64,000 bases of DNA from Armatimonadota bacterium (lineage in GTDB: Bacteria; Armatimonadota; Fimbriimonadia; Fimbriimonadales; Fimbriimonadaceae). Under the pieces are notes generated by a model. The model saw only the letters and a list, made by a program, of their open reading frames with translations. It made no database searches and was not told the origin of the DNA. The stretch is taken from contig JBAXHT010000001.1 in NCBI GenBank assembly GCA_037138755.1, forward strand, positions 1,645,805-1,709,804. The letters are read 5' to 3'. The stretch's first letter is position 1; each line of letters opens with the position of its first letter. This document shows, one piece after another, positions 1-64,000 of the stretch. The translations under genes were made by a program, and so were the position numbers.

Positions 1-2
1 TC

Positions 3-104
3 ATTGGAAAAGATGGAAAGATATGCGGAGCCATCACGGGGTTTAGTGGAGATTCCACTAAGGAGCAAATTAGGCGGCTCATTCGACAATCGTTAGTGAA
101 ATGA
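3..104 (+). CDS. C-terminal end of an unknown protein, possibly redoxin-like (partial)
   Basis: The window opens inside a reading frame that ends at TGA 102-104. The 33 visible residues begin IGKDGKICGAITGF and end in a basic helix (IRRLIRQSLVK). A strand of the form 'IGKDGKI...GF' followed by a C-terminal helix is typical of TlpA/AhpC-type thioredoxin-fold proteins, where it is the last strand before the final helix. That assignment is inference from a short tail. The frame stops 39 bases before the sugar ABC ATPase gene on the same strand, so it could be the preceding gene of that operon. Confidence 0.4.
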   Translation: MGKDGKICGAITGFSGDSTKEQIRRLIRQSLVK

Positions 105-143
105 ATGTCCAGGGCAAGTTCCAGCGGGTAACGTTTTCCCCAG

Positions 144-1613
144 ATGATCGAGGCGACCGGACTGACGAAGGCTTTTGGCACCAATGTCGCTCTCGACGCG
201 TTTGATATCACTATCCAAGCCGGTGAGATCATCGGTGTCATTGGGGAAAACGGGGCCGGAAAGAGCACTTTCATGAAGCTCCTCAGTGGAGTTCACCGGC
301 CCTCCGGAGGCTCAATATCGATCCACAACGAGATCCAAACGTTTGCCACCCCAAGGGAAGCGATCGCCAAAGGGATCGCGATGGTTCACCAAGAACTCAA
401 CCTCATCCCCACACTGAGTGTCGCCGATAACATTTTTTTGGGCCGAGAAAAAGGAAGTGTTACGGTCAACCGAAAGGACACGGACTCAGAAGCCGCCGAG
501 CTCCTGAAGCTAGTCGGTGCAAGTTTCGGCCCCGAAACCCTCTGCGGCGATCTCTCTGTCGCCCAACAGCAACTCGTCGAAATCGCAAAAGCGATCAGCC
601 AGAAGCCTAAGCTCATCATCTTTGACGAACCCACGGCCGTTCTCGGTGAACAAGAATCACTCGAGCTTTTTGCCCTAATTCGTGGACTCAAAGACCAAGG
701 CGTCGCCGTACTCTACGTCTCACACCGGCTTCCCGAAATCCTTTCGCTCACCGACCGGCTCGTGGTGCTCAGGGATGGAGTCAAAGTCGGGGAGTACCAG
801 ACCCAAGGCCAGACGGAGAGTTCACTAGCCGACTTGATGGTCGGGCGTCCGCTGGCGGACATCTTCCCTTCGGGGACCCCAGACGTTTCGCCTGAGATCG
901 CTCTCGAAATTCAAAACCTCTCCTCCTTACCGCTTGTCAAAGACATCTCCCTCACCCTGCATCGAGGCGAAATCTTAGGCATTGCTGGTCTCATTGGCTC
1001 CGGGCGAACCGAGTTTGCCGAGGCATTAGTCGGCCTTCGACCGGGTGCTGTGGAGCACATTGGTCCAATTAGGCCGATCAAGAGTTACCAAGAAGCGATC
1101 TCCCAAGGCATTGTCTACATCTCTGAAGATCGAAAAGGCAAGAGCCTGGTCACCACGATGTCCATCCGTGACAACATTTGTCTGGCTGCTCTCCGTGTCC
1201 TGAAAGGCAAATTGATTCAGCAAGAAACCACGAAGACTTGGATCGAAAAGCTCGGCATCAAAGTCGCGGACATGGAACTCCCGATGACCAGCCTGAGCGG
1301 CGGAAACCAGCAGAAGTGCGCCATCGCGAAGTGGCTAGCGGTGAACCCAAAGATTCTCATCCTCGACGAACCCACACGAGGGGTTGATGTCGGAGCAAAG
1401 GCGGAAATCTACTCGCTGATCGCCAAGCTCGCCCAGGAAGGAATGTCTTGCATCGTGATTTCATCCGAAATGCCTGAAATCATTGGCCTCTGTCACCGCG
1501 CGCTCGTTTTCCGAGACGGGCGAGTTGAAGGCGAACTTCAACAAAACGAACTCACCGAAGCCAACATTATGCGACTAGCCGCCGGAATAAAGGAAGGAGT
1601 AAAGGCCGCTTGA
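144..1613 (+). CDS. Sugar ABC transporter ATP-binding protein (RbsA/MglA type)
   Basis: This is a 489-residue protein with two fused ABC ATPase domains, the usual length and layout for ribose/galactose-type importers. The first half has the Walker A GENGAGKST near residue 33, the variant signature LSVAQQQ and the Walker B LIIFDEPT. The second half has the degenerate P-loop GLIGSGRTE, the signature LSGGNQQK and the Walker B ILILDEPTRGVDVG. The degenerate second P-loop is characteristic of the RbsA family. It would energise uptake of a monosaccharide at the cytoplasmic face of the permease. The stop overlaps the next start by 4 bases (TTGA), so translation is probably coupled. The exact sugar cannot be told from sequence. 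Confidence 0.93.
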   Translation: MIEATGLTKAFGTNVALDAFDITIQAGEIIGVIGENGAGKSTFMKLLSGVHRPSGGSISIHNEIQTFATPREAIAKGIAMVHQELNLIPTLSVADNIFLGREKGSVTVNRKDTDSEAAELLKLVGASFGPETLCGDLSVAQQQLVEIAKAISQKPKLIIFDEPTAVLGEQESLELFALIRGLKDQGVAVLYVSHRLPEILSLTDRLVVLRDGVKVGEYQTQGQTESSLADLMVGRPLADIFPSGTPDVSPEIALEIQNLSSLPLVKDISLTLHRGEILGIAGLIGSGRTEFAEALVGLRPGAVEHIGPIRPIKSYQEAISQGIVYISEDRKGKSLVTTMSIRDNICLAALRVLKGKLIQQETTKTWIEKLGIKVADMELPMTSLSGGNQQKCAIAKWLAVNPKILILDEPTRGVDVGAKAEIYSLIAKLAQEGMSCIVISSEMPEIIGLCHRALVFRDGRVEGELQQNELTEANIMRLAAGIKEGVKAA

Positions 1614-2605
1614 AATTTCTCAAAAACAACCAAGCCCTCGTCGCGCTGGCGGCAATGTATATCATCTATGTGCTCATTGATGTGATCTTCTGGAAGAAAG
1701 GCGTTGCCACCGATCCCCAGAACCTGCGAAACATCCTAAGCCAAAACTCGTACACGGGCATCATCGCTGTCGGCATGACGCTGGTCATCATCGGCGGCGG
1801 AATCGACCTCTCGGTCGGTTCTTTGATGGGCCTCCTCGGGGTCTTGAGTATTCTCGCGCTGAACAAGCCCGCCGATGATCCAGCGAAGACGATAGCCGCG
1901 ATTGTCGTCGGCATCGGGGCCGGCGCCCTCATCGGATTCGCCAACGGAGTCATCATCACGTGGGGCAAAATCGCTCCATTTGTCGCGACTCTTGCCGGTC
2001 TAGTAGGCTTCCGCAGTCTCGCTCTTGCGCTGACGGATGCGCGCTCGCTTACGGCAAGTAGCAAGGATCTCTACCCAGGTCTGGCCCAAGGCGGCATCCC
2101 TATTCCTGGAGCAGTTGATGCCGCAGGACGACCACTGCTGGCTCACTGGCCAATATTCATCTTCCTGATTATCGCGGCGATTAGCTCTTGGATTTTGAAC
2201 CGAAGCGTTTATGGACGAAGGCTGATTGCAGTGGGAGCAAACGAGACCGCCGCCATCTATTCAGGCATCCGTTCTAATCAGATCAAGGTGGTTGCCTATA
2301 CGATTCTCGGCATCTGCACCGGAATCGCTGCCGTCCTCCAAGGCTCCCGACTCACTGGCGCCGACCCCGCATCCCTCGGCCAAATCGTCGAACTCGACGC
2401 CATCGCCGCCGTTGTGATAGGCGGAACAAGCCTCAATGGCGGAAAGGGACAAATCTGGTCCACCGTCATTGGCGTATTGATTTTAGGACTCATCAGCAAT
2501 ATTCTTGTTATAAGCAGCATCAATCCTAACTGGCAGGGCTGTGTGAAAGGTGTTATCATTCTTCTTGCAGTTCTGATTCAACGCGGACAGAAATCAACCT
2601 CATGA
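1610..2605 (+). CDS. Sugar ABC transporter permease (RbsC type)
   Basis: This is a 331-residue, highly hydrophobic protein starting at TTG 1610, inside the stop of the ATPase gene. It has the BPD_transp_2 family features: an N-terminal helix, the conserved GMTLVIIGGGIDLSVGS segment near residue 58, and the later VVIGGTSLNGGKG loop that contacts the ATPase. It is the expected membrane channel for the adjacent RbsA-like ATPase and binding protein. Its TGA overlaps the ATG of the binding-protein gene by 4 bases (ATGA), so the three genes form a tightly packed operon. Confidence 0.93.
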   Translation: MKFLKNNQALVALAAMYIIYVLIDVIFWKKGVATDPQNLRNILSQNSYTGIIAVGMTLVIIGGGIDLSVGSLMGLLGVLSILALNKPADDPAKTIAAIVVGIGAGALIGFANGVIITWGKIAPFVATLAGLVGFRSLALALTDARSLTASSKDLYPGLAQGGIPIPGAVDAAGRPLLAHWPIFIFLIIAAISSWILNRSVYGRRLIAVGANETAAIYSGIRSNQIKVVAYTILGICTGIAAVLQGSRLTGADPASLGQIVELDAIAAVVIGGTSLNGGKGQIWSTVIGVLILGLISNILVISSINPNWQGCVKGVIILLAVLIQRGQKSTS

Positions 2606-3618
2606 AATCACGAAACCTACTCAAATTCGGCCTCATCGCCGCCGCCGCTCTGATGGTCTTCGGATGCGGATCGGGCAATGCCGCTTCTGGCGACACCTCC
2701 TCCGCTTCCACCGCTCCGGCTCCGACGGCAGAAGGTAAGAAGCTCAAGATTGGCGTCTCGATCCCATCTGCCGACCACGGCTGGACGGGCGGCGTCAAGT
2801 ACTGGGCTGAGCAGGAGATGAAGAAGCATCCTGAAATCGAGTGGGTGTACCAAACCGCCGACAACCCGGCCAAGCAGAACGAAAGCCTCGACGCGATGCT
2901 CGCGCAAAAGATTGACGGTCTTGTCATCCTTGCCCACGCCAGCGAACCGCTGACGCCGAAGGCGAAGGAGCTTCACGATGCAGGGGTCTTCATCGTTAAC
3001 GTTGATCGCGGTTTCACCGAGCCGATCGCCGATATTTTTCTTGCTGGAGACAACAAGGCATTCGGTCGAATTTCCGCCGAGTTCATCGCCAAGCAGCTCA
3101 ACGGTAAGGGCAATGTGCTCGTTCTGGAAGGCGTTGCTTGCAACGTCAACACCGACCGCGTTGAAGCCGCCAAAGAAGTTTGGGCAAAGAATCCTGGGAT
3201 CAAGGTTCTCGACAGCCAACAAGCCGACTGGAACCAACAAAAAGCGTTTGAAAAGATGCAGACCATGCTCGTCAAGCACAAAGAAGTCAACGCGATCTGG
3301 GCGGCTGACGACGACATGGCTCTCGGTGCCGAAAAGGCCCTCAAGGAAGCTGGACGAGACAAGAATATTTTCATTCTCGGCGGCGCTGGTATGAAGGATA
3401 TCGTCAAGCGAGTGATGGACGGAGACCCAATGTTCCCTGGCGATGTGACCTACCCTCCCAGCATGATTGCAAAGGGAATCGAGCTTGCGGTTAAGACGAT
3501 GACCGGCAAGACTAAAGAAGAGCTTAAGGCTTGGAAATCAACCAACGAATCCGTTCCTATCGAGCTGATCGAAAAAGCGAACGCCAAGAACTTTTACTTC
3601 CCTGATTCAATCTATTAA
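2602..3618 (+). CDS. Sugar ABC transporter substrate-binding lipoprotein (RbsB type)
   Basis: This is a 338-residue protein with a lipoprotein signal peptide: basic start MKSRN, hydrophobic core, then FGCGSG with Cys22 as the likely lipidated residue. A Ser/Ala/Thr-rich linker leads into a periplasmic-binding-protein type I fold (KLKIGVSIPSADHGW..., ...KQNESLDAMLAQKIDGLVIL...). The Trp in 'DHGWTGG' and the 'NVDRGF' loop fit the sugar-binding cleft of RbsB/ChvE relatives. It would capture the sugar in the periplasm and deliver it to the permease. It is the last gene of the operon; a strong hairpin follows its stop. Confidence 0.9.
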   Translation: MKSRNLLKFGLIAAAALMVFGCGSGNAASGDTSSASTAPAPTAEGKKLKIGVSIPSADHGWTGGVKYWAEQEMKKHPEIEWVYQTADNPAKQNESLDAMLAQKIDGLVILAHASEPLTPKAKELHDAGVFIVNVDRGFTEPIADIFLAGDNKAFGRISAEFIAKQLNGKGNVLVLEGVACNVNTDRVEAAKEVWAKNPGIKVLDSQQADWNQQKAFEKMQTMLVKHKEVNAIWAADDDMALGAEKALKEAGRDKNIFILGGAGMKDIVKRVMDGDPMFPGDVTYPPSMIAKGIELAVKTMTGKTKEELKAWKSTNESVPIELIEKANAKNFYFPDSIY

Positions 3619-3633
3619 GACTGATCCACACTT

Positions 3634-3669
3634 GTCCCCTGCAGAACTCTGTTCAGCAGGGGACTCTAT
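3634..3669 (+). terminator. Hairpin after the sugar ABC operon
   Basis: GTCCCCTGC (3634-3642) and GCAGGGGAC (3656-3664) form a perfect 9-bp stem with a 13-nt loop, followed by TCTATCTTT. The T tract is imperfect. The position, 16 bases after the operon stop, fits a transcription terminator or mRNA-stabilising hairpin. Confidence 0.7.
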
Positions 3670-3708
3670 CTTTGAGCCGACGTAATTCGGTTTCTTAACA
3701 CGCTAAAA

Positions 3709-4911
3709 ATGTTAAAGCCGACAGCGATTCTTGTTCTTATCTCTTCTGTTTCGATCTGTTTCGCTCAGGATGACCTTTCCAAGCAGCGGCAAGCGCTCGA
3801 GAAGCAATTGCTGGACTACACTTTAGCCTCGAATAGCACGGAAGCAACCTTTGCCGACGAGATTGCAGAACTCAAAAGGCAGATTGAAGCTCTCAACAAG
3901 AAGCTGAACGCACCAAACCTTGAGCAAACGAACCATGGGTGGTTTAGTGGCTTCCTACATACGCAGTTCACGAGTATCCAGAGCAACGGCAATACGACTG
4001 CAGACTTCAGAAATCGGCGAACTCGTCTGATTTACAACCACATTGGCGATAGCCGTACGCTGGGGCGCTTTAGCGTCGAGTTCAATACGGGCGTTAACCA
4101 AACATCAGCCCAAGTCCGCGACGCATTTATCCAATACAAACCGGCGACCTATCTTGCAAAGAGTGGGCCTAGCTACACAATCGGTCAGCAGAATACGCCA
4201 CTCGGTTACGAGATCTCTTACGCAAGCTTTGCGCGAACTTGGCCCGAGCGAGCTTTATACAATCAGACCTATCACGCTGGTGAGCGAGGGCGAGGCGTGC
4301 TGTACCAAAACGGAGATAGCAGCAACTACTGGTTCGCGGGCCTCTGGTCATCATTAACCGTTAACGACATCGAAGCGGTCACGAACACCCGGGGACCTGC
4401 GGGCGAAACCGGTCCTGTCGCCGGGGTACACGTCAAGGCGGGAGCATGGGAAGGTGGGCTCTCCGCCATCAGCACCAGAAGACCACGGTTTGTAAGCGGG
4501 GCAACCGATCTTGCGACGGATGATCGCAAGTTCTCCTACTTCGATCTGCGCTACCATCCGACGAAGTCGAAGTTCGACCTACGCTCCGAGGTGATGCGAG
4601 GAAAGGATCGGATCCCCGGACAGAACTACCTAGCCACCGAAACCGGCGGCTACCACGTCTCGATTGATTACAAGCTGAACAAGATCGACACATTCGTGCT
4701 GCGCCACGAAGAATGGGATGCCGATACATCGCTGAGCGGTGGACTGACGACACTGAACGGAATCGCCTACATCCGAGACGTGAGCCAATTCCTGCGGCTC
4801 AGCGTTGCTTGGCAATGGAATACTCAACTTGGACAAGCAACGGGGACTCCAGCGAACGCTCCGATCAATAGCATCCAACAGCTTACGCTGCGTGCCCAGT
4901 TTAAGTTTTGA
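3709..4911 (+). CDS. Outer-membrane porin, phosphate-selective porin O/P-like
   Basis: This is a 400-residue exported protein. The signal peptide (MLKPTAILVLISSVSICFAQ) is followed by a short coiled coil (about residues 25-65: KQRQALEKQLLDY... EIAELKRQIEALNKKL), then by alternating strands rich in aromatic and polar residues that end in Phe (RAQFKF), as expected for a beta-barrel. The pattern resembles OprP/OprO-type porins, which often have an N-terminal coiled coil. It lies 90 bases after the sugar ABC operon and may admit that sugar across the outer membrane, which is inference. TAACAC lies 7 nt before the ATG and might act as a weak -10. Confidence 0.75.
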   Translation: MLKPTAILVLISSVSICFAQDDLSKQRQALEKQLLDYTLASNSTEATFADEIAELKRQIEALNKKLNAPNLEQTNHGWFSGFLHTQFTSIQSNGNTTADFRNRRTRLIYNHIGDSRTLGRFSVEFNTGVNQTSAQVRDAFIQYKPATYLAKSGPSYTIGQQNTPLGYEISYASFARTWPERALYNQTYHAGERGRGVLYQNGDSSNYWFAGLWSSLTVNDIEAVTNTRGPAGETGPVAGVHVKAGAWEGGLSAISTRRPRFVSGATDLATDDRKFSYFDLRYHPTKSKFDLRSEVMRGKDRIPGQNYLATETGGYHVSIDYKLNKIDTFVLRHEEWDADTSLSGGLTTLNGIAYIRDVSQFLRLSVAWQWNTQLGQATGTPANAPINSIQQLTLRAQFKF

Positions 4912-5110
4912 TGCCATTCCAGACCTTTCGAGGGTTCCCTCCATAAAAACGAAGGCTTACGGATCAGCCTGAGAAAAGTTGCAGGCTAATGTTAAGAGTA
5001 TATTAATAAGATGTTATCATTCAGTTAAGGTCCTGAATTGGAGTGGAAAATGTTATGTGCTGGTTTGGTTGCGGAACTTTTGAGGTCCGAAACTAGGAGC
5101 ACTTATTTCC

Positions 5111-6096
5111 ATGAAAAAGGCATTTACCCTCATCGAGTTGCTGGTCGTTATCGCGATCATCGCTATCCTCGCCGCTATCCTCTTCCCAGTCTTTGCACAA
5201 GCCAAAGAAGCAGCTAAGAAGAGCGCAGACCTCAGCAACATGAAGCAGATCGGCACTTCCATGGCGATCTATCTCGCTGATTCCGACGACGTCTACCCTT
5301 CGGCTTACTACTACAACAACGACGCTTCTTCGGCCGGCGGGTATACCCACTGGTCTGGCATGATCATGCCATACGTGAAGAACCTTCAGATCTTCGTTTC
5401 ACCAGTCGATAGGGTCGGCGGACTTGCTCCTACCAACTTCATCAACAACAACGGTGGATACGGCGCTCCTTCAGGTCAGGTCACCCAAAACCCAGTTCAG
5501 GACAACCAGGCACCTCGCTCAGCTACACTGCAAACGCGGCTATCATGCCACGAAAGCGACGAACGATCGACCCGTCGACCGTTGTCAGCGCAACCGCACC
5601 TGAAAACTCGGCAAACATCATCCTGCTGGCTCCTCTGACAGACGTTGTTGGTGCAATTGCTGACACTTCCATTGCTTCTGGCGCTGCGTTCAAGTCGCAC
5701 CGATCCACCAACGCCTTCCTCAATACGTTGAACAACACCAGCGGTCGATACGTCGGTGAAGTTGCTACCTCAGGTGGCGGAGACGTTGGAGCTGCTCAGT
5801 ACTTCGCAATCACCGAAGCCCTCGCTCGAGATGCCTTCAACAACACGGCCAACCTTGCACTCGGTTCTTCGAACCCATACACCCACCTTACCTACACCCA
5901 GCCAAGCCGATTCAACAAGGTAACTGGCGACCTGATCGGTGGAAACGCAAACTACACCTACGCAGACACCCACGCGAAGAACGCTAAGCTCAGCACCACG
6001 CTCCGCCAAGACAACTTCCAATGGGGTACCCGCAACTATGGTGGCGGCGGTGGAATCATCGTCAAAACCGATGGCGTGACCCAAGTCGGTGGCTAA
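5111..6096 (+). pseudogene. Prepilin-like secreted protein with a one-base frameshift
   Basis: The first frame (from ATG 5111) has the type IV prepilin leader and cleavage site (MKKA^FTLIELLVV) and the FPVFAQAK continuation seen in Armatimonadota/Planctomycetes DUF1559-like pilins. It runs collinear with the downstream paralogue until the motif 'APR', after which it reads nonsense and stops at 5638. The paralogous frame resumes at base 5518 ([14 protein letters not shown], matching LSYTVNSAIIPRLRN of the paralogue) and continues to 6096, including the closing 'QDNFQWGTRNYGGGGG' block. One base is missing after 5517. Restoring it gives about 328 residues. The remainder is intact, so this is either a very recent mutation or a sequencing error. 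Confidence 0.8.
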
Positions 6097-6121
6097 GCTC
6101 CGTTCGTAAGCCATTTCGATT

Positions 6122-6154
6122 AATCCCCCGGCCTTGGCTGGGGGATTGTTTTTA
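6122..6154 (+). terminator. Rho-independent terminator after the first prepilin gene
   Basis: AATCCCCC (6122-6129) pairs with GGGGGATT (6140-6147), followed by GTTTTT. The strong GC stem and U tract are typical of an intrinsic terminator. Confidence 0.85.
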
Positions 6155-6276
6155 ACATTCAGTTAAAACCAATAATCAAAGATTAAGAGAACGTTAAGAA
6201 GTGAGTTCATGCTAAATCATATCATCGCGCGCTGATGATATGACTTGAGTTAGCGACGAATTGGAATCTGATACTC

Positions 6277-7287
6277 ATGAAAAAGGCATTTACCCTCATC
6301 GAGCTGCTGGTCGTTATCGCGATCATCGCTATTCTAGCTGCAATCCTCTTCCCAGTTTTCGCGCAAGCCAAGCTTGCTGCCAAGAAGGCCGCTGACCTCA
6401 GCAACGTCAAGCAGATGAGCCTCGGCATCATCATGTACTCGGGCGACACCGACGACACTTATCCTTCCGCATATTTCCACCGAGCTTTCAATCCAGCTCT
6501 CGGCGGAGTCACTGGTGGTTACATCCACTGGTCCGGAATGATCATGCCTTACGTAAAGAACAACCAGCTGTTCGTTTCACCAGTCGACTCAATCGGCGGA
6601 AACGCTCCAACCTGCTTTGCAAGTGCCAACAACAACAGCGGAGCTGGTGCTCCAGCCGGACAGAATGCAAACATCTGTGCAGCCGGATTCCCAGGCGCTC
6701 CTTCAGCGGGCGGCTTCATCTTCGATGAGCAAGTTCCCCGACTCTCCTACACCGTTAACTCGGCAATCATCCCACGCCTCCGAAACATCGCAGACGTCAC
6801 CCGAGGTATCACCGTTGTCAGCCAGACCGCTCTGGACAGCCCTGCCAACACGATTCAGCTTGCTGGTCTGATTGATAACAACAACTGTCTCAACGGCCAG
6901 TCGATCAGCGGAACGTCACGAAACAGCTCGCACCGATCGACCAACGCGTTGACCAGTAACGGCGTGGCTGGACAGTACTTCGGATCGGCTGAAGATGCAG
7001 GTGGAGTTCGACCAGCGAACATCTTCGCGATCGACTTCAACGTCGCTCGAACTCAGATGACTGACTGCCGAACCACTCCTCTCACGTCACGACCGTTGAT
7101 CACGTACCACTCAGGTTTCCGATTCAACAACCAGGGTGACAACTACGGATTTGCTGATGGTTCGGCTAAGTACCGACCGTTCGCTCAGACCCTCGCTCCA
7201 AACAACTTCCAGTGGGGCGCTCGCGTCTTCACCGATGGTGGAGCACAGGTCCTCAACCCAGTCAACGGACTCCCCGTAACCAACTAA
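6277..7287 (+). CDS. Prepilin-like secreted protein (intact paralogue)
   Basis: This is a 336-residue protein with the same leader, cleavage site and first helix as the upstream copy (MKKA^[13 protein letters not shown]...). The 5' ends of the two genes are almost identical at DNA level. The first 30 or so residues form the transmembrane/assembly helix of a type IV pilin-like or type II secretion pseudopilin. The Asn/Gly/Thr-rich remainder has the conserved block '[22 protein letters not shown]' and ends with 'DNYGFADGSAKYRP', resembling the H-X9-DG C-terminal motif of DUF1559 proteins. It would be cleaved by a prepilin peptidase and exposed at the surface. Its terminator is separate from that of the first copy. 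Confidence 0.88.
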   Translation: MKKAFTLIELLVVIAIIAILAAILFPVFAQAKLAAKKAADLSNVKQMSLGIIMYSGDTDDTYPSAYFHRAFNPALGGVTGGYIHWSGMIMPYVKNNQLFVSPVDSIGGNAPTCFASANNNSGAGAPAGQNANICAAGFPGAPSAGGFIFDEQVPRLSYTVNSAIIPRLRNIADVTRGITVVSQTALDSPANTIQLAGLIDNNNCLNGQSISGTSRNSSHRSTNALTSNGVAGQYFGSAEDAGGVRPANIFAIDFNVARTQMTDCRTTPLTSRPLITYHSGFRFNNQGDNYGFADGSAKYRPFAQTLAPNNFQWGARVFTDGGAQVLNPVNGLPVTN

Positions 7288-7305
7288 GGCTCGTCGAACT
7301 GAAAA

Positions 7306-7338
7306 GCCCTCCTCGATATTATCGGGGAGGGCCTTTTT
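7306..7338 (+). terminator. Rho-independent terminator after the second prepilin gene
   Basis: GCCCTCC (7306-7312) pairs with the GGAGGGC side of TCGGGGAGGGC (7322-7332) around a small loop, followed by CTTTTTGTTG. Bases 7339-7515, up to the convergent GH20 gene, show no further gene. Confidence 0.85.
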
Positions 7339-7515
7339 GTTGCCACTTGTAAACGTAGGGGCTTTCGTTCCGCGCGGATACGACATCAATCACATCGACT
7401 ACTGATGAGTCTGAAACCGGCTCACCGAAGCCATTCCACACTTCGAACTTGCCCCTCGCTTCACACCCGAAGCCAAGGCCCAAACTGAAATGCAACGAGT
7501 GAAACGTCAAAAAAA

Positions 7516-9660
7516 CTATCGACTGAACCAACTCTCAGGCACTGGTTGCCGTTTCAAACCGTTCCCCTCCACTTCGAGCCGCCGCGAAGATGCCCCACCT
7601 GCCTCAAAGTAGCGCAGGTCAAATTCATAAATCCCATCCGCGACCTCGATTCCAACCGACTTGGTCGATTCGGCATGGCCCAAGTCGTGGTTGATGACCT
7701 TGATCCCGTTCAGACGCAAGACGGCCCCATCGTCTGAGGTCAGGAAAAGTTTGAACTTGCGACCTGGGAATCGAATCCGACCGGTGAATCGCAAGCCGTA
7801 GTTGTTGGCTCGAGGACGGGCGACCAGGCTAATCTGCGAAGCAACCCCCGAGCCCTTCGGCGAGAGCTCGTCGAAGTCAGAGCACGACTTAAACGTTCCT
7901 TCCCAGAAAGACACATTCAAGCCAGGCTGACCGACGCCAGAGGGCAATGGGTTCACTCGATCCGAGCGGTAAAGCTCGGCAATGTCGCCAAGCGAACCAT
8001 CCCGACGCTTGTGGGCCAGATACAGACCCTTGTTGGCCGGAATCTCTTGGGTTACCAGTTGTGCCCACTGAGCAGCCGGAGCCTGGGGATCGGTTTGAAC
8101 AAAGACTGGACGACTGAACTGTAAACCAGAGTACACCACGGGTGTCTTGCTGAAAATGAACGAAGTCTCGACCGCAGGCTCTTCTAGGTAGTAGTTGATA
8201 CCCATCTGTTCAAGCATCGGATAAGAAGCGTCAACACGCTTCGAGAACGCTGCATAGTCTTTGGGGGCGGAAGACCACAGAACTTCAGACATTGCCAGCA
8301 TGCGTGGCCAGACCATAAGGTCATAGCGGCGGATATCAGGGATCCACTCTGTCCAAACGTTGGCCTGACCACCGAGAATCTTTTCAGACTCCTTCGGCGT
8401 TAGACCGGCAGGCACCGGGTCCCAGCTGTATACATGCTCGGTTGAAGTCGAAGCGTAAGCAAAATCGAAGTAGCAGTGAGATGTTGGAGTCATCACCACT
8501 TCATGCCCCGACTTAGCGGCCGCCACGCCACCTTCGATTCCTCGCCAGGACATCACCGTTGCATTCGGAGCCAAGCCGCCCTCCAAAATCTCGTCCCATC
8601 CGATCATGCTCCGACCGTTGGAGTTGATGATCTTTTCGATGCGTCGAATGAAGTAGCTCTGAAGCCCGTTCTCATCCTTAAGCATTTCCTCCCTAATTCG
8701 AGCCTGGCAGTCCGGGCACTCTCGCCACCATTTCTTATCAACCTCGTCACCGCCGATATGAATCCATTGCGAAGGGAACATCTCGAAGACTTCGTTGAGA
8801 ACATCCTCAAGGAACTGAAAAGTTTGATCCTTCCCCGCGCAGTAAACATTGGTCGTCCACGTGTTGTCGGGATACTTCTTGGCGTCCCGACAGCCAAGGG
8901 AAGGGAAGGCGTGAATGCTAGGAAGCGTGTGTCCCGGCATCTCAATCTCCGGGACAACCGTGATGCCCCGTTCGGTGGCGTAGGCAACTACCTCGCGAAT
9001 ATCTTGCTTCGTGTAGAACCCACCGTAGGCTTTTGTGTCGCCGGTCAAGTTGATCTTTGAATAGCTCCAGGGTTCTTCCTTACGGTAGGCACCCTTCTTG
9101 GTGAGTTCTGGATACCGGTCCAGCGCGATTCGCCAACCTCCATCGTCCACCAAATGCCAGTGAAACCGGTTGAGTTTGTACCTCGCCATCTGGTCGAGGC
9201 TCCGCTTAACTTCGGCAACGGTGAAGAAGTGCCTCGAAACATCAAGATGCCAACCCCTCCAACTGAACCGTGGTTTGTCCTCGATGCGGTAGCCAAGAAT
9301 CTTGTTCTGGGTCGTGAGTTGCCGCAGAGTTTCGACCGCATAGAGGGCCCCTGTAGGATCGCCATAGGCAATATCGACTCGATTCTTCGCGACGTTGAGA
9401 ACGTACTGTTCCGGCTTGAAGGATGGTTCGCGACGAAAGTTAACTTGGTTGACGGCGCGAGTTGGCGCAGCACTGAGAGTGAACGCTGGAAAAATACCTT
9501 TGAGTTCGGAGGTGGCAAAAAGTGTCGCGTCGGCATTGATTCGCGTGTCAGCTTTGACTTCAAACGGCTCGACCGAAATGACCTTTTGACTCTGGGGTAA
9601 AGGAATCAAAGGAGGAACTTCGGGGGCAAAAGCAGCCACGGCAAAAGCGACGCCAAACAT
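7516..9660 (-). CDS. Beta-N-acetylhexosaminidase, GH20, with C-terminal PA14-like domain
   Basis: This is a 714-residue secreted enzyme that would remove terminal GlcNAc/GalNAc from glycans or chitin oligomers. The short hydrophobic start (MFGVAFAVAAFA) acts as a minimal signal peptide; an in-frame stop 12 bases upstream rules out an earlier start. A GH20b domain (about 15-140) precedes the TIM barrel (FSWRGWHLDVSRHFF, FHWHLVDDGGWRI). The catalytic Asp-Glu pair is in WIHIGGDEV. From about residue 560 the sequence (FWEGTFKSCSDFDEL, FTGRIRFPGRKFKLFLTSDDGAVLRLNG) matches a PA14 carbohydrate-binding domain. It diverges from an NHS-type transporter that may import the released sugar derivative; this coupling is inference. 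Confidence 0.93.
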   Translation of the reverse strand: MFGVAFAVAAFAPEVPPLIPLPQSQKVISVEPFEVKADTRINADATLFATSELKGIFPAFTLSAAPTRAVNQVNFRREPSFKPEQYVLNVAKNRVDIAYGDPTGALYAVETLRQLTTQNKILGYRIEDKPRFSWRGWHLDVSRHFFTVAEVKRSLDQMARYKLNRFHWHLVDDGGWRIALDRYPELTKKGAYRKEEPWSYSKINLTGDTKAYGGFYTKQDIREVVAYATERGITVVPEIEMPGHTLPSIHAFPSLGCRDAKKYPDNTWTTNVYCAGKDQTFQFLEDVLNEVFEMFPSQWIHIGGDEVDKKWWRECPDCQARIREEMLKDENGLQSYFIRRIEKIINSNGRSMIGWDEILEGGLAPNATVMSWRGIEGGVAAAKSGHEVVMTPTSHCYFDFAYASTSTEHVYSWDPVPAGLTPKESEKILGGQANVWTEWIPDIRRYDLMVWPRMLAMSEVLWSSAPKDYAAFSKRVDASYPMLEQMGINYYLEEPAVETSFIFSKTPVVYSGLQFSRPVFVQTDPQAPAAQWAQLVTQEIPANKGLYLAHKRRDGSLGDIAELYRSDRVNPLPSGVGQPGLNVSFWEGTFKSCSDFDELSPKGSGVASQISLVARPRANNYGLRFTGRIRFPGRKFKLFLTSDDGAVLRLNGIKVINHDLGHAESTKSVGIEVADGIYEFDLRYFEAGGASSRRLEVEGNGLKRQPVPESWFSR

Positions 9661-9689
9661 TGACTGATTTTATGTCTAAAATGAACGCA
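9661..9689. promoter_or_regulatory. Bidirectional promoter with two leaderless-type -10 boxes
   Basis: On the minus strand TAAAAT (9672-9667) lies exactly 6 nt before the GH20 ATG. On the plus strand TAAAAT (9677-9682) lies 7 nt before the MFS ATG at 9690. Both spacings put the transcription start on or next to the start codon. The divergent genes therefore have essentially no 5' UTR. Confidence 0.55.
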
Positions 9690-10994
9690 ATGTCGCGCTT
9701 TCTCCGCCTGTTCCTGCTCATGTTTTTGGAATACGCGATCTGCGGAGCGTACGCACCGACGGTGGCGGTTTACTTCCAAAACGGGGGTCAGGGAGGCATG
9801 AATGCCACGGGGCTCCAGATTGGCGCGCTCTTCATGCTGATGCCGCTGGCAACGATCTTTATGCCTCCGATCTTCGGCTCCATGGCAGATCGGTACGTCC
9901 GGACTGACCGGCTGCTTGGACTCCTTCATTTGCTGTCCGGACTGACGCTCTACGCCGCCGCAAAGCAAACTCGGTTTGAACTGGCGGTTGTCTGCCTCGG
10001 TCTCCATGCGCTGCTATACGCTCCCACGGTAGCGCTGGCTAACTCTCTCGTTTTCGCCCACGTGGACGATCACCACCGGCAATTCACTCCGATCCGAATT
10101 GCTGGAACAATCGGTTGGATGTCTGCAGGACTCGGACTCTCACTTTGGCGCCTAAAGTTCAACGCCCCCGTTGGCGATCTCTTTCTTTTAGGAGCCGCGC
10201 TAAGCGTACTCCTAGGAGCCTTTTCGCTTTTGCTGCCTGCAACCCCGCCGACCAGAGCATCGAGTAGTCGCTTCGCGTTCGGGAAAGCCGTTACTCTGCT
10301 CAAGAACCCAAGCTTTATGGCGCTAGTTGTCGTGGGAACGGTGGCCTCAGCGATGTGGGACTTCTACTACCAATTCGCAGGAGGTTTCCTGAGTTCGCCA
10401 ACGACCCAAGCCCTGAAGGCAGCTCTGCCAGAAAGCTATTTCAATCCTGGTGCGGCTGGCCTTGGAATTCCTCTTAGCAAGCTTTCGGCTTTCATGACGA
10501 TCGCCCAAGTCGGCGAGCTTTTGATGATGCTGTGGTTGCCATGGTTGATCCGAAAGTTAGGCATCAAGTGGGTGCTCGCGCTCGGCCTCGCGGCGTGGCC
10601 GATCCGGTACGCCCTATTCGTCTTCTTTCCCTCATCGAGTCCTGCGCTGATCGGGCTGTTTATCCATGGCTTTTGTATCCCATGCTTCCTGATCGCAGGA
10701 TTCATGTACACGGAGCAGGTCGCTCCTCCCGACATAAGAGCCTCGGCTCAGTCGCTGTTTTTGGTTTTAACTCAGGGAGTTGGCAGAGTCATAGGCGCGT
10801 TGATGGCCGGGTATTCGCAGCAAGTGAATACGACCAACTTGCCTTCGAAGATATCGGTGCCGGGTTCAACCGACATCAGCAAACTGGTCGACTGGCAAGC
10901 AATGTTTATCGTCCCGTTAGGAGTTGGGTTGGCTTGCGCTCTAGTGTTTCCTTTTGTCTTCAAAGTAAACAATAAAAACGAACTTGCGTCTTAG
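9690..10994 (+). CDS. MFS transporter, nucleoside:H+ symporter (NupG/XapB) type
   Basis: This is a membrane protein of about 434 residues with 12 predicted helices. The opening FLRLFLLMFLEYAICGAYAP, the GLQIGALFMLMPLATIF segment, SMADRY between helices 2 and 3, and the block RQFTPIRIAGTIGWM resemble the NHS family of nucleoside-proton symporters, where 'IR..GTIGWI' is conserved. ATG 9690 is preferred over the upstream ATG 9672, ATG 9681 and TTG 9660, because family members start just before the first helix and because a -10-like TAAAAT lies 7 nt upstream. Related proteins in carbohydrate-degrading bacteria may carry sugars, so the substrate is uncertain. No Shine-Dalgarno sequence is seen. 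Confidence 0.8.
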   Translation: MSRFLRLFLLMFLEYAICGAYAPTVAVYFQNGGQGGMNATGLQIGALFMLMPLATIFMPPIFGSMADRYVRTDRLLGLLHLLSGLTLYAAAKQTRFELAVVCLGLHALLYAPTVALANSLVFAHVDDHHRQFTPIRIAGTIGWMSAGLGLSLWRLKFNAPVGDLFLLGAALSVLLGAFSLLLPATPPTRASSSRFAFGKAVTLLKNPSFMALVVVGTVASAMWDFYYQFAGGFLSSPTTQALKAALPESYFNPGAAGLGIPLSKLSAFMTIAQVGELLMMLWLPWLIRKLGIKWVLALGLAAWPIRYALFVFFPSSSPALIGLFIHGFCIPCFLIAGFMYTEQVAPPDIRASAQSLFLVLTQGVGRVIGALMAGYSQQVNTTNLPSKISVPGSTDISKLVDWQAMFIVPLGVGLACALVFPFVFKVNNKNELAS

Positions 10995-11023
10995 GTGGTA
11001 ACGTCCTAGAATAGAGAGACTTC

Positions 11024-13192
11024 ATGCCTTTCCTACTGGCTCCCTTCGTTCTTCCGCAATCGCAGCTCATCTCGTTTGAGGTGCCAGCAACTCGGCTTGA
11101 GAACCTTGCGCCACTGCTGAGCAAGGCGATTGGCGAACCGATCGTCATTGGGACGCCACTACTCAACGACACCCTCACGATCTCCGTTAGGGACGTCACC
11201 AAGGCGGAGCTGATGAAGAAGATCGCGCAGGTTGCAAACGCAACTTGGTCGAAGAAGGAGTCGTTCCTGCTCTTTGAACAATCGTCGGATCAGATCCGTG
11301 CCGAACAGGCATATGCCCAAACCGAGAAGCTTCGGCGAGTGACAACGGGGATCGAAAATGCCAAGAAGCGCGTTGCCAAGATGATTTCGTTTGATGAAAA
11401 CGAAGCGAAAGCGATTAAGCGTGAAATCGACGCGATAGCGCAGACAAAGCCACGGGGCGGTGAGGGCGAATATGACGAGCAGTATTACGGACGCATCAAC
11501 CGACTAGATGCCCGCGGTCCTTATTCACGCTTCGTAAAGCGGCTGGTGACCCGGTTGAACCCCCAAATGGCGATGCTGGTTTCCAAGAACAATCGCCGAG
11601 TCGTGTTCTCGAATAATCCGACAGGTCAGCAGCAACGTCTGAACATCAAGCTGGATGACATCTGGGCGCAGTTGGTCAATGAGCAGGCGGTTTGGTCCGA
11701 TGTCACCAAGGGGGCGCCAATCAGATCGAGTCGTGATACAGAATACATTTCGTACGGATTTTCAAGGCTTGCCAGCACCGTGAGTCAGGCGAACCCCAGG
11801 ATTCCTACAATTCAGATCAAGTTTGCGACCGACTCCCTGGAGCAATCCCTCAACGCTCAGATCAGCATCTTCGATGACAAAGGGCGGCAGATCACAAGCG
11901 ACTATCAATCGCTCGATGGCGAACCCGAGCAGGATTCTGAGGAAGCCGTCAAGGCATCCGAAGACGCCAGGAAAAAACCGAAAGACAAGATCGTCCTCAG
12001 TCCTGAGGCCGAGGAGTACCGGAAGTTCATGTTTGAGCGACGAGGAGGTAAGCGGGGTCCCATTCCGAAGACACTTCTAGAGAAACTCCTCAACCCCGAG
12101 AAGTTTGAAGCGAACGGTCAGTACCAACTCGAGAATTTTCGGAGCTTCGCCGGGACGAAGAATCTGATCGTCTACAACTTGGGAAGTTACGGTGACTACA
12201 TGGAGCAAGTTGACTTCCTGAGAAACCCTTACTATCGAAGGGTTCTGGAAATCGAAGAAAGTGAGAAGTGGTTCACTTTGAACCTCAAGGATCGACTGGC
12301 CACACGGACAATGATGATTGATCCCAAGCTGATCGGACCGATGATCCGGCTAGCCGTAACCCGAGACTGTGGAACAATTGAGGAGCAGGCTGACTTCGCC
12401 GCAAAGATGCCGGACAATGAGTCGATGGGATGGATGCTCCAAGAGCGAATCAACCGAGTTCGTCCCTACGATCTCCCAATTTACAATGACCGCGCTGGAC
12501 TCCGGCTTTTTGCGTTCGCAGATCCGAAACTGAAGAAACTGATCTTTAGTGGGAAGAGCGTTCCGCTCGACCAGTTTGATGCTCGCTTCCAGCGAGAGAT
12601 GTTTAAGTCAGTTTTCTGGGCTGATTGGTCGAACTGGAACTTTGATTACTCTGCGTTCCAAAAGCCAGATGGTAGCTATAATTCGGAGTTCAACGAACTC
12701 CAGAATCAAGTCTGGGGCGGAATTCTTCAGGAGCCTACCAACATGTGTCCGGATGGATTGACCGGAAAGATGATGGTCAAAGGGACGGAAAGCAATTCCG
12801 AGGTATTGCTGGCCGATCCCGAAGCAAATTCTTCCTTTCAGCAGGTCCGGCAGCTGGATCCAAACTACTTGGGTCAGCTCCTGTTCCAGCAGAAGAATCC
12901 GACGAAGTACCCGTGGGCTAACCAGCCGTACGATAGGTTCGACAAGAATTCCCTTCGACTGGTATCACAGAGGTCAATTAGCCTTGAGCTAACAGTTCGA
13001 AAAGGCATCTCGAAGTCGTTCAGCCTCAACGAGATGCACGTAGCCGATCAGAAAATCTACACCCTCGATACACTGCCTGAGGGAGTGAAGAAGAAAGTCG
13101 AGGAAGGATACAAACAGGCCGAAGAGAACGATAAGCACTACGGCAGCAATCCTTACGGACGAGGCTCTGGCCCTCCGCCTCCTCCGCTTTAG
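11024..13192 (+). CDS. Large secreted protein of unknown function with an N-terminal STN-like segment
   Basis: This 722-residue protein is not recognised as a whole. After a short hydrophobic start (MPFLLAPFVLPQS), residues 15-80 (ISFEVPATRLENLAPLLSKA... DTLTISVRDVTKAELMKKIAQVANATW) look like the STN/secretin-TonB short domain that occurs in secretins and TonB receptors. The rest is charged, with no clear transmembrane or barrel pattern. It has an acidic, Pro/Glu-rich stretch near 300-330 and a Pro-rich tail (GSGPPPPPL). It may be a periplasmic assembly or scoring protein. TAGAAT (11012-11017) and AGAGAG precede the start. It converges with metG, overlapping by 4 bases. Confidence 0.7.
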   Translation: MPFLLAPFVLPQSQLISFEVPATRLENLAPLLSKAIGEPIVIGTPLLNDTLTISVRDVTKAELMKKIAQVANATWSKKESFLLFEQSSDQIRAEQAYAQTEKLRRVTTGIENAKKRVAKMISFDENEAKAIKREIDAIAQTKPRGGEGEYDEQYYGRINRLDARGPYSRFVKRLVTRLNPQMAMLVSKNNRRVVFSNNPTGQQQRLNIKLDDIWAQLVNEQAVWSDVTKGAPIRSSRDTEYISYGFSRLASTVSQANPRIPTIQIKFATDSLEQSLNAQISIFDDKGRQITSDYQSLDGEPEQDSEEAVKASEDARKKPKDKIVLSPEAEEYRKFMFERRGGKRGPIPKTLLEKLLNPEKFEANGQYQLENFRSFAGTKNLIVYNLGSYGDYMEQVDFLRNPYYRRVLEIEESEKWFTLNLKDRLATRTMMIDPKLIGPMIRLAVTRDCGTIEEQADFAAKMPDNESMGWMLQERINRVRPYDLPIYNDRAGLRLFAFADPKLKKLIFSGKSVPLDQFDARFQREMFKSVFWADWSNWNFDYSAFQKPDGSYNSEFNELQNQVWGGILQEPTNMCPDGLTGKMMVKGTESNSEVLLADPEANSSFQQVRQLDPNYLGQLLFQQKNPTKYPWANQPYDRFDKNSLRLVSQRSISLELTVRKGISKSFSLNEMHVADQKIYTLDTLPEGVKKKVEEGYKQAEENDKHYGSNPYGRGSGPPPPPL

Positions 13193-15123
13193 CGGACCTG
13201 CGTGCCTTCAGGGGCGTCTCGGTCAGGTTGTAGGAGGATGGCTCCGCCGTTCTCGTCCGTTGCCGCAAGGAGCATGCCTTGGCTTTCGGTACCGCGTAGC
13301 TTGGCTGGTTTGAGGTTATACACAACCACGACCTGCCGCCCGATCAAGTCTTCTGGCGAGTAGTTCGCTCGGATGCCAGCAACGATCTGGCGCTTCTCTT
13401 CTCCTATGTGAACCTGGAGTTTGAGCAGTTTGTCGCTACCCTCTAGCGTCTCGGCCTCGAAAACCCTTCCGACCCGGAGTTGGACTTTGGCGAAGTCGTC
13501 GATCGTGATGATTCCAGTTGATTCTTCGGTTGGCTTCTTGGTTTCTTCCATCTTGGGTTTCTCGGGTTTGGCTGGCTTTTCGGGTGCAGGAATATTGGAG
13601 AGGTCGATGCGAGGAAAAATCGGTTGTGGTTCATTCAGAACTGTTCCGGCGGGGAGCGATTCTGGTGAGCCGATCAGCGACCAAGCCGTCGATGGCGCGA
13701 CGCCTAGTTGTCTTGCTACTTCGTTGCAGACTGTCGGCATAAATGGCTGGAGCATTCCTTCTGCGGCTCGGACACAAAGGATCATCGACCTCAGAACTGA
13801 TGCAAGGGCCGGATCGCCCGCTTTGGCCAGAGCCCATGGGGCGCGGGTGTCGACATACTTGTTGACGAACCGAATCACATCGATTCCCGCTGTGGCAGCG
13901 CGCTCAAGTCTGAACCCGTCCATTGCGGATTCGTATGCCGCTTTGCACTTGCCAATCGCTTCAAGCACCTCGAGTTCCACTGGGGCATCCGGAACGATTC
14001 CCCCGACAAACTTGTGTGCCATTGCGAGCGATCTGTTTAAGGCGTTGCCCAGATCGTTAGCCAAATCGCTATTGTATCGCTTGTGATAATCGTCGTAAGT
14101 AAACGTCGAGTCATTCTCGTAGCCCATCGTTGCCGTGATGTAGTAGCGAACGACATCCACCGAAACCTCGGGAGAACAACCGGCCAGTTCGGTGGTATAG
14201 GAGGCCAGGCTCAGAGGTTCGACGACGTTCCCCTTTGACTTGGAAATCTTTTCATCCCCAAGCAGGATCCATGCATGGGCAATCACATGCTTCGGAAGAG
14301 GCAAATCGGCACCCAAGAGCATTGCAGGCCAGAGCGTTGCATGGAATCTGGTGAGAATGTCCTTCCCGAGCCACTGCGCTAGCGCTGGCCACTTATCTTC
14401 CCAGCCCTGATTCGGCCAGCCGGTGGCGGTGATATAGTTGATCAGTGCGTCGAACCAGACATAAATGACTTGCGACTCATCGCCCGGAACTGGGATTCCC
14501 CAACCGTTGTTCTTTCGCGAAACGCACTGGTCCATGAGTCCAGATTTGATAAAGCTAACGACCTCGTTCTTACGCGTTTCAGGAATGATAAAGTCTGGAT
14601 TCGCTTCGATGTGTGCGAGCAGACGGTCGCCAAATGCCGAGAGCTTGAAGAAGTAGTTCTCCTCGCTAACCCACCGAACTTCGTTCCCGTCCGGGCTCTT
14701 GCCGTCCACCAGGTCGGCTTCCTTGAAGTAGGTCTCTGTAGAAACGTCATACCAACCCTCGTAGGTCGCGGTGTAGATATAGCCGTTTTCTTGGAGCTTG
14801 GCAAAGAGCGCTTGCGATGCCGCTCGGTGCTCGGGAAGGGAAGTCCGGACGAACTTGTCGAACTTCATTCCCATGCCATCAAAAATCTCAATGAACCGCT
14901 GGGCAATCTCCGCCGTAAACTCGTGCGGATCGCGACCCTGCGCCTCTGCCGCTTCCTTTATCTTCAGCCCGTTCTCGTCCGTCCCCGCGACCGAAAAAAC
15001 ATCGAGCCCTCGCATCCGCAGGTAGCGAGCCGTAACATCCCCCGACAGAGTGGTAAGTATATTCCCGATATGCGGAGTGCTATTCACATACGGAATAGCC
15101 GTCACGATGGTGGTCTTCGGCAT
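13189..15123 (-). CDS. metG: Methionyl-tRNA synthetase lacking the zinc ligands
   Basis: This is a 644-residue class I synthetase that charges tRNA-Met. The HIGH motif reads HIGN (residue 18), the KMSKS loop reads KISKSKGN, and the C-terminal 110 residues form an EMAP/Trbp111-type tRNA-binding domain (IDDFAKVQLRVGRVFEAE...). A Pro/Lys/Glu-rich linker (about 505-535) joins the parts. In the connective-peptide knuckle, where single-knuckle MetRS such as Thermus has YCVSC...CPIH, this protein reads YDVST...SPDG. All four zinc ligands are therefore replaced (D126, T129, S143, G146), while the flanking EENYFFKLS is conserved. TAAACT lies 8 nt before the ATG. Confidence 0.96.
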   Translation of the reverse strand: MPKTTIVTAIPYVNSTPHIGNILTTLSGDVTARYLRMRGLDVFSVAGTDENGLKIKEAAEAQGRDPHEFTAEIAQRFIEIFDGMGMKFDKFVRTSLPEHRAASQALFAKLQENGYIYTATYEGWYDVSTETYFKEADLVDGKSPDGNEVRWVSEENYFFKLSAFGDRLLAHIEANPDFIIPETRKNEVVSFIKSGLMDQCVSRKNNGWGIPVPGDESQVIYVWFDALINYITATGWPNQGWEDKWPALAQWLGKDILTRFHATLWPAMLLGADLPLPKHVIAHAWILLGDEKISKSKGNVVEPLSLASYTTELAGCSPEVSVDVVRYYITATMGYENDSTFTYDDYHKRYNSDLANDLGNALNRSLAMAHKFVGGIVPDAPVELEVLEAIGKCKAAYESAMDGFRLERAATAGIDVIRFVNKYVDTRAPWALAKAGDPALASVLRSMILCVRAAEGMLQPFMPTVCNEVARQLGVAPSTAWSLIGSPESLPAGTVLNEPQPIFPRIDLSNIPAPEKPAKPEKPKMEETKKPTEESTGIITIDDFAKVQLRVGRVFEAETLEGSDKLLKLQVHIGEEKRQIVAGIRANYSPEDLIGRQVVVVYNLKPAKLRGTESQGMLLAATDENGGAILLQPDRDAPEGTQVR

Positions 15124-15149
15124 GAACCCCTAGTTTACCGGGCAGATTC

Positions 15150-15470
15150 TTAGCTTACGAAGTATGCCTTTCCAGGCTCCACCTTCAGCAGCAACGCAAG
15201 GAGCTCGGGAACTTGCTTCACAAGTTGGGGGACTGTGGGTGGAATTGGAGCCATAACGATCACTGCGATGTTTCTAGTTGAAAGATTCTGTTGATGAGGA
15301 ATCCCCTTGTCGATGGTCAACAGCACCTGAAAACCATGCTGTTCTGCAGCTTCTAGAAGTTCGCCATCGACAAGTAGATTCCAACCCATGTCTTTTGAGC
15401 GCACGCACTCGTGACCAAAGACGTACCTCGAAACGCCATTAGGGAAACATTGGTCAAGCAGGATTCGCAT
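15150..15470 (-). CDS. DUF5615 PIN-like protein (putative toxin partner)
   Basis: This is a 106-residue protein starting MRILLDQCFP. An acidic residue in the first strand and a second in LLTIDKGIPHQQ match the DUF5615 family, a PIN-like nuclease fold usually encoded next to DUF433. The ATG at 15470 shares one base with the DUF433 stop (TGATG), so translation is coupled. An upstream in-frame start (15515) would add 15 residues inside the partner gene and is not used by the family. Predicted activity is metal-dependent RNA cleavage; this comes from the fold and has not been demonstrated. A second pair lies near 32.3 kb. Confidence 0.82.
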   Translation of the reverse strand: MRILLDQCFPNGVSRYVFGHECVRSKDMGWNLLVDGELLEAAEQHGFQVLLTIDKGIPHQQNLSTRNIAVIVMAPIPPTVPQLVKQVPELLALLLKVEPGKAYFVS

Positions 15471-15709
15471 CAGCTCGCGATGCCAAGTCTGTCTCGCCCT
15501 TGGCGAGCGAGCCAAGAGTAAACGCGCTTAACAGTCTCTCGCGAGAGATCTGGATATGCATCTAAGAACTCTTCGACAGAGTCGCCTTCGTGAATGTAGT
15601 CAAGCAGTATCCAAACGGGAATCCGCGTGTCGACAAAGCGAATCGCCCCCGAGACGTACTCAGGATCGGCTGTCAAGATATCTTGCAACTCTTCGGGGAT
15701 CGTATTCAT
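15470..15709 (-). CDS. DUF433 protein (putative antitoxin)
   Basis: This is a 79-residue protein with the DUF433 signature: DPEYVSGAIRFVDTRIPVWILLDYI (the usual form is 'gG.p.i.gTRipv..i'), then a helix-turn-helix with GDSVEEFLDAYPDLSRETVKRVYSWLA. DUF433 proteins are paired with DUF5615 proteins in putative type II toxin-antitoxin modules. DUF433 would bind DNA or the partner. A -10-like TATCAT (15721-15716) is exactly 6 nt before the ATG, suggesting leaderless expression. Confidence 0.85.
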   Translation of the reverse strand: MNTIPEELQDILTADPEYVSGAIRFVDTRIPVWILLDYIHEGDSVEEFLDAYPDLSRETVKRVYSWLARQGRDRLGIAS

Positions 15710-15715
15710 ACCTCA

Positions 15716-15721
15716 ATGATA
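15716..15721 (-). promoter_or_regulatory. Leaderless-type -10 box, first DUF433 gene
   Basis: On the minus strand TATCAT is followed by TGAGGT and then the ATG at 15709. The spacing is 6 nt. Confidence 0.55.
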
Positions 15722-15766
15722 CGCCAAACCTGCCCCGCCTCAACCCCGGTAAACTGATAGGTTCAA

Positions 15767-18535
15767 ATGGACTTCAAATCGACTCTGCACCTCCCTGACG
15801 CTGAAGCGACAATTCCTATGAAGGCGAACCTGCCGACCCTGGAGCCGTCGATTCAGGCAATTTGGGATTCAGAGGCGATTTATCACAAACTCCAGCAAGC
15901 TCGGAAGGACTGTCCGAGCTACGTCCTCCACGATGGGCCGCCCTACACAAACTCGCCGATCCACATCGGAACGGCGATGAACAAAATCCTTAAGGATTTT
16001 GTTCTCAAGAGTCGCCAGATGATGGGTTTCCGGACTCCCTACGTCCCAGGATTTGACAACCATGGCCTCCCCATCGAGCAAGCCGTGATGAAGAAGTTTG
16101 CGGAGAAGAAGGTCACCCCCACGATCCCCGAACTCCGACAAGCCTGCAGGGATCACGCCGCCGAGTACCTCACGATCCAACGTGACCAGTTCAGGCGGCT
16201 GGGAATTTTTGGCCTCTGGGAGAAGCCGTACACCACAATGGATTTCCGCTTTGAAGCGGAAATTGTTCGCGTTTTCCGACGCTTGGTCGAGAAGGGTTAC
16301 GTTTATAAAGGTCTCCGTCCCACCCTCTGGAGCCCCACGAGCCGAACCGCTCTTGCCGACACTGAGATCGAGTATCACGATCACATCAGCAAAGCGATCT
16401 ATGTCAGATTTCCGCTCAAAAGCGACCCAAATCAGGAGCTTGCCGGGTTCGAAAATGTTTACACGGTGATCTGGACCACCACCCCATGGACCATCCCCGC
16501 GAACCTTGCGTGCGCATTTCATCCCGAGTTCAACTACGATGTCGTCAAGGTCGGAGGTGACCATTTCATCATCCTCCAAGACCTCGTATCCAAGGTCGCT
16601 GAGAAAGTGGGTTGGGCAGACTACACCGTTGTCAAAACCCTCGAAGGTATCAACTTCGATAAGATGGAGTTCAAGCATCCGATCTTTAACAGATCTAGTC
16701 TCGCCGTTATGGCCGATTACGTCACCACTGAAGACGGAACCGGCGTCGTCCATACCGCTCCCAGTCACGGTCGCGATGACTTCTTCACCGGCCAAAAGTA
16801 CAATCTTGGAGTCCCGAATACGGTTGATGAAAGAGGTGTCCTCACCCAAGAAGCGGGCGAATTCGAAGGCGTCTTTTACAAGAACTGCGATACAGTCGTC
16901 GTCGATCGACTCCAAGAAGTCGGCGCCCTCCTTAGGGTCAGCGACTACCACCATAGCTACCCCTATGCCGAGCGCGACGGGCAGCCGGTCATCTTCCGCG
17001 CCACCGAACAGTGGTTTCTTAGCCTCGAACACGAGGGCCTCCGAGGTCGAATGCTCGACTCGATCAGCGAAGTCAACTGGGTGCCTACCCAAGGTCAGAA
17101 CCGTATCGAGGCAATGATCCGCAATCGACCCGACTGGTGCATCTCTCGCCAGCGACCATGGGGAGTAGGAATCCCAGTCTTCTACGGCAAGAAAAGTCGG
17201 GTTCCGGTACTTGACCCGGTTGCCATCGACGCGGTTGCCAACCTTGTCGAAGCAGAGGGCTCAGATGCTTGGTTCATCAAAGATGCCGCCGACATTCTTC
17301 CCGCGGGCTACGTCCATCCGGAAACCGGGGAGACCGAATTCGACAAGGAGACCGACGTCCTGGACGTCTGGTTCGACTCTGGCTCCACGTCGCTCGCTGT
17401 CCTCGAAGGCAACGTCTATCCCGAATGGAAAGAGAATTGGCCAGCCGACATCTACCTCGAAGGCTCTGACCAGCACCGAGGCTGGTTCAATACCTCCCTT
17501 ATCCTTGGTCAGGCCACCCGGGATGGAGCGCCGTACAAAGCCGTTCTCACGCACGGCTTCGTGACGGACGGTGAGGGCCGCAAAATGTCCAAACGCCTCG
17601 GCAACGTCGTTGACCCGGTCAAAGCCTGTGCCGACTATGGCGCCGACGTTGTCCGCTACTGGGTCGCCGGAACGGACTACGCTAATGACGTTCCTTGCTC
17701 CGACCCAATCCTCAAGCAGTTCGGTGAGAGCTACCGCAACATCCGCAACGCTCTGCGGTTCCTGATCGGGAATTTGAACGGTTACACACTGGGTGCTCCA
17801 GAAACCGTTCTCCCACTCGATCGCTGGTTTATCGAGCAAGCCGATCTTTTGGTTGCCGATTGCATCGACGCCTACGAACGGTTCGACTTCGGAACGGTCA
17901 TGTCTGGCGTTCACAATTTCTGCCGCCAGCAACTCTCGGCTTTTTACGCCGATGCGATCAAGGACCGAATGTACTGCGACGCGGAGGACTCCGCCGAGCG
18001 GAGATCGGGCCAACAAGCCTGCTACGAAGTGGCAGAAAAGTTGATCAAGCTCATCGCCCCGGTCCTCGTCCACACCGCCGAAGAGAGCTGGCTGAAGATG
18101 CACGAGACTCTTGGCGTCAAATCGACTTCGGTCTTCTTCGAAACCTTTGACGCCGCAAGCATCGACGACATCGAAGGTAGCGAGCTACAGCAACGCTTCG
18201 CCGCAGTCATCGCCGCAAAGCAGATTGTCAACAGCTCCTTCGAACCGTACAAGGGAACCGACGGGATTAAGAATTCGCAGGACGTGGTCGCCAAACTCAC
18301 AGTCGATCCAACTGAGAAGAAGCTCCTTGAAAGCTTTTCCGTCGATGAACTTTCGAACTTCTTCAAAGTGAGCTGGGTTGAATTAAGTGATGGTGAGCCT
18401 GCGGTGACATTCGAGAAATCGCCATACAATGAGTGCATCCGCTCTCGGGTCCGACGTCCTGATGTTGCTGAAGTCGAAGTCGACGGCGAGAAGGTCTTCT
18501 TGAGTGCACGCGACCGAAAGGTGCTCGGTCTTTGA
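15767..18535 (+). CDS. ileS: Isoleucyl-tRNA synthetase with a degenerate C-terminal zinc finger
   Basis: This is a 922-residue class Ia synthetase of bacterial type. It has HIGH (SPIHIGTAMNK, residue 66), an editing CP1 domain (TTTPWTIPANLA; HGRDDF), and a KMSKS loop that reads GRKMSKRLGN, with Arg in place of the final Ser. Bacterial-type IleRS normally ends in a C-x2-C...C-x2-C zinc finger needed for aminoacylation. Here the aligned positions are C890, S893, S913 and D916, with the spacing kept, so three of four ligands are gone. The gene is followed directly by lspA with a 4-base overlap (TTGA). Confidence 0.96.
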   Translation: MDFKSTLHLPDAEATIPMKANLPTLEPSIQAIWDSEAIYHKLQQARKDCPSYVLHDGPPYTNSPIHIGTAMNKILKDFVLKSRQMMGFRTPYVPGFDNHGLPIEQAVMKKFAEKKVTPTIPELRQACRDHAAEYLTIQRDQFRRLGIFGLWEKPYTTMDFRFEAEIVRVFRRLVEKGYVYKGLRPTLWSPTSRTALADTEIEYHDHISKAIYVRFPLKSDPNQELAGFENVYTVIWTTTPWTIPANLACAFHPEFNYDVVKVGGDHFIILQDLVSKVAEKVGWADYTVVKTLEGINFDKMEFKHPIFNRSSLAVMADYVTTEDGTGVVHTAPSHGRDDFFTGQKYNLGVPNTVDERGVLTQEAGEFEGVFYKNCDTVVVDRLQEVGALLRVSDYHHSYPYAERDGQPVIFRATEQWFLSLEHEGLRGRMLDSISEVNWVPTQGQNRIEAMIRNRPDWCISRQRPWGVGIPVFYGKKSRVPVLDPVAIDAVANLVEAEGSDAWFIKDAADILPAGYVHPETGETEFDKETDVLDVWFDSGSTSLAVLEGNVYPEWKENWPADIYLEGSDQHRGWFNTSLILGQATRDGAPYKAVLTHGFVTDGEGRKMSKRLGNVVDPVKACADYGADVVRYWVAGTDYANDVPCSDPILKQFGESYRNIRNALRFLIGNLNGYTLGAPETVLPLDRWFIEQADLLVADCIDAYERFDFGTVMSGVHNFCRQQLSAFYADAIKDRMYCDAEDSAERRSGQQACYEVAEKLIKLIAPVLVHTAEESWLKMHETLGVKSTSVFFETFDAASIDDIEGSELQQRFAAVIAAKQIVNSSFEPYKGTDGIKNSQDVVAKLTVDPTEKKLLESFSVDELSNFFKVSWVELSDGEPAVTFEKSPYNECIRSRVRRPDVAEVEVDGEKVFLSARDRKVLGL

Positions 18536-19062
18536 AGTCTCGTCTGCCTCTCTTCTGGATCATCACGATCCTGATGGTGCTTGTCGACCAAGGAATCAAA
18601 GCATGGACGCGGAACACCCTGATGGTCGGGCAGTACTGGGACGGAGGGCCGTGGAAAGGTGTTCTTGAGTTCACGCTGAGCTACAACAAAGGGATTGCGT
18701 TCGGCATGTTCCAGGGTTCGGCTCTGGCGATGGCCCCGGTGGCGATACTAATTGCCGGCTTCGCGGTCTACTCAATCCACAAGAACCGGAATGAGTCGAA
18801 GTGGGGAACGGTTGCACTGGCTCTGCTCGCCAGTGGCGCGATAGGAAACCTTATCGACCGAGTCGCCAACGAGAAGGGTGTGACCGACATGTTTCTGGTG
18901 CGCCTGGCAAACCTTACTGGCGGAAAGCTGAACGACTTCCCAGTCTTCAACTGGGCCGACAGTTGCATTACCGTCAGCATGATCATGCTTTTTCTGAGTT
19001 GGGGAAAGCCAGCCAAAGATGATCAGACTGAAGTGTTGGAGCCTCGCGAAGAAGCATTGTAG
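18532..19062 (+). CDS. lspA: Prolipoprotein signal peptidase (signal peptidase II)
   Basis: This is a 176-residue inner-membrane aspartyl protease that cleaves lipoprotein signal peptides. The family motifs are present: VLVDQGIKAW, LSYNKGIAFGMF, the catalytic Asp in GAIGNLIDRV, and the second in FPVFNWADSCI. The start is TTG 18532, inside the ileS stop, which gives the coupled ileS-lspA order common in bacteria. The 3' end overlaps the convergent DUF554 gene by 40 bases. Confidence 0.95.
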   Translation: MKSRLPLFWIITILMVLVDQGIKAWTRNTLMVGQYWDGGPWKGVLEFTLSYNKGIAFGMFQGSALAMAPVAILIAGFAVYSIHKNRNESKWGTVALALLASGAIGNLIDRVANEKGVTDMFLVRLANLTGGKLNDFPVFNWADSCITVSMIMLFLSWGKPAKDDQTEVLEPREEAL

Positions 19063-19730
19063 AGCTTGTAAGCGACGGGAACGAGGAGCAATCCTGGTAG
19101 ATAGTTTGCGGTCGGTAATTGCTTTAGTCCCAACAAACTGATTCCGATTGAAAGGATCATTAGCCCGCCCACTGCGGTGAACTCGTTCAGCAGTTCCTCG
19201 TTTTCGCGTAACCACTTAAGGCGCGATGCCAACAGAGTAATGGTTCCCTGGACGAGGAGAACAATCACCGCCGAGAAAAGAACTCCGACTCCGAGCGATG
19301 CTGCAAGGAAGAACGCAGCAACTCCGTCCAGTGTTGATTTCAGCCCCAGCAGTTCCGAGCGTCCTTCTAGTCCGTCCTGGATGCACCCTAGAATCGTCAT
19401 CGGTCCTACACAGAATAGAATCGACGCCGTCAGCAGACCTTCACTAAATCTCCCGCGTCCACCAACGACATCCTTCGCCCAGATAGAAAGACTTTCCAGG
19501 CTCGCCTGAACCCCGATTAGCATGCCAAGAATTCCGCCTATAGCGATGCACGCCGCGACGAGAATCAGGTTCTTGGATGGCAAGAACATCTTGACTCCGA
19601 GAGCCAGATTGACCAAGCCAATGCCTGAGAGGGCGATGTCTTGAGCATTCGTCGGCAATAGCCGCCCTACCAGTAAGCCCAATGCAGAACCAAGAACCAC
19701 GGTTCCAGTGTTGACAAACGTTCCTTTCAT
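19023..19730 (-). CDS. DUF554 family membrane protein
   Basis: This is a 235-residue protein with about seven hydrophobic helices. It begins MKGTFVNTGTVVLGSALGLLVGRLLP and contains CVGPMTILGCIQDGLEG and LLNEFTAVGGLMILSIGISLLGLK, all hallmarks of DUF554 (YdfK/YqgA-like, possible transporters). Family members start at this Met, so the extra 74 residues available upstream, which overlap the previous gene, are rejected. Its ATG overlaps the upstream stop by 4 bases (ATGA). Substrate unknown. Confidence 0.9.
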   Translation of the reverse strand: MKGTFVNTGTVVLGSALGLLVGRLLPTNAQDIALSGIGLVNLALGVKMFLPSKNLILVAACIAIGGILGMLIGVQASLESLSIWAKDVVGGRGRFSEGLLTASILFCVGPMTILGCIQDGLEGRSELLGLKSTLDGVAAFFLAASLGVGVLFSAVIVLLVQGTITLLASRLKWLRENEELLNEFTAVGGLMILSIGISLLGLKQLPTANYLPGLLLVPVAYKLYNASSRGSNTSV

Positions 19731-20434
19731 TCCACCGACCTCGCGCCGACCGATGTGATAATCAAACCCCAAGCCGCCTGCGCCGCCATCGAGACTGGGA
19801 AGTTTAAAGCCAGCGGGAGTGAGTACAGGGCAACGGTGACCGGCCCAAAATACATCCAGCAGGTCACCAACGTCGGGAAGTAGCGCTTCCAGAAGTCGCC
19901 TTCGGCAAGTTTTTGCTTCATCGCCGCTCCGTTCAAACCTGAATCGATCCACATGAATGTCAGAGCCGCTACGGGCATCGAGATAAGTGGGGAAAAGATC
20001 AGCATGTCAAAGGCAATCTTTGCCACCACCACCCCGAGCGAAGGCTTGTCTCCCAGCTCCTGGCTTAGAAAAATGTAAAGAGTGTCAACTGCTATGGCGA
20101 TGAATCCGAAGTAGGCAAGCTTGACGAATAAACCCGCAAAGGTTGTTTTCGGTCTTGCGTGGCGAGTGACCACTGCTGCGAGTTCTGGAATGATCAGGCT
20201 TGCGACCCAAACTGATCCAAGCGTGAAGATCAACCCCCACCGATCCCGAAAAGAGCGAATCGTCTCCGGCAGAGTCTGCAAACTCGGGATCGCGTAGTAC
20301 AAAACCACGAATACCAAGAAGCAAATCTGGATCAGGATGATCGGCTTTCGAGCGGCGCGCATCGAAGCCAGGCCAGGCGCGGCGAGTGCCTTTACATCAA
20401 TCCCCGAAAAACCCGACGGCGAACCTGAAGCCAC
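19727..20434 (-). CDS. Multi-pass membrane protein, possibly Mpv17/PMP22-like
   Basis: This is a 235-residue protein with about five hydrophobic segments, starting at GTG 20434. The region 'KIAFDMLIFSPLISMPVAALTFMWIDSGLNG...' followed by 'RYFPTLVTCWMYFGPVTVALYSLPL' resembles the K..DQ..faP and W..WP..Q..NF..(V/I)P signatures of the Mpv17/PMP22 channel family, but several positions differ. The family call is tentative. It is translationally coupled to the DUF554 gene. TAAATT lies 5 nt before the start, consistent with a leaderless transcript divergent from tgt. Confidence 0.6.
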   Translation of the reverse strand: MASGSPSGFSGIDVKALAAPGLASMRAARKPIILIQICFLVFVVLYYAIPSLQTLPETIRSFRDRWGLIFTLGSVWVASLIIPELAAVVTRHARPKTTFAGLFVKLAYFGFIAIAVDTLYIFLSQELGDKPSLGVVVAKIAFDMLIFSPLISMPVAALTFMWIDSGLNGAAMKQKLAEGDFWKRYFPTLVTCWMYFGPVTVALYSLPLALNFPVSMAAQAAWGLIITSVGARSVE

Positions 20435-20474
20435 AAGTCAATTTACCTTTTCCGGGTACACCTAACTGTCCCGC

Positions 20475-21584
20475 ATGAACTCCCCAAACGGCGTCCGCTA
20501 CGAACTTCTCGGAACCTGCCCTCATACCAAGGCGCGGCGCGGACGGCTCCACACGCCCCACGGAATCGTCGAAACCCCCTTTTTCATGCCCGTCGGAACC
20601 CAGGGCACGGTGAAGACCGTCGGTAGCGAAGACATCGAAGGTCTTGGCTTCCAGCAGATTCTCTCCAATACCTACCATCTCTCGTTGCGACCCGGCTCCG
20701 ATTTGGTCGAACGTTTTGGCGGACTCCATAAGTTCATGTCTTGGAAGGGCGCTATCCTGACGGATAGTGGCGGCTACCAAGTAATGTCCCTCAGTGACAC
20801 CAATGAGGTCACCGACGAAGGCGTCACCTTCAAATCCCATCTCGACGGCTCAAAGCACTTCTTGACCCCCGAGCGATCTATCCAAATTCAGGCCCAATTA
20901 GGTGTCGATATCAGCATGATGCTCGACCAGTGCCCGCCCTATCCATGCTCGCGCGATGAAGCCCACCTGGCGATGAAGCGCACCCACGAGTGGGCTCACC
21001 GCAACCTCGCCGCCCGGGCCGAAGGGCAAGCGATCTTTGGAATCGTTCAGGGCGGAGTCCACTTTGATATGCGCTCAGAGAGCGCCGCTTACATCTCCGA
21101 TCTGCCTTTCGATGGTGTCGCCATCGGCGGAGTCTGTGTTGGCGAGCCGACAGAGATGCAGTATCCGGTAGTCAAACACACCGCGCCGCTTCTACCGGCC
21201 GACAAAGCTCGCTACCTGATGGGCGTCGGTCACCCTAAAGATATTCTTCACGCCGTGGCGTGCGGGGTCGATATGTTTGACTGCGTTCTCCCAACACGCA
21301 TGGCGCGCCACCACTGCCTATACACACTTAATGGCCGAATCAACGCGATGAACAAACAGTGGGCCGAATTCGACGGTTTGCACGACGAAGGCTCCTCGTT
21401 CGCGGCTACCAACCGCTACTCGGCGGCCTATCTGCGTCACCTGTTCAAAGCCAACGAGCCGCTCGGAGCGCGGATCGCTACTCTTCATAACCTCGCCTTC
21501 TATGCTCGCCTCATGCATGAGATTCGCGAAGCGATCTCGGGTGGGACTTGGCCGGAGTTGGTGGCGCGGTACGCGAAGGCGTAG
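20475..21584 (+). CDS. tgt: tRNA-guanine transglycosylase lacking three of four zinc ligands
   Basis: This is a 369-residue TIM-barrel enzyme that exchanges G34 for preQ1 in GUN-anticodon tRNAs. Diagnostic motifs are FFMPVGTQGTVK, LSNTYHL, the active-site Asp in TDSGGYQVMSL, FGIVQGG, and the second catalytic Asp in DMFDCVLPTR. The zinc site is normally CxCxxC plus a His 26 residues later. Here the aligned residues are S307, F309 and T312, with only H338 kept, while the neighbouring RYSAAYLRHLF and TLHNLAFY blocks are conserved. The frame is intact, so the loss appears to be evolved. Specificity as Q-type TGT is inferred. Confidence 0.93.
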   Translation: MNSPNGVRYELLGTCPHTKARRGRLHTPHGIVETPFFMPVGTQGTVKTVGSEDIEGLGFQQILSNTYHLSLRPGSDLVERFGGLHKFMSWKGAILTDSGGYQVMSLSDTNEVTDEGVTFKSHLDGSKHFLTPERSIQIQAQLGVDISMMLDQCPPYPCSRDEAHLAMKRTHEWAHRNLAARAEGQAIFGIVQGGVHFDMRSESAAYISDLPFDGVAIGGVCVGEPTEMQYPVVKHTAPLLPADKARYLMGVGHPKDILHAVACGVDMFDCVLPTRMARHHCLYTLNGRINAMNKQWAEFDGLHDEGSSFAATNRYSAAYLRHLFKANEPLGARIATLHNLAFYARLMHEIREAISGGTWPELVARYAKA

Positions 21585-21678
21585 GTCCCGCGCCGGTCCC
21601 AAAGCCAAACCCCACCCGAGAAGAGTCCGATCCCGCCGCATTCGCTCTGGGATCAAACTCTCCCCGGGTCCCGTGCCA

Positions 21679-21697
21679 CTAGGCTCGCAGAGCCTAG
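21679..21697. terminator. Hairpin between convergent genes
   Basis: CTAGGCTC-GCA-GAGCCTAG forms an 8-bp stem between tgt (+) and the convergent 21694 gene. A second copy of the same core (CCTAGGCTTGAAGCC) lies a few bases on, inside the end of the 21694 gene. There is no U tract. Confidence 0.45.
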
Positions 21698-22161
21698 AGC
21701 TTCCTAGGCTTGAAGCCTATCTCGACTGCCTTGGCGAGCTCAGTGAGATACTTCTCGTTCGCCTTGAGTAGTGCGGCGTAGGCTTTGTCAGTCGCCTTCA
21801 ACGCCGATTTGTCCATCTCCTGGTTCGACACGGCAAATCGTGCGACTCCTTGATGGAAAGAAGGGACTTCCTTGCTACGTATCATCCGCATGGGTAGATC
21901 CCCGTCCAAAACATTAGCGCGAGGATCGCCATCGAAGTACAACTTAGAGACGATCCAGAACTGCTCCGCCGATCCAAGATCTTTCCGTTCGCGGATCGCC
22001 GCCTCGTCATCTTTGGGGTCGACATCATAATGACGCCGCCAAAGTTCCTTCACGTGGTACTCAGCCAAATCGACTTCGTACTTTGACTTTGCAGAAGGCC
22101 TCGCCAGCTGAAATCCAAACATCGCGATAGCACCACAAACCACTCCCAGCAGAAACTTCAC
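21694..22161 (-). CDS. Hypothetical membrane-anchored protein
   Basis: This is a 155-residue protein from GTG 22161. One N-terminal hydrophobic helix (VKFLLGVVCGAIAMFGF) is followed by a soluble, charged region (KYEVDLAEYHVKELWRRHYDVDPKDD...) and a C-terminal helical tail (KAYAALLKANEKYLTELAKAVE). No family is recognised. An in-frame GTG at 22251 would add 30 residues, but these run through the terminator hairpin of the upstream rsr gene, so the later GTG is preferred. It may be transcribed by read-through from rsr. Confidence 0.55.
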   Translation of the reverse strand: MKFLLGVVCGAIAMFGFQLARPSAKSKYEVDLAEYHVKELWRRHYDVDPKDDEAAIRERKDLGSAEQFWIVSKLYFDGDPRANVLDGDLPMRMIRSKEVPSFHQGVARFAVSNQEMDKSALKATDKAYAALLKANEKYLTELAKAVEIGFKPRKL

Positions 22162-22203
22162 AAAGGTCGGACGATCCTGACAACTAAAAGCTTCTTGAAG
22201 GAC

Positions 22204-22235
22204 AAAACAAGAGCGCGAAGCTAACCTCCGCGCTC
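22204..22235 (-). terminator. Rho-independent terminator of the rsr operon
   Basis: On the minus strand GAGCGCG and CGCGCTC form a perfect 7-bp stem around an 11-nt loop (22235-22211), followed by TTGTTTT (22210-22204). It lies 13 bases after the rsr stop. Confidence 0.8.
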
Positions 22236-22247
22236 TCATTTTTGCAA

Positions 22248-23834
22248 TCACCCAACGAACTCAGCCACTACCCCCGGAACCGAGGCGTCGAAGCCGACGA
22301 CGTTGAGTACTCCAGCGTCCGTTGAGTCGCCGATCGACAACCGGTTGGTTGCCATTGCGACCACGACAAGCTTTGCCGGGATTCCCATCTTTCGACGGTA
22401 CTCGGCAATCGCTTGAGCCGGGTGCTGCGAACCGTACCAAGTCTCCGAGTCCGTGTAGATCACGAAGACGTCGGCCTCGATACGATTCTGGATTGCGAAC
22501 CGGATCGGAGCGGCACAGTCTGTTCCACCTCCTCCAGTCTTCTCCAAGGTCTCAACGACCTTATCGACCCGCATCGACTTGTTCAACTTCAACGGATAAA
22601 CCTTGGTGTCGAATGCCAAGTGGGTCACTTGATCTTCAACCGACTCGGTCACGAGTGCCATCGCTCCACACGCCTTTCGGCAGTCGAGCCCAGCTACTCC
22701 GCTCACCAGAGTTCCCGCCATCGAACCCGACACGTCGAGTCCAAGGACGTACCGCTTTCCGGTCGACCGAACGTTTTGGAACGTCGCGTAGAACGCATCG
22801 TTCAAAGCGTCGACAATCGACTGGACCGGCTTCCAAGTGTTGTCACCCCGGATACCCCGTCCACCTGAGTAGGTGTTGAGGGCGGCAAGGATCGCAACCG
22901 GGTGGATGCGCGCCTTTCGGAGCTTCTCGGCATCTCGAAGAGTCGAAACGACCTTCTCAACCGCTGCCGAGTCACCTCGGAACAACCCGCTCTTCAACAG
23001 TCCAACCTTGGTCATCGTCGCCAAGTTTCGGATCATCGCAGTGAGCGGCATATCCTCCAAAAGTGCTTCCCAGACTTCAGTCTCGGTCAACATTTCGGTC
23101 GGAACTGCCTCTCGCGGAATCCGGTTTTCAACGATCAAAGCCTTCGCCTTGTCGAGGTCCTTGACCTCCTTCAAAGCCTGGACGGCCTGGATCAGCGGAG
23201 CCTCGCCGGTCAGTTCGCCATCGACAACCCACTTGAACAGAACATTGTGGGTCTCGGTAGCGGCGACCGGGTGAGCGAGCCGAAGCAAGTCACGGTTCGA
23301 CCACCCCTCACGAGCCTGGTACTTCACCAGTCCGTACGCCAAAGCTTCCGGAGTCTGCGCGTTGTACCACTTACCGACCGCTTTTCGGAGTCCTCGACCC
23401 CATCCCCGCATTCCGTCGCAAGCGGCGGCAAACGCAAAGAGGTGAGTTCCGGTTCGGCAAACCTTCGGCAACGCAGCAAGTGCCGCGCTTCGGGTCTTGT
23501 CACATCCGAACGAAGAGGCAAGGGCAAGGGCGAAGATCGCCGAATCGTTCTTCGGCGCCAACCCCTTCGTGCTGACCTCGACGATCCTATCGACAACCTT
23601 GAGTCCGTCTTCCTTCACTGCCTCGATGACGTTGAGAGCGTTTTCCTGGGTGAGCTTCCTCGCCCCAGTGTAATACGTTCCGTTTTCGCTACCAAGGATC
23701 AAGAAGCGATCCAGCATCGTCCACCGATCCACTTCAAAGCTATAGCCTCCCGCATGGTTCAGGATCTGGCTTGAGCCGGGAATGGCTTGCTTCTGATTGG
23801 TCTTTTTGGTGTTGAATAGTTTGCTGTAGTTCAT
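22248..23834 (-). CDS. rsr: Ro60/TROVE domain protein (bacterial Rsr), Y-RNA-binding ring protein
   Basis: This is a 528-residue orthologue of the vertebrate Ro60 autoantigen. The N-terminal two thirds is a TROVE domain of paired helices (QILNHAGGYSFEVDRWTMLDRFLILGSENGTYYTGARKLT is the classical start). The C-terminal third is a von Willebrand A fold with a MIDAS site (GLDVSGSMAG, then TGGGGTDCAAP and YTDSETW). Ro60 rings bind Y RNAs on their outer surface and misfolded RNA through the central hole. In bacteria they gate exonucleases such as PNPase. A strong AAGGAGG precedes the ATG. Upstream on the same strand is a six-unit Y-RNA-like array with a shared promoter. A pnp gene is also encoded 5 kb away. 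Confidence 0.95.
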   Translation of the reverse strand: MNYSKLFNTKKTNQKQAIPGSSQILNHAGGYSFEVDRWTMLDRFLILGSENGTYYTGARKLTQENALNVIEAVKEDGLKVVDRIVEVSTKGLAPKNDSAIFALALASSFGCDKTRSAALAALPKVCRTGTHLFAFAAACDGMRGWGRGLRKAVGKWYNAQTPEALAYGLVKYQAREGWSNRDLLRLAHPVAATETHNVLFKWVVDGELTGEAPLIQAVQALKEVKDLDKAKALIVENRIPREAVPTEMLTETEVWEALLEDMPLTAMIRNLATMTKVGLLKSGLFRGDSAAVEKVVSTLRDAEKLRKARIHPVAILAALNTYSGGRGIRGDNTWKPVQSIVDALNDAFYATFQNVRSTGKRYVLGLDVSGSMAGTLVSGVAGLDCRKACGAMALVTESVEDQVTHLAFDTKVYPLKLNKSMRVDKVVETLEKTGGGGTDCAAPIRFAIQNRIEADVFVIYTDSETWYGSQHPAQAIAEYRRKMGIPAKLVVVAMATNRLSIGDSTDAGVLNVVGFDASVPGVVAEFVG

Positions 23835-23868
23835 GTTCTTCTTTTCCTCCTTGTAGGAATCTTGTTTT

Positions 23869-23970
23869 CTCTCGGCCGGGCAAGTTTCGGAGCGGATGTT
23901 TCCCTGATGGCGCAGCTAGCGCTGTCCACGACGGTTTCCCTTTTCAGAGTCCTTCCGGCCCGACCGAAAA
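23869..23970 (-). ncRNA. Y-RNA-like unit F (nearest rsr)
   Basis: The ends form a stem of about 13 bp: TTTTCGGTCGGGC (23970-23958) with GCCCGGCCGAGAG (23881-23869), including G-U pairs. The Ro-site signature is present as GGGC-CGG on the 5' strand (Gly-to-A position differs from CGA in the other units) and AACTT-GCCC on the 3' strand. The interior contains GGA/TCC pairing and a CAGC-GCTA-GCTG hairpin. No clear T arm was found. The unit ends 35 bases before the rsr start codon. Confidence 0.75.
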
Positions 23971-23979
23971 TCGTTCTGT

Positions 23980-24078
23980 GTCCGTCATGCAGGCAAGTAA
24001 TGCCTTGGTCTCTGGATTTGAACCAGTGGGCTTGCGCCTTTAACCGATAAACCAATTGCCTCGGCCCGCACGACGAAC
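23980..24078 (-). ncRNA. Y-RNA-like unit E with a T-arm mimic
   Basis: The closing stem is 15 bp: GTTCGTCGTGCGGGC (24078-24064) pairs with GCCTGCATGACGGAC (23994-23980). The Ro-site signature is GGGC-CGA on the 5' strand and TACTT-GCC on the 3' strand. Inside, TTGGTTT pairs with AGACCAA. This encloses a GGC-GCAA-GCC hairpin and a T-arm-like hairpin CTGG-TTCAAAT-CCAG (24026-24012), whose loop matches the tRNA T-loop consensus TTCRANY. Confidence 0.85.
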
Positions 24079-24086
24079 CTTGTTGA

Positions 24087-24226
24087 CTCCGGGCAAGTGC
24101 GAACCTGGGTTCGACTGCCATGCCGCGTTCCACACGCCTCAACTCTGAGAGAGTTGGCCGGCCTTTATGCCGAAGCACCCCGATAGCAGCCGAAGTGGTG
24201 GGTAACCCAACCTCATCGGCCCGGAG
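24087..24226 (-). ncRNA. Y-RNA-like unit D
   Basis: The closing stem is a perfect 8 bp: CTCCGGGC (24226-24219) with GCCCGGAG (24094-24087). The Ro-site signature is GGGC-CGA and CACTT-GCCC. An upper stem TTGGGTT/AACCCAG follows. The large interior includes a 7-bp hairpin CAACTCT-CTC-AGAGTTG. It looks structured, but I could not thread a full tRNA fold through it. Confidence 0.8.
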
Positions 24227-24245
24227 AAGATGTTGATTTCAAAGC

Positions 24246-24400
24246 TTAAGAGCGCAGACAAGGTGTCCAAGTAGACAAGATGCTCTACCCAACTGAGCTA
24301 CGCAGCTTCCACGGTTACCCGCTTCGGCTACGGACGGACTCGAACCGCCGACCCTCCGCGTGACAGGCGATAATCTACAAGAATCGGCCCGCACTCTTAA
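24246..24400 (-). ncRNA. Y-RNA-like unit C with a circularly permuted tRNA-like domain (YrlA-like)
   Basis: The closing stem is 14 bp: TTAAGAGTGCGGGC (24400-24387) with GTCTGCGCTCTTAA (24259-24246). The Ro-site signature is GGGC-CGA and ACCTT-GTC. The upper stem is GTAGA/TCTAC. The distal domain reads in permuted tRNA order. First comes an anticodon-arm-like hairpin CGC-CTGTCAC-GCG (24369-24357, GTC in the anticodon position). Then a T arm GGCGG-TTCGAGT-CCGTC (24349-24333), and an acceptor 3' strand CGTAGC closed by a CGG-GTAA-CCG cap. Then the acceptor 5' strand GCTGCG (6 bp) and a textbook D arm TA-GCTC-AGTTGGGTA-GAGC (24300-24282). The acceptor end is closed, so it cannot be an aminoacylated tRNA. 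Confidence 0.9.
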
Positions 24401-24410
24401 TGCGTATGAA

Positions 24411-24478
24411 GCACGGACTAGTGAGTTAGTCTGCCGCTGATCTACCCAAAAGATAAGGCAGCACCATTCGGCCCGTGC
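24411..24478 (-). ncRNA. Y-RNA-like unit B (short)
   Basis: The closing stem is 8 bp: GCACGGGC (24478-24471) with GTCCGTGC (24418-24411). The Ro-site signature is GGGC-CGA and CACTA-GTC. The upper part has CTGCC/GGCAG and an inner ATCT-TTTGGGT-AGAT hairpin. At 68 nt it is one of two minimal units with little room for a tRNA-like domain. Confidence 0.8.
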
Positions 24479-24491
24479 AAAATGTAGTTGC

Positions 24492-24524
24492 GACAATCTA
24501 TCCGTTCTGGAGGACGGAATTGTC
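24492..24524 (-). ncRNA. Linker hairpin between units A and B
   Basis: GACAAT (24524-24519) pairs with ATTGTC (24497-24492), and TCCGT (24518-24514) pairs with ACGGA (24505-24501), with an 8-nt loop and a 3-nt TAG bulge. It lacks the GGGC-CGA signature, so it is probably a processing or spacer element. Confidence 0.55.
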
Positions 24525-24537
24525 AGATGAAAGCGAG

Positions 24538-24605
24538 TCGCGGACAAAAACTTAACCTGAGTAGTTTCACTTAACAGGCGAGAACTCAAGCCAATCGGCC
24601 CGCGA
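24538..24605 (-). ncRNA. Y-RNA-like unit A (short, promoter-proximal)
   Basis: The closing stem is 8 bp: TCGCGGGC (24605-24598) with GTCCGCGA (24545-24538). The Ro-site signature is GGGC-CGA and TTTTT-GTCC. Above it TTGAGT can pair with ACTCAG, enclosing a hairpin TCGC-CTGTTAA-GTGA that resembles an anticodon arm. Length 68 nt. Confidence 0.8.
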
Positions 24606-24729
24606 AATTGAGTCTGGGAGAGTGAGCAATGCGGCTCTTCTCACTACGTCGAACAGTGTCTATGTTTCTGTGCTCCGGTCAGACCGGAGTCCGACGTTAG
24701 CACCCTTGTGTGGGGTGATCCATTTACAG
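24606..24729 (-). ncRNA. Structured leader of the Y-RNA array
   Basis: The stretch between the promoter and unit A has no ORF but is densely paired: CTCCGGT-CTG-ACCGGAG, CGTCGGAC/GTTCGACG and AGTGAG/CTCACT. A T-arm-like hairpin CACTG-TTCGACG-TAGTG (24658-24642) has a 7-nt loop. It lacks a clear GGGC-CGA strand, so it may be a degenerate seventh unit or a processing leader. Confidence 0.5.
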
Positions 24730-24735
24730 TTAGAG

Positions 24736-24765
24736 ATTAAACCGGAGGAGTAAAGAGAAAGTCAA
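24736..24765 (-). promoter_or_regulatory. Sigma-70-type promoter of the Y-RNA array/rsr operon
   Basis: On the minus strand TTGACT (24765-24760) and TTTAAT (24741-24736) are separated by 18 nt. The predicted start is near 24730. This is a good -35/-10 pair, and no terminator is evident between it and rsr. Confidence 0.75.
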
Positions 24766-24870
24766 GAGTAAATGAAAAAGATTTCTTAGAATTTCACATT
24801 GCCGGGTTCAAAGGAACCTGACAACATTTTTGCAAAATAGGTCAAAAAACAGATCCATAACCCTGTATAA

Positions 24871-25752
24871 CTATGCCCGCCGGATCCCCGAATCGTATCG
24901 CTCAAGCCCAAACTGCGCCGCCACTAATTCTTCAAAAAGCATCGCATCAGCAAAGAAGCTCACGTTCAAAGCGGCGACTTTGCCTGCCCCCGTCACAAAC
25001 TCCAAGTCACCGGAGACGTGGTTGATAGCCACGAGATCGGATCCCATAATCTCCATCTTCTCCTTCGTCTCAAATACAATCCTATCTGCGGTTAAAGCAA
25101 CCACTCCGCCCCGGCGGTTAGGAAACTCAGCGCGGCCGGAAGCAAGTGTCCCTTGCGCGATCGGCAACCGAGTCCGCACCCACTGGGCCTCAGCGGCCCG
25201 CAAGAAACTGATGACCGAGTCATCTGGAACCGGATCAGTCGGGACGTATTGATCCGTAAAGATCGAGACCAAGAACTTGTTGTTTGCATCAACCCATTGG
25301 TAAACAGCATTCTGACCATAGAACGGGCAAAGACCCCGTGTCTCAATCACATTTGTATACAAATGCGCCCCATTCTTGTACAAAAAGATGCCGCCCTCAA
25401 TTGAGTTCTTCGTCTGATCATCTTTCCCGACTCGGTAACGCGCAAATCCCAGTTCGCCGACGTAGTTGCACTCGAATCGTTTGATATTGATTGCGCGCAG
25501 CCCCCCAAAGCCTGCGAACAAAAGGGCGCCGACGAGAGCAAAGGTGTTGTTCGTCTTCCAATAAACCAACCCGCAAATCACCGCGATCCCAAAGAAAGCA
25601 AGAGCAAGTTGGATGTGCGCTTTTGAGGCCGTCCCTTGCTGTCCCTGCTTCAGCGTTGAAGACTGAGACAGTACGTCTCCGATTTCAGACGGAGCGGCGA
25701 CGAAGAAGTCCACGTCCGCCGGAAGTGGGTTCCCAAGGTGAGTTTGCGGCAT
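24871..25752 (-). CDS. Hypothetical membrane protein with two central helices
   Basis: This is a 293-residue protein. A soluble N-terminus (about 1-45) leads to two adjacent hydrophobic helices (about 46-85: LALAFFGIAVICGLVYW, FALVGALLFAGFGGLRA), then a longer soluble domain. The pattern 'CNYVGELGFARYRVGKD' and 'ALTADRIVFETKEKMEIMGSDLVAINHVSG' suggests two beta-rich, PH-like domains of the type found in small bacterial membrane proteins. No firm family was recognised. TACAAT is 8 nt before the ATG. A weak GGTTC-AAAG-GAACC hairpin (24805-24818) lies beyond its 3' end, before the rsr operon promoter. Confidence 0.7.
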   Translation of the reverse strand: MPQTHLGNPLPADVDFFVAAPSEIGDVLSQSSTLKQGQQGTASKAHIQLALAFFGIAVICGLVYWKTNNTFALVGALLFAGFGGLRAINIKRFECNYVGELGFARYRVGKDDQTKNSIEGGIFLYKNGAHLYTNVIETRGLCPFYGQNAVYQWVDANNKFLVSIFTDQYVPTDPVPDDSVISFLRAAEAQWVRTRLPIAQGTLASGRAEFPNRRGGVVALTADRIVFETKEKMEIMGSDLVAINHVSGDLEFVTGAGKVAALNVSFFADAMLFEELVAAQFGLERYDSGIRRA

Positions 25753-25922
25753 TGCGACACATTGTATCTGAATCCTGTTTCTTGGTTCAGGTCATTCAGT
25801 GAAGACAGGAAACAGGCAAAGCCTCATAAGAGTTCGTCGCGAGCGGCTCATATTTAGGATGATTGTCTCCTGAATTAGAGTTCGTCGCCGCTGATTAAGC
25901 CCGGTTGTTAAGCTCGGTGCGA

Positions 25923-27194
25923 TTAAGCTGCTCGTAAGGTCTTGCTAGAGTGCGACTCAAAGAACATCTCTATCGCTCGTTCACGTGCCACAGGCTTGGA
26001 ATAGAGATAGCCTTGGCCAACCGTGAAGTGGAAATCCCGTACGATCTGTTCTTGGATCTGAGTTTCAACCCCCTCAACCAGCGAGAGCTTTCCGAGTTGT
26101 CGCACGAGCTTACCAAAGGCTTCGAGCAGAAGCGTGGATGATTGACACTCAGGCAGGCTCATGCAGAAATTCCGATCCAACTTCACGGTGTCAAACGGAA
26201 CCCGTGCAAGGTTAGCAAGGCACGAGTGCCCTGTGCCGAAATCATCAAGGAGAATGTGGTAGCCGATCGACTGAATTTCTTCAATGATCCCGATGCATTC
26301 TTCTTCTGCGGAGAGATCACCGCTTTCCGTGATTTCTATTCCTAGAGCCTCGACGGGCAAGTCGGCTTCTTGCACGACGGAATCGAGGAATGCTACGAAA
26401 GAGTGACTCAGCTGTTTGGGCGCAACATTAACCGTGACAAGCGGGAAAGAATGATCTGTCCAGCCACCGATGAGGCTCAGAGCCATTGTCACCGCTTCGG
26501 TGATGGCAAATTCTCCAACCTCACCGATAAGTCCATAACGCTCAGCGACATCGATAAACTGGTCAGGATAAGCGACAGTCTTGCCTTCTACTTCCCACCG
26601 ACATAGGGTTTCGAAGCCAATGACTTGACCAGTTGAAAGTTGGACCAAGGGTTGATAGACCGTAGAAAGTTGATTCTTGTTGAGAGCCACTCTTAAATCC
26701 GCGGCCATCTTTCGTTCGGCCCGCTTCACACCAGACTCTTTTGAGGCAACAGAGTGAACAATCTGCAAGATCTCTTCGGGCGAGAATGGTTTATTGAGAA
26801 TGAGGAAGTTAGGCTTGTTCCCAAGTGCATCACGTAAGCTCGCAAAGCTATAGTCGGAATATGCCGAACAGAGCACCACGAACTGATCGGGTTGAAGATT
26901 CCATATCTCTCGGATCGTCCGCATACCATCCCAACCGGGTGGCATGCGCATATCTACAAAAACTACGTCGAAGGGGTTGATGAGCCGTTCTTCCTTGAAG
27001 ATGGCAACTCCTTCTTCTCCCTGATTGGCGGTGAATATCTCACATTCCAGTTGGTTTGAGGGACTAGTAGGCGTCCCGAACAAGACGGCCTCTAGATCGT
27101 CTAGTACACCGGTGTCGTTATCCGGCGCGAGTATCTTGCGATAGTCGTTGATGATTGATGAGTTATCATCAATGACGAGGATTCTTGGTTTCAA
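25923..27194 (-). CDS. Response regulator with receiver and EAL (c-di-GMP phosphodiesterase) domains
   Basis: This is a 423-residue protein. The receiver domain (about 1-150) has the acidic pair IDDN, the phospho-acceptor in VVFVDMRMPP and the Lys in LNKPFS. About 30 extra residues (APDNDTGVLDDLEAVLFGTP...) sit between the first helix and second strand. The EAL domain (about 165-410) keeps the metal and substrate residues: the EAL motif itself reads ETL (GFETLCRW), followed by VNVAP, IEITES, LLDDFGTGHS, VKLDR, VEGVET and GQGYLYSKP. It is probably an active c-di-GMP hydrolase. It lies one base after the kinase stop, so the two form a two-component pair linked to c-di-GMP. Confidence 0.92.
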   Translation of the reverse strand: MKPRILVIDDNSSIINDYRKILAPDNDTGVLDDLEAVLFGTPTSPSNQLECEIFTANQGEEGVAIFKEERLINPFDVVFVDMRMPPGWDGMRTIREIWNLQPDQFVVLCSAYSDYSFASLRDALGNKPNFLILNKPFSPEEILQIVHSVASKESGVKRAERKMAADLRVALNKNQLSTVYQPLVQLSTGQVIGFETLCRWEVEGKTVAYPDQFIDVAERYGLIGEVGEFAITEAVTMALSLIGGWTDHSFPLVTVNVAPKQLSHSFVAFLDSVVQEADLPVEALGIEITESGDLSAEEECIGIIEEIQSIGYHILLDDFGTGHSCLANLARVPFDTVKLDRNFCMSLPECQSSTLLLEAFGKLVRQLGKLSLVEGVETQIQEQIVRDFHFTVGQGYLYSKPVARERAIEMFFESHSSKTLRAA

Positions 27195-27195
27195 T

Positions 27196-29076
27196 CTATG
27201 CTGCCTCCTGGATGAGTCGATTCTTGCTTTCAGTAAGGGTGAATGTTGCTCCCTGACCCGGCCCGTTGCTCAGTAACGTCAGTTCCCAATGCATTTCGGT
27301 CAGAGTATTGGCGCAGTAATGCAGACCGTATCCCGAGCCGTGAGCCTTGGTCGTGAATCCATTCGCGAAGATTCTTGTTGCGTCTTCCGGCGCAATTCCC
27401 TCGCCATTATCTTGGACCTTGATTTCAATTCGACCTGCGGCATTGCGGAGAGCTCTTACCTCGATGAGCCGTTGCCCCATCGGCTTGCACTCAACGGCAT
27501 CCTTCGCGTTAGTTAGCAGATTGACCAGCACTCTGATGAGCAGTGGCGAGTTGCAGTGCCCCTTCAAATCCGAATCTACATCGACAAAGAGATCAACCCC
27601 GTGATGTGATAGAGATTTGGCCACGATCCGAGTTGCCTCATCAATGATTGGAGCAATGAACTCTTCTCGATATTCTTGTGATGGGTTTGCCAGAGAATGT
27701 TGCGCCTGGATCACTTCTCCCATGTGAGCCACCGACGTCTTCAGCAGGGTCAACTCTTCGAGTGTCCTTTCATGATCGGCAGTGAGATGCTGATTCAGTG
27801 CGACCAGATACGGAATGAGTCGTTTGCCTTTCTCATCCTCCTGAGTGAATCTGTTCAGATCGTGAGACTGCGAAACCAGCAGCTGCAATGATTCGCTGAG
27901 CCGAGGAAACTTGGAACTCTTTGCATTCTCCGTAAGCTGGTCAATCGCCACTCGAATCGAGTTGAACGCGTTACCTGCATTGTGTAGGACTTCCCGAGCG
28001 ACAGACGCCATTCCTGCCGCATGGGACGCTTTTACCATTGAGATTTGAGCCTGTTCTATCTGCTCAAACGCTCCTTGCAAAAACCGCGCAAGGTACCCGA
28101 TTTCGTCTCTTCTTCCGACTAATTCGGTTGAGACGGTTCGACTGTTACCGTCGCCAATGCTTCCGATCTCTCTCGAGAGCCTCGCTAGAGGTTTCGTAAC
28201 AAGAAGCTGAATGAACGTCCAGCCTAACAATGAGCTTAGGCCGGTGAACATCACCATGAAAAGTAGCGACTTATCTACTGCTGTTTCGCCATCATGCAGA
28301 ATTTGCGCTTGTGTCCGCGTCTGGATGGCAAATCTGGCTACTCCGTCATTACCCCGTAAGTCTTGGTACCCTATGATTTCGGTATGGGAGTCTAGTTTTG
28401 GCTCGGGGTTGGGGGAGGGCAGTGTTCGCTGATTAAGTTTCGATCGATCCGTGCTGATGATCTGGAAATCGACGCCTACCGCCGCCGAAATAGCCTTCAC
28501 AGTCGGTTTGGCAAGAAACTTACCCATTACCAGCATGCCGGCTGCCGGCGCTTTTTCTGAGCTATCGACGACTGGGCGGCTATATAGAATCATTGGAACG
28601 CCCTGTACGGACTCTATCGCCCATGACCCACGGAGCTTTGAAGACCGACTCAGCTCTTTCGCCACCCCAGCAAATGCAACGGGGTCAAATCCGGGATTGG
28701 AAGTATGTTCCACTAGGTCGGTGCCGCGCCAGGCTTTGTGCTTTACTTTTCCAGAGTTCTCAATCAACCAGATCAGATCGACATGGGTCGTGTCGAACAT
28801 GTTTACAGAGAGGTTTACTTTTTCATACCCTGGGTTTCTGTTCAGGACGTAGTTGTAAGTGTCATCCCAACTCCCCCAGTCTTGAGCTTGTCTTCCCAAC
28901 GAATTGATCTCCGTCTGAATTGCTTCGTAAGCGCGGCGAAGATTCTCGTCAGCCGCCGAAGATTGTAACTGCTCGAAACTTTTGAGCATGATCGGACGCT
29001 GAATGAAGGCGAAAAAGGCGAGAACCACCGATGTGATGGTGAGAATTCCCAGCCCAACTTTGACACCAAGTTTCAT
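27196..29076 (-). CDS. Membrane sensor histidine kinase with CHASE4-like domain
   Basis: This is a 626-residue protein: an N-terminal helix, a periplasmic sensor (about 30-265) with QAQDWGSWDDTYNYV typical of CHASE4, a second helix (LFMVMFTGLSSLLGWTFIQLL), a HAMP region, and a kinase core. The H box reads AREVLHNAGNAFNSI, the 'VLHN.GN.lNS' variant found in kinases with a divergent dimerisation domain. The HATPase part has VNLLTNAKDAV, DNGEGIAP and GFTTKAHGSGYGLH. It should phosphorylate the receiver of the adjacent EAL protein. A Shine-Dalgarno-like GAGAGGGG lies before its ATG, unlike the leaderless-type genes nearby. Confidence 0.92.
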   Translation of the reverse strand: MKLGVKVGLGILTITSVVLAFFAFIQRPIMLKSFEQLQSSAADENLRRAYEAIQTEINSLGRQAQDWGSWDDTYNYVLNRNPGYEKVNLSVNMFDTTHVDLIWLIENSGKVKHKAWRGTDLVEHTSNPGFDPVAFAGVAKELSRSSKLRGSWAIESVQGVPMILYSRPVVDSSEKAPAAGMLVMGKFLAKPTVKAISAAVGVDFQIISTDRSKLNQRTLPSPNPEPKLDSHTEIIGYQDLRGNDGVARFAIQTRTQAQILHDGETAVDKSLLFMVMFTGLSSLLGWTFIQLLVTKPLARLSREIGSIGDGNSRTVSTELVGRRDEIGYLARFLQGAFEQIEQAQISMVKASHAAGMASVAREVLHNAGNAFNSIRVAIDQLTENAKSSKFPRLSESLQLLVSQSHDLNRFTQEDEKGKRLIPYLVALNQHLTADHERTLEELTLLKTSVAHMGEVIQAQHSLANPSQEYREEFIAPIIDEATRIVAKSLSHHGVDLFVDVDSDLKGHCNSPLLIRVLVNLLTNAKDAVECKPMGQRLIEVRALRNAAGRIEIKVQDNGEGIAPEDATRIFANGFTTKAHGSGYGLHYCANTLTEMHWELTLLSNGPGQGATFTLTESKNRLIQEAA

Positions 29077-29198
29077 CTTGCCCCTCTCTAAAGATCGGCA
29101 TTTGAGAGGCGAAAACTGAAATGAATGAGTGAAATTAGTAGATTTCGTGACTCAATAGTAAGACTCAATTGGCCAGCGACTTCGCCCAAATACAGATA

Positions 29199-29231
29199 AG
29201 CCCACTTAGCTGACGCTAAGTGGGCTTTTTG
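29199..29231. terminator. Strong terminator hairpin after pnp
   Basis: GCCCACTTAGC and GCTAAGTGGGC form a perfect 11-bp stem. On the plus strand it is followed by TTTTTG; on the minus strand, the direction of pnp, by TTATCTGTATTT. It is 14 bases beyond the pnp stop. Confidence 0.8.
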
Positions 29232-29244
29232 TTAAACGCTTAGC

Positions 29245-31572
29245 CTACTGTCGCTTTCGGAACTTTGGCTCGTCGCCGCCGTTCGAAGCTGGTCGCTCGG
29301 CTCGGTCTGGTCGAGGTCCGTCTCGGCGAGGGCCTCGGTCTCCACCTCGATCTCGGCCACCGAATCCGCCGCCGCGTCCACCTCGGTCGCCACCGCGACC
29401 TCGGTCTCCGCCTGGGCGTCCACCGCCGCCACCTTGTGATGGAGGAGGGGTTCCGTTTTCGTTACCTTCGAGAGTCGGAAGATCTTGCTTCACACCAATT
29501 GCGGTGAGATTGAGTCGTCCTTGATCATCCAGCTCGTGAGTCTTTACATTGAGCGTATCGCCCATGTTGACGACGTCTTCGATTCGGTTGATCTCCTTGA
29601 GGGTGATCTGTTCCTTCGGAACGAATCCCTGCTTGCCGCTGGCAAGCTCAACCAGAACGCCTCGACCCATGATTCGGGTCACAACGCCGGTTGTCTCAAC
29701 ACCCATTTCAATGTCGCCAACTGCGTCCTTCACCATCTGCATCGCCTTGTTGGAGGCTTCTGCGCCGGTGGAGCCGATGAGGACTCGACCGTCTTGCTGA
29801 ACGTCAACGGTTGCACCAGACTCAGCACAGATCTTCTTGATGGTTGCGCCACCAGGTCCGATCAGCGCGCCGATCTTTTCTGGGTTGATTTGCATCGTGA
29901 CGACCTGAGGAGCGGTGTCCGCAACTCGGGTTCGAGGTGCGTCGATCTCTGCTTCCATGATGTCAAGAATCTGGAGTCGTGCGGTAAGAGCCTGATTGAG
30001 GGCCCGTGCAAGAACTTCGTCAGGAATTCCGTCGAGCTTGGTGTCAAGCTGAAGCGCGGTGATTCCAGCGCGAGTTCCCGCGACCTTGAAGTCCATGTCT
30101 CCGCAGAAGTCTTCCATTCCGATGATGTCGGTAAGGACCTTAAAGGCCTTTCCGTCGCTCATCAGACCCATTGCGATACCCGCGACCGGAGCCTTGATCT
30201 GGATTCCGGCATCCATGAGAGCCAGGGTTGAGCCGCAGACCGAAGCCATGGAGGTGGAACCGTTGGACTCAAGAACCTCGGAAGTGAGGAGCATAGTGTA
30301 TGGGAACTGAGGATCGCTGAGTGGGAGAACTGGGAGCAGTGCTCGCTCGGCAAGCGCGCCGTGGCCAACTTCTCGTCGTCCCCGGCCTCGGTTCGGGCGG
30401 ACTTCCCCGACCGAGTAGGAAGGGAAGTTGTAGAAGTGCATGTATCGCTTGGCGTCGACTTCTTCGAGTCCGTCCATCGTCTGGGCGTCTCCCGGAAGGC
30501 CGAGGGTAGCGATGGTCATGACCTGGGTCTGACCGCGAGTGAATAGTCCTGAACCGTGAACGCGAGGAAGAATTCCTGCGGTCGCTTCGATGTTTCGAAG
30601 CTCATCGAGCTTTCGTCCGTCAGGTCGCTTGTCCTTGGTGATGATGAGGTCGCGAACGACACCCTTCACAACCGTATCTGCCGCTTCTGGAAGCTGGTTG
30701 AGAATCGCTGGCTGGTCGGCATACTCAGGCTTCATCTTCTCAACGATGTCCTTGATCAGGTCGTTGAGAGCTGACTCTCGAACAGCTTTGTCAGCCGATC
30801 CGAGAAGAGCCTTCTCGATGTCTTTGCCAAACTTCTTGCTGATCGCCTTCTTCAGGTCCTCGTCAATGGTGAAGAGCGTAACTTCGCGAACCTTTGTGCC
30901 AACCGTCTTTTTGAACTCTTCAAACTTAAGCGCAATCTCTCGGATTGCGTTGTGAGCAAACTTAAGAGCAGCGGCCATGTCGGCTTCGCTGACTTCATTT
31001 GCACCCGATTCGACCATCGAGATGGCATCCTTGTGTCCGGCAACGATGAGGTCGAGGTCAGAAACCTTGATCTGGTCGTTGGTTGGGAAGAGGATTAATT
31101 CGCCATCGATTCGTCCGACGCGGACGCAGGCGATTGGAGCCTTGAACGGAATGTTCGAGACCGCAAGAGCTGCACCAGCGGCGCAAACTGCGAGAACGTC
31201 GGGCGGGCAATCCTGCTCAACCGCAAATGGCATCGCCATGACTTGAATGTCATTTCGAAGACCCTTCGGGAAGAGTGGTCGGATCGGCCGGTCCATCAGT
31301 CGCGAGACGAGGATCGCCTTTTCAGAAGGTCGTCCGCCGGACTTGATGAAGCCGCCGGGGATCTTGCCGACCGCGTACTTGCGCTCTTCGTAGTCGCAAG
31401 TGAGAGGCAGGAAGTCGATCCCCGCCTTAGGGTTTTCGGACATCGTTGCGACGCCCAGGACGATGGTTTCGCCCATTCCAAGGAGAACTGCGCCGCCGGC
31501 TTGCTTAGCCACGCGACCTGTTTCGAGGTAGAACTCCTTTCCGCCTACCTCGAATTCGAGTGTGTGTATCAT
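29245..31572 (-). CDS. pnp: Polynucleotide phosphorylase
   Basis: This is a 775-residue 3'-5' phosphorolytic exoribonuclease. It has two RNase PH domains (first: MIHTLEFEVGGKEFYLETGRVAKQ...; second: GRGRREVGHGALAERAL with the active-site Arg/Asp residues and GISMGL-like GIAMGLM), a KH domain (INPEKIGALIGPGGATIKKI) and an S1 domain (TGVVTRIMGRGVLVELASGKQGFVP). A 70-residue Gly/Arg/Asp-rich tail follows, longer than usual. In Deinococcus, PNPase is tethered to Rsr by Y RNA, so pnp and a multi-Y-RNA rsr locus in one 10-kb region is notable. GGAG precedes the start. It is transcribed with rpsO. Confidence 0.97.
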   Translation of the reverse strand: MIHTLEFEVGGKEFYLETGRVAKQAGGAVLLGMGETIVLGVATMSENPKAGIDFLPLTCDYEERKYAVGKIPGGFIKSGGRPSEKAILVSRLMDRPIRPLFPKGLRNDIQVMAMPFAVEQDCPPDVLAVCAAGAALAVSNIPFKAPIACVRVGRIDGELILFPTNDQIKVSDLDLIVAGHKDAISMVESGANEVSEADMAAALKFAHNAIREIALKFEEFKKTVGTKVREVTLFTIDEDLKKAISKKFGKDIEKALLGSADKAVRESALNDLIKDIVEKMKPEYADQPAILNQLPEAADTVVKGVVRDLIITKDKRPDGRKLDELRNIEATAGILPRVHGSGLFTRGQTQVMTIATLGLPGDAQTMDGLEEVDAKRYMHFYNFPSYSVGEVRPNRGRGRREVGHGALAERALLPVLPLSDPQFPYTMLLTSEVLESNGSTSMASVCGSTLALMDAGIQIKAPVAGIAMGLMSDGKAFKVLTDIIGMEDFCGDMDFKVAGTRAGITALQLDTKLDGIPDEVLARALNQALTARLQILDIMEAEIDAPRTRVADTAPQVVTMQINPEKIGALIGPGGATIKKICAESGATVDVQQDGRVLIGSTGAEASNKAMQMVKDAVGDIEMGVETTGVVTRIMGRGVLVELASGKQGFVPKEQITLKEINRIEDVVNMGDTLNVKTHELDDQGRLNLTAIGVKQDLPTLEGNENGTPPPSQGGGGGRPGGDRGRGGDRGGRGGGFGGRDRGGDRGPRRDGPRPDRAERPASNGGDEPKFRKRQ

Positions 31573-31588
31573 TTATGCTCCGTTAAGA

Positions 31589-31870
31589 TTAACGGGGCTT
31601 AACTTCACGAATGCCGAGTTTCTTGATGAGTGCACGGTAGCCCACAACATCCTTGTTGCGGAGGTAAGCCTCGAGGCGTCGTCGCTTACCAACCAACACG
31701 AGCAATCCACGTCGACCGTGGTTGTCTTTCTTGTGGGTTCGAAGGTGATCCGTAATCTGCTGGATTCGAGCCTGCATGATGGCGATCTGAACTTCTGCCG
31801 AACCGGTATCTCCGGCCTTGGTGGCGTTATCTGCGATGACTTGTGCTTTCTTATCTGGACTCAGGGGCAT
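31589..31870 (-). CDS. rpsO: 30S ribosomal protein S15
   Basis: This is a 93-residue protein matching S15: [29 protein letters not shown], then [19 protein letters not shown] and [11 protein letters not shown]. It binds 16S rRNA in the platform. The rpsO-pnp order is the classic operon. The N-terminus is a few residues longer than in E. coli. Bases 31871-32022 upstream hold no gene. Confidence 0.97.
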
Positions 31871-32022
31871 GGTGTTTCTTAAGCTCCGTAGTTAAATCGA
31901 GATCGAGAGTATTTCGTCCACCGCTCAGTTCAGGCTCCCTTTCCCGTAGGCTTTCGGGGGGCTGAAGTCAACGGTTTACGCGCAACCATCGATCCGACAC
32001 ATCAATATACCTGATAGGCCGT

Positions 32023-32355
32023 TCATCGGATTTCAACAAGACTTTCACCCGACTCAATCTGAAGTAGTGCCAGCGGCAGGATCCGGGTCAGAACCTGGAG
32101 CATTTCGGAATTCGATCGATTCCCTGAACGAATCCAGATAATGCTCGGTGGAGGGCCGAACCTCTGCACCAACTCGGCAAAGTCAGAGTCCTTCGTCAGG
32201 ATGATGCTCTCATTCAGCTTCGCCGAAGCGAATATCTCTAAGTCACTCGACTCGCGTAGACCCAAATCGCGAATCGGGACCACCTTGCACCCAAGAGCGG
32301 TCTCTAACCCGGTAGCCAACGCCGGGGAGAGATGAGCATCCAACCACAGAATCAT
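32023..32355 (-). CDS. DUF5615 PIN-like protein, second copy
   Basis: This is a 110-residue protein beginning MILWLDAHLSPALATGLE, with IILTKDSDFAELVQRFGPPPSIIWIRSGN in the middle. The D...KDSDF...I.W.R pattern is diagnostic for DUF5615 PIN-like proteins. Its start overlaps the DUF433 stop by 4 bases (32352-32355). It is only distantly similar to the first copy at 15150, so the two modules look independently acquired rather than freshly duplicated. Confidence 0.88.
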   Translation of the reverse strand: MILWLDAHLSPALATGLETALGCKVVPIRDLGLRESSDLEIFASAKLNESIILTKDSDFAELVQRFGPPPSIIWIRSGNRSNSEMLQVLTRILPLALLQIESGESLVEIR

Positions 32356-32570
32356 GAGACCAGAATCGGATGGTTCAGTTGTTGGGTGGCGTAGAGCAAC
32401 GAGGCACTGATGTCCTCTCGCTCCAGGTCATCATGTTCCTCAAGAATTTGCTCGGTGCTCATTCCCGAGGCCAAAAGCTCCAGCACGTCCGTGACCCTTA
32501 TCCGCATACCCCGAATGCATGGCCGACCGCCGCACTGTTCAGGATTGATCGTGATTCGAGAAACGCTCAT
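32352..32570 (-). CDS. DUF433 protein, second copy (putative antitoxin)
   Basis: This is a 72-residue protein: ITINPEQCGGRPCIRGMRIRVTDVLELLASGMSTEQILEEHDDLEREDISASLLYA is a near-ideal DUF433 sequence. It probably binds DNA and neutralises the DUF5615 partner. TATACT is exactly 6 nt before the ATG. Confidence 0.9.
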   Translation of the reverse strand: MSVSRITINPEQCGGRPCIRGMRIRVTDVLELLASGMSTEQILEEHDDLEREDISASLLYATQQLNHPILVS

Positions 32571-32576
32571 ATAGGA

Positions 32577-32582
32577 AGTATA
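32577..32582 (-). promoter_or_regulatory. Leaderless-type -10 box, second DUF433 gene
   Basis: On the minus strand TATACT is followed by TCCTAT and then the ATG at 32570. The spacing is 6 nt. Confidence 0.6.
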
Positions 32583-32635
32583 CGACAGGGAAACTCAAAC
32601 CTATTTCGGCCTGCCAAGATGCGACGAGTAAGCCG

Positions 32636-33925
32636 TTACAGCCGTACAGAATCCTCTCCACCGCTTTGCGTCGTCACGACGATGTTCACTTTGTCACCTC
32701 CGATCTTTCCCCGCAGCTCTCTGAGACTAAACTCCGCTCGCTTTCCGCTAAGGTTCTGCATCCAGTTTGGCTTGCCATCTTGCCACACCGAAATCAGCCG
32801 GAGTTCGTCGGCAGAATCGGCGGCGAGGGTGTCCCCTTTCAGCACGAGTTTCGGCTTGATTGGTTTTTCCGACGCGGGTCTGCGAGGCTGAAAGAACGGA
32901 CTCAATGAGAGCCGAGCGCTGTGAACCGGATCCCAGTAGGAGGGAGGAGTCGCTCGTCGATCCTCCTTCAAACCGGGTTCAAACCCAATGAGTGCCGCAC
33001 TGAACTGATCGAACCCCCGCGACATGATGCACCGATTGTCGATCGAGTGCGGAAGTCCGAACGTATGTCCCAACTCATGCATCATTGCGCCAATCGTCGT
33101 CGATGAATTCGCCCAAGCGCGGTATCGTAGACCCGAATCATCCAACTCCACTTTTGGGTCAATCACCCGGTTATCCGAAAACGCCCGCACCGAATCGGCA
33201 ACCGAAGTGGGCCAAAACCGGACGCATCCACCGCCGAAGAGTGCGAGCGATCCTCCGCCGAGGGCCGTCGCCCCGGTGGTCGTTTGGGTTGCTGCGTCAT
33301 AGCGCGTAAAGCCCATGACCACAAGCAACTTCTCCTGGTCCGTCTTGAACTTCGGCTGAAGTTCGGCGTAAACCTTTGACCAAGTGACCTCCGCCTTCTG
33401 GGCTCGAAGCTCGGCCCCGGTTTGGCTGGACTTCAGAAACGAAATTGGCACATGACCATCTCGCCCAAAATCCAAAGTGAAAGTTCGCGAGACCCGTTCC
33501 GTGCGGCGAAAATGGTCCTCGCAAAACGCCTGCATCAGCTTTGCCGCCGTCGAGAAACGAGTTTGGACGTCAACTCTTTTGGTCCCTGTTAGGCCAAATA
33601 CGGATGGCTCGGACTCATCTGCGGCGTCCAGGTAAACCAGTCTAACTTTGCATCCAGATGTGGCGGGCTTGCACGAGATGCGAGTCTCCGCCTTGGAATG
33701 AGTGTCGCCAACGCTGATCTGGACATCGCCGTCCTTGAGCTCAATCGGAGCCGCAAACCTGCCTTCCACCGTCGGAACCCTAACTGCTCGGCTTCCAGAA
33801 GCGGAAATCGACACCTCCGCCGCCCACGAAGTCCCCCGGACAATGACCGCGCGTGATCGAATCACGTTCCCACTCAATGGGCTCGTAATGGTAACCGCGG
33901 GCGGAGGGAGCAAAATCGGCAACAT
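32636..33925 (-). CDS. Metzincin-like zinc protease resembling the eukaryotic YIL108W family
   Basis: This is a 429-residue protein. The start is hydrophobic and Pro-rich. A beta-sandwich-like segment (about 8-85) is followed by a protease domain with the metzincin zinc motif HELGHTFGLPHS (HExxHxxGxxH) and a Met-turn CIMSRGFDQF. The 'IMSRGFD' context and the later 'YWDPVHSARLSLSPFF' resemble the Putative peptidase family (Metallopep, PF12044) known from fungi and animals; this comes from memory of the family. No strong signal peptide was found. It is the last gene of the cluster that carries hydroxyproline catabolism genes, so a role in degrading collagen-like proteins is possible. Confidence 0.7.
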   Translation of the reverse strand: MLPILLPPPAVTITSPLSGNVIRSRAVIVRGTSWAAEVSISASGSRAVRVPTVEGRFAAPIELKDGDVQISVGDTHSKAETRISCKPATSGCKVRLVYLDAADESEPSVFGLTGTKRVDVQTRFSTAAKLMQAFCEDHFRRTERVSRTFTLDFGRDGHVPISFLKSSQTGAELRAQKAEVTWSKVYAELQPKFKTDQEKLLVVMGFTRYDAATQTTTGATALGGGSLALFGGGCVRFWPTSVADSVRAFSDNRVIDPKVELDDSGLRYRAWANSSTTIGAMMHELGHTFGLPHSIDNRCIMSRGFDQFSAALIGFEPGLKEDRRATPPSYWDPVHSARLSLSPFFQPRRPASEKPIKPKLVLKGDTLAADSADELRLISVWQDGKPNWMQNLSGKRAEFSLRELRGKIGGDKVNIVVTTQSGGEDSVRL

Positions 33926-33934
33926 GGCAAAAGC

Positions 33935-35311
33935 CTAAGAAGCGGTCAGCCAATCCGGTGCGTTCTGGTACGCGACCGGACGTAGCCACCGCTCCACCGC
34001 GTGGTTGCCTACGCTCGTAAACCTAGAGTCCGAAGACGCCGGGTAAGGCCCCCCATGCTGGGTCGCCTCACAAACCTCAACCCCCGTCGGGAAGCCGTTG
34101 AACACGATCCGCCCCGCGATTTGTTCAAGCGCGTGTAGAAGTACCTCAACAGAACTTCGGTCGCCTTCGCCGAAATGGACCGAAGCCGAGAGGTTGCCCT
34201 GACTGCCCAGACACAAAAGCATCTCGTCAAAACTAGAGCAGGTCACGATAAGTCCGAAGGGCCCGAACACCTCTTCCTGCAAGTGCGGATTCTTGACGAA
34301 GTCCGTCCCCGAGACCTCGGCCAGCCCCGCTTGACCCGGCGACGAAACCTCCACCAGAGTCGAAACGCCCTCTTGGCGGCAAGTCGTCTGCGCCAGCCGA
34401 ACGTAGTTCTCGGCAATGCCCGGGGTCAACATTGTTCCGACTGGGGCCGCCGCCGCGAGCTCTTGCATTTTCGCCTTTGCTGCCGTCCACTCCGGCGAAT
34501 CGATGCCAAGAACTATCCCCGGGTTGGTGCAGAACTGACCAACTCCTAGTGTCAAAGATGGTACATAACCTTCGGCAAAACCCGCCACTCCGCCCGGCAA
34601 AACGAATATCGGATTCACCGAGCCCATCTCGGCGAAGACCGGAATCGGAACGGGTCGTCGTGCAGCCGCGTCCATGAGCAGCCGTCCGACCTTGAGCGAA
34701 CCAGTAAAGCCGACACCTTTGATAAGAGGGTGCTCTACTAGTCCAAGCGAAACCTCATTATCTCCGTGAACGCACTGGAATGTCCCTTCAGGAAACCCGT
34801 GAGCCTTCACCTGCGCGACCAAGATATTTGAGACCATTCGCGAAGTCTCGGGATGTGCAGGGTGCGCTTTGACGACCACCGGACACCCCGCCGCCAACGC
34901 TGAAGCAGTATCACCGCCCGCAACGCTATAGGCGAGAGGGAAGTTCGAGGCACCAAAAACGGCAATTGGCCCAATCGGAATCATGAAGCGACTGAGGTGT
35001 GGCCGAGGCGGCGTTCGGTCGGGAAGCGCCGTCACCACATCAACTGCCTTAAACCGCCCCGCCCGCACATCCACCGCATGATTGCGGAACTGCCCCGCCG
35101 TCCGGTCGCATTCTCCGTTCAAACGACCTTCTGGAAGGTGCGTCTCCCTCATCGCCACCGGCACAATCTCCGCCTTCGCGGCGGTCAATGCATCCGCGAT
35201 CCCGTCCAATAAATCTGCGAGCGCAGCCCCGTCCACCGAGCGCAAGAACGGCGCGGCACCAGCAACACGACGAACGACAGAATCAAGTTCAGAAAAGGAG
35301 ATTTCAAGCAT
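33935..35311 (-). CDS. Alpha-ketoglutaric semialdehyde dehydrogenase
   Basis: This is a 458-residue aldehyde dehydrogenase of the KGSADH type. It has IPIGPIAVFGASNFPLAYSVAGGDTASALAAGCPVVVKAHPAHP (the NADP site and the Asn of the active site), GFTGSLKVGR, the general-base Glu in FAEMGSVNP, and the nucleophilic Cys in LGVGQFCTNPG. This subfamily oxidises 2,5-dioxopentanoate to 2-oxoglutarate, the last step of the hydroxyproline pathway (LhpG in Pseudomonas). It sits downstream of the other three pathway genes on the same strand, which supports the assignment. Confidence 0.9.
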   Translation of the reverse strand: MLEISFSELDSVVRRVAGAAPFLRSVDGAALADLLDGIADALTAAKAEIVPVAMRETHLPEGRLNGECDRTAGQFRNHAVDVRAGRFKAVDVVTALPDRTPPRPHLSRFMIPIGPIAVFGASNFPLAYSVAGGDTASALAAGCPVVVKAHPAHPETSRMVSNILVAQVKAHGFPEGTFQCVHGDNEVSLGLVEHPLIKGVGFTGSLKVGRLLMDAAARRPVPIPVFAEMGSVNPIFVLPGGVAGFAEGYVPSLTLGVGQFCTNPGIVLGIDSPEWTAAKAKMQELAAAAPVGTMLTPGIAENYVRLAQTTCRQEGVSTLVEVSSPGQAGLAEVSGTDFVKNPHLQEEVFGPFGLIVTCSSFDEMLLCLGSQGNLSASVHFGEGDRSSVEVLLHALEQIAGRIVFNGFPTGVEVCEATQHGGPYPASSDSRFTSVGNHAVERWLRPVAYQNAPDWLTAS

Positions 35312-35397
35312 ATAGGATCGTTTTGGAGTGCGAGGCGCAAGCCGCGCTTTGACTTTGCCAGCTAATCAGCCAACGGAGAGAAGATAAAATGACGCGA

Positions 35398-36645
35398 TCA
35401 AGCATATCGGTTTGGATCCAACTGGTCGAGAGGCAACGACGTCTCCCGTCCAGACAGCAGCTCGGAAACCAGCTTACCGGTGATCGGCCCCAAACTCAGC
35501 CCCATCATCCCGTGACCAGAAGCAACAATCACATTTGGATTCGATTTGATTCGGCCGATGTAAGGCAAACCGTCCGGCGGGCAAGGGCGATTCCCCACCC
35601 AGATAGGCTCGCCGTGCATGTCGGCTTCCGAGAACTGTGGATAATACTGAGGCACCGACTCAATAATCCCTTGAACCCGATTCTGATTAAGGTAATCGCT
35701 CGGCGGCCCGAGTTCCATCGTTCCCGCAATTCGCAGCCCGTCCTCCATCGGCGTAACCGCCACCCGTGCCTCCGCCAACAACGCGCAAATCCGAGGCATC
35801 ACCGGCGGTTTTGCTACTGTCATGCTGTACCCACGCCCGGCCAGCATAGGCATCTTCAGCCCAAGGCTCCTCACCATTCCTCCGCTCCAAGCCCCGGTCG
35901 CAACCACCAGTTCATCAAACGGATGATCACCCGCCTGGGTATGAACCCGATGCAGCCGACCGTTTGACTTCCCAAATCCCGTCGGTGCTTGCAGATCAAC
36001 AAACGTCGCCCCGTTTCGGCTTAGGTGATCGCGCAAAGCCGAAATTAAGTTGCTCGGAGTCAGCGAGGCGTCATCCAAAAAGTGAACCGCGCCGCAAACA
36101 TCATATTGAGTTTCCGGGTCGAGGGTCTGCAATTGGCTGGCTGAGATCACCTCGGCCCGAACTCCAATCTGGTTCGCCCGCTGGGCCAGAGCCGCCTCAT
36201 GCTCAAGAGTGCTCTGCTTCTTGCAAAGCATCAATAGCCCATCTCGACGCAACTCAAATCCAACGCCGACTGCCTCGGTGAGAGCCTCATACTCCCGCCG
36301 CGAAAACAGATTCAAATCCCGCAGAATCGTCTCGGTTTTTGCAACGTGAGCCGAATTCGCTGCCCTCCAGAAGTTCCACGTCCATAGCAACTGATCCACC
36401 GAAGGAGGGAAGTGGAACCCAAACGGTGACCTCGGATTCAGGAGCATCCGCAGCCCCATCTGAATCATCCCTGGAGCCGCCAGCGGCACAAAGTGGCTCG
36501 GCACAATCATCCCCGCATTGCCAGTGGACGTTGAGGAAGTCCCCTCAGGCCGGTTGTCAATGATGGTCACCTCATGCCCGTCTCGCTTGGCGTAATAGGC
36601 CGAGCAAAGCCCAATGATCCCGCCGCCGATGATGACAACTTTCAT
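35398..36645 (-). CDS. D-amino-acid (cis-4-hydroxy-D-proline) dehydrogenase, FAD-dependent
   Basis: This is a 415-residue DadA-like flavoprotein from ATG 36645 (MKVVIIGGGIIGLCSAYYAKRDGHEV, a Rossmann GxGxxG motif). It also has GTSSTSTGNAGMIVPSHFVPLAAPG, GRGYSMTV and the C-terminal GHGMMGLSLGP. In the hydroxyproline pathway such an enzyme oxidises cis-4-hydroxy-D-proline to pyrroline-4-hydroxy-2-carboxylate; the role is taken from gene context. An upstream extension would run into the preceding gene's palindromic end and is not conserved. The start lies 6 bases from the epimerase stop. Confidence 0.88.
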   Translation of the reverse strand: MKVVIIGGGIIGLCSAYYAKRDGHEVTIIDNRPEGTSSTSTGNAGMIVPSHFVPLAAPGMIQMGLRMLLNPRSPFGFHFPPSVDQLLWTWNFWRAANSAHVAKTETILRDLNLFSRREYEALTEAVGVGFELRRDGLLMLCKKQSTLEHEAALAQRANQIGVRAEVISASQLQTLDPETQYDVCGAVHFLDDASLTPSNLISALRDHLSRNGATFVDLQAPTGFGKSNGRLHRVHTQAGDHPFDELVVATGAWSGGMVRSLGLKMPMLAGRGYSMTVAKPPVMPRICALLAEARVAVTPMEDGLRIAGTMELGPPSDYLNQNRVQGIIESVPQYYPQFSEADMHGEPIWVGNRPCPPDGLPYIGRIKSNPNVIVASGHGMMGLSLGPITGKLVSELLSGRETSLPLDQLDPNRYA

Positions 36646-36650
36646 CGTCT

Positions 36651-37613
36651 CTACCCCCCCTCTCCATTCATGGAGAGAGGGCCGGGGGGCGAGGAAATCC
36701 CCCAACAGAACGGATCGCTCTCTTCGAAAATCAGGGTCGCTTCGCCGCAGATATTCGCCCGACCGAGGATATGCGGAATCAACTGCCGCTGATCATCCAG
36801 CGTCACCCACCCCGTGAACTTCGAACCCGTAATCGACTCCTGCACCCACTTCTGACCAACTTCCAGTTTGCCATCGGCAAACAAACAAGCCAGTTTCGCG
36901 CTCGTCCCGGTTCCGCAGGGTGAGCGGTCATAGGCCGATCCGGGGCATAGAACGAAGTTGCGAGAATCCGCAGTCGGTGTGTCGTCAAAGAGCTCGACAT
37001 GATCAACGAAGTGACTATTTGACTCCACAGCATTCAACGCATCCCGAATCTCTTCGGTGAGAGTGATCAAATCTCTTGCGTTTTCTACTTTCAGTTCCGG
37101 CATCGCTGGAGTTCGGTGGGCGAGGAAGAACCAGTTTCCTCCCCACGCAACATCTCCCGTGACCGTGCCGACAGAAACTTGAACGTCGACATCTTTCTGA
37201 GCGCGAACCGAAGGGACATTTTGAATCTCGACCTCACCGTTCTGCAGCAAAGTCGCCTCAACAACCCCCGCCGGAGTCTCGATTCGGTGCCTTCCAACGC
37301 CTATTCTGCCTTGGTGTCGAAGCGTCTCTACTACTCCAATTGTCCCATGCCCGCACATATCCAGGTAGCCGACGTTATTGAAGAAGACAACTCCGCAGAT
37401 GCACAATTCGTCTTGCGATTCGGTCAGAAGCGCACCCACGATCACATCATTCCCGCGAGGTTCACAAACGACCCCCTTCCTCAAATGATCCTGATGCTGA
37501 TGCATCCAGTCACGCTTTTCCGCGGCAGTCTCACCGAGAGGCTCAGGCCAGCCGCCAACCACGACCCGCGTCGGTTCGCCACCAGTATGCGTGTCAATGA
37601 CCTGAATATTCAT
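36651..37613 (-). CDS. 4-hydroxyproline 2-epimerase (proline racemase family)
   Basis: This is a 320-residue protein opening IQVIDTHTGGEPTRVV, the proline-racemase-family start. Both catalytic cysteines are present: MCGHGTIG (first Cys) and DRSPCGTGTSA (second Cys). A two-Cys active site indicates epimerase/racemase activity rather than dehydratase activity (the Ser/Thr version). It interconverts trans-4-hydroxy-L-proline and cis-4-hydroxy-D-proline, the first pathway step (LhpA). The last 13 residues (SPPGPLSMNGEGG) are encoded by a GC-rich palindrome, a late addition beyond the usual end. Confidence 0.92.
   Translation of the reverse strand: MNIQVIDTHTGGEPTRVVVGGWPEPLGETAAEKRDWMHQHQDHLRKGVVCEPRGNDVIVGALLTESQDELCICGVVFFNNVGYLDMCGHGTIGVVETLRHQGRIGVGRHRIETPAGVVEATLLQNGEVEIQNVPSVRAQKDVDVQVSVGTVTGDVAWGGNWFFLAHRTPAMPELKVENARDLITLTEEIRDALNAVESNSHFVDHVELFDDTPTADSRNFVLCPGSAYDRSPCGTGTSAKLACLFADGKLEVGQKWVQESITGSKFTGWVTLDDQRQLIPHILGRANICGEATLIFEESDPFCWGISSPPGPLSMNGEGG
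36654..36700. repeat. GC-rich palindrome at the epimerase 3' end
   Basis: CTCTCC-ATTCAT-GGAGAG (36660-36677), flanked by C7 and GGGCCGGGGGGC, forms a strong imperfect hairpin. It overlaps the last codons of the epimerase gene and the 5-base gap to the next gene. It looks like a mobile REP-like sequence, but only one copy is seen here. Confidence 0.55.
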
Positions 37614-37616
37614 CGA

Positions 37617-38522
37617 CTACAGTGTAGGGCGATTTGCAACCGCTTCGTCGATGACCGCTTGAATCCGCGCCCGCTCCGCTCCTACCAACGGCAATCGAGG
37701 CAACCGAACATGCTCCGCGCAGTATCCCGTCGTCGCTGTCGCCAGCTTGATGTTCTGAACAAACTTGATTCCCACGTCCAAATGCGCCACCGGCGAGAAC
37801 CACTTGTAAAGCTCCCGAGCCTCGTCCCACTTGCCCGCCATAGCCAGGTCCCAAAGCCGCTGATTCTCGTAAGGGAAGGCAAGCCCAATCCCCATCACCC
37901 AGCCAACCGCACCAAGAAACGCGCACTCAAGCGCAAGATCATCAACCCCCGCAAACAGCGCCAACCGATCCCCGATCTGTTTCTGAATATCCAGGAACCG
38001 CCGCGTATCTCCGCTCGACTCCTTCAGAGCAACAAACCGATCACTCGCGTCACACAACGTCTCCAAGATCTCCGGCGTCAAATCACCAGGATAGGCCAGC
38101 GGGTTGTTGTAAAGCAAAATCGGCAGATCACTCGCCTTGGCCACCGTGGTGAAGTGCGTGATCAATTCATCCCGATCCGCCTTGTAAACCATCGCCGGCA
38201 TCAACATGATCCCGTCGATTCCCAATGCGGCACACTTAGCCGAATACTCAGCTGCCTGTGCCGTCGAAGTATCCGCAACCCCGCTCAAAACCGCCACTCG
38301 CCCGGCCGAAACCTCGCGAGCAACCCGCAAAATCTCAAACTTCTCTTCCCAGGTCAGCGCCAGGTTCTCGCCCAACGACCCCATCATCACAAACCCCTTG
38401 ACGCCCGAATCAATGAGGACCTCAAGGTGCGCCCGCAACTGATCGTAATTGATGGAAAGATCAGAGTTAAAAGGAGTCGTCAGAGCCGGAAACGATCCGG
38501 ACCAATAGGGTGTGCTGGGCAT
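37617..38522 (-). CDS. Pyrroline-4-hydroxy-2-carboxylate deaminase (DHDPS family)
   Basis: This is a 301-residue class I aldolase-fold protein: SGSFPALTTPFNSDLSINYDQL, GSLGENLALTWEE (the GTGGE-like phosphate loop), the catalytic Tyr in LLYNNPLAYPGDLTP and the Schiff-base Lys in VALKESSGDT. In the dihydrodipicolinate synthase superfamily, the member encoded with hydroxyproline epimerase is the deaminase giving 2,5-dioxopentanoate (LhpC). It lies 3 bases upstream of the epimerase gene. TAAAAT is 9 nt before the ATG, probably the operon promoter. Confidence 0.9.
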   Translation of the reverse strand: MPSTPYWSGSFPALTTPFNSDLSINYDQLRAHLEVLIDSGVKGFVMMGSLGENLALTWEEKFEILRVAREVSAGRVAVLSGVADTSTAQAAEYSAKCAALGIDGIMLMPAMVYKADRDELITHFTTVAKASDLPILLYNNPLAYPGDLTPEILETLCDASDRFVALKESSGDTRRFLDIQKQIGDRLALFAGVDDLALECAFLGAVGWVMGIGLAFPYENQRLWDLAMAGKWDEARELYKWFSPVAHLDVGIKFVQNIKLATATTGYCAEHVRLPRLPLVGAERARIQAVIDEAVANRPTL

Positions 38523-38534
38523 TTGGGGGAGATT

Positions 38535-39098
38535 TTACTCGTCGGGAAGTCCGTCCTCGTTCAGGAAGACGGAGAACTTGCCACTCATCCGATGTTTGGC
38601 TCGTCGCCGAGCATAGCGCCAAGCTGAAAAAAGTTCATCGTCTGATTTCGAATCAATTTCTTCAACTATTCTTGCAATCCGGCTATTTACCGTCGCGATA
38701 TCAGTGAACTCAAATCTTCGAGTCAGTCGAGCAAGTCTCGGAAACATGCCCTCAATGTAAGGACACGAATCATAAGCGGACAACCATCCCACTACCGGCA
38801 CTCCCTTTCCCGGTCCAACATAGATTTCCTTCAGTGCCTGATTCATGACCTTCGCCAGTAACTCTCGCTCCCTGGATTCATAGGAAAATTGAATCCACCA
38901 GGTTCCGTTGGTAATCCAAGGTGTGTCTCCTTTCAGCTCTTTGTAGTGCCAACGTGGAAACGCGGCAGCACTCTCCCTGACTGCAACTTGCAAGAGTTCG
39001 TTGATATCGGTATATTCCCCTCTACTCGGCGTGGATAATTCAATCATTTTCGGAGATTGAGGTCGCACTAGTTTGAGGAGCCAGTTCAACCACTCCAC
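38535..39098 (-). CDS. Hypothetical protein inside the hydroxyproline cluster
   Basis: This is a 187-residue soluble protein from GTG 39098, preceded by GAAGTGAG. It is not recognised. It has aromatic clusters (RWHYKELKGDTPWITNGTWWIQFSYESRE), a likely alpha/beta core and a helical C-terminus rich in Arg (AWRYARRRAKHRMSG). It lies 3 bases after the S9 peptidase stop and 12 bases before lhpC-like, with the same orientation, which suggests co-transcription. Confidence 0.65.
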   Translation of the reverse strand: MEWLNWLLKLVRPQSPKMIELSTPSRGEYTDINELLQVAVRESAAAFPRWHYKELKGDTPWITNGTWWIQFSYESRERELLAKVMNQALKEIYVGPGKGVPVVGWLSAYDSCPYIEGMFPRLARLTRRFEFTDIATVNSRIARIVEEIDSKSDDELFSAWRYARRRAKHRMSGKFSVFLNEDGLPDE

Positions 39099-39101
39099 AA
39101 C

Positions 39102-41618
39102 TCACTTCCAACGAGGCTCGACGCCCAGCAGATTCTTCACCAGAAAATCCCGCAGCTTCCGCTTTCCATAAGGGTGCCCAACCGCCCCGTGACCCACATT
39201 CGGAATCACGACGAAATCAAAGTCCTTATCCGCCTTGATCAGCGCGTCGATCACCTGATACGTCGAAGCTGGATCCACGTTCGTATCCGCCTCCCCGAGC
39301 AACAGCAACAACTTGCCGCGAAGGTTCTTCGCCAAAGTCCGTCCCGACTGGGCCTCGTAATGCGGCCCAACCAGCCCCATCCACTGCTCGTTCCACCAGA
39401 TCTTGTCCATTCGGTTGTCATAGCAGCCACAATCTGCAACCCCGACCTTATAGAAATCCCCTTGGGTCAACAGCGCATGAAGTGTATTCTGCCCGCCCGC
39501 CGAAGTCCCGTAAATCCCGACCCGAGTCAAGTCCATCTGAGGAATCTCCCGAGCCACCGACTTCATCCAAAGAATCCGGTCCGGGAAGCCAGCGTCCACG
39601 ATGTTCTGATAGCAAACGTCGTGGAACGCCTTGCTCCGATTGCTCGTTCCCATCCCGTCGATGCGAACCACGATGAACCCAAGCTCCGCCATCTGCATCC
39701 CGCCCGCGTTGGTATGGAAGTTCTTCGGAACGTGGCTGCTATGCGGCCCCGCATAAATGTCCTCGACCACCGGATAGCTCTTCGCCGGATCAAAATTTGT
39801 TGGCAGATAAACGTGACCCCAAATGTCCGTCTTCCCGTCCCGCCCTTTCGCGCTGAAGACGCGAGGCATCTGAAAGCCCGCCTTGGTCAGCTCCGAAGCA
39901 TCGGCAACCTCCAAATCCAAAACCTTCTTCCCGGTCAAAGCCGAGCGAACTTCATGGACCGGAGCCAAGTCCGGCCGAGAATACGAATCAAGCAAATAAG
40001 CCCCATCCGGCGAATAAGACACCCGATGATTCCCATTCCCCTCGGTCAGCCGAGTGAACCCGGTTCCATCGAAGTTCACGCGGCAAAAATGAACATTGTA
40101 GGGATCCTGATCCCCGTCCATTCCGCTCGCCTGGAACCAAATCTGCCTCTTATCCTCGTCCACCCGATCCAACGCCCGAACAACCCATTGCCCACGTGTA
40201 ATTGGTCTAAGTCTGGCAGGCGCGTGCATGCTCGGATCGTGTGCGAAATCATAGCTGTAAAGATGGCTCCAACCCGACATCTCACTCTGCCAAATCCCGA
40301 TCTTCGCACCAGGAACGTATTCAAAGAACGATTTCGCAGTCCAGTCGATGAACGTCTTGGAAGTTTCAAGGATTTTGGTATTCCAAGAATGAAATGCTGT
40401 TTGTTCAACTGATTGGACAGAAAGCATTTTCAGGTCCATTCGCTGGTGCCCGCGATAATTCACTCTGTAAATGAACTTAGAATCAGAGATCCATCGTTCT
40501 TTATCAATCTCCCAAATCTCCCTCTTCTTCGAACCCATATCCGGCTGATCTTTCGAAAGCTGCACGTCTCCCAGGGTGTAAGCGCAGATTGTCGGCTGAG
40601 CGATCTTATCTCCTGGCTTCAGATATTGTCGGCTGGTCAACTTGGGTTGAAACTGATCAGGTGGACTTGTCATCACGATGTTCAGAGGATGAGACTCCTC
40701 GGGTTTGACCTGATAAAAGACAACGCTCGTGGAATCTGGTGACCAAAAAACCGGCCCCCGGTAAGCATTCGCCGCCGAGCCATCAGTCGTTAGTTGCTTC
40801 TTTTCTTTCGTCCCAACATCAAAAAGGTTCGCCTGGTTGTCAGTAAACGTAATCCGCCACTTTCCGTCCGGCGATTCGTTCTGCGGCCGCTGCCGAGCCG
40901 GAGTAAACGGAACCCGCTTTCCATCCAAAAACGCCGTTGACCCATTTCGATCTGGCTTATATGTCGCTAATTTGGTCCCATCCATCCGAGTCACGCACCA
41001 AAAGTGCGTCACCGAAGTCTGAATCGACCACTCCTTCCCCGGTTGCAAGGTCTGGTACTCCCGCAGAACCCCGTCGTCTTGAATCCAATGAATCTTCAGC
41101 GGCTCCGCCGAGTCGTTGCGAAACGTGATCGAAGTCTGATCCCCGCCCCCTCCGCTCTCGGGAACCTCCTCCGGCGCATAAGCCTTCAATCCCCCAACAA
41201 CCGGGTCACGACCTTTGCGAACCTCAAACGTCTTCAGGTTCACCTGATAAGCGTCATCCAGCGTGAACGTCACCGCAGAGGCATCATCACTAAACGAGGC
41301 CTTCGGCGGCAACTGAGTAGGATCAACCGGCTTTCCCGCTGCCTTGCTCAAAGCCAGCGCCACCGCCCGATGATCAAACGCTAGTGCCTTCTTACCCGCG
41401 GCCGCATCCACCAAAACAAACTCCGACTTCCCCGCCGGAAGCTGACGCACATACCAAGCCTTCCCGCCCTTCAGCCAGTTCAGCGTCAGCCGCTCATTCA
41501 GAACCTTCCCCGAAAACCGCTGCCCAAAAGAATCCGCCCGAGCATAATCCGCCGCCGACCCCTGCGAATATGCCAGGGCAGGGAAGGCAACAAGAAGCAA
41601 AACGAAACGCCGAATCAT
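39102..41618 (-). CDS. S9 prolyl oligopeptidase/DPP-IV-like peptidase with VHL-beta-like insert
   Basis: This is an 838-residue secreted enzyme from ATG 41618 (signal peptide MIRRFVLLLVAFPALAYSQ). After an N-terminal propeller blade, residues 160-235 resemble the beta domain of pVHL: SITFRNDSAEPLKIHW, EYQTLQPG, THFWCV. The hydroxyproline-contact residues W88, Y98, H115 and W117 of human pVHL align with W178, Y188, H205 and W207, and S111 with T201. A DPP-IV-type propeller (to about 575) and an alpha/beta hydrolase follow, with Ser705 (GTSAGG), Asp777 (GEADTN) and His809 (NVGHGA). It would cleave after proline or hydroxyproline. TGTAAT is 6 nt before the ATG. Confidence 0.9.
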   Translation of the reverse strand: MIRRFVLLLVAFPALAYSQGSAADYARADSFGQRFSGKVLNERLTLNWLKGGKAWYVRQLPAGKSEFVLVDAAAGKKALAFDHRAVALALSKAAGKPVDPTQLPPKASFSDDASAVTFTLDDAYQVNLKTFEVRKGRDPVVGGLKAYAPEEVPESGGGGDQTSITFRNDSAEPLKIHWIQDDGVLREYQTLQPGKEWSIQTSVTHFWCVTRMDGTKLATYKPDRNGSTAFLDGKRVPFTPARQRPQNESPDGKWRITFTDNQANLFDVGTKEKKQLTTDGSAANAYRGPVFWSPDSTSVVFYQVKPEESHPLNIVMTSPPDQFQPKLTSRQYLKPGDKIAQPTICAYTLGDVQLSKDQPDMGSKKREIWEIDKERWISDSKFIYRVNYRGHQRMDLKMLSVQSVEQTAFHSWNTKILETSKTFIDWTAKSFFEYVPGAKIGIWQSEMSGWSHLYSYDFAHDPSMHAPARLRPITRGQWVVRALDRVDEDKRQIWFQASGMDGDQDPYNVHFCRVNFDGTGFTRLTEGNGNHRVSYSPDGAYLLDSYSRPDLAPVHEVRSALTGKKVLDLEVADASELTKAGFQMPRVFSAKGRDGKTDIWGHVYLPTNFDPAKSYPVVEDIYAGPHSSHVPKNFHTNAGGMQMAELGFIVVRIDGMGTSNRSKAFHDVCYQNIVDAGFPDRILWMKSVAREIPQMDLTRVGIYGTSAGGQNTLHALLTQGDFYKVGVADCGCYDNRMDKIWWNEQWMGLVGPHYEAQSGRTLAKNLRGKLLLLLGEADTNVDPASTYQVIDALIKADKDFDFVVIPNVGHGAVGHPYGKRKLRDFLVKNLLGVEPRWK

Positions 41619-41728
41619 CTCCGTATTACACCTGAACAAGGTGAGCGTCAATGTGGAGTGCGCGAAGCAATTCGCGCTTTAGCTTGGCAAGTCGAGTGCT
41701 TCGAATCAAGCCGTGATACAGTTAGATG

Positions 41729-42184
41729 ATGGCGTGGCTCAAGCGACTGTGGATTCCAATTGCCATGATCGCCTTCATTTTAGGCGCCGCCCTCCTACTC
41801 TCCGCCGCTCATCCCTTCCAACTCCTCGCCGATCACTACAACCGACCAGCCCTCCCACCCCAACCGTTCGATGTCAACAAGTGGCCGAAGAAACCCTACA
41901 TCGAACGACAACTCCCCATCCGGCAGTCAATGTCCGACTCCATCCAAAAAGAGTTCAAACCTGGCCTCACCCGCCACGAAATCGAACAAAAACTCGGCCC
42001 ACCCGACAGAACCGAAACGGATCAAGAGCTGATGACTGGAAACGAGCGAGGACTCGGCTTCGCCAAGGGAGACACCGCCATTAGTTACATAGTCCTCCAA
42101 GACTTCGCCAGCGGCCCCTTCACCCTCTGTTTTGTTTTCGATAAGAGCAGTCGCCTGAAGAAGGTTTTCTACCGTTGGGGATAG
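41729..42184 (+). CDS. Small membrane-anchored protein with a BamE/SmpA-like motif
   Basis: This is a 151-residue protein with one N-terminal helix (LWIPIAMIAFILGAALLLSAA). Near residue 80 'FKPGLTRHEIEQKLGPPDRTE' matches the F.pGmtr..V...lG.P pattern of the SmpA/BamE fold. The C-terminal half 'SGPFTLCFVFDKSSRLKKVFYRWG' fits the second strand pair. The second of two adjacent ATGs (41729) is chosen because TACAGT lies exactly 6 nt before it. Starting one codon earlier is possible. Function unknown. Confidence 0.65.
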   Translation: MAWLKRLWIPIAMIAFILGAALLLSAAHPFQLLADHYNRPALPPQPFDVNKWPKKPYIERQLPIRQSMSDSIQKEFKPGLTRHEIEQKLGPPDRTETDQELMTGNERGLGFAKGDTAISYIVLQDFASGPFTLCFVFDKSSRLKKVFYRWG

Positions 42185-42217
42185 GTTCGATTCGAATCCG
42201 TCGTACAATTCTGACCA

Positions 42218-42790
42218 GTGATCATTGTCGCACTCATGGTCCCGTTCATTATCCAACTCCGGAGAGAGACCGAATCCGTGCGAATCCCCTTCAATGGTGT
42301 CAACCTTGAACTCTCGACAACGTGCCGCGCCATTCCGCCAACGGACGTTCCAATCCAAAGTGCGTATGCCAAGTTCGACGCCAAAGATAGTGCGGAGCTC
42401 GAATTTGGCGACCGGGCTTCGATGCTCGATGGAGGCTCCATGTTCTTGGTTGATGTTCTCACCAGCCTCTCCGTGAGCTACAAAGGCTTCAAAGGCACCT
42501 ACGAGAACCTTGAATACGAGGGCTGGATGCCAACCCCAAACCATTGCAACGAAGGATCACCGCTTAGCGAACAGATTCCCGGACGCTATGGCGTGGCCCT
42601 CAGCAAAGATCAGAAGACCTTGGCACTCGCAATGAATGTGGGAGACGGAGGAGTCGGAGCCGAATTCGTGATGATTCTAACGAACAGCAAAGCCACGCTC
42701 TACAAGTTTGATAGCGGGGATCCACGACCGAACTTACAACCTTGGGCAGAGAAGTGCCTCGCTGACTACCTCAAAGGTGCGCCGCGATGA
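42218..42790 (+). CDS. Hypothetical protein
   Basis: This is a 190-residue protein from GTG 42218, with an uncharged hydrophobic opening (MIIVALMVPFIIQL) that may anchor or export it. The body alternates strands and loops (RIPFNGVNLELSTTCRAIPP, SVSYKGFKGTYENLEYEGWMPTPN) and is not recognised. TACAAT lies 8 nt upstream. Its stop overlaps the next start by 4 bases. Confidence 0.65.
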   Translation: MIIVALMVPFIIQLRRETESVRIPFNGVNLELSTTCRAIPPTDVPIQSAYAKFDAKDSAELEFGDRASMLDGGSMFLVDVLTSLSVSYKGFKGTYENLEYEGWMPTPNHCNEGSPLSEQIPGRYGVALSKDQKTLALAMNVGDGGVGAEFVMILTNSKATLYKFDSGDPRPNLQPWAEKCLADYLKGAPR

Positions 42791-43257
42791 TCCTCGCCCT
42801 CCTGCTCCAGTCCAACCTCGCCACCGCCTGGCCAGATCTGCCGAATCCAACCGCTTGCTGGAGCGATGGGACACATTACAAACTCGTCCTCGCCCCAACC
42901 CACATCCAAGGCGAACCCCACCTCCTCAAGCTCCGCATCCAAAAATGCGGAAGAAAGACCAAAACAATCATCATCGACGACTCTCCTGGCTACTACGAAC
43001 AACTCGCCATCTGCCCCCGCCCCGGCGGAGTCCTCATCGCCGGAGCTCCCTGGCGTAACGTCCGATTCTGGGCAGTCGATCGAGCAAGGCAACTCTGGAC
43101 AATCCCTCTCATGCTTTCCAGCGATGAGGGGCTAATAGGCGTCAATAAACAGGGGATTGTCTACCTTGAGTCGGAACGGCGACAGGACTCCACAGAGATT
43201 TTCCGATTGAGAGTCTTCAGCGCGAAAAAGCTTGACCTAGTCGATTACCAACCCTAA
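42787..43257 (+). CDS. Hypothetical exported protein
   Basis: This is a 156-residue protein with a short hydrophobic start (MILALLLQSNLATAWP). The ATG lies inside the previous stop codon region (ATGA), so it is co-translated with the preceding hypothetical. The strand-rich body (HLLKLRIQKCGRKTKTIIIDD, VLIAGAPWRNVRFWAVD) might be half of a propeller or lipocalin-like fold. No family recognised. Confidence 0.6.
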   Translation: MILALLLQSNLATAWPDLPNPTACWSDGTHYKLVLAPTHIQGEPHLLKLRIQKCGRKTKTIIIDDSPGYYEQLAICPRPGGVLIAGAPWRNVRFWAVDRARQLWTIPLMLSSDEGLIGVNKQGIVYLESERRQDSTEIFRLRVFSAKKLDLVDYQP

Positions 43258-43292
43258 CAGATTTTTAACCCGACGACAGTAGCGAAAAGAAG

Positions 43293-44273
43293 TTACCGCC
43301 CAAACAACCCCGACGCCCCCGGAACCTTCGCGATAGTCGCGTTCCGAGCGTCCATGTCCCCCTTCGCATCCCCCAGGAAGCAAACAATCACGACAAATCG
43401 CCCGGAATCATCCCGAGCAATCCCCACGTCGTTTGTCGCCACCGCCATCCCGTTCCAGGTTCCCGAGGAGCCCGTCTTGTGACCAAACTTCCAGGGAGCG
43501 GGAACGCTATTCGCGAGCCGCTCGGGATAGGTCTGAGTGCCTTCCATCACCTTCAAAAGCTCCTCCGTCGAACTCTTGCTCAGCAGCTTGCCCGTCGCCA
43601 GCTTCACGAGCAAATACCCAAATCCCCGAGGCGTCGCCGTGTCGCGCGGGTCGGCCATGTATCGCTTCTGTGCTGCTGTCCGAGCCTTTGGCGACATGGC
43701 GGCGACCTCCTTATCATAAACACCCTCGACCCGAAACGAAGGCTTCCACTTCACCCCAACCGTCTCGCATTGCAAGATCCGCTCCGTCCGATCCACGCGA
43801 ACCCCTGTGATCCCCTTCCGGCGCAAAAACGACTGAACGACCCCAATTCCTCCGAGCTTATCGACTAACACATCCACTGCCATCGAATCGCTCTGCTGAA
43901 CCGCGAGCTCAATCAACTCGCGAACCGTCACAACCGTCGTTTTCCCCGGTCCAACCCGCGCCGCCAGTGGCTGATGGCTCATCGACATATCCTCGTACCC
44001 CACAGTGAACTTAGTCGCCAAACTCAGCTTTCCCCGATCAATGGCATCAAACGCCGCCATCGCAGCCACCAGCTTCATCACGCTCTGGAGCGAGAACCTT
44101 TCGTCAGGACGGCTCGCAACCACCCGCTTCCCATCGGTAACGAATGCGCCGAGACGGCCAGATGTTGCAGCATCCAGTTGGGCAAGGCTCGGTGAGGATT
44201 TCTGAGTCGTGACTAGCGTCGCGAGGAGGTAACTGGCAAGCATCTCAATCGGTAGCTTACGAGCTTTTTTCAC
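43293..44273 (-). CDS. Class A beta-lactamase-like serine hydrolase
   Basis: This is a protein of about 326 residues. GTG 44273 gives a basic start (KKARK) before a hydrophobic stretch (MLASYLLATLVTT); ATG 44243 is an alternative. The class A motifs are the Ser-x-x-Lys in FSLQSVMKLVAAM, an SDN box that reads SDS (VQQSDSMAVD), an omega-loop Glu (DRTERILQ) and KTG in GHKTGSSGTW. The Asn-to-Ser change in SDN occurs in some active class A enzymes. Whether it gives resistance or acts on peptidoglycan is not known. It diverges from gltB. Confidence 0.85.
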   Translation of the reverse strand: MKKARKLPIEMLASYLLATLVTTQKSSPSLAQLDAATSGRLGAFVTDGKRVVASRPDERFSLQSVMKLVAAMAAFDAIDRGKLSLATKFTVGYEDMSMSHQPLAARVGPGKTTVVTVRELIELAVQQSDSMAVDVLVDKLGGIGVVQSFLRRKGITGVRVDRTERILQCETVGVKWKPSFRVEGVYDKEVAAMSPKARTAAQKRYMADPRDTATPRGFGYLLVKLATGKLLSKSSTEELLKVMEGTQTYPERLANSVPAPWKFGHKTGSSGTWNGMAVATNDVGIARDDSGRFVVIVCFLGDAKGDMDARNATIAKVPGASGLFGR

Positions 44274-44373
44274 GAGAGGATTCACAAAATCCCAATCTTG
44301 CTGTAGAATGCTAATCCCGGCGTAGCGATGTTGCCTTCCGGTCCCGCAAAGAGTGCGGACGTTAGGCACAGTC

Positions 44374-47300
44374 ATGTATCAGGTAGAGCGCAATGGTCGG
44401 ATGATTCTGGAAGCAGATGCCTGCGGAATCGGTTTTCTCGCTTCGCGAAAGGGCGTCGCCCAAAGGCGCGTCGTCGAACAAGCAATCGAGCTAACCAAGA
44501 ACTTTGACCACCGGGGGGCGCCCGGCCACGGCTCCGGATTCCAAATCGACATCCCCTGGGGCCTCCTGCTCGACCGCTTCAAGGACCACACCAAGCTCGT
44601 CGCCCAACACGACGTCGCCCTCGGAATGTTCTTCCTCCCGTTCGACAGCAAGGTCCGCCAAAAGTGTATCGAAGAAGTCGAGCGCATCTCCGCGTTGGCC
44701 GGGGTGAGGGTCCTCGACTGGAAAGACGTCCCGGTCAATCCGTCCGCGTTGCCGGAAGGCTCGTCCGCCCTCCGAACCCTCCCCAGAGTCCGCCAAGCCC
44801 TCTTCAAGCGCCCCGACAACATGAGCGAGGAAGGCTGGTTCGCCTGCCGTTACCTCCTCCGTCTTGCGCTCGACGAAGCCATCACTGCCTTCGCCGGAGA
44901 CGAATTCTCAATCTGCTCGCTCTCCAATCGAACCGTCGTCTACAAGGGCCTCTGCGACCTCTCCCGAATCGCCGACTTCTACACCGACCTCCAAAACGAC
45001 GACTTCAAGAGCCGCTACGTCCTTTTCCACAGCCGCTACTGCACCAACACCACCACCGCCTGGCGACGCGCCCAGCCGTTCTGGTCCATCGCTCACAACG
45101 GCGAAATTTCGACGATCAACGGAAACGTCGCTTGGATGCAAGCCATCGGCAAAGACCTCGTCCGCAACCTCGTCGAGCGTTTCCCTTCGCTAGACACCCT
45201 TTCCCAACTGGTCAACTCCATCGTCTGTCCTCGAGGCTCTGACACCGCGAATCTTGACGACATGATGATCGCCCTCCTGGCGGGCGGAATGAGCTTTGAG
45301 CAAGCCATGCTTGGTCTTCTCCCGTCTGCGGAATCGGTGCTTGCTCAGGACGATCCGCTCAGAGATTTCTACAAAGCCGCCCGTGTTTATCTCGGAGCCT
45401 GTGATGGCCCTGCCGCCCTCGTGGGCTGCGACGGAGACGTCGCCGTAGCCCACCTCGACCGCAACGGTCTTCGTCCGCTCTGGGCGCAAGTCTCCAAAGA
45501 CTTCGTCCTCGCCGTCTCCGAGCTCACCGGCACGATCGACATCGGCGAAATCGAGGAGCAACGCGTCCTCGGCCCCGGCGAAACCGTGCTCATCAACCTC
45601 AACAACGGCCGGGTCTCGATGGACGAAAAGGTCCGCGAAGAAGTCGCCCGTGAGCCCTTCCCATCCCCGGTCGCCCGAATCGCCCAAGCCAGCGCCGTCG
45701 AGCCAACGGAAAAACCAACCAAAGAAGACCTTCTCAGCTACCAACTCGCCTTCGGAATGACCAAGGAAGACATCGAAGTCCTCCTCGAACCAATGTCCAA
45801 AACCGGCAAACCTCCGCTGGGGGCAATGGGAGACGATACGCCAATGGCGGCGATGCTCGACACCCTCCCCCGGCGGATCGAAGACCACTTCAAGCTCCGC
45901 TTCGCCCAAGAAACCAGCCCCCCGATCGACCCCATTCGCGACGCTTGGGTATTCGACACCACAATCACCCTCGGCGACCGCTCTGGTCTCTGGCGAACCG
46001 CCTACGGCCGCCTCTACTCGTTTGACAATCCGATCCTGAGCTCAGGAGAAGTAAATTGGCTCAAAGTCCAGCCATCGGTCGCCAAAATCTCCCTCCTAGT
46101 CTCCTTCGGCGACGATCTCGAAGACGCGATGGACAAGAAGCTCAAGGAAGCAATGGAAGCCGCAGAAGGCACCAACGTCCTCCTCATCACCGACGTTGCT
46201 CCCACCCACAACCAAATCGCCCTCTCCTCGCTGAGATTTGTCTCGCGACTTCACTCAATGCTCGTCGAGCAGGGGCTGCGCCACCGCGTCGGCCTCGCCG
46301 CCGAAGTCGGAATCTGGGACGTCCACCACTGCGCCCTCCACATCTCCCTCGGCGTCGATGCGATCTCCCCTTGGCTCGGCATCGCATCGGTCGAGGACGA
46401 ACCCAAGTACCTCAAAGCCCTCCGCTCCGGCCTCCTCGAAGCCCAATCCATGATGGGCGTCACCCCCGCCGCCGCCTACACCGGGGCGCGGCTCATCGAG
46501 GCCATCGGTCTCTCGTTCGAGTTCCTCAACAAGGAGTTCCCCGGAGTCCCTGGCCACATCTCCGGGATCGGAGCCAACATCCTCAACTCCGAATGGCGGC
46601 AATTCCACCTTAACGCCTTCGATCCCGAAGCCGCCCTTGTGGACGCCGGTGAATTCCGCCACACCCGCGACGGCCGCAAGCACGCCAACAACGCCGAAAT
46701 CGTCCGCTCGCTCCAAAGCGCCAGCGGCTACTCGAAGAAGATCCACGAACACAAGCCGGGTACCTATGAGGCGTACCAGTCGTACTCCACCTTGGTTTCA
46801 AACCGCACCCCGCTCAACCTCCTCGACCTCGTCCAGATCAAAAAGGGCGACGCCGTACCCGTCGACGAAGTCGATTCAATCGAATCCATCGTCTGGCGCT
46901 TCATGGCCCCCGGCATGAGCGAAGGCGCCCTCAGCGAACCCGCCCACCGAACTGTCGCCCGCGCCTTCAACATCCTCTTCCGCCACGCCCGCCTCAAAGG
47001 CAACTTCCAAGGCGTCGGCCCTATCGCAAACTCCGGCGAAGGCGGATTCGATAAGACAAGAATCAAACGACCCGACGGCAACCGTTCCGTCCAGTACGCT
47101 GGCGGCCGATTCACAATCACCCCCATGACCGCCGCCTGCGCCGACGAAGCCGAGGTCAAATTTGCCCAAGGCGCCAAGCCCGGCAAAGGCGGCCAACTTC
47201 CCGGCAAAAAGGTCTCGCCAACGGTCGCCCTCAGACGAGGCTGCGAACCCGGCTACGAACTTGTCAGCCCTCCCATCAACCACAACCTCTACTCCATCGA

Positions 47301-48828
47301 GGACGTCAAGCTGATGGTCGAAAGCTGGCGATTCCTCAATCCCAAAGTCAACTGCGCCCTCAAGTTCGTCGCCACCACCGGAATCGAAATGGTCGCCGTT
47401 GGCGGAGTCAATACCGGCGCAAACCGAATCCACATCAGCGACGGCTGCGGCGGAACTGGTGCCGCCAAACGAGTTGACCAAAAGCACGCCGGACTCCCTG
47501 CCGCCGCCGTCCTCGGCTCGGTCCACGACATGCTCATCGAGGAGGGCGTGCGCCACCTCGTCGAAGTCTCCGCCGACGGCGGAGTCCAGAACGGCGAGCA
47601 AGTCCTCAAACTCTTCCTCCTCGGCGCCGACAAAGTCGGATTCGGAACCTCGCTCCTCGTTGCGATCGGCTGTTCCATGCTGCGAAAGTGCCACCTCAGC
47701 GGAATCGATCCAACCGATCCGAACGGAAAGAGAAGACTCGGCTGCACCCCCGGAGTCGCAACCCAGGACCCCGAGTTCATCGCCCGTTTCAGCGGCAAAG
47801 CCAAGCACATCGCCCGCTACCTCACCTTCATCGCTCAAGAAGTCCGCGAGCGAATGGCCGAAGCCGGAATCCGCCACCTCGACGACGTCATCGGCAACCG
47901 AAACTTCCTCGAATCGAAACCCGGGATCACCGGCAAAGCTGCCCTCCTCGACCTCGCCGCCCTCACCGGAGCCCCCGGCGAGCATTGCGAATGGCGCGAC
48001 TACCGCGCCCAAACCGAAGCCAACATGCCCAAGCATCGCCGTCAAGAGCTTGACGCGGTGACCTACATGTTCGACAAGGGCAAGAGCATCGAGATCGACG
48101 AAATGCTCACCAACGCCGACCGCTGCGTCGGAGTCGGCGCCGCCGGAATGATCGCTCGCAAACACGGCGACCAAGGCCTCCCCAAAGGCCCACTGCTATT
48201 CATCCACCGAGGCTCCGCCGGACACTACTATGCGGCCTACTCGCTCCCCGGAATGGAGTTCCACCTCCGAGGAAACATCGCCGACTCCGCCTTCACTGCC
48301 GCCTATGGCGGGCTCCTTGTCGTTTCCCCGCCCCGACGAAGAACCGGTCTCTCCCTCGTCGGCTCATGCTTCGGTTACGGAGCCCGGGGCGGAGAAGCCT
48401 TCATCGCCGGCCGCGCCGGAAACCGATTCGGAATCTGCCTCCGCAAGAACCATGAAGGCGGCTCGCCCACGCTCGTCGTCGAAGGCGTTGGCGCCAACGC
48501 CTTCCAATACATGACCGGGGGCACCGCCCTCGTCCTCGGCTCAACCGGCCCCAACCTCGGCTCCGGGATGAGCGGCGGAACTGTGTACCTCCTCGACCCA
48601 ACCCCCGAAAGCCTCAACCAAGACTACGTCGGCCTCAACGAACCAACCGCCGAAGACACCATCAAAATCAAACAGCTCCTCGAAACCCACTTCAAGCAAA
48701 CCGAAAGTGCCGTCGCCGAGAAGCTTCTAGTAAACTTCGACCTGAGCCGTTTCAAAGTCGTGAAGACCAATCTGGTGCCCGAATGGCTCCCAGAATGGTC
48801 CCAAGAACGAACGGCTCAAGTTCTCTGA
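44374..48828 (+). CDS. gltB: Glutamate synthase large subunit with an enlarged Fe-S cysteine loop
   Basis: This is a protein of about 1,484 residues from ATG 44374. The short propeptide is followed by the glutaminase nucleophile in EADACGIGFLA. Glutamine amidotransferase, central, FMN and GXGXG domains follow in order (for example GADKVGFGTSLLVAIGC, and the C-terminal GGTALVLGSTGPNLGSGMSGG). It makes glutamate from glutamine and 2-oxoglutarate. The 3Fe-4S cysteines are present, but the second and third are 17 residues apart (KCHLSGIDPTDPNGKRRLGC) instead of the usual 4. No gltD lies nearby. The upstream GTG 44353 is less likely. The TAGAAT near 44314 may be its promoter. Confidence 0.95.
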   Translation: MYQVERNGRMILEADACGIGFLASRKGVAQRRVVEQAIELTKNFDHRGAPGHGSGFQIDIPWGLLLDRFKDHTKLVAQHDVALGMFFLPFDSKVRQKCIEEVERISALAGVRVLDWKDVPVNPSALPEGSSALRTLPRVRQALFKRPDNMSEEGWFACRYLLRLALDEAITAFAGDEFSICSLSNRTVVYKGLCDLSRIADFYTDLQNDDFKSRYVLFHSRYCTNTTTAWRRAQPFWSIAHNGEISTINGNVAWMQAIGKDLVRNLVERFPSLDTLSQLVNSIVCPRGSDTANLDDMMIALLAGGMSFEQAMLGLLPSAESVLAQDDPLRDFYKAARVYLGACDGPAALVGCDGDVAVAHLDRNGLRPLWAQVSKDFVLAVSELTGTIDIGEIEEQRVLGPGETVLINLNNGRVSMDEKVREEVAREPFPSPVARIAQASAVEPTEKPTKEDLLSYQLAFGMTKEDIEVLLEPMSKTGKPPLGAMGDDTPMAAMLDTLPRRIEDHFKLRFAQETSPPIDPIRDAWVFDTTITLGDRSGLWRTAYGRLYSFDNPILSSGEVNWLKVQPSVAKISLLVSFGDDLEDAMDKKLKEAMEAAEGTNVLLITDVAPTHNQIALSSLRFVSRLHSMLVEQGLRHRVGLAAEVGIWDVHHCALHISLGVDAISPWLGIASVEDEPKYLKALRSGLLEAQSMMGVTPAAAYTGARLIEAIGLSFEFLNKEFPGVPGHISGIGANILNSEWRQFHLNAFDPEAALVDAGEFRHTRDGRKHANNAEIVRSLQSASGYSKKIHEHKPGTYEAYQSYSTLVSNRTPLNLLDLVQIKKGDAVPVDEVDSIESIVWRFMAPGMSEGALSEPAHRTVARAFNILFRHARLKGNFQGVGPIANSGEGGFDKTRIKRPDGNRSVQYAGGRFTITPMTAACADEAEVKFAQGAKPGKGGQLPGKKVSPTVALRRGCEPGYELVSPPINHNLYSIEDVKLMVESWRFLNPKVNCALKFVATTGIEMVAVGGVNTGANRIHISDGCGGTGAAKRVDQKHAGLPAAAVLGSVHDMLIEEGVRHLVEVSADGGVQNGEQVLKLFLLGADKVGFGTSLLVAIGCSMLRKCHLSGIDPTDPNGKRRLGCTPGVATQDPEFIARFSGKAKHIARYLTFIAQEVRERMAEAGIRHLDDVIGNRNFLESKPGITGKAALLDLAALTGAPGEHCEWRDYRAQTEANMPKHRRQELDAVTYMFDKGKSIEIDEMLTNADRCVGVGAAGMIARKHGDQGLPKGPLLFIHRGSAGHYYAAYSLPGMEFHLRGNIADSAFTAAYGGLLVVSPPRRRTGLSLVGSCFGYGARGGEAFIAGRAGNRFGICLRKNHEGGSPTLVVEGVGANAFQYMTGGTALVLGSTGPNLGSGMSGGTVYLLDPTPESLNQDYVGLNEPTAEDTIKIKQLLETHFKQTESAVAEKLLVNFDLSRFKVVKTNLVPEWLPEWSQERTAQVL

Positions 48829-48879
48829 CTCAGCACCATTGCATAACCAAAGCCGAACGGCTATGCTTACAATGCAATG

Positions 48880-49950
48880 GTGCTCACTAGCCTCGCTTTA
48901 CTTGCCACAATGCAGACAAAATTCGGTGAATTCGAAGGGAACCCGGTCTCCCTTTACACTCTCAAGAACAAGAACGGAATGGTCGCAAAGATCATGGATT
49001 ACGGCGCAACCGTCGTCTCCCTCACCGCGCCCGACCGCACCGGAAAGCTCGGTGAAGTCACCCTCGGGTTCGATGAGTTCGAGAATTACCCCGAAAAGAG
49101 CCCCTACTTCGGCTGCACCGTCGGCCGATTCGGCAACCGAATCGCCAAAGGCAAGTTCAAAATCGACGGCAAAGAGTACTCGCTCCCCATCAACAACGGC
49201 CCCAACTCGCTCCACGGCGGAACCAAAGGCTTCGACAAAATGATGTGGAAGGTCCTGAGAAAGCCAACGCCAAAGAACGCCAGCATCGTCTTCCACCTCA
49301 CCTCGCCCGACGGCGACCAGGGGTACCCTGGCAAGCTCGAAGTCACCGTGACCTACACGCTCACCTCAAAAAACGAGCTGAAGATCGACTACCGCGCAAC
49401 CACCGACAAGGCCACCCACGTCAACCTGACGAACCACACCTACTTCAACCTCGAAGGTCCAAGCGCCAAGGATAACACCGGACACAAGGTGCAAATCCTC
49501 AGCGACTACATCACCCCCGTCTCGGCCGAGCTCATCCCAACCGGAAAGCTCATGCCCGTCAAAGGAACCGCCTTCGACCTCCGCAAGCCAACCGTCATCG
49601 CCAAAGGCATCGATGCGGATAACGAGCAAATCAAGTTCGGCGGCGGATACGACCACAACTGGGTCCTCAAGGGCCGCGGACTCCGAAAGGTCGCCGCTGT
49701 CCACGAACCCAAGACCGGTCGCTACATGGAAGTCATGACCACCGAACCCGGAATCCAGTTCTACAGCGGGAACTTCCTCGACGGAACCCTCACTGGCCAC
49801 GGCGGAGCAACCTACGTCAAGCGCTTCGGTTTCTGCCTCGAAACCCAGCACTACCCCGACTCCCCCAACCACCCCAACTTCCCGTCGACGTTGCTGCGGC
49901 CCGGGAAGACGTATCGAACCACAACCGTCTACAAGTTCTCCGCGCGTTGA
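48880..49950 (+). CDS. galM: Aldose 1-epimerase (galactose mutarotase)
   Basis: This is a protein of about 356 residues with a hydrophobic, possibly exported, N-terminus. Motifs are KIMDYGATVVSL, GCTVGRFGNRIAKGKF, NNGPNSLHGG, the catalytic His in VNLTNHTYFNLEG and the catalytic Glu in CLETQHYPDSPN. It interconverts alpha and beta anomers of hexoses. GTG 48880 lies exactly 6 nt after TACAAT (48868-48873), so I prefer it; the ATG three bases earlier gives one more residue and is the alternative. It is separated from gltB by 50 bases. Confidence 0.93.
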   Translation: MLTSLALLATMQTKFGEFEGNPVSLYTLKNKNGMVAKIMDYGATVVSLTAPDRTGKLGEVTLGFDEFENYPEKSPYFGCTVGRFGNRIAKGKFKIDGKEYSLPINNGPNSLHGGTKGFDKMMWKVLRKPTPKNASIVFHLTSPDGDQGYPGKLEVTVTYTLTSKNELKIDYRATTDKATHVNLTNHTYFNLEGPSAKDNTGHKVQILSDYITPVSAELIPTGKLMPVKGTAFDLRKPTVIAKGIDADNEQIKFGGGYDHNWVLKGRGLRKVAAVHEPKTGRYMEVMTTEPGIQFYSGNFLDGTLTGHGGATYVKRFGFCLETQHYPDSPNHPNFPSTLLRPGKTYRTTTVYKFSAR

Positions 49951-50182
49951 GCAAGGGTAGCCCCAACCAAAGGCTCTCTCTCCACCCTAAGAGTGGAAGA
50001 CCAGGGATAAAGTCGATCGGAAAATGCATTTTTGTGAGGACGGCGTTTGTGAAGAACTTACCGGATCTGTTCTTAATGGCAAGTGGACCGATTCGCTCTT
50101 TATGTGCTTGCGTGCCGTAAGTCCTCGTTTTCAGTCCGTATCTTGTCAATGAAATACTAGACAGGGTTGGACTAAGTGTTTG

Positions 50183-50188
50183 TATAAT
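50183..50188 (+). promoter_or_regulatory. Leaderless-type -10 box (TATAAT)
   Basis: TATAAT is followed by six bases and then GTG 50195. The ATG at 50189 touches the -10 box and so could not be in the transcript, which makes GTG the likely start. The rest of 49951-50182 shows no gene. Confidence 0.6.
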
Positions 50189-50194
50189 ATGTTG

Positions 50195-51616
50195 GTGCGA
50201 ATACCTCTTCTTGCTTTGCTTTGCGGTTTTCTGCTCGGGAGCGTTGCGTCCGGTCAGACGATGCTCAAATCTAGTTCGTATTTTTTGCGGAATCAGGACG
50301 GGAACTTGATTCTATCAAGCGACTTTGACCCAAGTTTGGGCATGTTTAAGATTGTATCAAGGGATAAGAATCCCTTTCTGATTCCAGACTCTGAATACGA
50401 GATTCGGCAACAGTCGTCTGACGGTCGAAGCGAAGTAGTTTTGTCCTATGATATGGATAAAGCTGTTCCAACGTCACTGCTGTTTCGGTCAAACTCGGTC
50501 GTCAAGCGGAATCGATCCTTCATGATAAGAAAAAGCGGCAATGGCTACGCTTTAGAACTTGCTGGGGCAAACGGTTCATTTGTTGGGAATCGCAATGGGG
50601 TATTGGTGATATCTCGCAAATCGAGCGAAAAGCTGATAGTAAAGCCAGAGTGCCTGGTTAAGAGAGGGATTCATGCTGTTGCACTACCCAAGTTTGACAA
50701 AAATGGGATAGATGTATTAGGAGAAGTGATAAGTGGGCTTGGAAATGTGGATGTGGAGTTGGCTTGGCTTGCTGCATTTGGCGGGAACGCCAACGCCAAA
50801 ACCCTCGTTTCAAAGTCAAAAGGAAATGTGCAGTTGACCGTAGCACTATTCTTTGACAAGAAAAATGAGTCCCAGAAGTTTCGTGACGGCCTCATGTTGA
50901 TTCGTCGAAAGATTGGCAGAAACACCTTTGATCAACCATTCGGGGAGACGATAAGGCGATTGTTGGCCAGACGGCGTGGAGAGACTGTAGACCCTCCGAT
51001 CGGTAGCGAAGAACTAAAGGTGGAACAGAGGATTAAACTTGGAACTGGGCTGGCCTTTGATTACCGTACGAATACCAGAGTACATGTTTGCGTGATTCCC
51101 GTCTTGGAAGATAACGCGCTTACTTCTGGCTATGCCTATTCTGATCTCGTCGATTTGATCAAGCTCATTGCAATTGAGCAGGGAGTCCAGGACATCATTA
51201 GTTTTCGTCGATCCCCTGATCATGAAAACAATCGGAATCCCCACGAGTTTCGTAAAAGTGACGGTGCCCGAATCGATAACGGCTTCAGGGAACTTCATGG
51301 AACGTTTACAAAGTGGAGAAGAACGGATTTCAGAGACTACGATAGGTGGAGTTTCGATGGTGAAACACTTCCAAACCACGGGGAATGGACCGATGAGTAC
51401 AATTCGGCTTACAAGAACCAGTTTGCCTCAGCACTAAATGCCAAGGTAGTCCCACTTTTCTGGAATCGATTCTTTAATCGTCCAGGTGATTTGGACTATA
51501 AAAACACCGTAATCGCTGAGGTACCAATGTATAACCCGTTCGGGTCTAAAAATGGGGGAAACAACCTCTCTTCTCTCCTTCGTAGTTGTGTCAACAGATT
51601 GGTGCCGACTCGATAA
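50195..51616 (+). CDS. Secreted protein of unknown function, A+T-rich
   Basis: This is a protein of about 473 residues with a clear signal peptide (VRIPLLALLCGFLLGSVASG). It is not recognised. The middle (KLIVKPECLVKRGIHAVALPKFDKNG) is basic. The region 'YSDLVDLIKLIAIEQGVQDIISFRRSPDHENNRNPHEFRKSDGARIDNGFRELHG' has paired His and Asp residues that might bind metal, which is speculative. Codon use is visibly more A+T-rich than its neighbours (gltB, galM), suggesting recent transfer. Confidence 0.65.
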   Translation: MRIPLLALLCGFLLGSVASGQTMLKSSSYFLRNQDGNLILSSDFDPSLGMFKIVSRDKNPFLIPDSEYEIRQQSSDGRSEVVLSYDMDKAVPTSLLFRSNSVVKRNRSFMIRKSGNGYALELAGANGSFVGNRNGVLVISRKSSEKLIVKPECLVKRGIHAVALPKFDKNGIDVLGEVISGLGNVDVELAWLAAFGGNANAKTLVSKSKGNVQLTVALFFDKKNESQKFRDGLMLIRRKIGRNTFDQPFGETIRRLLARRRGETVDPPIGSEELKVEQRIKLGTGLAFDYRTNTRVHVCVIPVLEDNALTSGYAYSDLVDLIKLIAIEQGVQDIISFRRSPDHENNRNPHEFRKSDGARIDNGFRELHGTFTKWRRTDFRDYDRWSFDGETLPNHGEWTDEYNSAYKNQFASALNAKVVPLFWNRFFNRPGDLDYKNTVIAEVPMYNPFGSKNGGNNLSSLLRSCVNRLVPTR

Positions 51617-51637
51617 CATTAGTTTTTGGGCTTTGAT

Positions 51638-51662
51638 GCCTCCACAGTCGCACTGTGGAGGC
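51638..51662. terminator. Hairpin after the A+T-rich gene
   Basis: GCCTCCACAG and CTGTGGAGGC form a perfect 10-bp stem with a 5-nt loop, 22 bases after the stop. There is no U tract on either side. Confidence 0.6.
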
Positions 51663-51787
51663 TTGAACATCGACTTTCCTACAAGCCGGCGAACCCAAAA
51701 CTCGGCCTCGTGCATCTCTGAGGATACATCTGCAACCTTCGCACAAGCTGGACACCTCAAGTCCCACTCGTAACGCCTGATCGCCCC

Positions 51788-52396
51788 TCAGCCTCGGCGA
51801 CCTTTCGGCTTTCGACCCTGCTTAGTCGTCGTCGTCTGTTTTCCATCCGCTGGCTTTCCGTCGCCGACTGTGGTCGAACCGCTCTTGGTCTGACCGTTCG
51901 GTCCGGTGCCGGTGCCGCTGACGTTTGCGGTTCCATCTCCGTTCTTGGTGCCCGTCGCCGTACCGCTTGCGGTTTTGCCATTCGGCCCGGTCGCGGTTCC
52001 GGAAGCCGTCGCCGAGCCGTTTCCGTACTTAACCGTCCCGCTACCTGTCGAAGTCTTGCCGTTAGGACCAGTGACGGACCCCGAGCCGCTTGCGCTGCCG
52101 GGTTTGTATTTGACGGTGCCTTGCCCGCTTGCCGATTTGCCGTTTTTGCCGGTCGCAGTTCCGCTTGCGTTCACGGTGCCCGGTCTGCTGGTGACGGTGC
52201 CGGTTGCCGTGCCCCCATTCTTTCCGTTCTTAGTGCCCGTTTTTGTCCCGTAGCTGGGTGCACTGGGCTGAGTCATGCCCGACTTTGAACTTGGCGAGTT
52301 TGAGCTCTTCGATTTTGACCCGCCCGATTTCTTCTGGGCAGGAGCCGCAGCCGATAGCAACATGATCGAGATGGCGAGGATAGGAACAACTCTCAT
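51788..52396 (-). CDS. Secreted Gly/Thr/Ser-rich repeat protein
   Basis: This is a 202-residue protein with signal peptide MRVVPILAISIMLLSAAAPAQ, then low-complexity repeats. The core unit is about 18-22 residues, of the form 'GSATASGTATGPNGKTASG' and 'GTVKYGxGSASGSGSVTGPNGKT', repeated about six times. The C-terminal tail is basic (KQGRKPKGRRG). It is probably a surface or matrix protein. ATG 52396 is preferred: TTTACT is exactly 6 nt upstream, and upstream residues would break the signal peptide. Confidence 0.75.
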   Translation of the reverse strand: MRVVPILAISIMLLSAAAPAQKKSGGSKSKSSNSPSSKSGMTQPSAPSYGTKTGTKNGKNGGTATGTVTSRPGTVNASGTATGKNGKSASGQGTVKYKPGSASGSGSVTGPNGKTSTGSGTVKYGNGSATASGTATGPNGKTASGTATGTKNGDGTANVSGTGTGPNGQTKSGSTTVGDGKPADGKQTTTTKQGRKPKGRRG

Positions 52397-52439
52397 GAAA
52401 GCAGTAAACGCCGATCCAAGACGCAAGTTCAGGAGCATA

Positions 52440-52943
52440 GGCCGAAAGCAGCACGTCCACCCTCTGCTGCCGTAGTCAACTGAGAACCGAGAACGGAGAA
52501 CCGAGAACGGAAAAGACGAAAAATGGTTGACAAACCCCTCGAAACTTCGCCTATAAGGTGATGATCAAATTCTGCACACCCCGTTCGGTACACCCCCATC
52601 AAGTCAGCGCATCTCACCTGCCCCTTCTGGTGCTCGATCAAATCGATGAAGAAGCCCCACTTCCAACTTCCGACTTCGCACTTCCGAACGCATACCCACC
52701 CCTACCCCACCTTTTCCCAAAATCCGAACTTCTTTGAACCTGACTACCCATCAAAATGCGTTGCAGTTCTCTTCACCCCGTGGCCGAAAGCCGATGCCTG
52801 AAAGCCAAATTCCTGTCCCCACTTGTCCCCACCAAATTGGGGAAAGCCGCACGGAATTGAACCTGATTCCCCACTAAATATCGTCGCAGTTCTGTTCAAA
52901 CCGGGAGCTGAAACTGAGAACTGAGAACCGAAAACTGTAAACT
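52440..52943. repeat. Non-coding region with imperfect direct repeats
   Basis: No gene was found in this interval of about 500 bases. A segment of about 46 bases occurs twice (52734-52780 and 52857-52902), each starting TTGAACCTGA and sharing GCAGTTCT.TTCA..CCG. There are also tandem short runs of the type GAGAACCGAGAACGG (around 52485-52512 and 52913-52932). It looks like decayed repeat DNA. Confidence 0.6.
52938..52943 (+). promoter_or_regulatory. Leaderless-type -10 box of the GHL10-like gene
   Basis: TAAACT, then GTGCGG, then ATG 52950. The spacing is 6 nt. Confidence 0.55.
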
Positions 52944-52949
52944 GTGCGG

Positions 52950-54668
52950 ATGCCCCTGATTCCCGTCGCACTCCTGCTCGCCCTCCAGGGTGGTCGATTT
53001 CAGCCCGCAAACCCCCTCCCCGGACTCCCGCCAGTCTTCCTCGATAAGTTTCTCGATTACAAAGGACCAACCAAGCAGGTCTGCGAAAAGGCCGGCTTAG
53101 AAGGCAGAATCCTCTGGATCGACGCCACTGCGAACATCGAGCGATACAACACCGAAGAGAAGATCACCACCCTCTTCGCAAGAGTTGCCAAATCAGGTTT
53201 CAACACCGTCGTTTTCGACGTCAAACCTCTCTCTTCCGAGACGGTCTACCCAAGCGCGTTTGCGCCAAAACTCAAAGAGTGGCGAGGAAAGGAACTCGGC
53301 GACTTCGACCCTATGCCGTTCGTCAGCCGAGAAGCAAGAAAGAACGGCCTCATGCTCTTCGTCAGCATGAACGCCTTCTGCGAAGGTCACCGCCTCCTCA
53401 ACCGAGGTCCCGGTTTCGAAAGACCCGAAGAAACCAGCGTCGTCTACGAAGCCGCACCAACCGTGAGAATCGGAGAAAAGACCTTCCCCTTCTCAACGAA
53501 GGGTGAAATCGACAAAGTAACCGTCGCCGCAACCGCGCCAACCCTACCGCAAGATGAAACACCAAACAAAACGGTGGTCTGCAACAAATTTGGCGTTGTC
53601 GTCGAAGCTGAAACTCCGCCCAAAGGCGGTTTCACAGTCACGGCCATTGGCGTCCCCGCTGGTGAACTGGCAATCTACGGCCAACCCGGAGCCAAGATCA
53701 CTCTCGATAGTGAACCGAGCTTCATAAGACTGACCGAGTCCGCTGACAAGCAGTACCCGCTGATGACCAACCCAAATAACAAGGTGGTCCAAGAGCGCAT
53801 CAAGAACCTCTGCAAGGAGGTGGTGACGAAGTACGACATCGACGGTGTCATCTTCGACGACCGCCTGCGTTACACCGGTCTCAACGGCGACTTCTCCCCT
53901 ATCACTCAGACCCTATTCGAGCGAAAAGTGGGAAAGAAGCTGGTTTGGCCCGACGACGTTTTTAAGTTCACGTACACATACAAGGACGGGCTTGTGAGAG
54001 GAATGAAGCCCGGCCCCTACTACGAGCAGTGGCTCGCCTGGCGCGCAAACGTCCTGAAGCAGTTCACCATCGACATCCGCTCCGAAATCCGTAAGCTCAA
54101 GCCAACCGCCAAGCTCGGCGTTTACGCCGGCTCCTGGTATGGCGACTACCAGCATTACGGCAACAACTGGGCGGCTCCCGCAACGGAGGCCGGCTTCTGG
54201 TTCATGACCCCGGAGTACCGCAAAACCGGCTTCGCCCCTGAACTCGACTTCCTCGTCACAGGCTGCTACTATCCAACCGGCCCAATCTTCGACGCCCTCC
54301 AAGAAGGTCGCGGAGTTGGTGTCACCGTCGAATCAGCAGGAAACCTCAGCTACCGAGCCGCCCACGATGAGACCTTCGTCTACGCCGGCCTTAGCCTCGC
54401 CGACTTCAAAGACAACGCCGAAGGACTCGGCAAAGCCCTGCAGTCCGCCGTCGCCACGACTAACGGGGTCATGGTCTTCGATCTTTCGCACGACATCGAG
54501 CCGATGTGGAGCGTCTTCGAGAAAGCGTTTTCTATCAAGAAGAAGTCCCCCCAAATCTCCGACGCCTACCTGGTCGAAGCCAGAAGGCGACGAGGGTTGA
54601 TGCAAAAGCGCGGCGAGAAGGAGCCACCGATTGTGATCAGCGGCGGCGCAGCCGGAGTCGGATTCTAA
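52950..54668 (+). CDS. Secreted GHL10-like putative glycoside hydrolase
   Basis: This is a 572-residue protein with signal peptide MPLIPVALLLALQ. The barrel-like pattern 'LWIDATANIERYNTEEKITTLFARVAKSGFNTVVFDVKPLSSETVYPS', 'RKNGLMLFVSMNAFCEGH', 'YDIDGVIFDDRLRYTG' and 'RSEIRKLKPTAKLGVYAGSWYGDYQHYG' resembles the glycosyl-hydrolase-like 10 family (GHL10, UPF0748). FDDRLRY holds the candidate catalytic acids. An inserted beta domain occupies about 170-260 (DKVTVAATAPTLPQDETPNK...). Activity is untested for most members. The tail (KSPQISDAYLVEARRRRGLMQKRGEKE) is charged. Confidence 0.75.
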   Translation: MPLIPVALLLALQGGRFQPANPLPGLPPVFLDKFLDYKGPTKQVCEKAGLEGRILWIDATANIERYNTEEKITTLFARVAKSGFNTVVFDVKPLSSETVYPSAFAPKLKEWRGKELGDFDPMPFVSREARKNGLMLFVSMNAFCEGHRLLNRGPGFERPEETSVVYEAAPTVRIGEKTFPFSTKGEIDKVTVAATAPTLPQDETPNKTVVCNKFGVVVEAETPPKGGFTVTAIGVPAGELAIYGQPGAKITLDSEPSFIRLTESADKQYPLMTNPNNKVVQERIKNLCKEVVTKYDIDGVIFDDRLRYTGLNGDFSPITQTLFERKVGKKLVWPDDVFKFTYTYKDGLVRGMKPGPYYEQWLAWRANVLKQFTIDIRSEIRKLKPTAKLGVYAGSWYGDYQHYGNNWAAPATEAGFWFMTPEYRKTGFAPELDFLVTGCYYPTGPIFDALQEGRGVGVTVESAGNLSYRAAHDETFVYAGLSLADFKDNAEGLGKALQSAVATTNGVMVFDLSHDIEPMWSVFEKAFSIKKKSPQISDAYLVEARRRRGLMQKRGEKEPPIVISGGAAGVGF

Positions 54669-54705
54669 ACCCAACGGGTAAAAAGGGCGTAACATAGAAG
54701 TGACA

Positions 54706-56211
54706 ATGAAAAAGTCGTCTCGGTTTGTTTTCGCGGTTCCTTTTCTGGTGGCGGTCGCCATAGCCCAGAACCCGGAGGACGTTTATCGTCAGCTCCAAAA
54801 GGAGACGTTCTTTGTCAGCCCTAAGTTCAAAGGGAAGATTGATACAAGCCAGATTCGGGTTTCCGCCGACCAGGCCAAACCGTATGATCTCAAAGTTCTC
54901 GTTGTCCCCGGCCTCGGAGCCAAGTGGATCAAGAACGGCAAAGAGAATCGAGGCGCGTTTTCCGAATATGTCGCCGGAAAGATCGGCCAAGGGCAAGACG
55001 ATATCACGATCGTTCTGACCAACAAAGGCATTTCGACTTACGTGCCAAAGCTGACGGCGTCCCAGCTCTCGGCGATCGATAACAAAGCGGTCTCTGCAGC
55101 TAGGAGTGGTGGTGCAGACGCGGCGATTGCAACCGCAGCAAGCGAAGCCAAATCTGCAATTCAGCTCGTCGGCCAAACTCGAAACGAAGTCGGTTATACG
55201 GCTCCAGTACGCCCCGCCCAGGTGGAGTCGGCAAGCTGGGGGATCCTCGGGTTTTTCGCCTGCCTTGCGATCCCTGCCGCACTCATCGGCGGAATTGTTC
55301 TGTTGGTTAAGAAAGCTGGCTTGAAGCAAGCTCGAACTCAAGCCGAATCGATAAAGAATCAAGGCACTGAAGCCCTTGCTTATCTCGACAGTTACGACGG
55401 CCTGATCGACGACGCTACCGATGCATCCGCCGTTCGTCAGTACCGCGATCGAATGGCGCAGAACTATGACGAGGGACTTTCCATGCTCAGCCGAGCGAAG
55501 AAAAAGCAGGACTACGAAAATGCTCGTCGCCAGCTCGCACTCGTACTCCAGGATTTCGAAAGCGCGAAGCAGCACATAGACCACTCGACAGGCGGAACCG
55601 GCATGGCCTTCACAATTCCTCCTATCGTTGACACGCAACGCGCTCCGATGTTTGAGCCAGTTCAGGGAGTCTCCTACTTCTCGTCCGAACCTTCGGATCA
55701 GCTCGTCCCCGTCGAAATGAACTTCGGCGGACAGCGTCGAACCGTCATGGTCACGCCCTATGAGCGTCAGCAGATGATGAACGGGCAGATGCCTGAGATG
55801 CGCGGAATGAACCAGAACGGACGCTTCACACCATGGTACGGCGTGCAGGGCTACAACCCGCACAATGACTTTGGCTCAAGCAACTTCCTTTGGAACATGA
55901 TGGCGATCAGCGCGGTCTCCAGCATGTTCCAACCGCACTATGGCTACGGCTACGGCGGCGGGCTCTTTGGCGGCGGCGGGCATTACAGTCACGGAGGCGA
56001 TACCACGATCATCAATAACTACGGTTCCGGAAACGATTACTCATCGGGCGGCGACTTTGATTTTGGAAGCTCGTCCGGTGGGGGCGACTTTAGCTCTGGT
56101 GGAGATTTTGACTTCGGTGGCGGCGGAGATTCCGGTGGCTTCGACTTTGGTGGCGGCGGAGATTTCGGCGGTGGTGGAGATTTCGGCGGCGGTGGCGGCG
56201 GAGACTTTTAG
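54706..56211 (+). CDS. Membrane protein with a Gly/Asp/Phe-rich C-terminal tail
   Basis: This is a 501-residue protein. The signal peptide (KKSSRFVFAVPFLVAVAIAQ) is followed by a periplasmic domain (about 25-150) reminiscent of the TPM domain (LKVLVVPGLGAKWIKNGK... DDITIVLTNKGISTYV). Then come one transmembrane helix (WGILGFFACLAIPAALIGGIVLLV), a coiled-coil-like stretch (about 205-290), and a tail of repeated Gly-Gly-Asp-Phe and Gly-Tyr units. A TPM-like domain, helix and Gly-rich tail is a common layout for TPM proteins, but this assignment is tentative. ATG 54706 is preferred over GTG 54700. Confidence 0.65.
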   Translation: MKKSSRFVFAVPFLVAVAIAQNPEDVYRQLQKETFFVSPKFKGKIDTSQIRVSADQAKPYDLKVLVVPGLGAKWIKNGKENRGAFSEYVAGKIGQGQDDITIVLTNKGISTYVPKLTASQLSAIDNKAVSAARSGGADAAIATAASEAKSAIQLVGQTRNEVGYTAPVRPAQVESASWGILGFFACLAIPAALIGGIVLLVKKAGLKQARTQAESIKNQGTEALAYLDSYDGLIDDATDASAVRQYRDRMAQNYDEGLSMLSRAKKKQDYENARRQLALVLQDFESAKQHIDHSTGGTGMAFTIPPIVDTQRAPMFEPVQGVSYFSSEPSDQLVPVEMNFGGQRRTVMVTPYERQQMMNGQMPEMRGMNQNGRFTPWYGVQGYNPHNDFGSSNFLWNMMAISAVSSMFQPHYGYGYGGGLFGGGGHYSHGGDTTIINNYGSGNDYSSGGDFDFGSSSGGGDFSSGGDFDFGGGGDSGGFDFGGGGDFGGGGDFGGGGGGDF

Positions 56212-56278
56212 GAGTTTTACCGGTAGGTTTTAGCCTACGCTCATTCCGACAATATTCGGATGGAGGGCGAAGCTGTGG

Positions 56279-56785
56279 ATGAAACGTGCGTTTACGTTGG
56301 TTGAATTGTTGATCGTGATCATCATCGTCTCGGTCCTCGCGGCCATCGCGATTCCTAAAGTCGTCCAGAATGGACGTCGCTCAGAGGATGCATCACTACG
56401 GTCGAATCTGAGAATCCTGCGAGTCGCCGTAGATCGCTTTTACGCCGATACCGGCTACTATCCGCAGCGGATGAGCTGGCTTAATGATCGTCCCGATGAA
56501 GTCATGCCAACTTTTCCGGTGATTACCGAGGCAGGCGTCGAGGTCACGATCAGTGGCACGATTTACAAAGGGCCATACGTCACGGACGATTCAGGAAATG
56601 CGCTTTGTTTAAGCCAGCCAAACCCCCGAGGTGGCACGTATAATCATGCTTCTCCAGGGCTGCTGGTGCCAGTCGATCCGGTTTCTGGGCTCCCTTACAA
56701 GTGCGCTCTTGTCAATGGAAAGTTTCTGATCACTAGCAGTGCAACCGGGAAAGACTCCACCGGAGTCCCTTACAGTTCCTATTAA
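56279..56785 (+). CDS. Type II secretion/pilin-type pseudopilin (GspG-like)
   Basis: This is a 168-residue protein with a prepilin leader MKRA^[25 protein letters not shown]. After the helix it has the GspG-like '[31 protein letters not shown]', and a C-terminal domain with two Cys ([14 protein letters not shown]). A soluble pilin-like head of 130 residues fits a minor pseudopilin. It converges with uvrB, overlapping by 4 bases. The two longer prepilin-like genes at 5-7 kb belong to a different subfamily. Confidence 0.88.
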
Positions 56786-58857
56786 CGGCGAGCAGCGAAC
56801 CTCTTTACTTTGCGTTTCTCTTGCCCGAGGCGCCCGTCGCTTGTCCCAGCAATCTTTCTCAACGACTCGATTTCGTCGCGTACCCTCGCTGCCTTTTCGA
56901 ACTCCATTGCTTTAGCAAGATCCTTCATGTCCTTTTCCAGGGCAGAGATAAGCATTGGGATGTCTTCTACTCGTACTGCTGAGCCATCTTCGCCAAGTCG
57001 TTCGAGCGTGCTTTCGGCGTATTGTGCGGTGACCTCGGCGACTTGGTCGTAGGATCGGATCGTCTCACGAACTTCCTTCTTGATCGTCACCGGGGTGATG
57101 TTGTGCTGGTCGTTGTAATCCTGCTGAATCTTGCGGCGACGGTCCGTCTCGTCAATCGCTCGCTGCATGGAACCAGTCACATTGTCGGCGTACATCAACA
57201 CTTTTCCGCCAACATTTCGGGCTGCACGGCCGATGGTTTGGATCAGGGAGGTTTCGGAGCGCAGGAAGCCTTCTTTGTCGGCATCAAGGATCGCCACGAG
57301 GGTGACTTCAGGGAGATCCAGGCCTTCTCGAAGAAGGTTGACACCAACGACAACATCGTAAACTCCGAGGCGCAGGTCTCTTAGAATTTCGGGCCGCTCC
57401 AGGGAGTGGATGTTCGAGTGGATATAGTTCACCTTCACTCCAAGATCCTGCAGATATCCCGTGAGATCTTCCGCCATTTTCTTTGTAAGCGTTGTGACCA
57501 GCGTTCGGCTGCCTTTCGCGACGACTTGCTGAATCTCAACCAGGAGATCATCGATTTGATTCGCCGTCGGGCGAATCTCGATTTCCGGATCGACAATGAA
57601 GGTCGGACGAATAATCTGCTGGGCAACCGACGACTGGTTCTCCTTCTCGAACGGCCCCGGAGTTGCGGAGACGAATACCACTTGAGGTACCCGCTCTAAG
57701 AACTCGTCGAACTTCAGCGGTCGGTTATCTAAAGCGGAAGGCAATCGGAACCCGTAGTCAACCAGAACAGACTTTCGCTGCTGGTCGCCATTAAACATCG
57801 CTCGAATCTGCGGTAACGTCTGGTGGCTCTCGTCGATAAACACAATTGCGTCCGACGGCAAGAAGTCCAAGAGTGTGTACGGAGCAGTCCCTGGTTGGCG
57901 TCCGTCGAAGTAGCGCGAGTAGTTCTCGATTCCGTTGCAGTAGCCGAGCTCCTTCATCATCTCAATGTCAAATTCCACCCGCTGTCGAATCCGCTGAGCC
58001 TCTAGAAGCTTGCCTTGCGACTTGAACAATGCCTCTTGGGCGTCGAGCTCTTCTTGTATTTTGAAGATGGTTTCCTCCATCTGCTCCCAAGGTGTGACGT
58101 AGTGAGTAGCCGGGAAGACCGAGACTTTCGAGGGTTCGTCGATCACTTCCTGGGTGAGGGGGTCAACGAGTCGAATTCGCTCGATTTGGTCGCCAAAGAA
58201 CTCGATTCTGGTGACGATCTCTTCGTCTTTTGGCTGGATTTCAAGGGTATCTCCACGTACTCGGAAAGTCCCCCGCTCCAGAACCATGTTGTTCCTGGTG
58301 AACTGCATTCCGATGAGCTTCTTGAGGCAGGCATCAAGCTCGAATGTCATCCCTGTCTCGAATGTGACAGCGGCGTCCACGTAGGTATCCGGCGAACCGA
58401 GACCATAAATGCAAGACACCGATGCAATAACGATGATGTCCCGGCGTTCCAGTAGTGATTGTGTCGCCGCGTGACGCAGCCGCTCAATCTCATCGTTCAC
58501 CGAGCTGTCTTTCTCGATGTAAAGGTCGCTCGAAGGGACATAGGCCTCAGGCTGGTAGTAGTCGTAATACGAAATGAAGTATTGAACGGAATTCTCGGGG
58601 AAGAACGCCCGAAACTCCTGACAGAGCTGTGCGGCCAGAGTCTTGTTGTGCGCCAGAATCAGCGCTGGACGCTGGGTCTGCTGAATGACGCTCGCCATCG
58701 TAAAAGTCTTTCCTGTTCCAGTGGCACCCAGCAGGGTTTGGAACCGATACCCACTCTCCAGCCCATCGCAAATCGACTCAATCGCTGTCCCCTGATCGCC
58801 CTTTGGCGAAAAATCATTGCTCAACACCAGGGGGTTGTCGTATTGAACAATATCCAT
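56782..58857 (-). CDS. uvrB: Excinuclease ABC subunit B
   Basis: This is a 691-residue DNA-damage-recognition helicase of nucleotide excision repair. Walker A is [10 protein letters not shown], followed by the beta-hairpin region ([28 protein letters not shown]), helicase motifs ([55 protein letters not shown]) and the C-terminal UvrC-binding UVR motif ([28 protein letters not shown]). All expected residues are present. TATAAT is exactly 6 nt before the ATG. Confidence 0.98.
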
Positions 58858-58863
58858 TCCTCT

Positions 58864-58869
58864 ATTATA
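58864..58869 (-). promoter_or_regulatory. Leaderless-type -10 box of uvrB
   Basis: On the minus strand TATAAT is followed by AGAGGA and ATG 58857. AGGA could also serve as a Shine-Dalgarno sequence if transcription started upstream, but the box itself is perfect. Confidence 0.65.
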
Positions 58870-58887
58870 GACGGGTGTCTAGGTAAG

Positions 58888-59445
58888 TTACGGATTGAGC
58901 AAGGAGGTTTTGGCAAACACGTCCATGTCCACAGCCCGGCCGAGGGCGTCGACTTCGTCGTTACGAAAGAGGCCCTCGTGGGTGAACCCGAGCTTTTCAG
59001 CTACGCGGCGGCTACCGATATTGTCAACAGCGCACCAGAGCGAGACTCGCTTGGCGCTGAGGGTGTTGAAGGCCATCTCGGTCAGTAGCCGAGTTGCCTC
59101 GGTTGCGATTCCTTTGCCTTGGCCCGAGATGCGGACCCAGTAGCCGATCTCAAACTTTGGAACTTCCCAGTCGATGTGGTGCAGGCTGCAACGACCTAGG
59201 CATTCATCTGCAACCGTCCAAATCGTGTAATTGAGAGTATCGCCTCGATCCCATTGGCTCTCGGCATCCCGGCAGCTTTCGACGGTCTTGTTGAACGACG
59301 GAATCGGAAGGGCCCACCGCATTCTCGGATACAACATTTCGTTGGATTCTTCAATGGCTTCAAAGACTTTTCGAGCATCCGACTCCACAGTCCGACGCAG
59401 AATCACTCCCTTCCCAACCAGTTCAATGGGAGCTCCTTGACGCAT
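58888..59445 (-). CDS. GNAT family N-acetyltransferase (RimJ/RimL type)
   Basis: This is a 185-residue protein from ATG 59445. The layout is that of ribosomal-protein/amino-acid acetyltransferases: VILRRTVESDARKVFEAI at the start, FEIGYWVRISGQGKGIATEATRLLTEMAF (the acetyl-CoA loop Q-x-x-G-x-G/A) and VDNIGSRRVAEKLGFTHEG. The target is unknown. The longer frame to 59529 overlaps the divergent ubiX start and is rejected. TATAAT is exactly 6 nt before the ATG. Confidence 0.9.
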   Translation of the reverse strand: MRQGAPIELVGKGVILRRTVESDARKVFEAIEESNEMLYPRMRWALPIPSFNKTVESCRDAESQWDRGDTLNYTIWTVADECLGRCSLHHIDWEVPKFEIGYWVRISGQGKGIATEATRLLTEMAFNTLSAKRVSLWCAVDNIGSRRVAEKLGFTHEGLFRNDEVDALGRAVDMDVFAKTSLLNP

Positions 59446-59451
59446 CCGACT

Positions 59452-59457
59452 ATTATA
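59452..59457 (-). promoter_or_regulatory. Leaderless-type -10 box of the GNAT gene
   Basis: On the minus strand TATAAT is followed by AGTCGG and ATG 59445. On the plus strand the overlapping TATTATAT may serve ubiX. Confidence 0.65.
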
Positions 59458-59476
59458 TCGGCGTAGACTCTTTGAG

Positions 59477-60076
59477 ATGAGTTCCACCGGTCGGCTAGTG
59501 GTTTCGGTTACAGGCGCGAGCGGTGCCATTTACGCAAAGAGGTTCTTACTCCAGGCCGCAAAGCACTATTCAGATATCTATTTGATCCTGAGTAAGCAAG
59601 CTCCTCAAGTTGCGAGCACTGAGCTTGGAGTGAGCTTCGATCTGGAAAATTTTTCGACTCTTGCTTGGCTCGGTGAAGACCTTCCTCAAATCAAGCTTTT
59701 GGATTCAAAAAACTACTTCACCCCACCCGCGAGCGGATCGTTTAGACACGACGGGATGGTGATCATTCCATGTTCGATGGGGACTGCGGGCAGGATTGCG
59801 AACGGTATCAGTGACGACCTGACAACGAGAGCGGCGGACGTCTGTTTGAAGGAGAAGCGCAAGCTGATTCTCGTGCCGAGAGAGATGCCTTGGAACCTAA
59901 TTATGCTTCGAAACTTGACGACTCTGGCCGAAGCTGGAGCAACGATCTTGCCGGCTTGTCCAGCTTGGTATACGAACCCGCAAACTCTAGACGATCTGGC
60001 AGATACCGTTATCGCAAGAGTCCTTCAGAATCTTGGGGTCGAACAGACGGTTCAAGCTGAGTGGATGATTGACTGA
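59477..60076 (+). CDS. ubiX: Flavin prenyltransferase UbiX
   Basis: This is a 199-residue flavoprotein that makes prenylated FMN, the cofactor of UbiD decarboxylases. It has the UbiX start (VVSVTGASGAIYAKRFL), IIPCSMGTAGRIANGISDDLTTRAADVCLKEKRKLILVPREMPWN and LPACPAWYTNPQTLDDLADTVIAR. Ser and Glu/Arg active-site residues are in place. No ubiD is visible in the window. Confidence 0.95.
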   Translation: MSSTGRLVVSVTGASGAIYAKRFLLQAAKHYSDIYLILSKQAPQVASTELGVSFDLENFSTLAWLGEDLPQIKLLDSKNYFTPPASGSFRHDGMVIIPCSMGTAGRIANGISDDLTTRAADVCLKEKRKLILVPREMPWNLIMLRNLTTLAEAGATILPACPAWYTNPQTLDDLADTVIARVLQNLGVEQTVQAEWMID

Positions 60077-60139
60077 ATAGGTTCAAAAACCCTTAACATC
60101 CCCCGAATATGTGCCGATAAGTACAGAGAAATCTGCACG

Positions 60140-61762
60140 ATGTCGTCACAGTTCCAGGAACCGGTTAACGCAAACGCGCTCCAGGACGCTCGCCAAACAA
60201 TGGCCAGCGACCCTGGCTTGGCGGCGGGTGAGTTCGCCCAACTGGCCCGGCGGTACCAGGATGACGGCGAAATCGAGTTGGCCCTCGAAGCACGCCGGTA
60301 CCACTGTTTTTCGCACATCATGAACCTCGAAATCGAGGAAGCAGATCGAATCGCTCTCATCTTTCTGAAGGAGGCGAACGAATCTGGCATTGCTCGATAT
60401 CTGGGAATTGCTCAGATGTACCTCGGAATCATCTCGCTCGAAACTGGCGAAATGGGTCTTGCCTGCGAGTTTCTCGAGGAAGCCCTTCAGACCGCTACGG
60501 AGGCCGACGATGCAGATCTGATAAGCCGAGTTCAGATGAACCTTGGCAACGCCTTCTTCAACTTTGAGCGTTACGAGGAAGCGATTCGATCCTTCAGTTA
60601 CGGACTCGAAAACTTGGCAGTTGGTGGTGGTGTCTCCAGCATCAGCTTGGGTGAGTACAACGTCTCCTCGGCTTACACGCTTCTTGCCCACCAAACTTTC
60701 AATCAGGGTGGCGATCCATCGAACTCTATTCTTGAGGCTCGTCGTCATATCAAGTCTGCGGTCGCGCGACGAGAAATCGAGGACTCGACTCGCGCGCTTT
60801 GCGAGCTTCTTCTGATCCAGTTACAAACCCTTGAGTCCGGGTCAGTCGAAGCATCTGCTTTCCAAGCGATTTCTGAAGCAGCCGAAAACATCGGTGCCGA
60901 GTCAGTCAAGATCGCCGTTTTAGAGACGCAGTGTTACTGCTATGAGGCCGCCAAAGACTGGGAGTCGCTCTACTCCGTTTCTTTGAGAGCCATCAGCACG
61001 GTTAAGAAGAAGCGAAGCATAAAAACACTTGACCGGCTACTCATTTTTGCCGCGACTGGCGCCGCTGGGGTTGGGGAGTACAGCCACGCTTACGAACTCC
61101 TTGCTGAAGCACTTGACCGCATTCAGACCGCAAACTCCAATCAAACGAGCCGACGAGCGCACATCCTAGACACTAAGTTTGAAGTGCAAAAGGCCAAGTT
61201 TGATCAGCAAGTGTTGAGGATTCGGAACCAGTTCTTGGTAGAGCGAAATCGAGAGCTTGAAGTTGAAGTCAAAATGGACCGTCTCAGTGGCGTTCTCAAT
61301 CGTCGGGGTGCCGAAGAGTGCTTGAGTTCACTCGCAACCAAGAATCCTGGCGGATTTGCGGTTGGACTCACCGACATCGACTTCTTCAAACGAGTCAATG
61401 ATACTTACGGACACGGTATTGGGGATCAGGTGATCAGAGCCTTCGCGGGGATACTCAAGTGCAGCGGTATCGGCATCATTGATGTCGGGCGGTGGGGTGG
61501 CGAGGAATTTATCTTTGCATTCGAAGCAACCTCTGATATCGAGGTCGCGGCGGCGGCTGAGCAAATTTCTCAAGATATTCGATCCTTCGACTGGTCAGTG
61601 ATTCAGAGTGACTTAAAGGTGACGGCTTCCGTAGGGATAGCGGTTCATGATCCGCATGTTCACATCGACAAGACGATAGAAACCGCGGACGCCTTCCTCT
61701 ATGCGGCGAAGCAGGCAGGAAGGGATTGCTGGATGTACCGACCCCAACGCAGGGCTGCCTAG
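60140..61762 (+). CDS. TPR-GGDEF diguanylate cyclase
   Basis: This is a 540-residue cytoplasmic protein. Residues 1-340 are helical repeats of TPR type (for example LAAGEFAQLARRYQDDGEIELALEAR, VQMNLGNAFFNFERYEEAIRSFSYGLENL). A coiled-coil linker (about 340-380) leads to a GGDEF domain with DIDFFKRVNDTYGHGIGDQVI and the active-site motif GRWGGEEF. The inhibitory I-site RxxD is absent (the position reads GIID). It should make c-di-GMP, the substrate of the EAL protein at 26 kb. Confidence 0.92.
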   Translation: MSSQFQEPVNANALQDARQTMASDPGLAAGEFAQLARRYQDDGEIELALEARRYHCFSHIMNLEIEEADRIALIFLKEANESGIARYLGIAQMYLGIISLETGEMGLACEFLEEALQTATEADDADLISRVQMNLGNAFFNFERYEEAIRSFSYGLENLAVGGGVSSISLGEYNVSSAYTLLAHQTFNQGGDPSNSILEARRHIKSAVARREIEDSTRALCELLLIQLQTLESGSVEASAFQAISEAAENIGAESVKIAVLETQCYCYEAAKDWESLYSVSLRAISTVKKKRSIKTLDRLLIFAATGAAGVGEYSHAYELLAEALDRIQTANSNQTSRRAHILDTKFEVQKAKFDQQVLRIRNQFLVERNRELEVEVKMDRLSGVLNRRGAEECLSSLATKNPGGFAVGLTDIDFFKRVNDTYGHGIGDQVIRAFAGILKCSGIGIIDVGRWGGEEFIFAFEATSDIEVAAAAEQISQDIRSFDWSVIQSDLKVTASVGIAVHDPHVHIDKTIETADAFLYAAKQAGRDCWMYRPQRRAA

Positions 61763-61779
61763 CCGCGTAGAAAGCCCCA

Positions 61780-62667
61780 ATGGGCAAGATTATCATCGCG
61801 GGCGGTACGGGGTTGATTGGGTCTGCGGTGTCTGCTGAGCTTCGCGTTCGGGGGCATGACGTTCAATTGCTTTCGAGGACGGCTGGGCCCAACCGGATTG
61901 TCTGGGACGGGATTTCGGTGGGTCCATGGGTTGACTCGTTGAGGGGAGCCCAAACGATCATCAACCTGGCGGGCAGCTCCATTTCGGTGAAATTCACGCC
62001 CGAGAACAGAGAGAACATCCTTGAATCGAGAACTCAGCCAACAGCCGTCATCGGTCAGGCTTTGGCCCAAATTGGTGAAACTCCGCATTGGATCAACGGG
62101 TCTGCAATCGGCTTTTATGGAAATCGGGGAGGTGAGATATGTACAGAGGAGACGCCTTCTGGAACCGGATTCTTGCCGGAGACCTGCGTTGAATGGGAAC
62201 GCCAATTCCTCGAAAGCCCTGCTTACTGCCCGAAGTCCGTTGTGAGAATTGGCGTTGTCCTCGATCACGGCGGTGGAGCATTCCCAAAGCTTCAAACCTT
62301 GACGAAAGCGTTTCTTGGTGGGCAAGTCGGCGACGGCGAGCAGTACATCAGCTGGATCCATATTAAAGATCTGGTCGCCCTCTTTTGTTGGCTTGTTGAA
62401 AACGGTCAAGGAGGGGTATTCAATGGCAGCGCTCCGAATCCAGTCAAGAACCAGGAGTTCATGAGCGAGCTGAGGAAGGCCGAAAACCGCCCTTGGTCTC
62501 CGCCAGTTCCGGCGGCATTGATGAGGCTCATCGGTGCGACCGTTGGCCCTGATGCTTCGCTATTGCTCGACTCGACAAGAGCCGTGCCCAAAGCGGCACT
62601 CGACCTAGGTTTTACGTTCCGGTACCCAACCATTCGCGAAGCCCTGCAAGACCTCTGCACCAAGTAG
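61780..62667 (+). CDS. TIGR01777-family NAD(P)-binding epimerase
   Basis: This is a 295-residue SDR-like protein: KIIIAGGTGLIGSAVSAELRVRGHDVQLLSRT (Rossmann GxxGxxG), IINLAGSSISVKFTPENRENILESRTQPTAVIGQAL, INGSAIGFYGNRGGEICTEE (active-site Ser/Tyr region) and WIHIKDLVALFCWLVENGQGGVFNGSAPNPVKNQEF. It is related to the E. coli YfcH and plant SulA-like proteins. Substrate unknown. TAGAAA lies 6 nt before the ATG. Confidence 0.92.
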   Translation: MGKIIIAGGTGLIGSAVSAELRVRGHDVQLLSRTAGPNRIVWDGISVGPWVDSLRGAQTIINLAGSSISVKFTPENRENILESRTQPTAVIGQALAQIGETPHWINGSAIGFYGNRGGEICTEETPSGTGFLPETCVEWERQFLESPAYCPKSVVRIGVVLDHGGGAFPKLQTLTKAFLGGQVGDGEQYISWIHIKDLVALFCWLVENGQGGVFNGSAPNPVKNQEFMSELRKAENRPWSPPVPAALMRLIGATVGPDASLLLDSTRAVPKAALDLGFTFRYPTIREALQDLCTK

Positions 62668-62721
62668 GCTCCGCAAGGTACCCTTTATGGTCTAAAACCC
62701 AACAGGTTTGCGCCCACCATC

Positions 62722-64000
62722 ATGCAAGTCACACGAGAAGATTTGAACCCTTGTACCGTCAAGCTAAACATCGCTTGCTCGCCTGACCAGGTCAAGGATG
62801 CCTTCGATAAGGCAGTGAAGTCGATTGCCAAAGAGATTCGCCTCCCCGGTTTCCGCCCTGGCCACGCGCCGAAGGCGATGGTTGAGAAGTACATCAACCC
62901 CGAAGAGCTTTACCGACAAGCCGCCGACGAGCTGATTCGACGCACCTATGACAAGGCCGTTGCCGAGCAGAAGCTGGATGTTGATGCCGGTGTTAGACCT
63001 TCGGTCGAACTGACTGCTTTGGACCGCGACAGCCACAAGGGCGAGTATTCCGCCAAGGTTCCGCTGCCTCCGAAGATTAAGCTTTCTGAGTACAAAGGTC
63101 TTTCTGCCAATCGCCAGTCACTTGACGTGACTGACGAAGAAGTCGAATTTCAGATTGATGAGCTCCGGAAGCGACAGTCGTCGCGTGAAGCGATCACTCA
63201 CCGTTCCGCTGGAGAGGGTGACTACGGAGTCGTCAACATCAAGCCAGAGGGCGATGCTGGTGAAGGAAAGAACTTCATGGTTGTTCTTGGTCAGACATTT
63301 GAAGGTCTCGACAATGCTCTGAAGGGCATGAACGCCGAGGAGATGAAGTCGACCGAACTCACCTTCCCAGACACCTTTAGCGATTCGACTTGGGCAGGGC
63401 GAAAGATGAAGGTTCAGGTCACCTTGAACTCCCTCAGCGCAGTTACTCTTCCGGCTCTGGATGAGTCGTTTGCCAAGTCGCTGAAGACTGAGAGTGTTGA
63501 TGAGCTGAAGACGCGAATGAGAGACAGCATCGTTGAGGCGAAGAAGCAGATGTCGAACGACATGCTTCAAGAGCAACTTCTTGAAAAGCTTCGAGAGTCG
63601 TCCGAGATTTCCGTCAGCGACAACATGTGGGAAGCCCTGGCAAACCAGCGGCTGACCGAGATTGCCGAGCAGCAAGCTCAGCAGGGCAAGTCGCTTGAGC
63701 AGTACGCTGCCGAGAACGGAATGGTCATCGATGACCTGGTGAAGGCTTGGCACGAGCAGGCCAAGGTTCACGTCGAGCGAGCGATGATCGTTCGGGAAAT
63801 CTTCTCGGCTGAGAAGCTGGCGATCACCAACGATGAGCTGAATGAAGAGCTCTTCGCAATGGCGCAGGAATATCAGATGGAGCCAATGGAACTTCTAGAA
63901 GCCATGCGCCGATCAGGTTCCTTGCAGGAACTCCAGTTCCGAGCGATCTCGCGAAAGGTAACCAACTTCTTGATCGAAAACGCGAACATCACCGAAGGCG
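62722..64000 (+). CDS. tig: Trigger factor, N-terminal 426 codons (runs off the window)
   Basis: This is a ribosome-associated chaperone. The ribosome-binding domain has the signature GFRPGHAPKAMVEKYI (the G-F-R-x-G-x-x-P loop). A short PPIase-type domain (about 150-240) is followed by the long helical C-terminal arms (LDESFAKSLKTESVDELKTRMRDSIVEAKKQMSNDMLQEQLLEKLRESSEISVSDNMW). In the PPIase part the family's FKBP active-site residues look reduced. The frame is open to the window edge, so the C-terminus is missing. Confidence 0.96.
   Translation, partial: MQVTREDLNPCTVKLNIACSPDQVKDAFDKAVKSIAKEIRLPGFRPGHAPKAMVEKYINPEELYRQAADELIRRTYDKAVAEQKLDVDAGVRPSVELTALDRDSHKGEYSAKVPLPPKIKLSEYKGLSANRQSLDVTDEEVEFQIDELRKRQSSREAITHRSAGEGDYGVVNIKPEGDAGEGKNFMVVLGQTFEGLDNALKGMNAEEMKSTELTFPDTFSDSTWAGRKMKVQVTLNSLSAVTLPALDESFAKSLKTESVDELKTRMRDSIVEAKKQMSNDMLQEQLLEKLRESSEISVSDNMWEALANQRLTEIAEQQAQQGKSLEQYAAENGMVIDDLVKAWHEQAKVHVERAMIVREIFSAEKLAITNDELNEELFAMAQEYQMEPMELLEAMRRSGSLQELQFRAISRKVTNFLIENANITEG

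Follow-up and report, generated by a model that had tools for sequence, protein, structure and literature searches.

A probable Ro60 ribonucleoprotein operon in Fimbriimonadaceae with six different Y RNA-like units ahead of rsr

Bacterial Rsr binds the lower stem of a Y RNA; the RNA acts as a gate for Rsr and links the protein with PNPase (PMC4726728, PMC8394870). The tRNA-like domain of the Y RNA YrlA has been described with D, T and acceptor arms only (PMC8394870). In Salmonella, more than one Y RNA gene shares the operon rsr-yrlBA-rtcBA with the Ro60 gene (PMC7790460), and the bacterial cases retrieved in a limited literature search have one or two Y RNAs per Ro60. In metazoan Y RNAs and nematode sbRNAs (RF01656), the basal stem contains a bulged C, which corresponds to that of the Ro60 site (PMC4726728).

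Here, we analyzed a stretch of 64,000 nucleotides from an Armatimonadota bacterium of the family Fimbriimonadaceae (GCA_037138755.1, contig JBAXHT010000001.1, positions 1,645,805 to 1,709,804), referred to as the window. Named relatives agree with this placement. In our judgment, the region of interest is very probably a Ro60 RNP operon, in which rsr is preceded by a leader of approximately 0.9 kb coding for six Y RNA-like adaptors that differ from each other (Table 1). While the Salmonella operon contains two Y RNAs, the window contains six, which are placed before rsr; the Salmonella-type RtcB neighborhood is absent at the locus and RtcB is encoded on another contig. An orthologous Rsr, Y RNA-like adaptors and a PNPase in the genome are shared with RYPER of Deinococcus radiodurans. 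Unlike RYPER, however, the putative complex would have many adaptors with distinct heads. The basal stem with a bulged C is common to the units and to metazoan Y RNAs and sbRNAs, but the latter are single eukaryotic genes without a tRNA-like domain, and the shared stem does not imply homology. A match of RF01656 above its cut-off to a short Chloroflexota unit (L044; 39.8 vs. 38 bits) fits the shared shape of the Ro60 site.

Table 1. Features of the rsr locus (positions in the window; L032, sister species).
Feature	Position	Strand	Basis or remark
pnp, PNPase	29503..31548	-	TIGR03591 863.6 bits, Pfam domains; approx. 5 kb upstream of array
Promoter-like sequence TTGACT-18-TTTAAT	24736..24765	-	Read in sequence; kept at same place in L032
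Structured leader element, promoter to unit 1	24620..24714	-	Stem ACGTCG../..CGACGT around G+C-rich hairpin, then second hairpin
Unit 1, short Y RNA-like, class S	24538..24605	-	End stem, Ro motif; fold z -4.2
Unit 2, short Y RNA-like, class S	24411..24478	-	Fold z -3.4; Ro site degenerate (CTAG for CTTG)
Unit 3, YrlA-like, class A	24246..24400	-	Rfam RF02553 match and 15-sequence covariation
Unit 3, anticodon-like arm	24370-24356	-	
Unit 3, T arm	24349-24333	-	
Unit 3, acceptor-like stem	24332-24301	-	
Unit 3, D arm	24298-24282	-	
Unit 4, class C, Ro-type stem and conserved branched domain	24087..24226	-	10-sequence alignment
Unit 5, class D, Ro-type stem and T-arm module	23980..24078	-	Fold z -5.1; 11-sequence alignment
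Unit 6, class E, Ro-type stem GGGC-C-GG / ACTTG-CCC	23869..23970	-	CGG-permitting scan; also in L032
rsr, Ro60 orthologue, 528 aa	22248..23834	-	TROVE PF05731, vWA_Ro60 PF25045, PDB 2nvo
Terminator-like stem GAGCGCG/CGCGCTC, 11-nt loop, T-rich tail	22211..22235	-	Read directly 3' of rsr

A first-pass annotation, made from the sequence alone, had taken the gene downstream of the array for Ro60 (rsr). This identification holds: the product combines the TROVE domain with the Ro60-type vWA domain, and its best match in PDB is D. radiodurans Rsr (E-value of 9e-105, residues 21-526). The gene pnp is found near the array only in the genomes G000, G001 and G002, a linkage which just two relatives share with the window and which is missing in most others. 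On the other side, tgt (queuine tRNA-ribosyltransferase, 20475-21584, plus strand) converges with rsr. The tgt enzyme recognizes U33-G34-U35, and CUGU loops are present in units 1 and 3. Since tgt beside rsr was seen again only in the sister species among the testable loci, this neighborhood carries no argument.

All six consecutive minus-strand units reported earlier are present at exactly the positions given, and the array ends 34 nt upstream of the ATG of rsr at 23834 on the same strand (previously given as 35 nt). The unit ends pair over 8, 8, 14, 8, 15 and 13 bp in units 1 to 6, agreeing with the range of 8-15 bp claimed before. As described, the 5' strand reads GGGC-C-GA in units 1 to 5 and GGGC-C-GG in unit 6, and every stem stops at the bulged C in front of this GA or GG. 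The 3' strands are TTTTTG-TC, CACTAG-TC and ACCTTG-TC in units 1 to 3 and CACTTG-CC, TACTTG-CC and AACTTG-CC in units 4 to 6; the (A/C)CTTG motif of the first-pass annotation was recognized in units 3 to 6, with altered versions in units 1 and 2. A basal stem with a bulge and the pattern of the Ro60 site was found in six of six units, the 3' motif being degenerate in the first two. Because of these altered 3' motifs, units 1 and 2 may bind Rsr with weaker affinity than intact Ro sites, as far as the sequence suggests.

The number of units is far above chance expectation. The 1,036-nt leader was first scanned blindly with a pattern that cannot score unit 6 owing to its CGG; four units were returned with strict and five with loose settings, compared to 0.10 and 0.69 per dinucleotide shuffle, respectively (300 shuffles of the leader; never more than two units with strict settings). 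In a second scan permitting CGG, all six units were recovered versus 0.10 expected. When folding energies were compared to shuffles, five of the six units reached z-scores from -3.2 to -5.1, and unit 3 was unremarkable (z -1.6).

Regarding the ends of the operon, the promoter-like sequence proposed upstream of the array is present and recurs in relatives, although it received no score in a strict sigma-70 scan. TTGACA-type sequences also precede the arrays of L033, L050, L034, L076 and L081. The structured element between the promoter-like site and unit 1 is recognizable in seven genomes; its inner hairpin differs between the window and the sister species with the pairing retained, and RNAalifold gave a stem of nine pairs, two of which show two-sided changes. 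Behind rsr, the terminator-like stem was not scored under the rule of the scanning tool, as its loop is too long. Since a single promoter-like site and rsr enclose all units, the minus strand shows no terminator-like site between them, and a conserved structured leader comes first, the region might also be a long regulatory 5' UTR, in which Rsr autoregulates its own synthesis via the stems and the units stay unreleased. This single autoregulatory leader is the main rival of the operon with separate adaptors. Nevertheless, we consider it improbable, given that each class is conserved on its own while the inner domains differ strongly between classes, that unit 3 is similar to YrlA, a family of separate RNAs, and that an array of binding sites needs neither tRNA-like nor class C domains.

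The covariance searches proposed in the first-pass annotation were performed with Rfam models and with new models built for class A (R1) and class C (R2), which recover array units. No Rfam model reached its gathering threshold anywhere in the window, YrlA (RF02553) surfacing below threshold: it matches unit 3 from end to end with 38.8 bits (E-value of 1e-6 in a 1.2-kb search), the gathering score being 69. Units in most of the relatives tested also match RF02553, and the scores of YrlA-like RNAs next to annotated Ro genes of phages, at 33-52 bits, are likewise under 69. For this reason, we call unit 3 YrlA-like and not a formal member of RF02553. A basal Rsr-type stem, the permuted order of T arm, acceptor-like stem and D arm inside this stem, and the position beside rsr are common to YrlA and unit 3. 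In contrast to the RF02553 consensus, which has no anticodon-arm hairpin, unit 3 carries an extra hairpin, located after the second stem and before the T arm, and its tRNA-like domain is therefore not limited to D, T and acceptor arms.

Class A RNAs consist of this hairpin, a variable loop-like GGUC, the T arm (GGUUCRANUCC), the acceptor-like stem, a UA resembling U8-A9, and a D arm of the form GCUCAG..GGUAGAGC. Read from the sequence, this layout is that of a circularly permuted tRNA. Circularly permuted tRNA genes have the same linear order (anticodon-like arm, V, T, acceptor, D), but class A differs by ends that continue into a Ro-type stem, and ARAGORN does not report a tRNA at this place. 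An alignment of 15 class A sequences supports six helices with 98.4% of the cells paired and two-sided changes in 21 of 38 pairs, which was equaled in none of 500 shuffles, and the pairing falls to 32-43% if partners are slid. The four-armed fold of unit 3 rests on this covariation, since folding of the single sequence does not recover the four arms (-51.5 vs. -58.8 kcal/mol for the lowest-energy structure).

R1 also aligns to junctions of adjacent tRNA genes in the family, where the 3' half of one tRNA precedes the 5' half of the next; this serves as an independent control of the permuted layout. Partial matches (model positions 27-105) had been considered as free-standing permuted tRNAs, but all seven that were checked are ordinary tandem tRNA junctions (six Asp-Phe, one Ile-Ala). 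The agreement between class A and such junctions suggests, at the level of sequence layout, how YrlA may have originated. It could also be taken to mean that the units are simply a decayed tRNA gene array in front of rsr, and the T- or D-arm sequences of units 3 and 5, the partial R1 matches to tRNA-Asp/tRNA-Phe junctions and the position of rsr just after tRNA arrays in several Chloroflexota point in the same direction. However, ARAGORN called no tRNA in the window, units 1, 2, 4 and 6 have no T arm, and, unlike in decaying genes, selection maintains the pairing of the Ro-type stems and tRNA-like arms, which leaves this explanation with almost no probability.

Some tRNA-related observations were made at other loci. 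In the Chloroflexota loci L039, L040, L041, L054, L058 and L063, rsr is located shortly downstream of 10-24 tRNA genes on the same strand; these arrays are a possible source of tRNA-like Y RNAs. A Y-type unit before one of these rsr genes (L041:3704-3837) has a seemingly unpermuted tRNA-like domain, reported by ARAGORN as tRNA-??? with a 4-base anticodon. An R1 match in the tRNA array of L063 (1706-1922) was dropped as a Y RNA, being a degenerate tRNA-Asn-like gene. In Labedaea rhizosphaerae (L056), an ARAGORN tRNA-Asp (3749-3832) overlies a YrlA-like RNA (3764-3891) directly before rsr. Further, a tRNA-Leu(gag) annotated in Gordonia phage Mareelih (OP820470.1; L150:4161-4249) overlaps a YrlA-like RNA (RF02553 52.1 bits at 4201-4300; R1 66.5 bits) and is probably a misannotation.

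The tRNA-like parts of units 3 and 5 and the anticodon-like hairpins of units 1 to 3 were not mentioned in the first-pass annotation. In class A, the first hairpin has a covarying 4-bp stem (96.7% paired, two-sided changes in three of four pairs) and a 7-nt loop CU-NNN-R-(A/C), in which the equivalents of C32 and U33 are invariant and A37 is nearly so. The triplet changes between species (GUC, GUU, AUC, AUA, UCU, UUA, GUA, GAU, CAU, AAG and AUG). The short units of the window contain corresponding hairpins on the minus strand, namely UCGC-CUGUUAA-GUGA in unit 1 (24581-24567) and AUCU-UUUGGGU-AGAU in unit 2 (24454-24440). Anchored to a UUAYC-like motif, the hairpin was counted in 16 of 18 class A units and in 9 of 17 short units, with 0.42 and 0.17 expected from shuffles; these counts overstate the evidence, as the sequences are related, yet there is broad variation in both stems and triplets. 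The hairpin is absent from all 13 T-arm units in which no D arm follows. The anticodon arm is not specific to this clade, since six of seven phage YrlA-like RNAs beside annotated Ro genes, one Nonomuraea RNA and one Chloroflexota RNA pass the same test, a count which is too low because the anchor failed on L150, L138 and L139. Similar hairpins are seen in YrlA-like RNAs of Gordonia, Microbacterium and Mycobacterium phages and of Nonomuraea. The loop CUGUUAA, that of tRNA-Asn(GUU), recurs at distant loci (unit 1 of the window, unit 3 of L032, L054, L138, L139 and the Microbacterium phage L151). Triplets of the A34 type, UUA and UCA are not anticodons of normal tRNAs; therefore, a decoding function of the anticodon-like arms is unlikely.

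With U33 and purine 37 fixed and the triplet varying between species, the array might display parts of tRNAs on Ro60, namely full mimics, anticodon arms on their own and T-arm modules, which would serve as decoys for, or sensors of, proteins that attack or read tRNAs, such as anticodon nucleases. We put this forward tentatively, as a rather unlikely function.

The inner domains of units 4 and 5 differ from that of unit 3. The branched domain of class C reads CTTCGGC..AAAGGCCGGCC..GAGGCGTGTGGAACGC in unit 4; in the alignment of ten sequences, 96.3% of the cells are paired and two-sided changes occur in 21 of 42 pairs. No Rfam match to class C beyond chance level was obtained, RF01656 scoring unit 4 weakly (18.4 bits). 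Unit 5, recovered by R1 at 45 bits, contains the T arm GGTTCAAATCC, preceded by TTATCGGTTA; class D has UUAUCGGUUA upstream of the T arm and no separate D arm.

Orthologous arrays were found before rsr when the upstream region was compared across relatives, as the first-pass annotation had recommended. The sister species (L032, 93% Rsr identity) retains all six units; the DNA of the aligned leaders is 82% identical over the full length, and the stems are rebuilt yet still paired, most clearly in unit 6. The earlier claim of compensating pairs, i.e., conservation of structure over sequence, can now be put in numbers by two-sided changes between orthologues, the stems of classes A, C and S covarying. 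Both the paired ends and the GGGC-CGA/CTT-G signatures are conserved at orthologous loci. Thus, the reading as a Y RNA-like array beside Ro60 withstood the comparison and is supported by a bona fide rsr, the shared Ro pattern, covarying stems, the YrlA match and orthologous arrays.

In total, 92 units were found in the distinct rsr leaders scanned, compared to averages of 0.00-0.35 for each leader after shuffling. Once the 5' motif is relaxed, four to eight units, arranged as S-(S)-A-C-D-(E)-rsr, are found in the closest relatives and zero to seven in more distant family members; in many genomes of the family, rsr was not detected. R1 matched 29 of 291 Armatimonadota genomes at an E-value of at most 1e-9. 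Within the family, its strong matches are at rsr loci, save one array in G070 and one case on a separate contig (G072), and strong R2 matches are confined to rsr arrays. The G070 array (G070:C5:515346-515496, L135) comprises a class A match of 80.8 bits and more units and is far from both TROVE genes. On a contig titled Candidatus Nitrosotalea, an archaeon (L045), three Y-type units precede an rsr whose product is 49% identical to that of the window; the archaeal label may be a binning or contamination issue.

The presence of three to four class A copies in L033, L075 and L080 could suggest that the array is a recent tandem duplication of one Y RNA with little functional meaning. We regard this as highly improbable for the window, where the classes all differ, orthologues hold the same place elsewhere (S-A-C-D) and class C occurs once per genome where R2 is strong. 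Rather, the four to eight units in the conserved order S-A-C-D-rsr indicate old, differentiated classes and not recent duplicates.

Under the Ro60 RNP operon which we favor, the upstream promoter would drive the units and rsr as one transcript; Rsr would bind the stems of the units, and the units would be trimmed into separate RNAs. The tRNA-like units could then gate the Rsr ring and tether Rsr to PNPase and to other tRNA-recognizing proteins. In this way, a single Rsr might be fitted with several adaptors, the labor being divided among the units by their putative effector heads: an anticodon arm-like hairpin alone in class S, a four-armed permuted tRNA mimic in class A, an array-specific branched domain in class C, a T-arm module in class D and an unclassified domain in class E.

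Both the location of Y RNAs next to rsr and the tRNA mimicry of YrlA are already known. New, as far as could be checked, are the size of the arrays and their division into classes, class C, short units with an anticodon arm and the arm as measured here in YrlA-like RNAs, although our literature search was limited and primary papers on YrlA may already describe this arm. With the anticodon-arm hairpins, the mimicry of tRNA known for Y RNAs is extended, and PNPase, tRNA-modifying enzymes and anticodon nucleases become candidate partners. Four to eight conserved adaptors with distinct heads before one rsr represent a natural experiment on why Ro60 needs Y RNAs and on what the heads of these RNAs bind.
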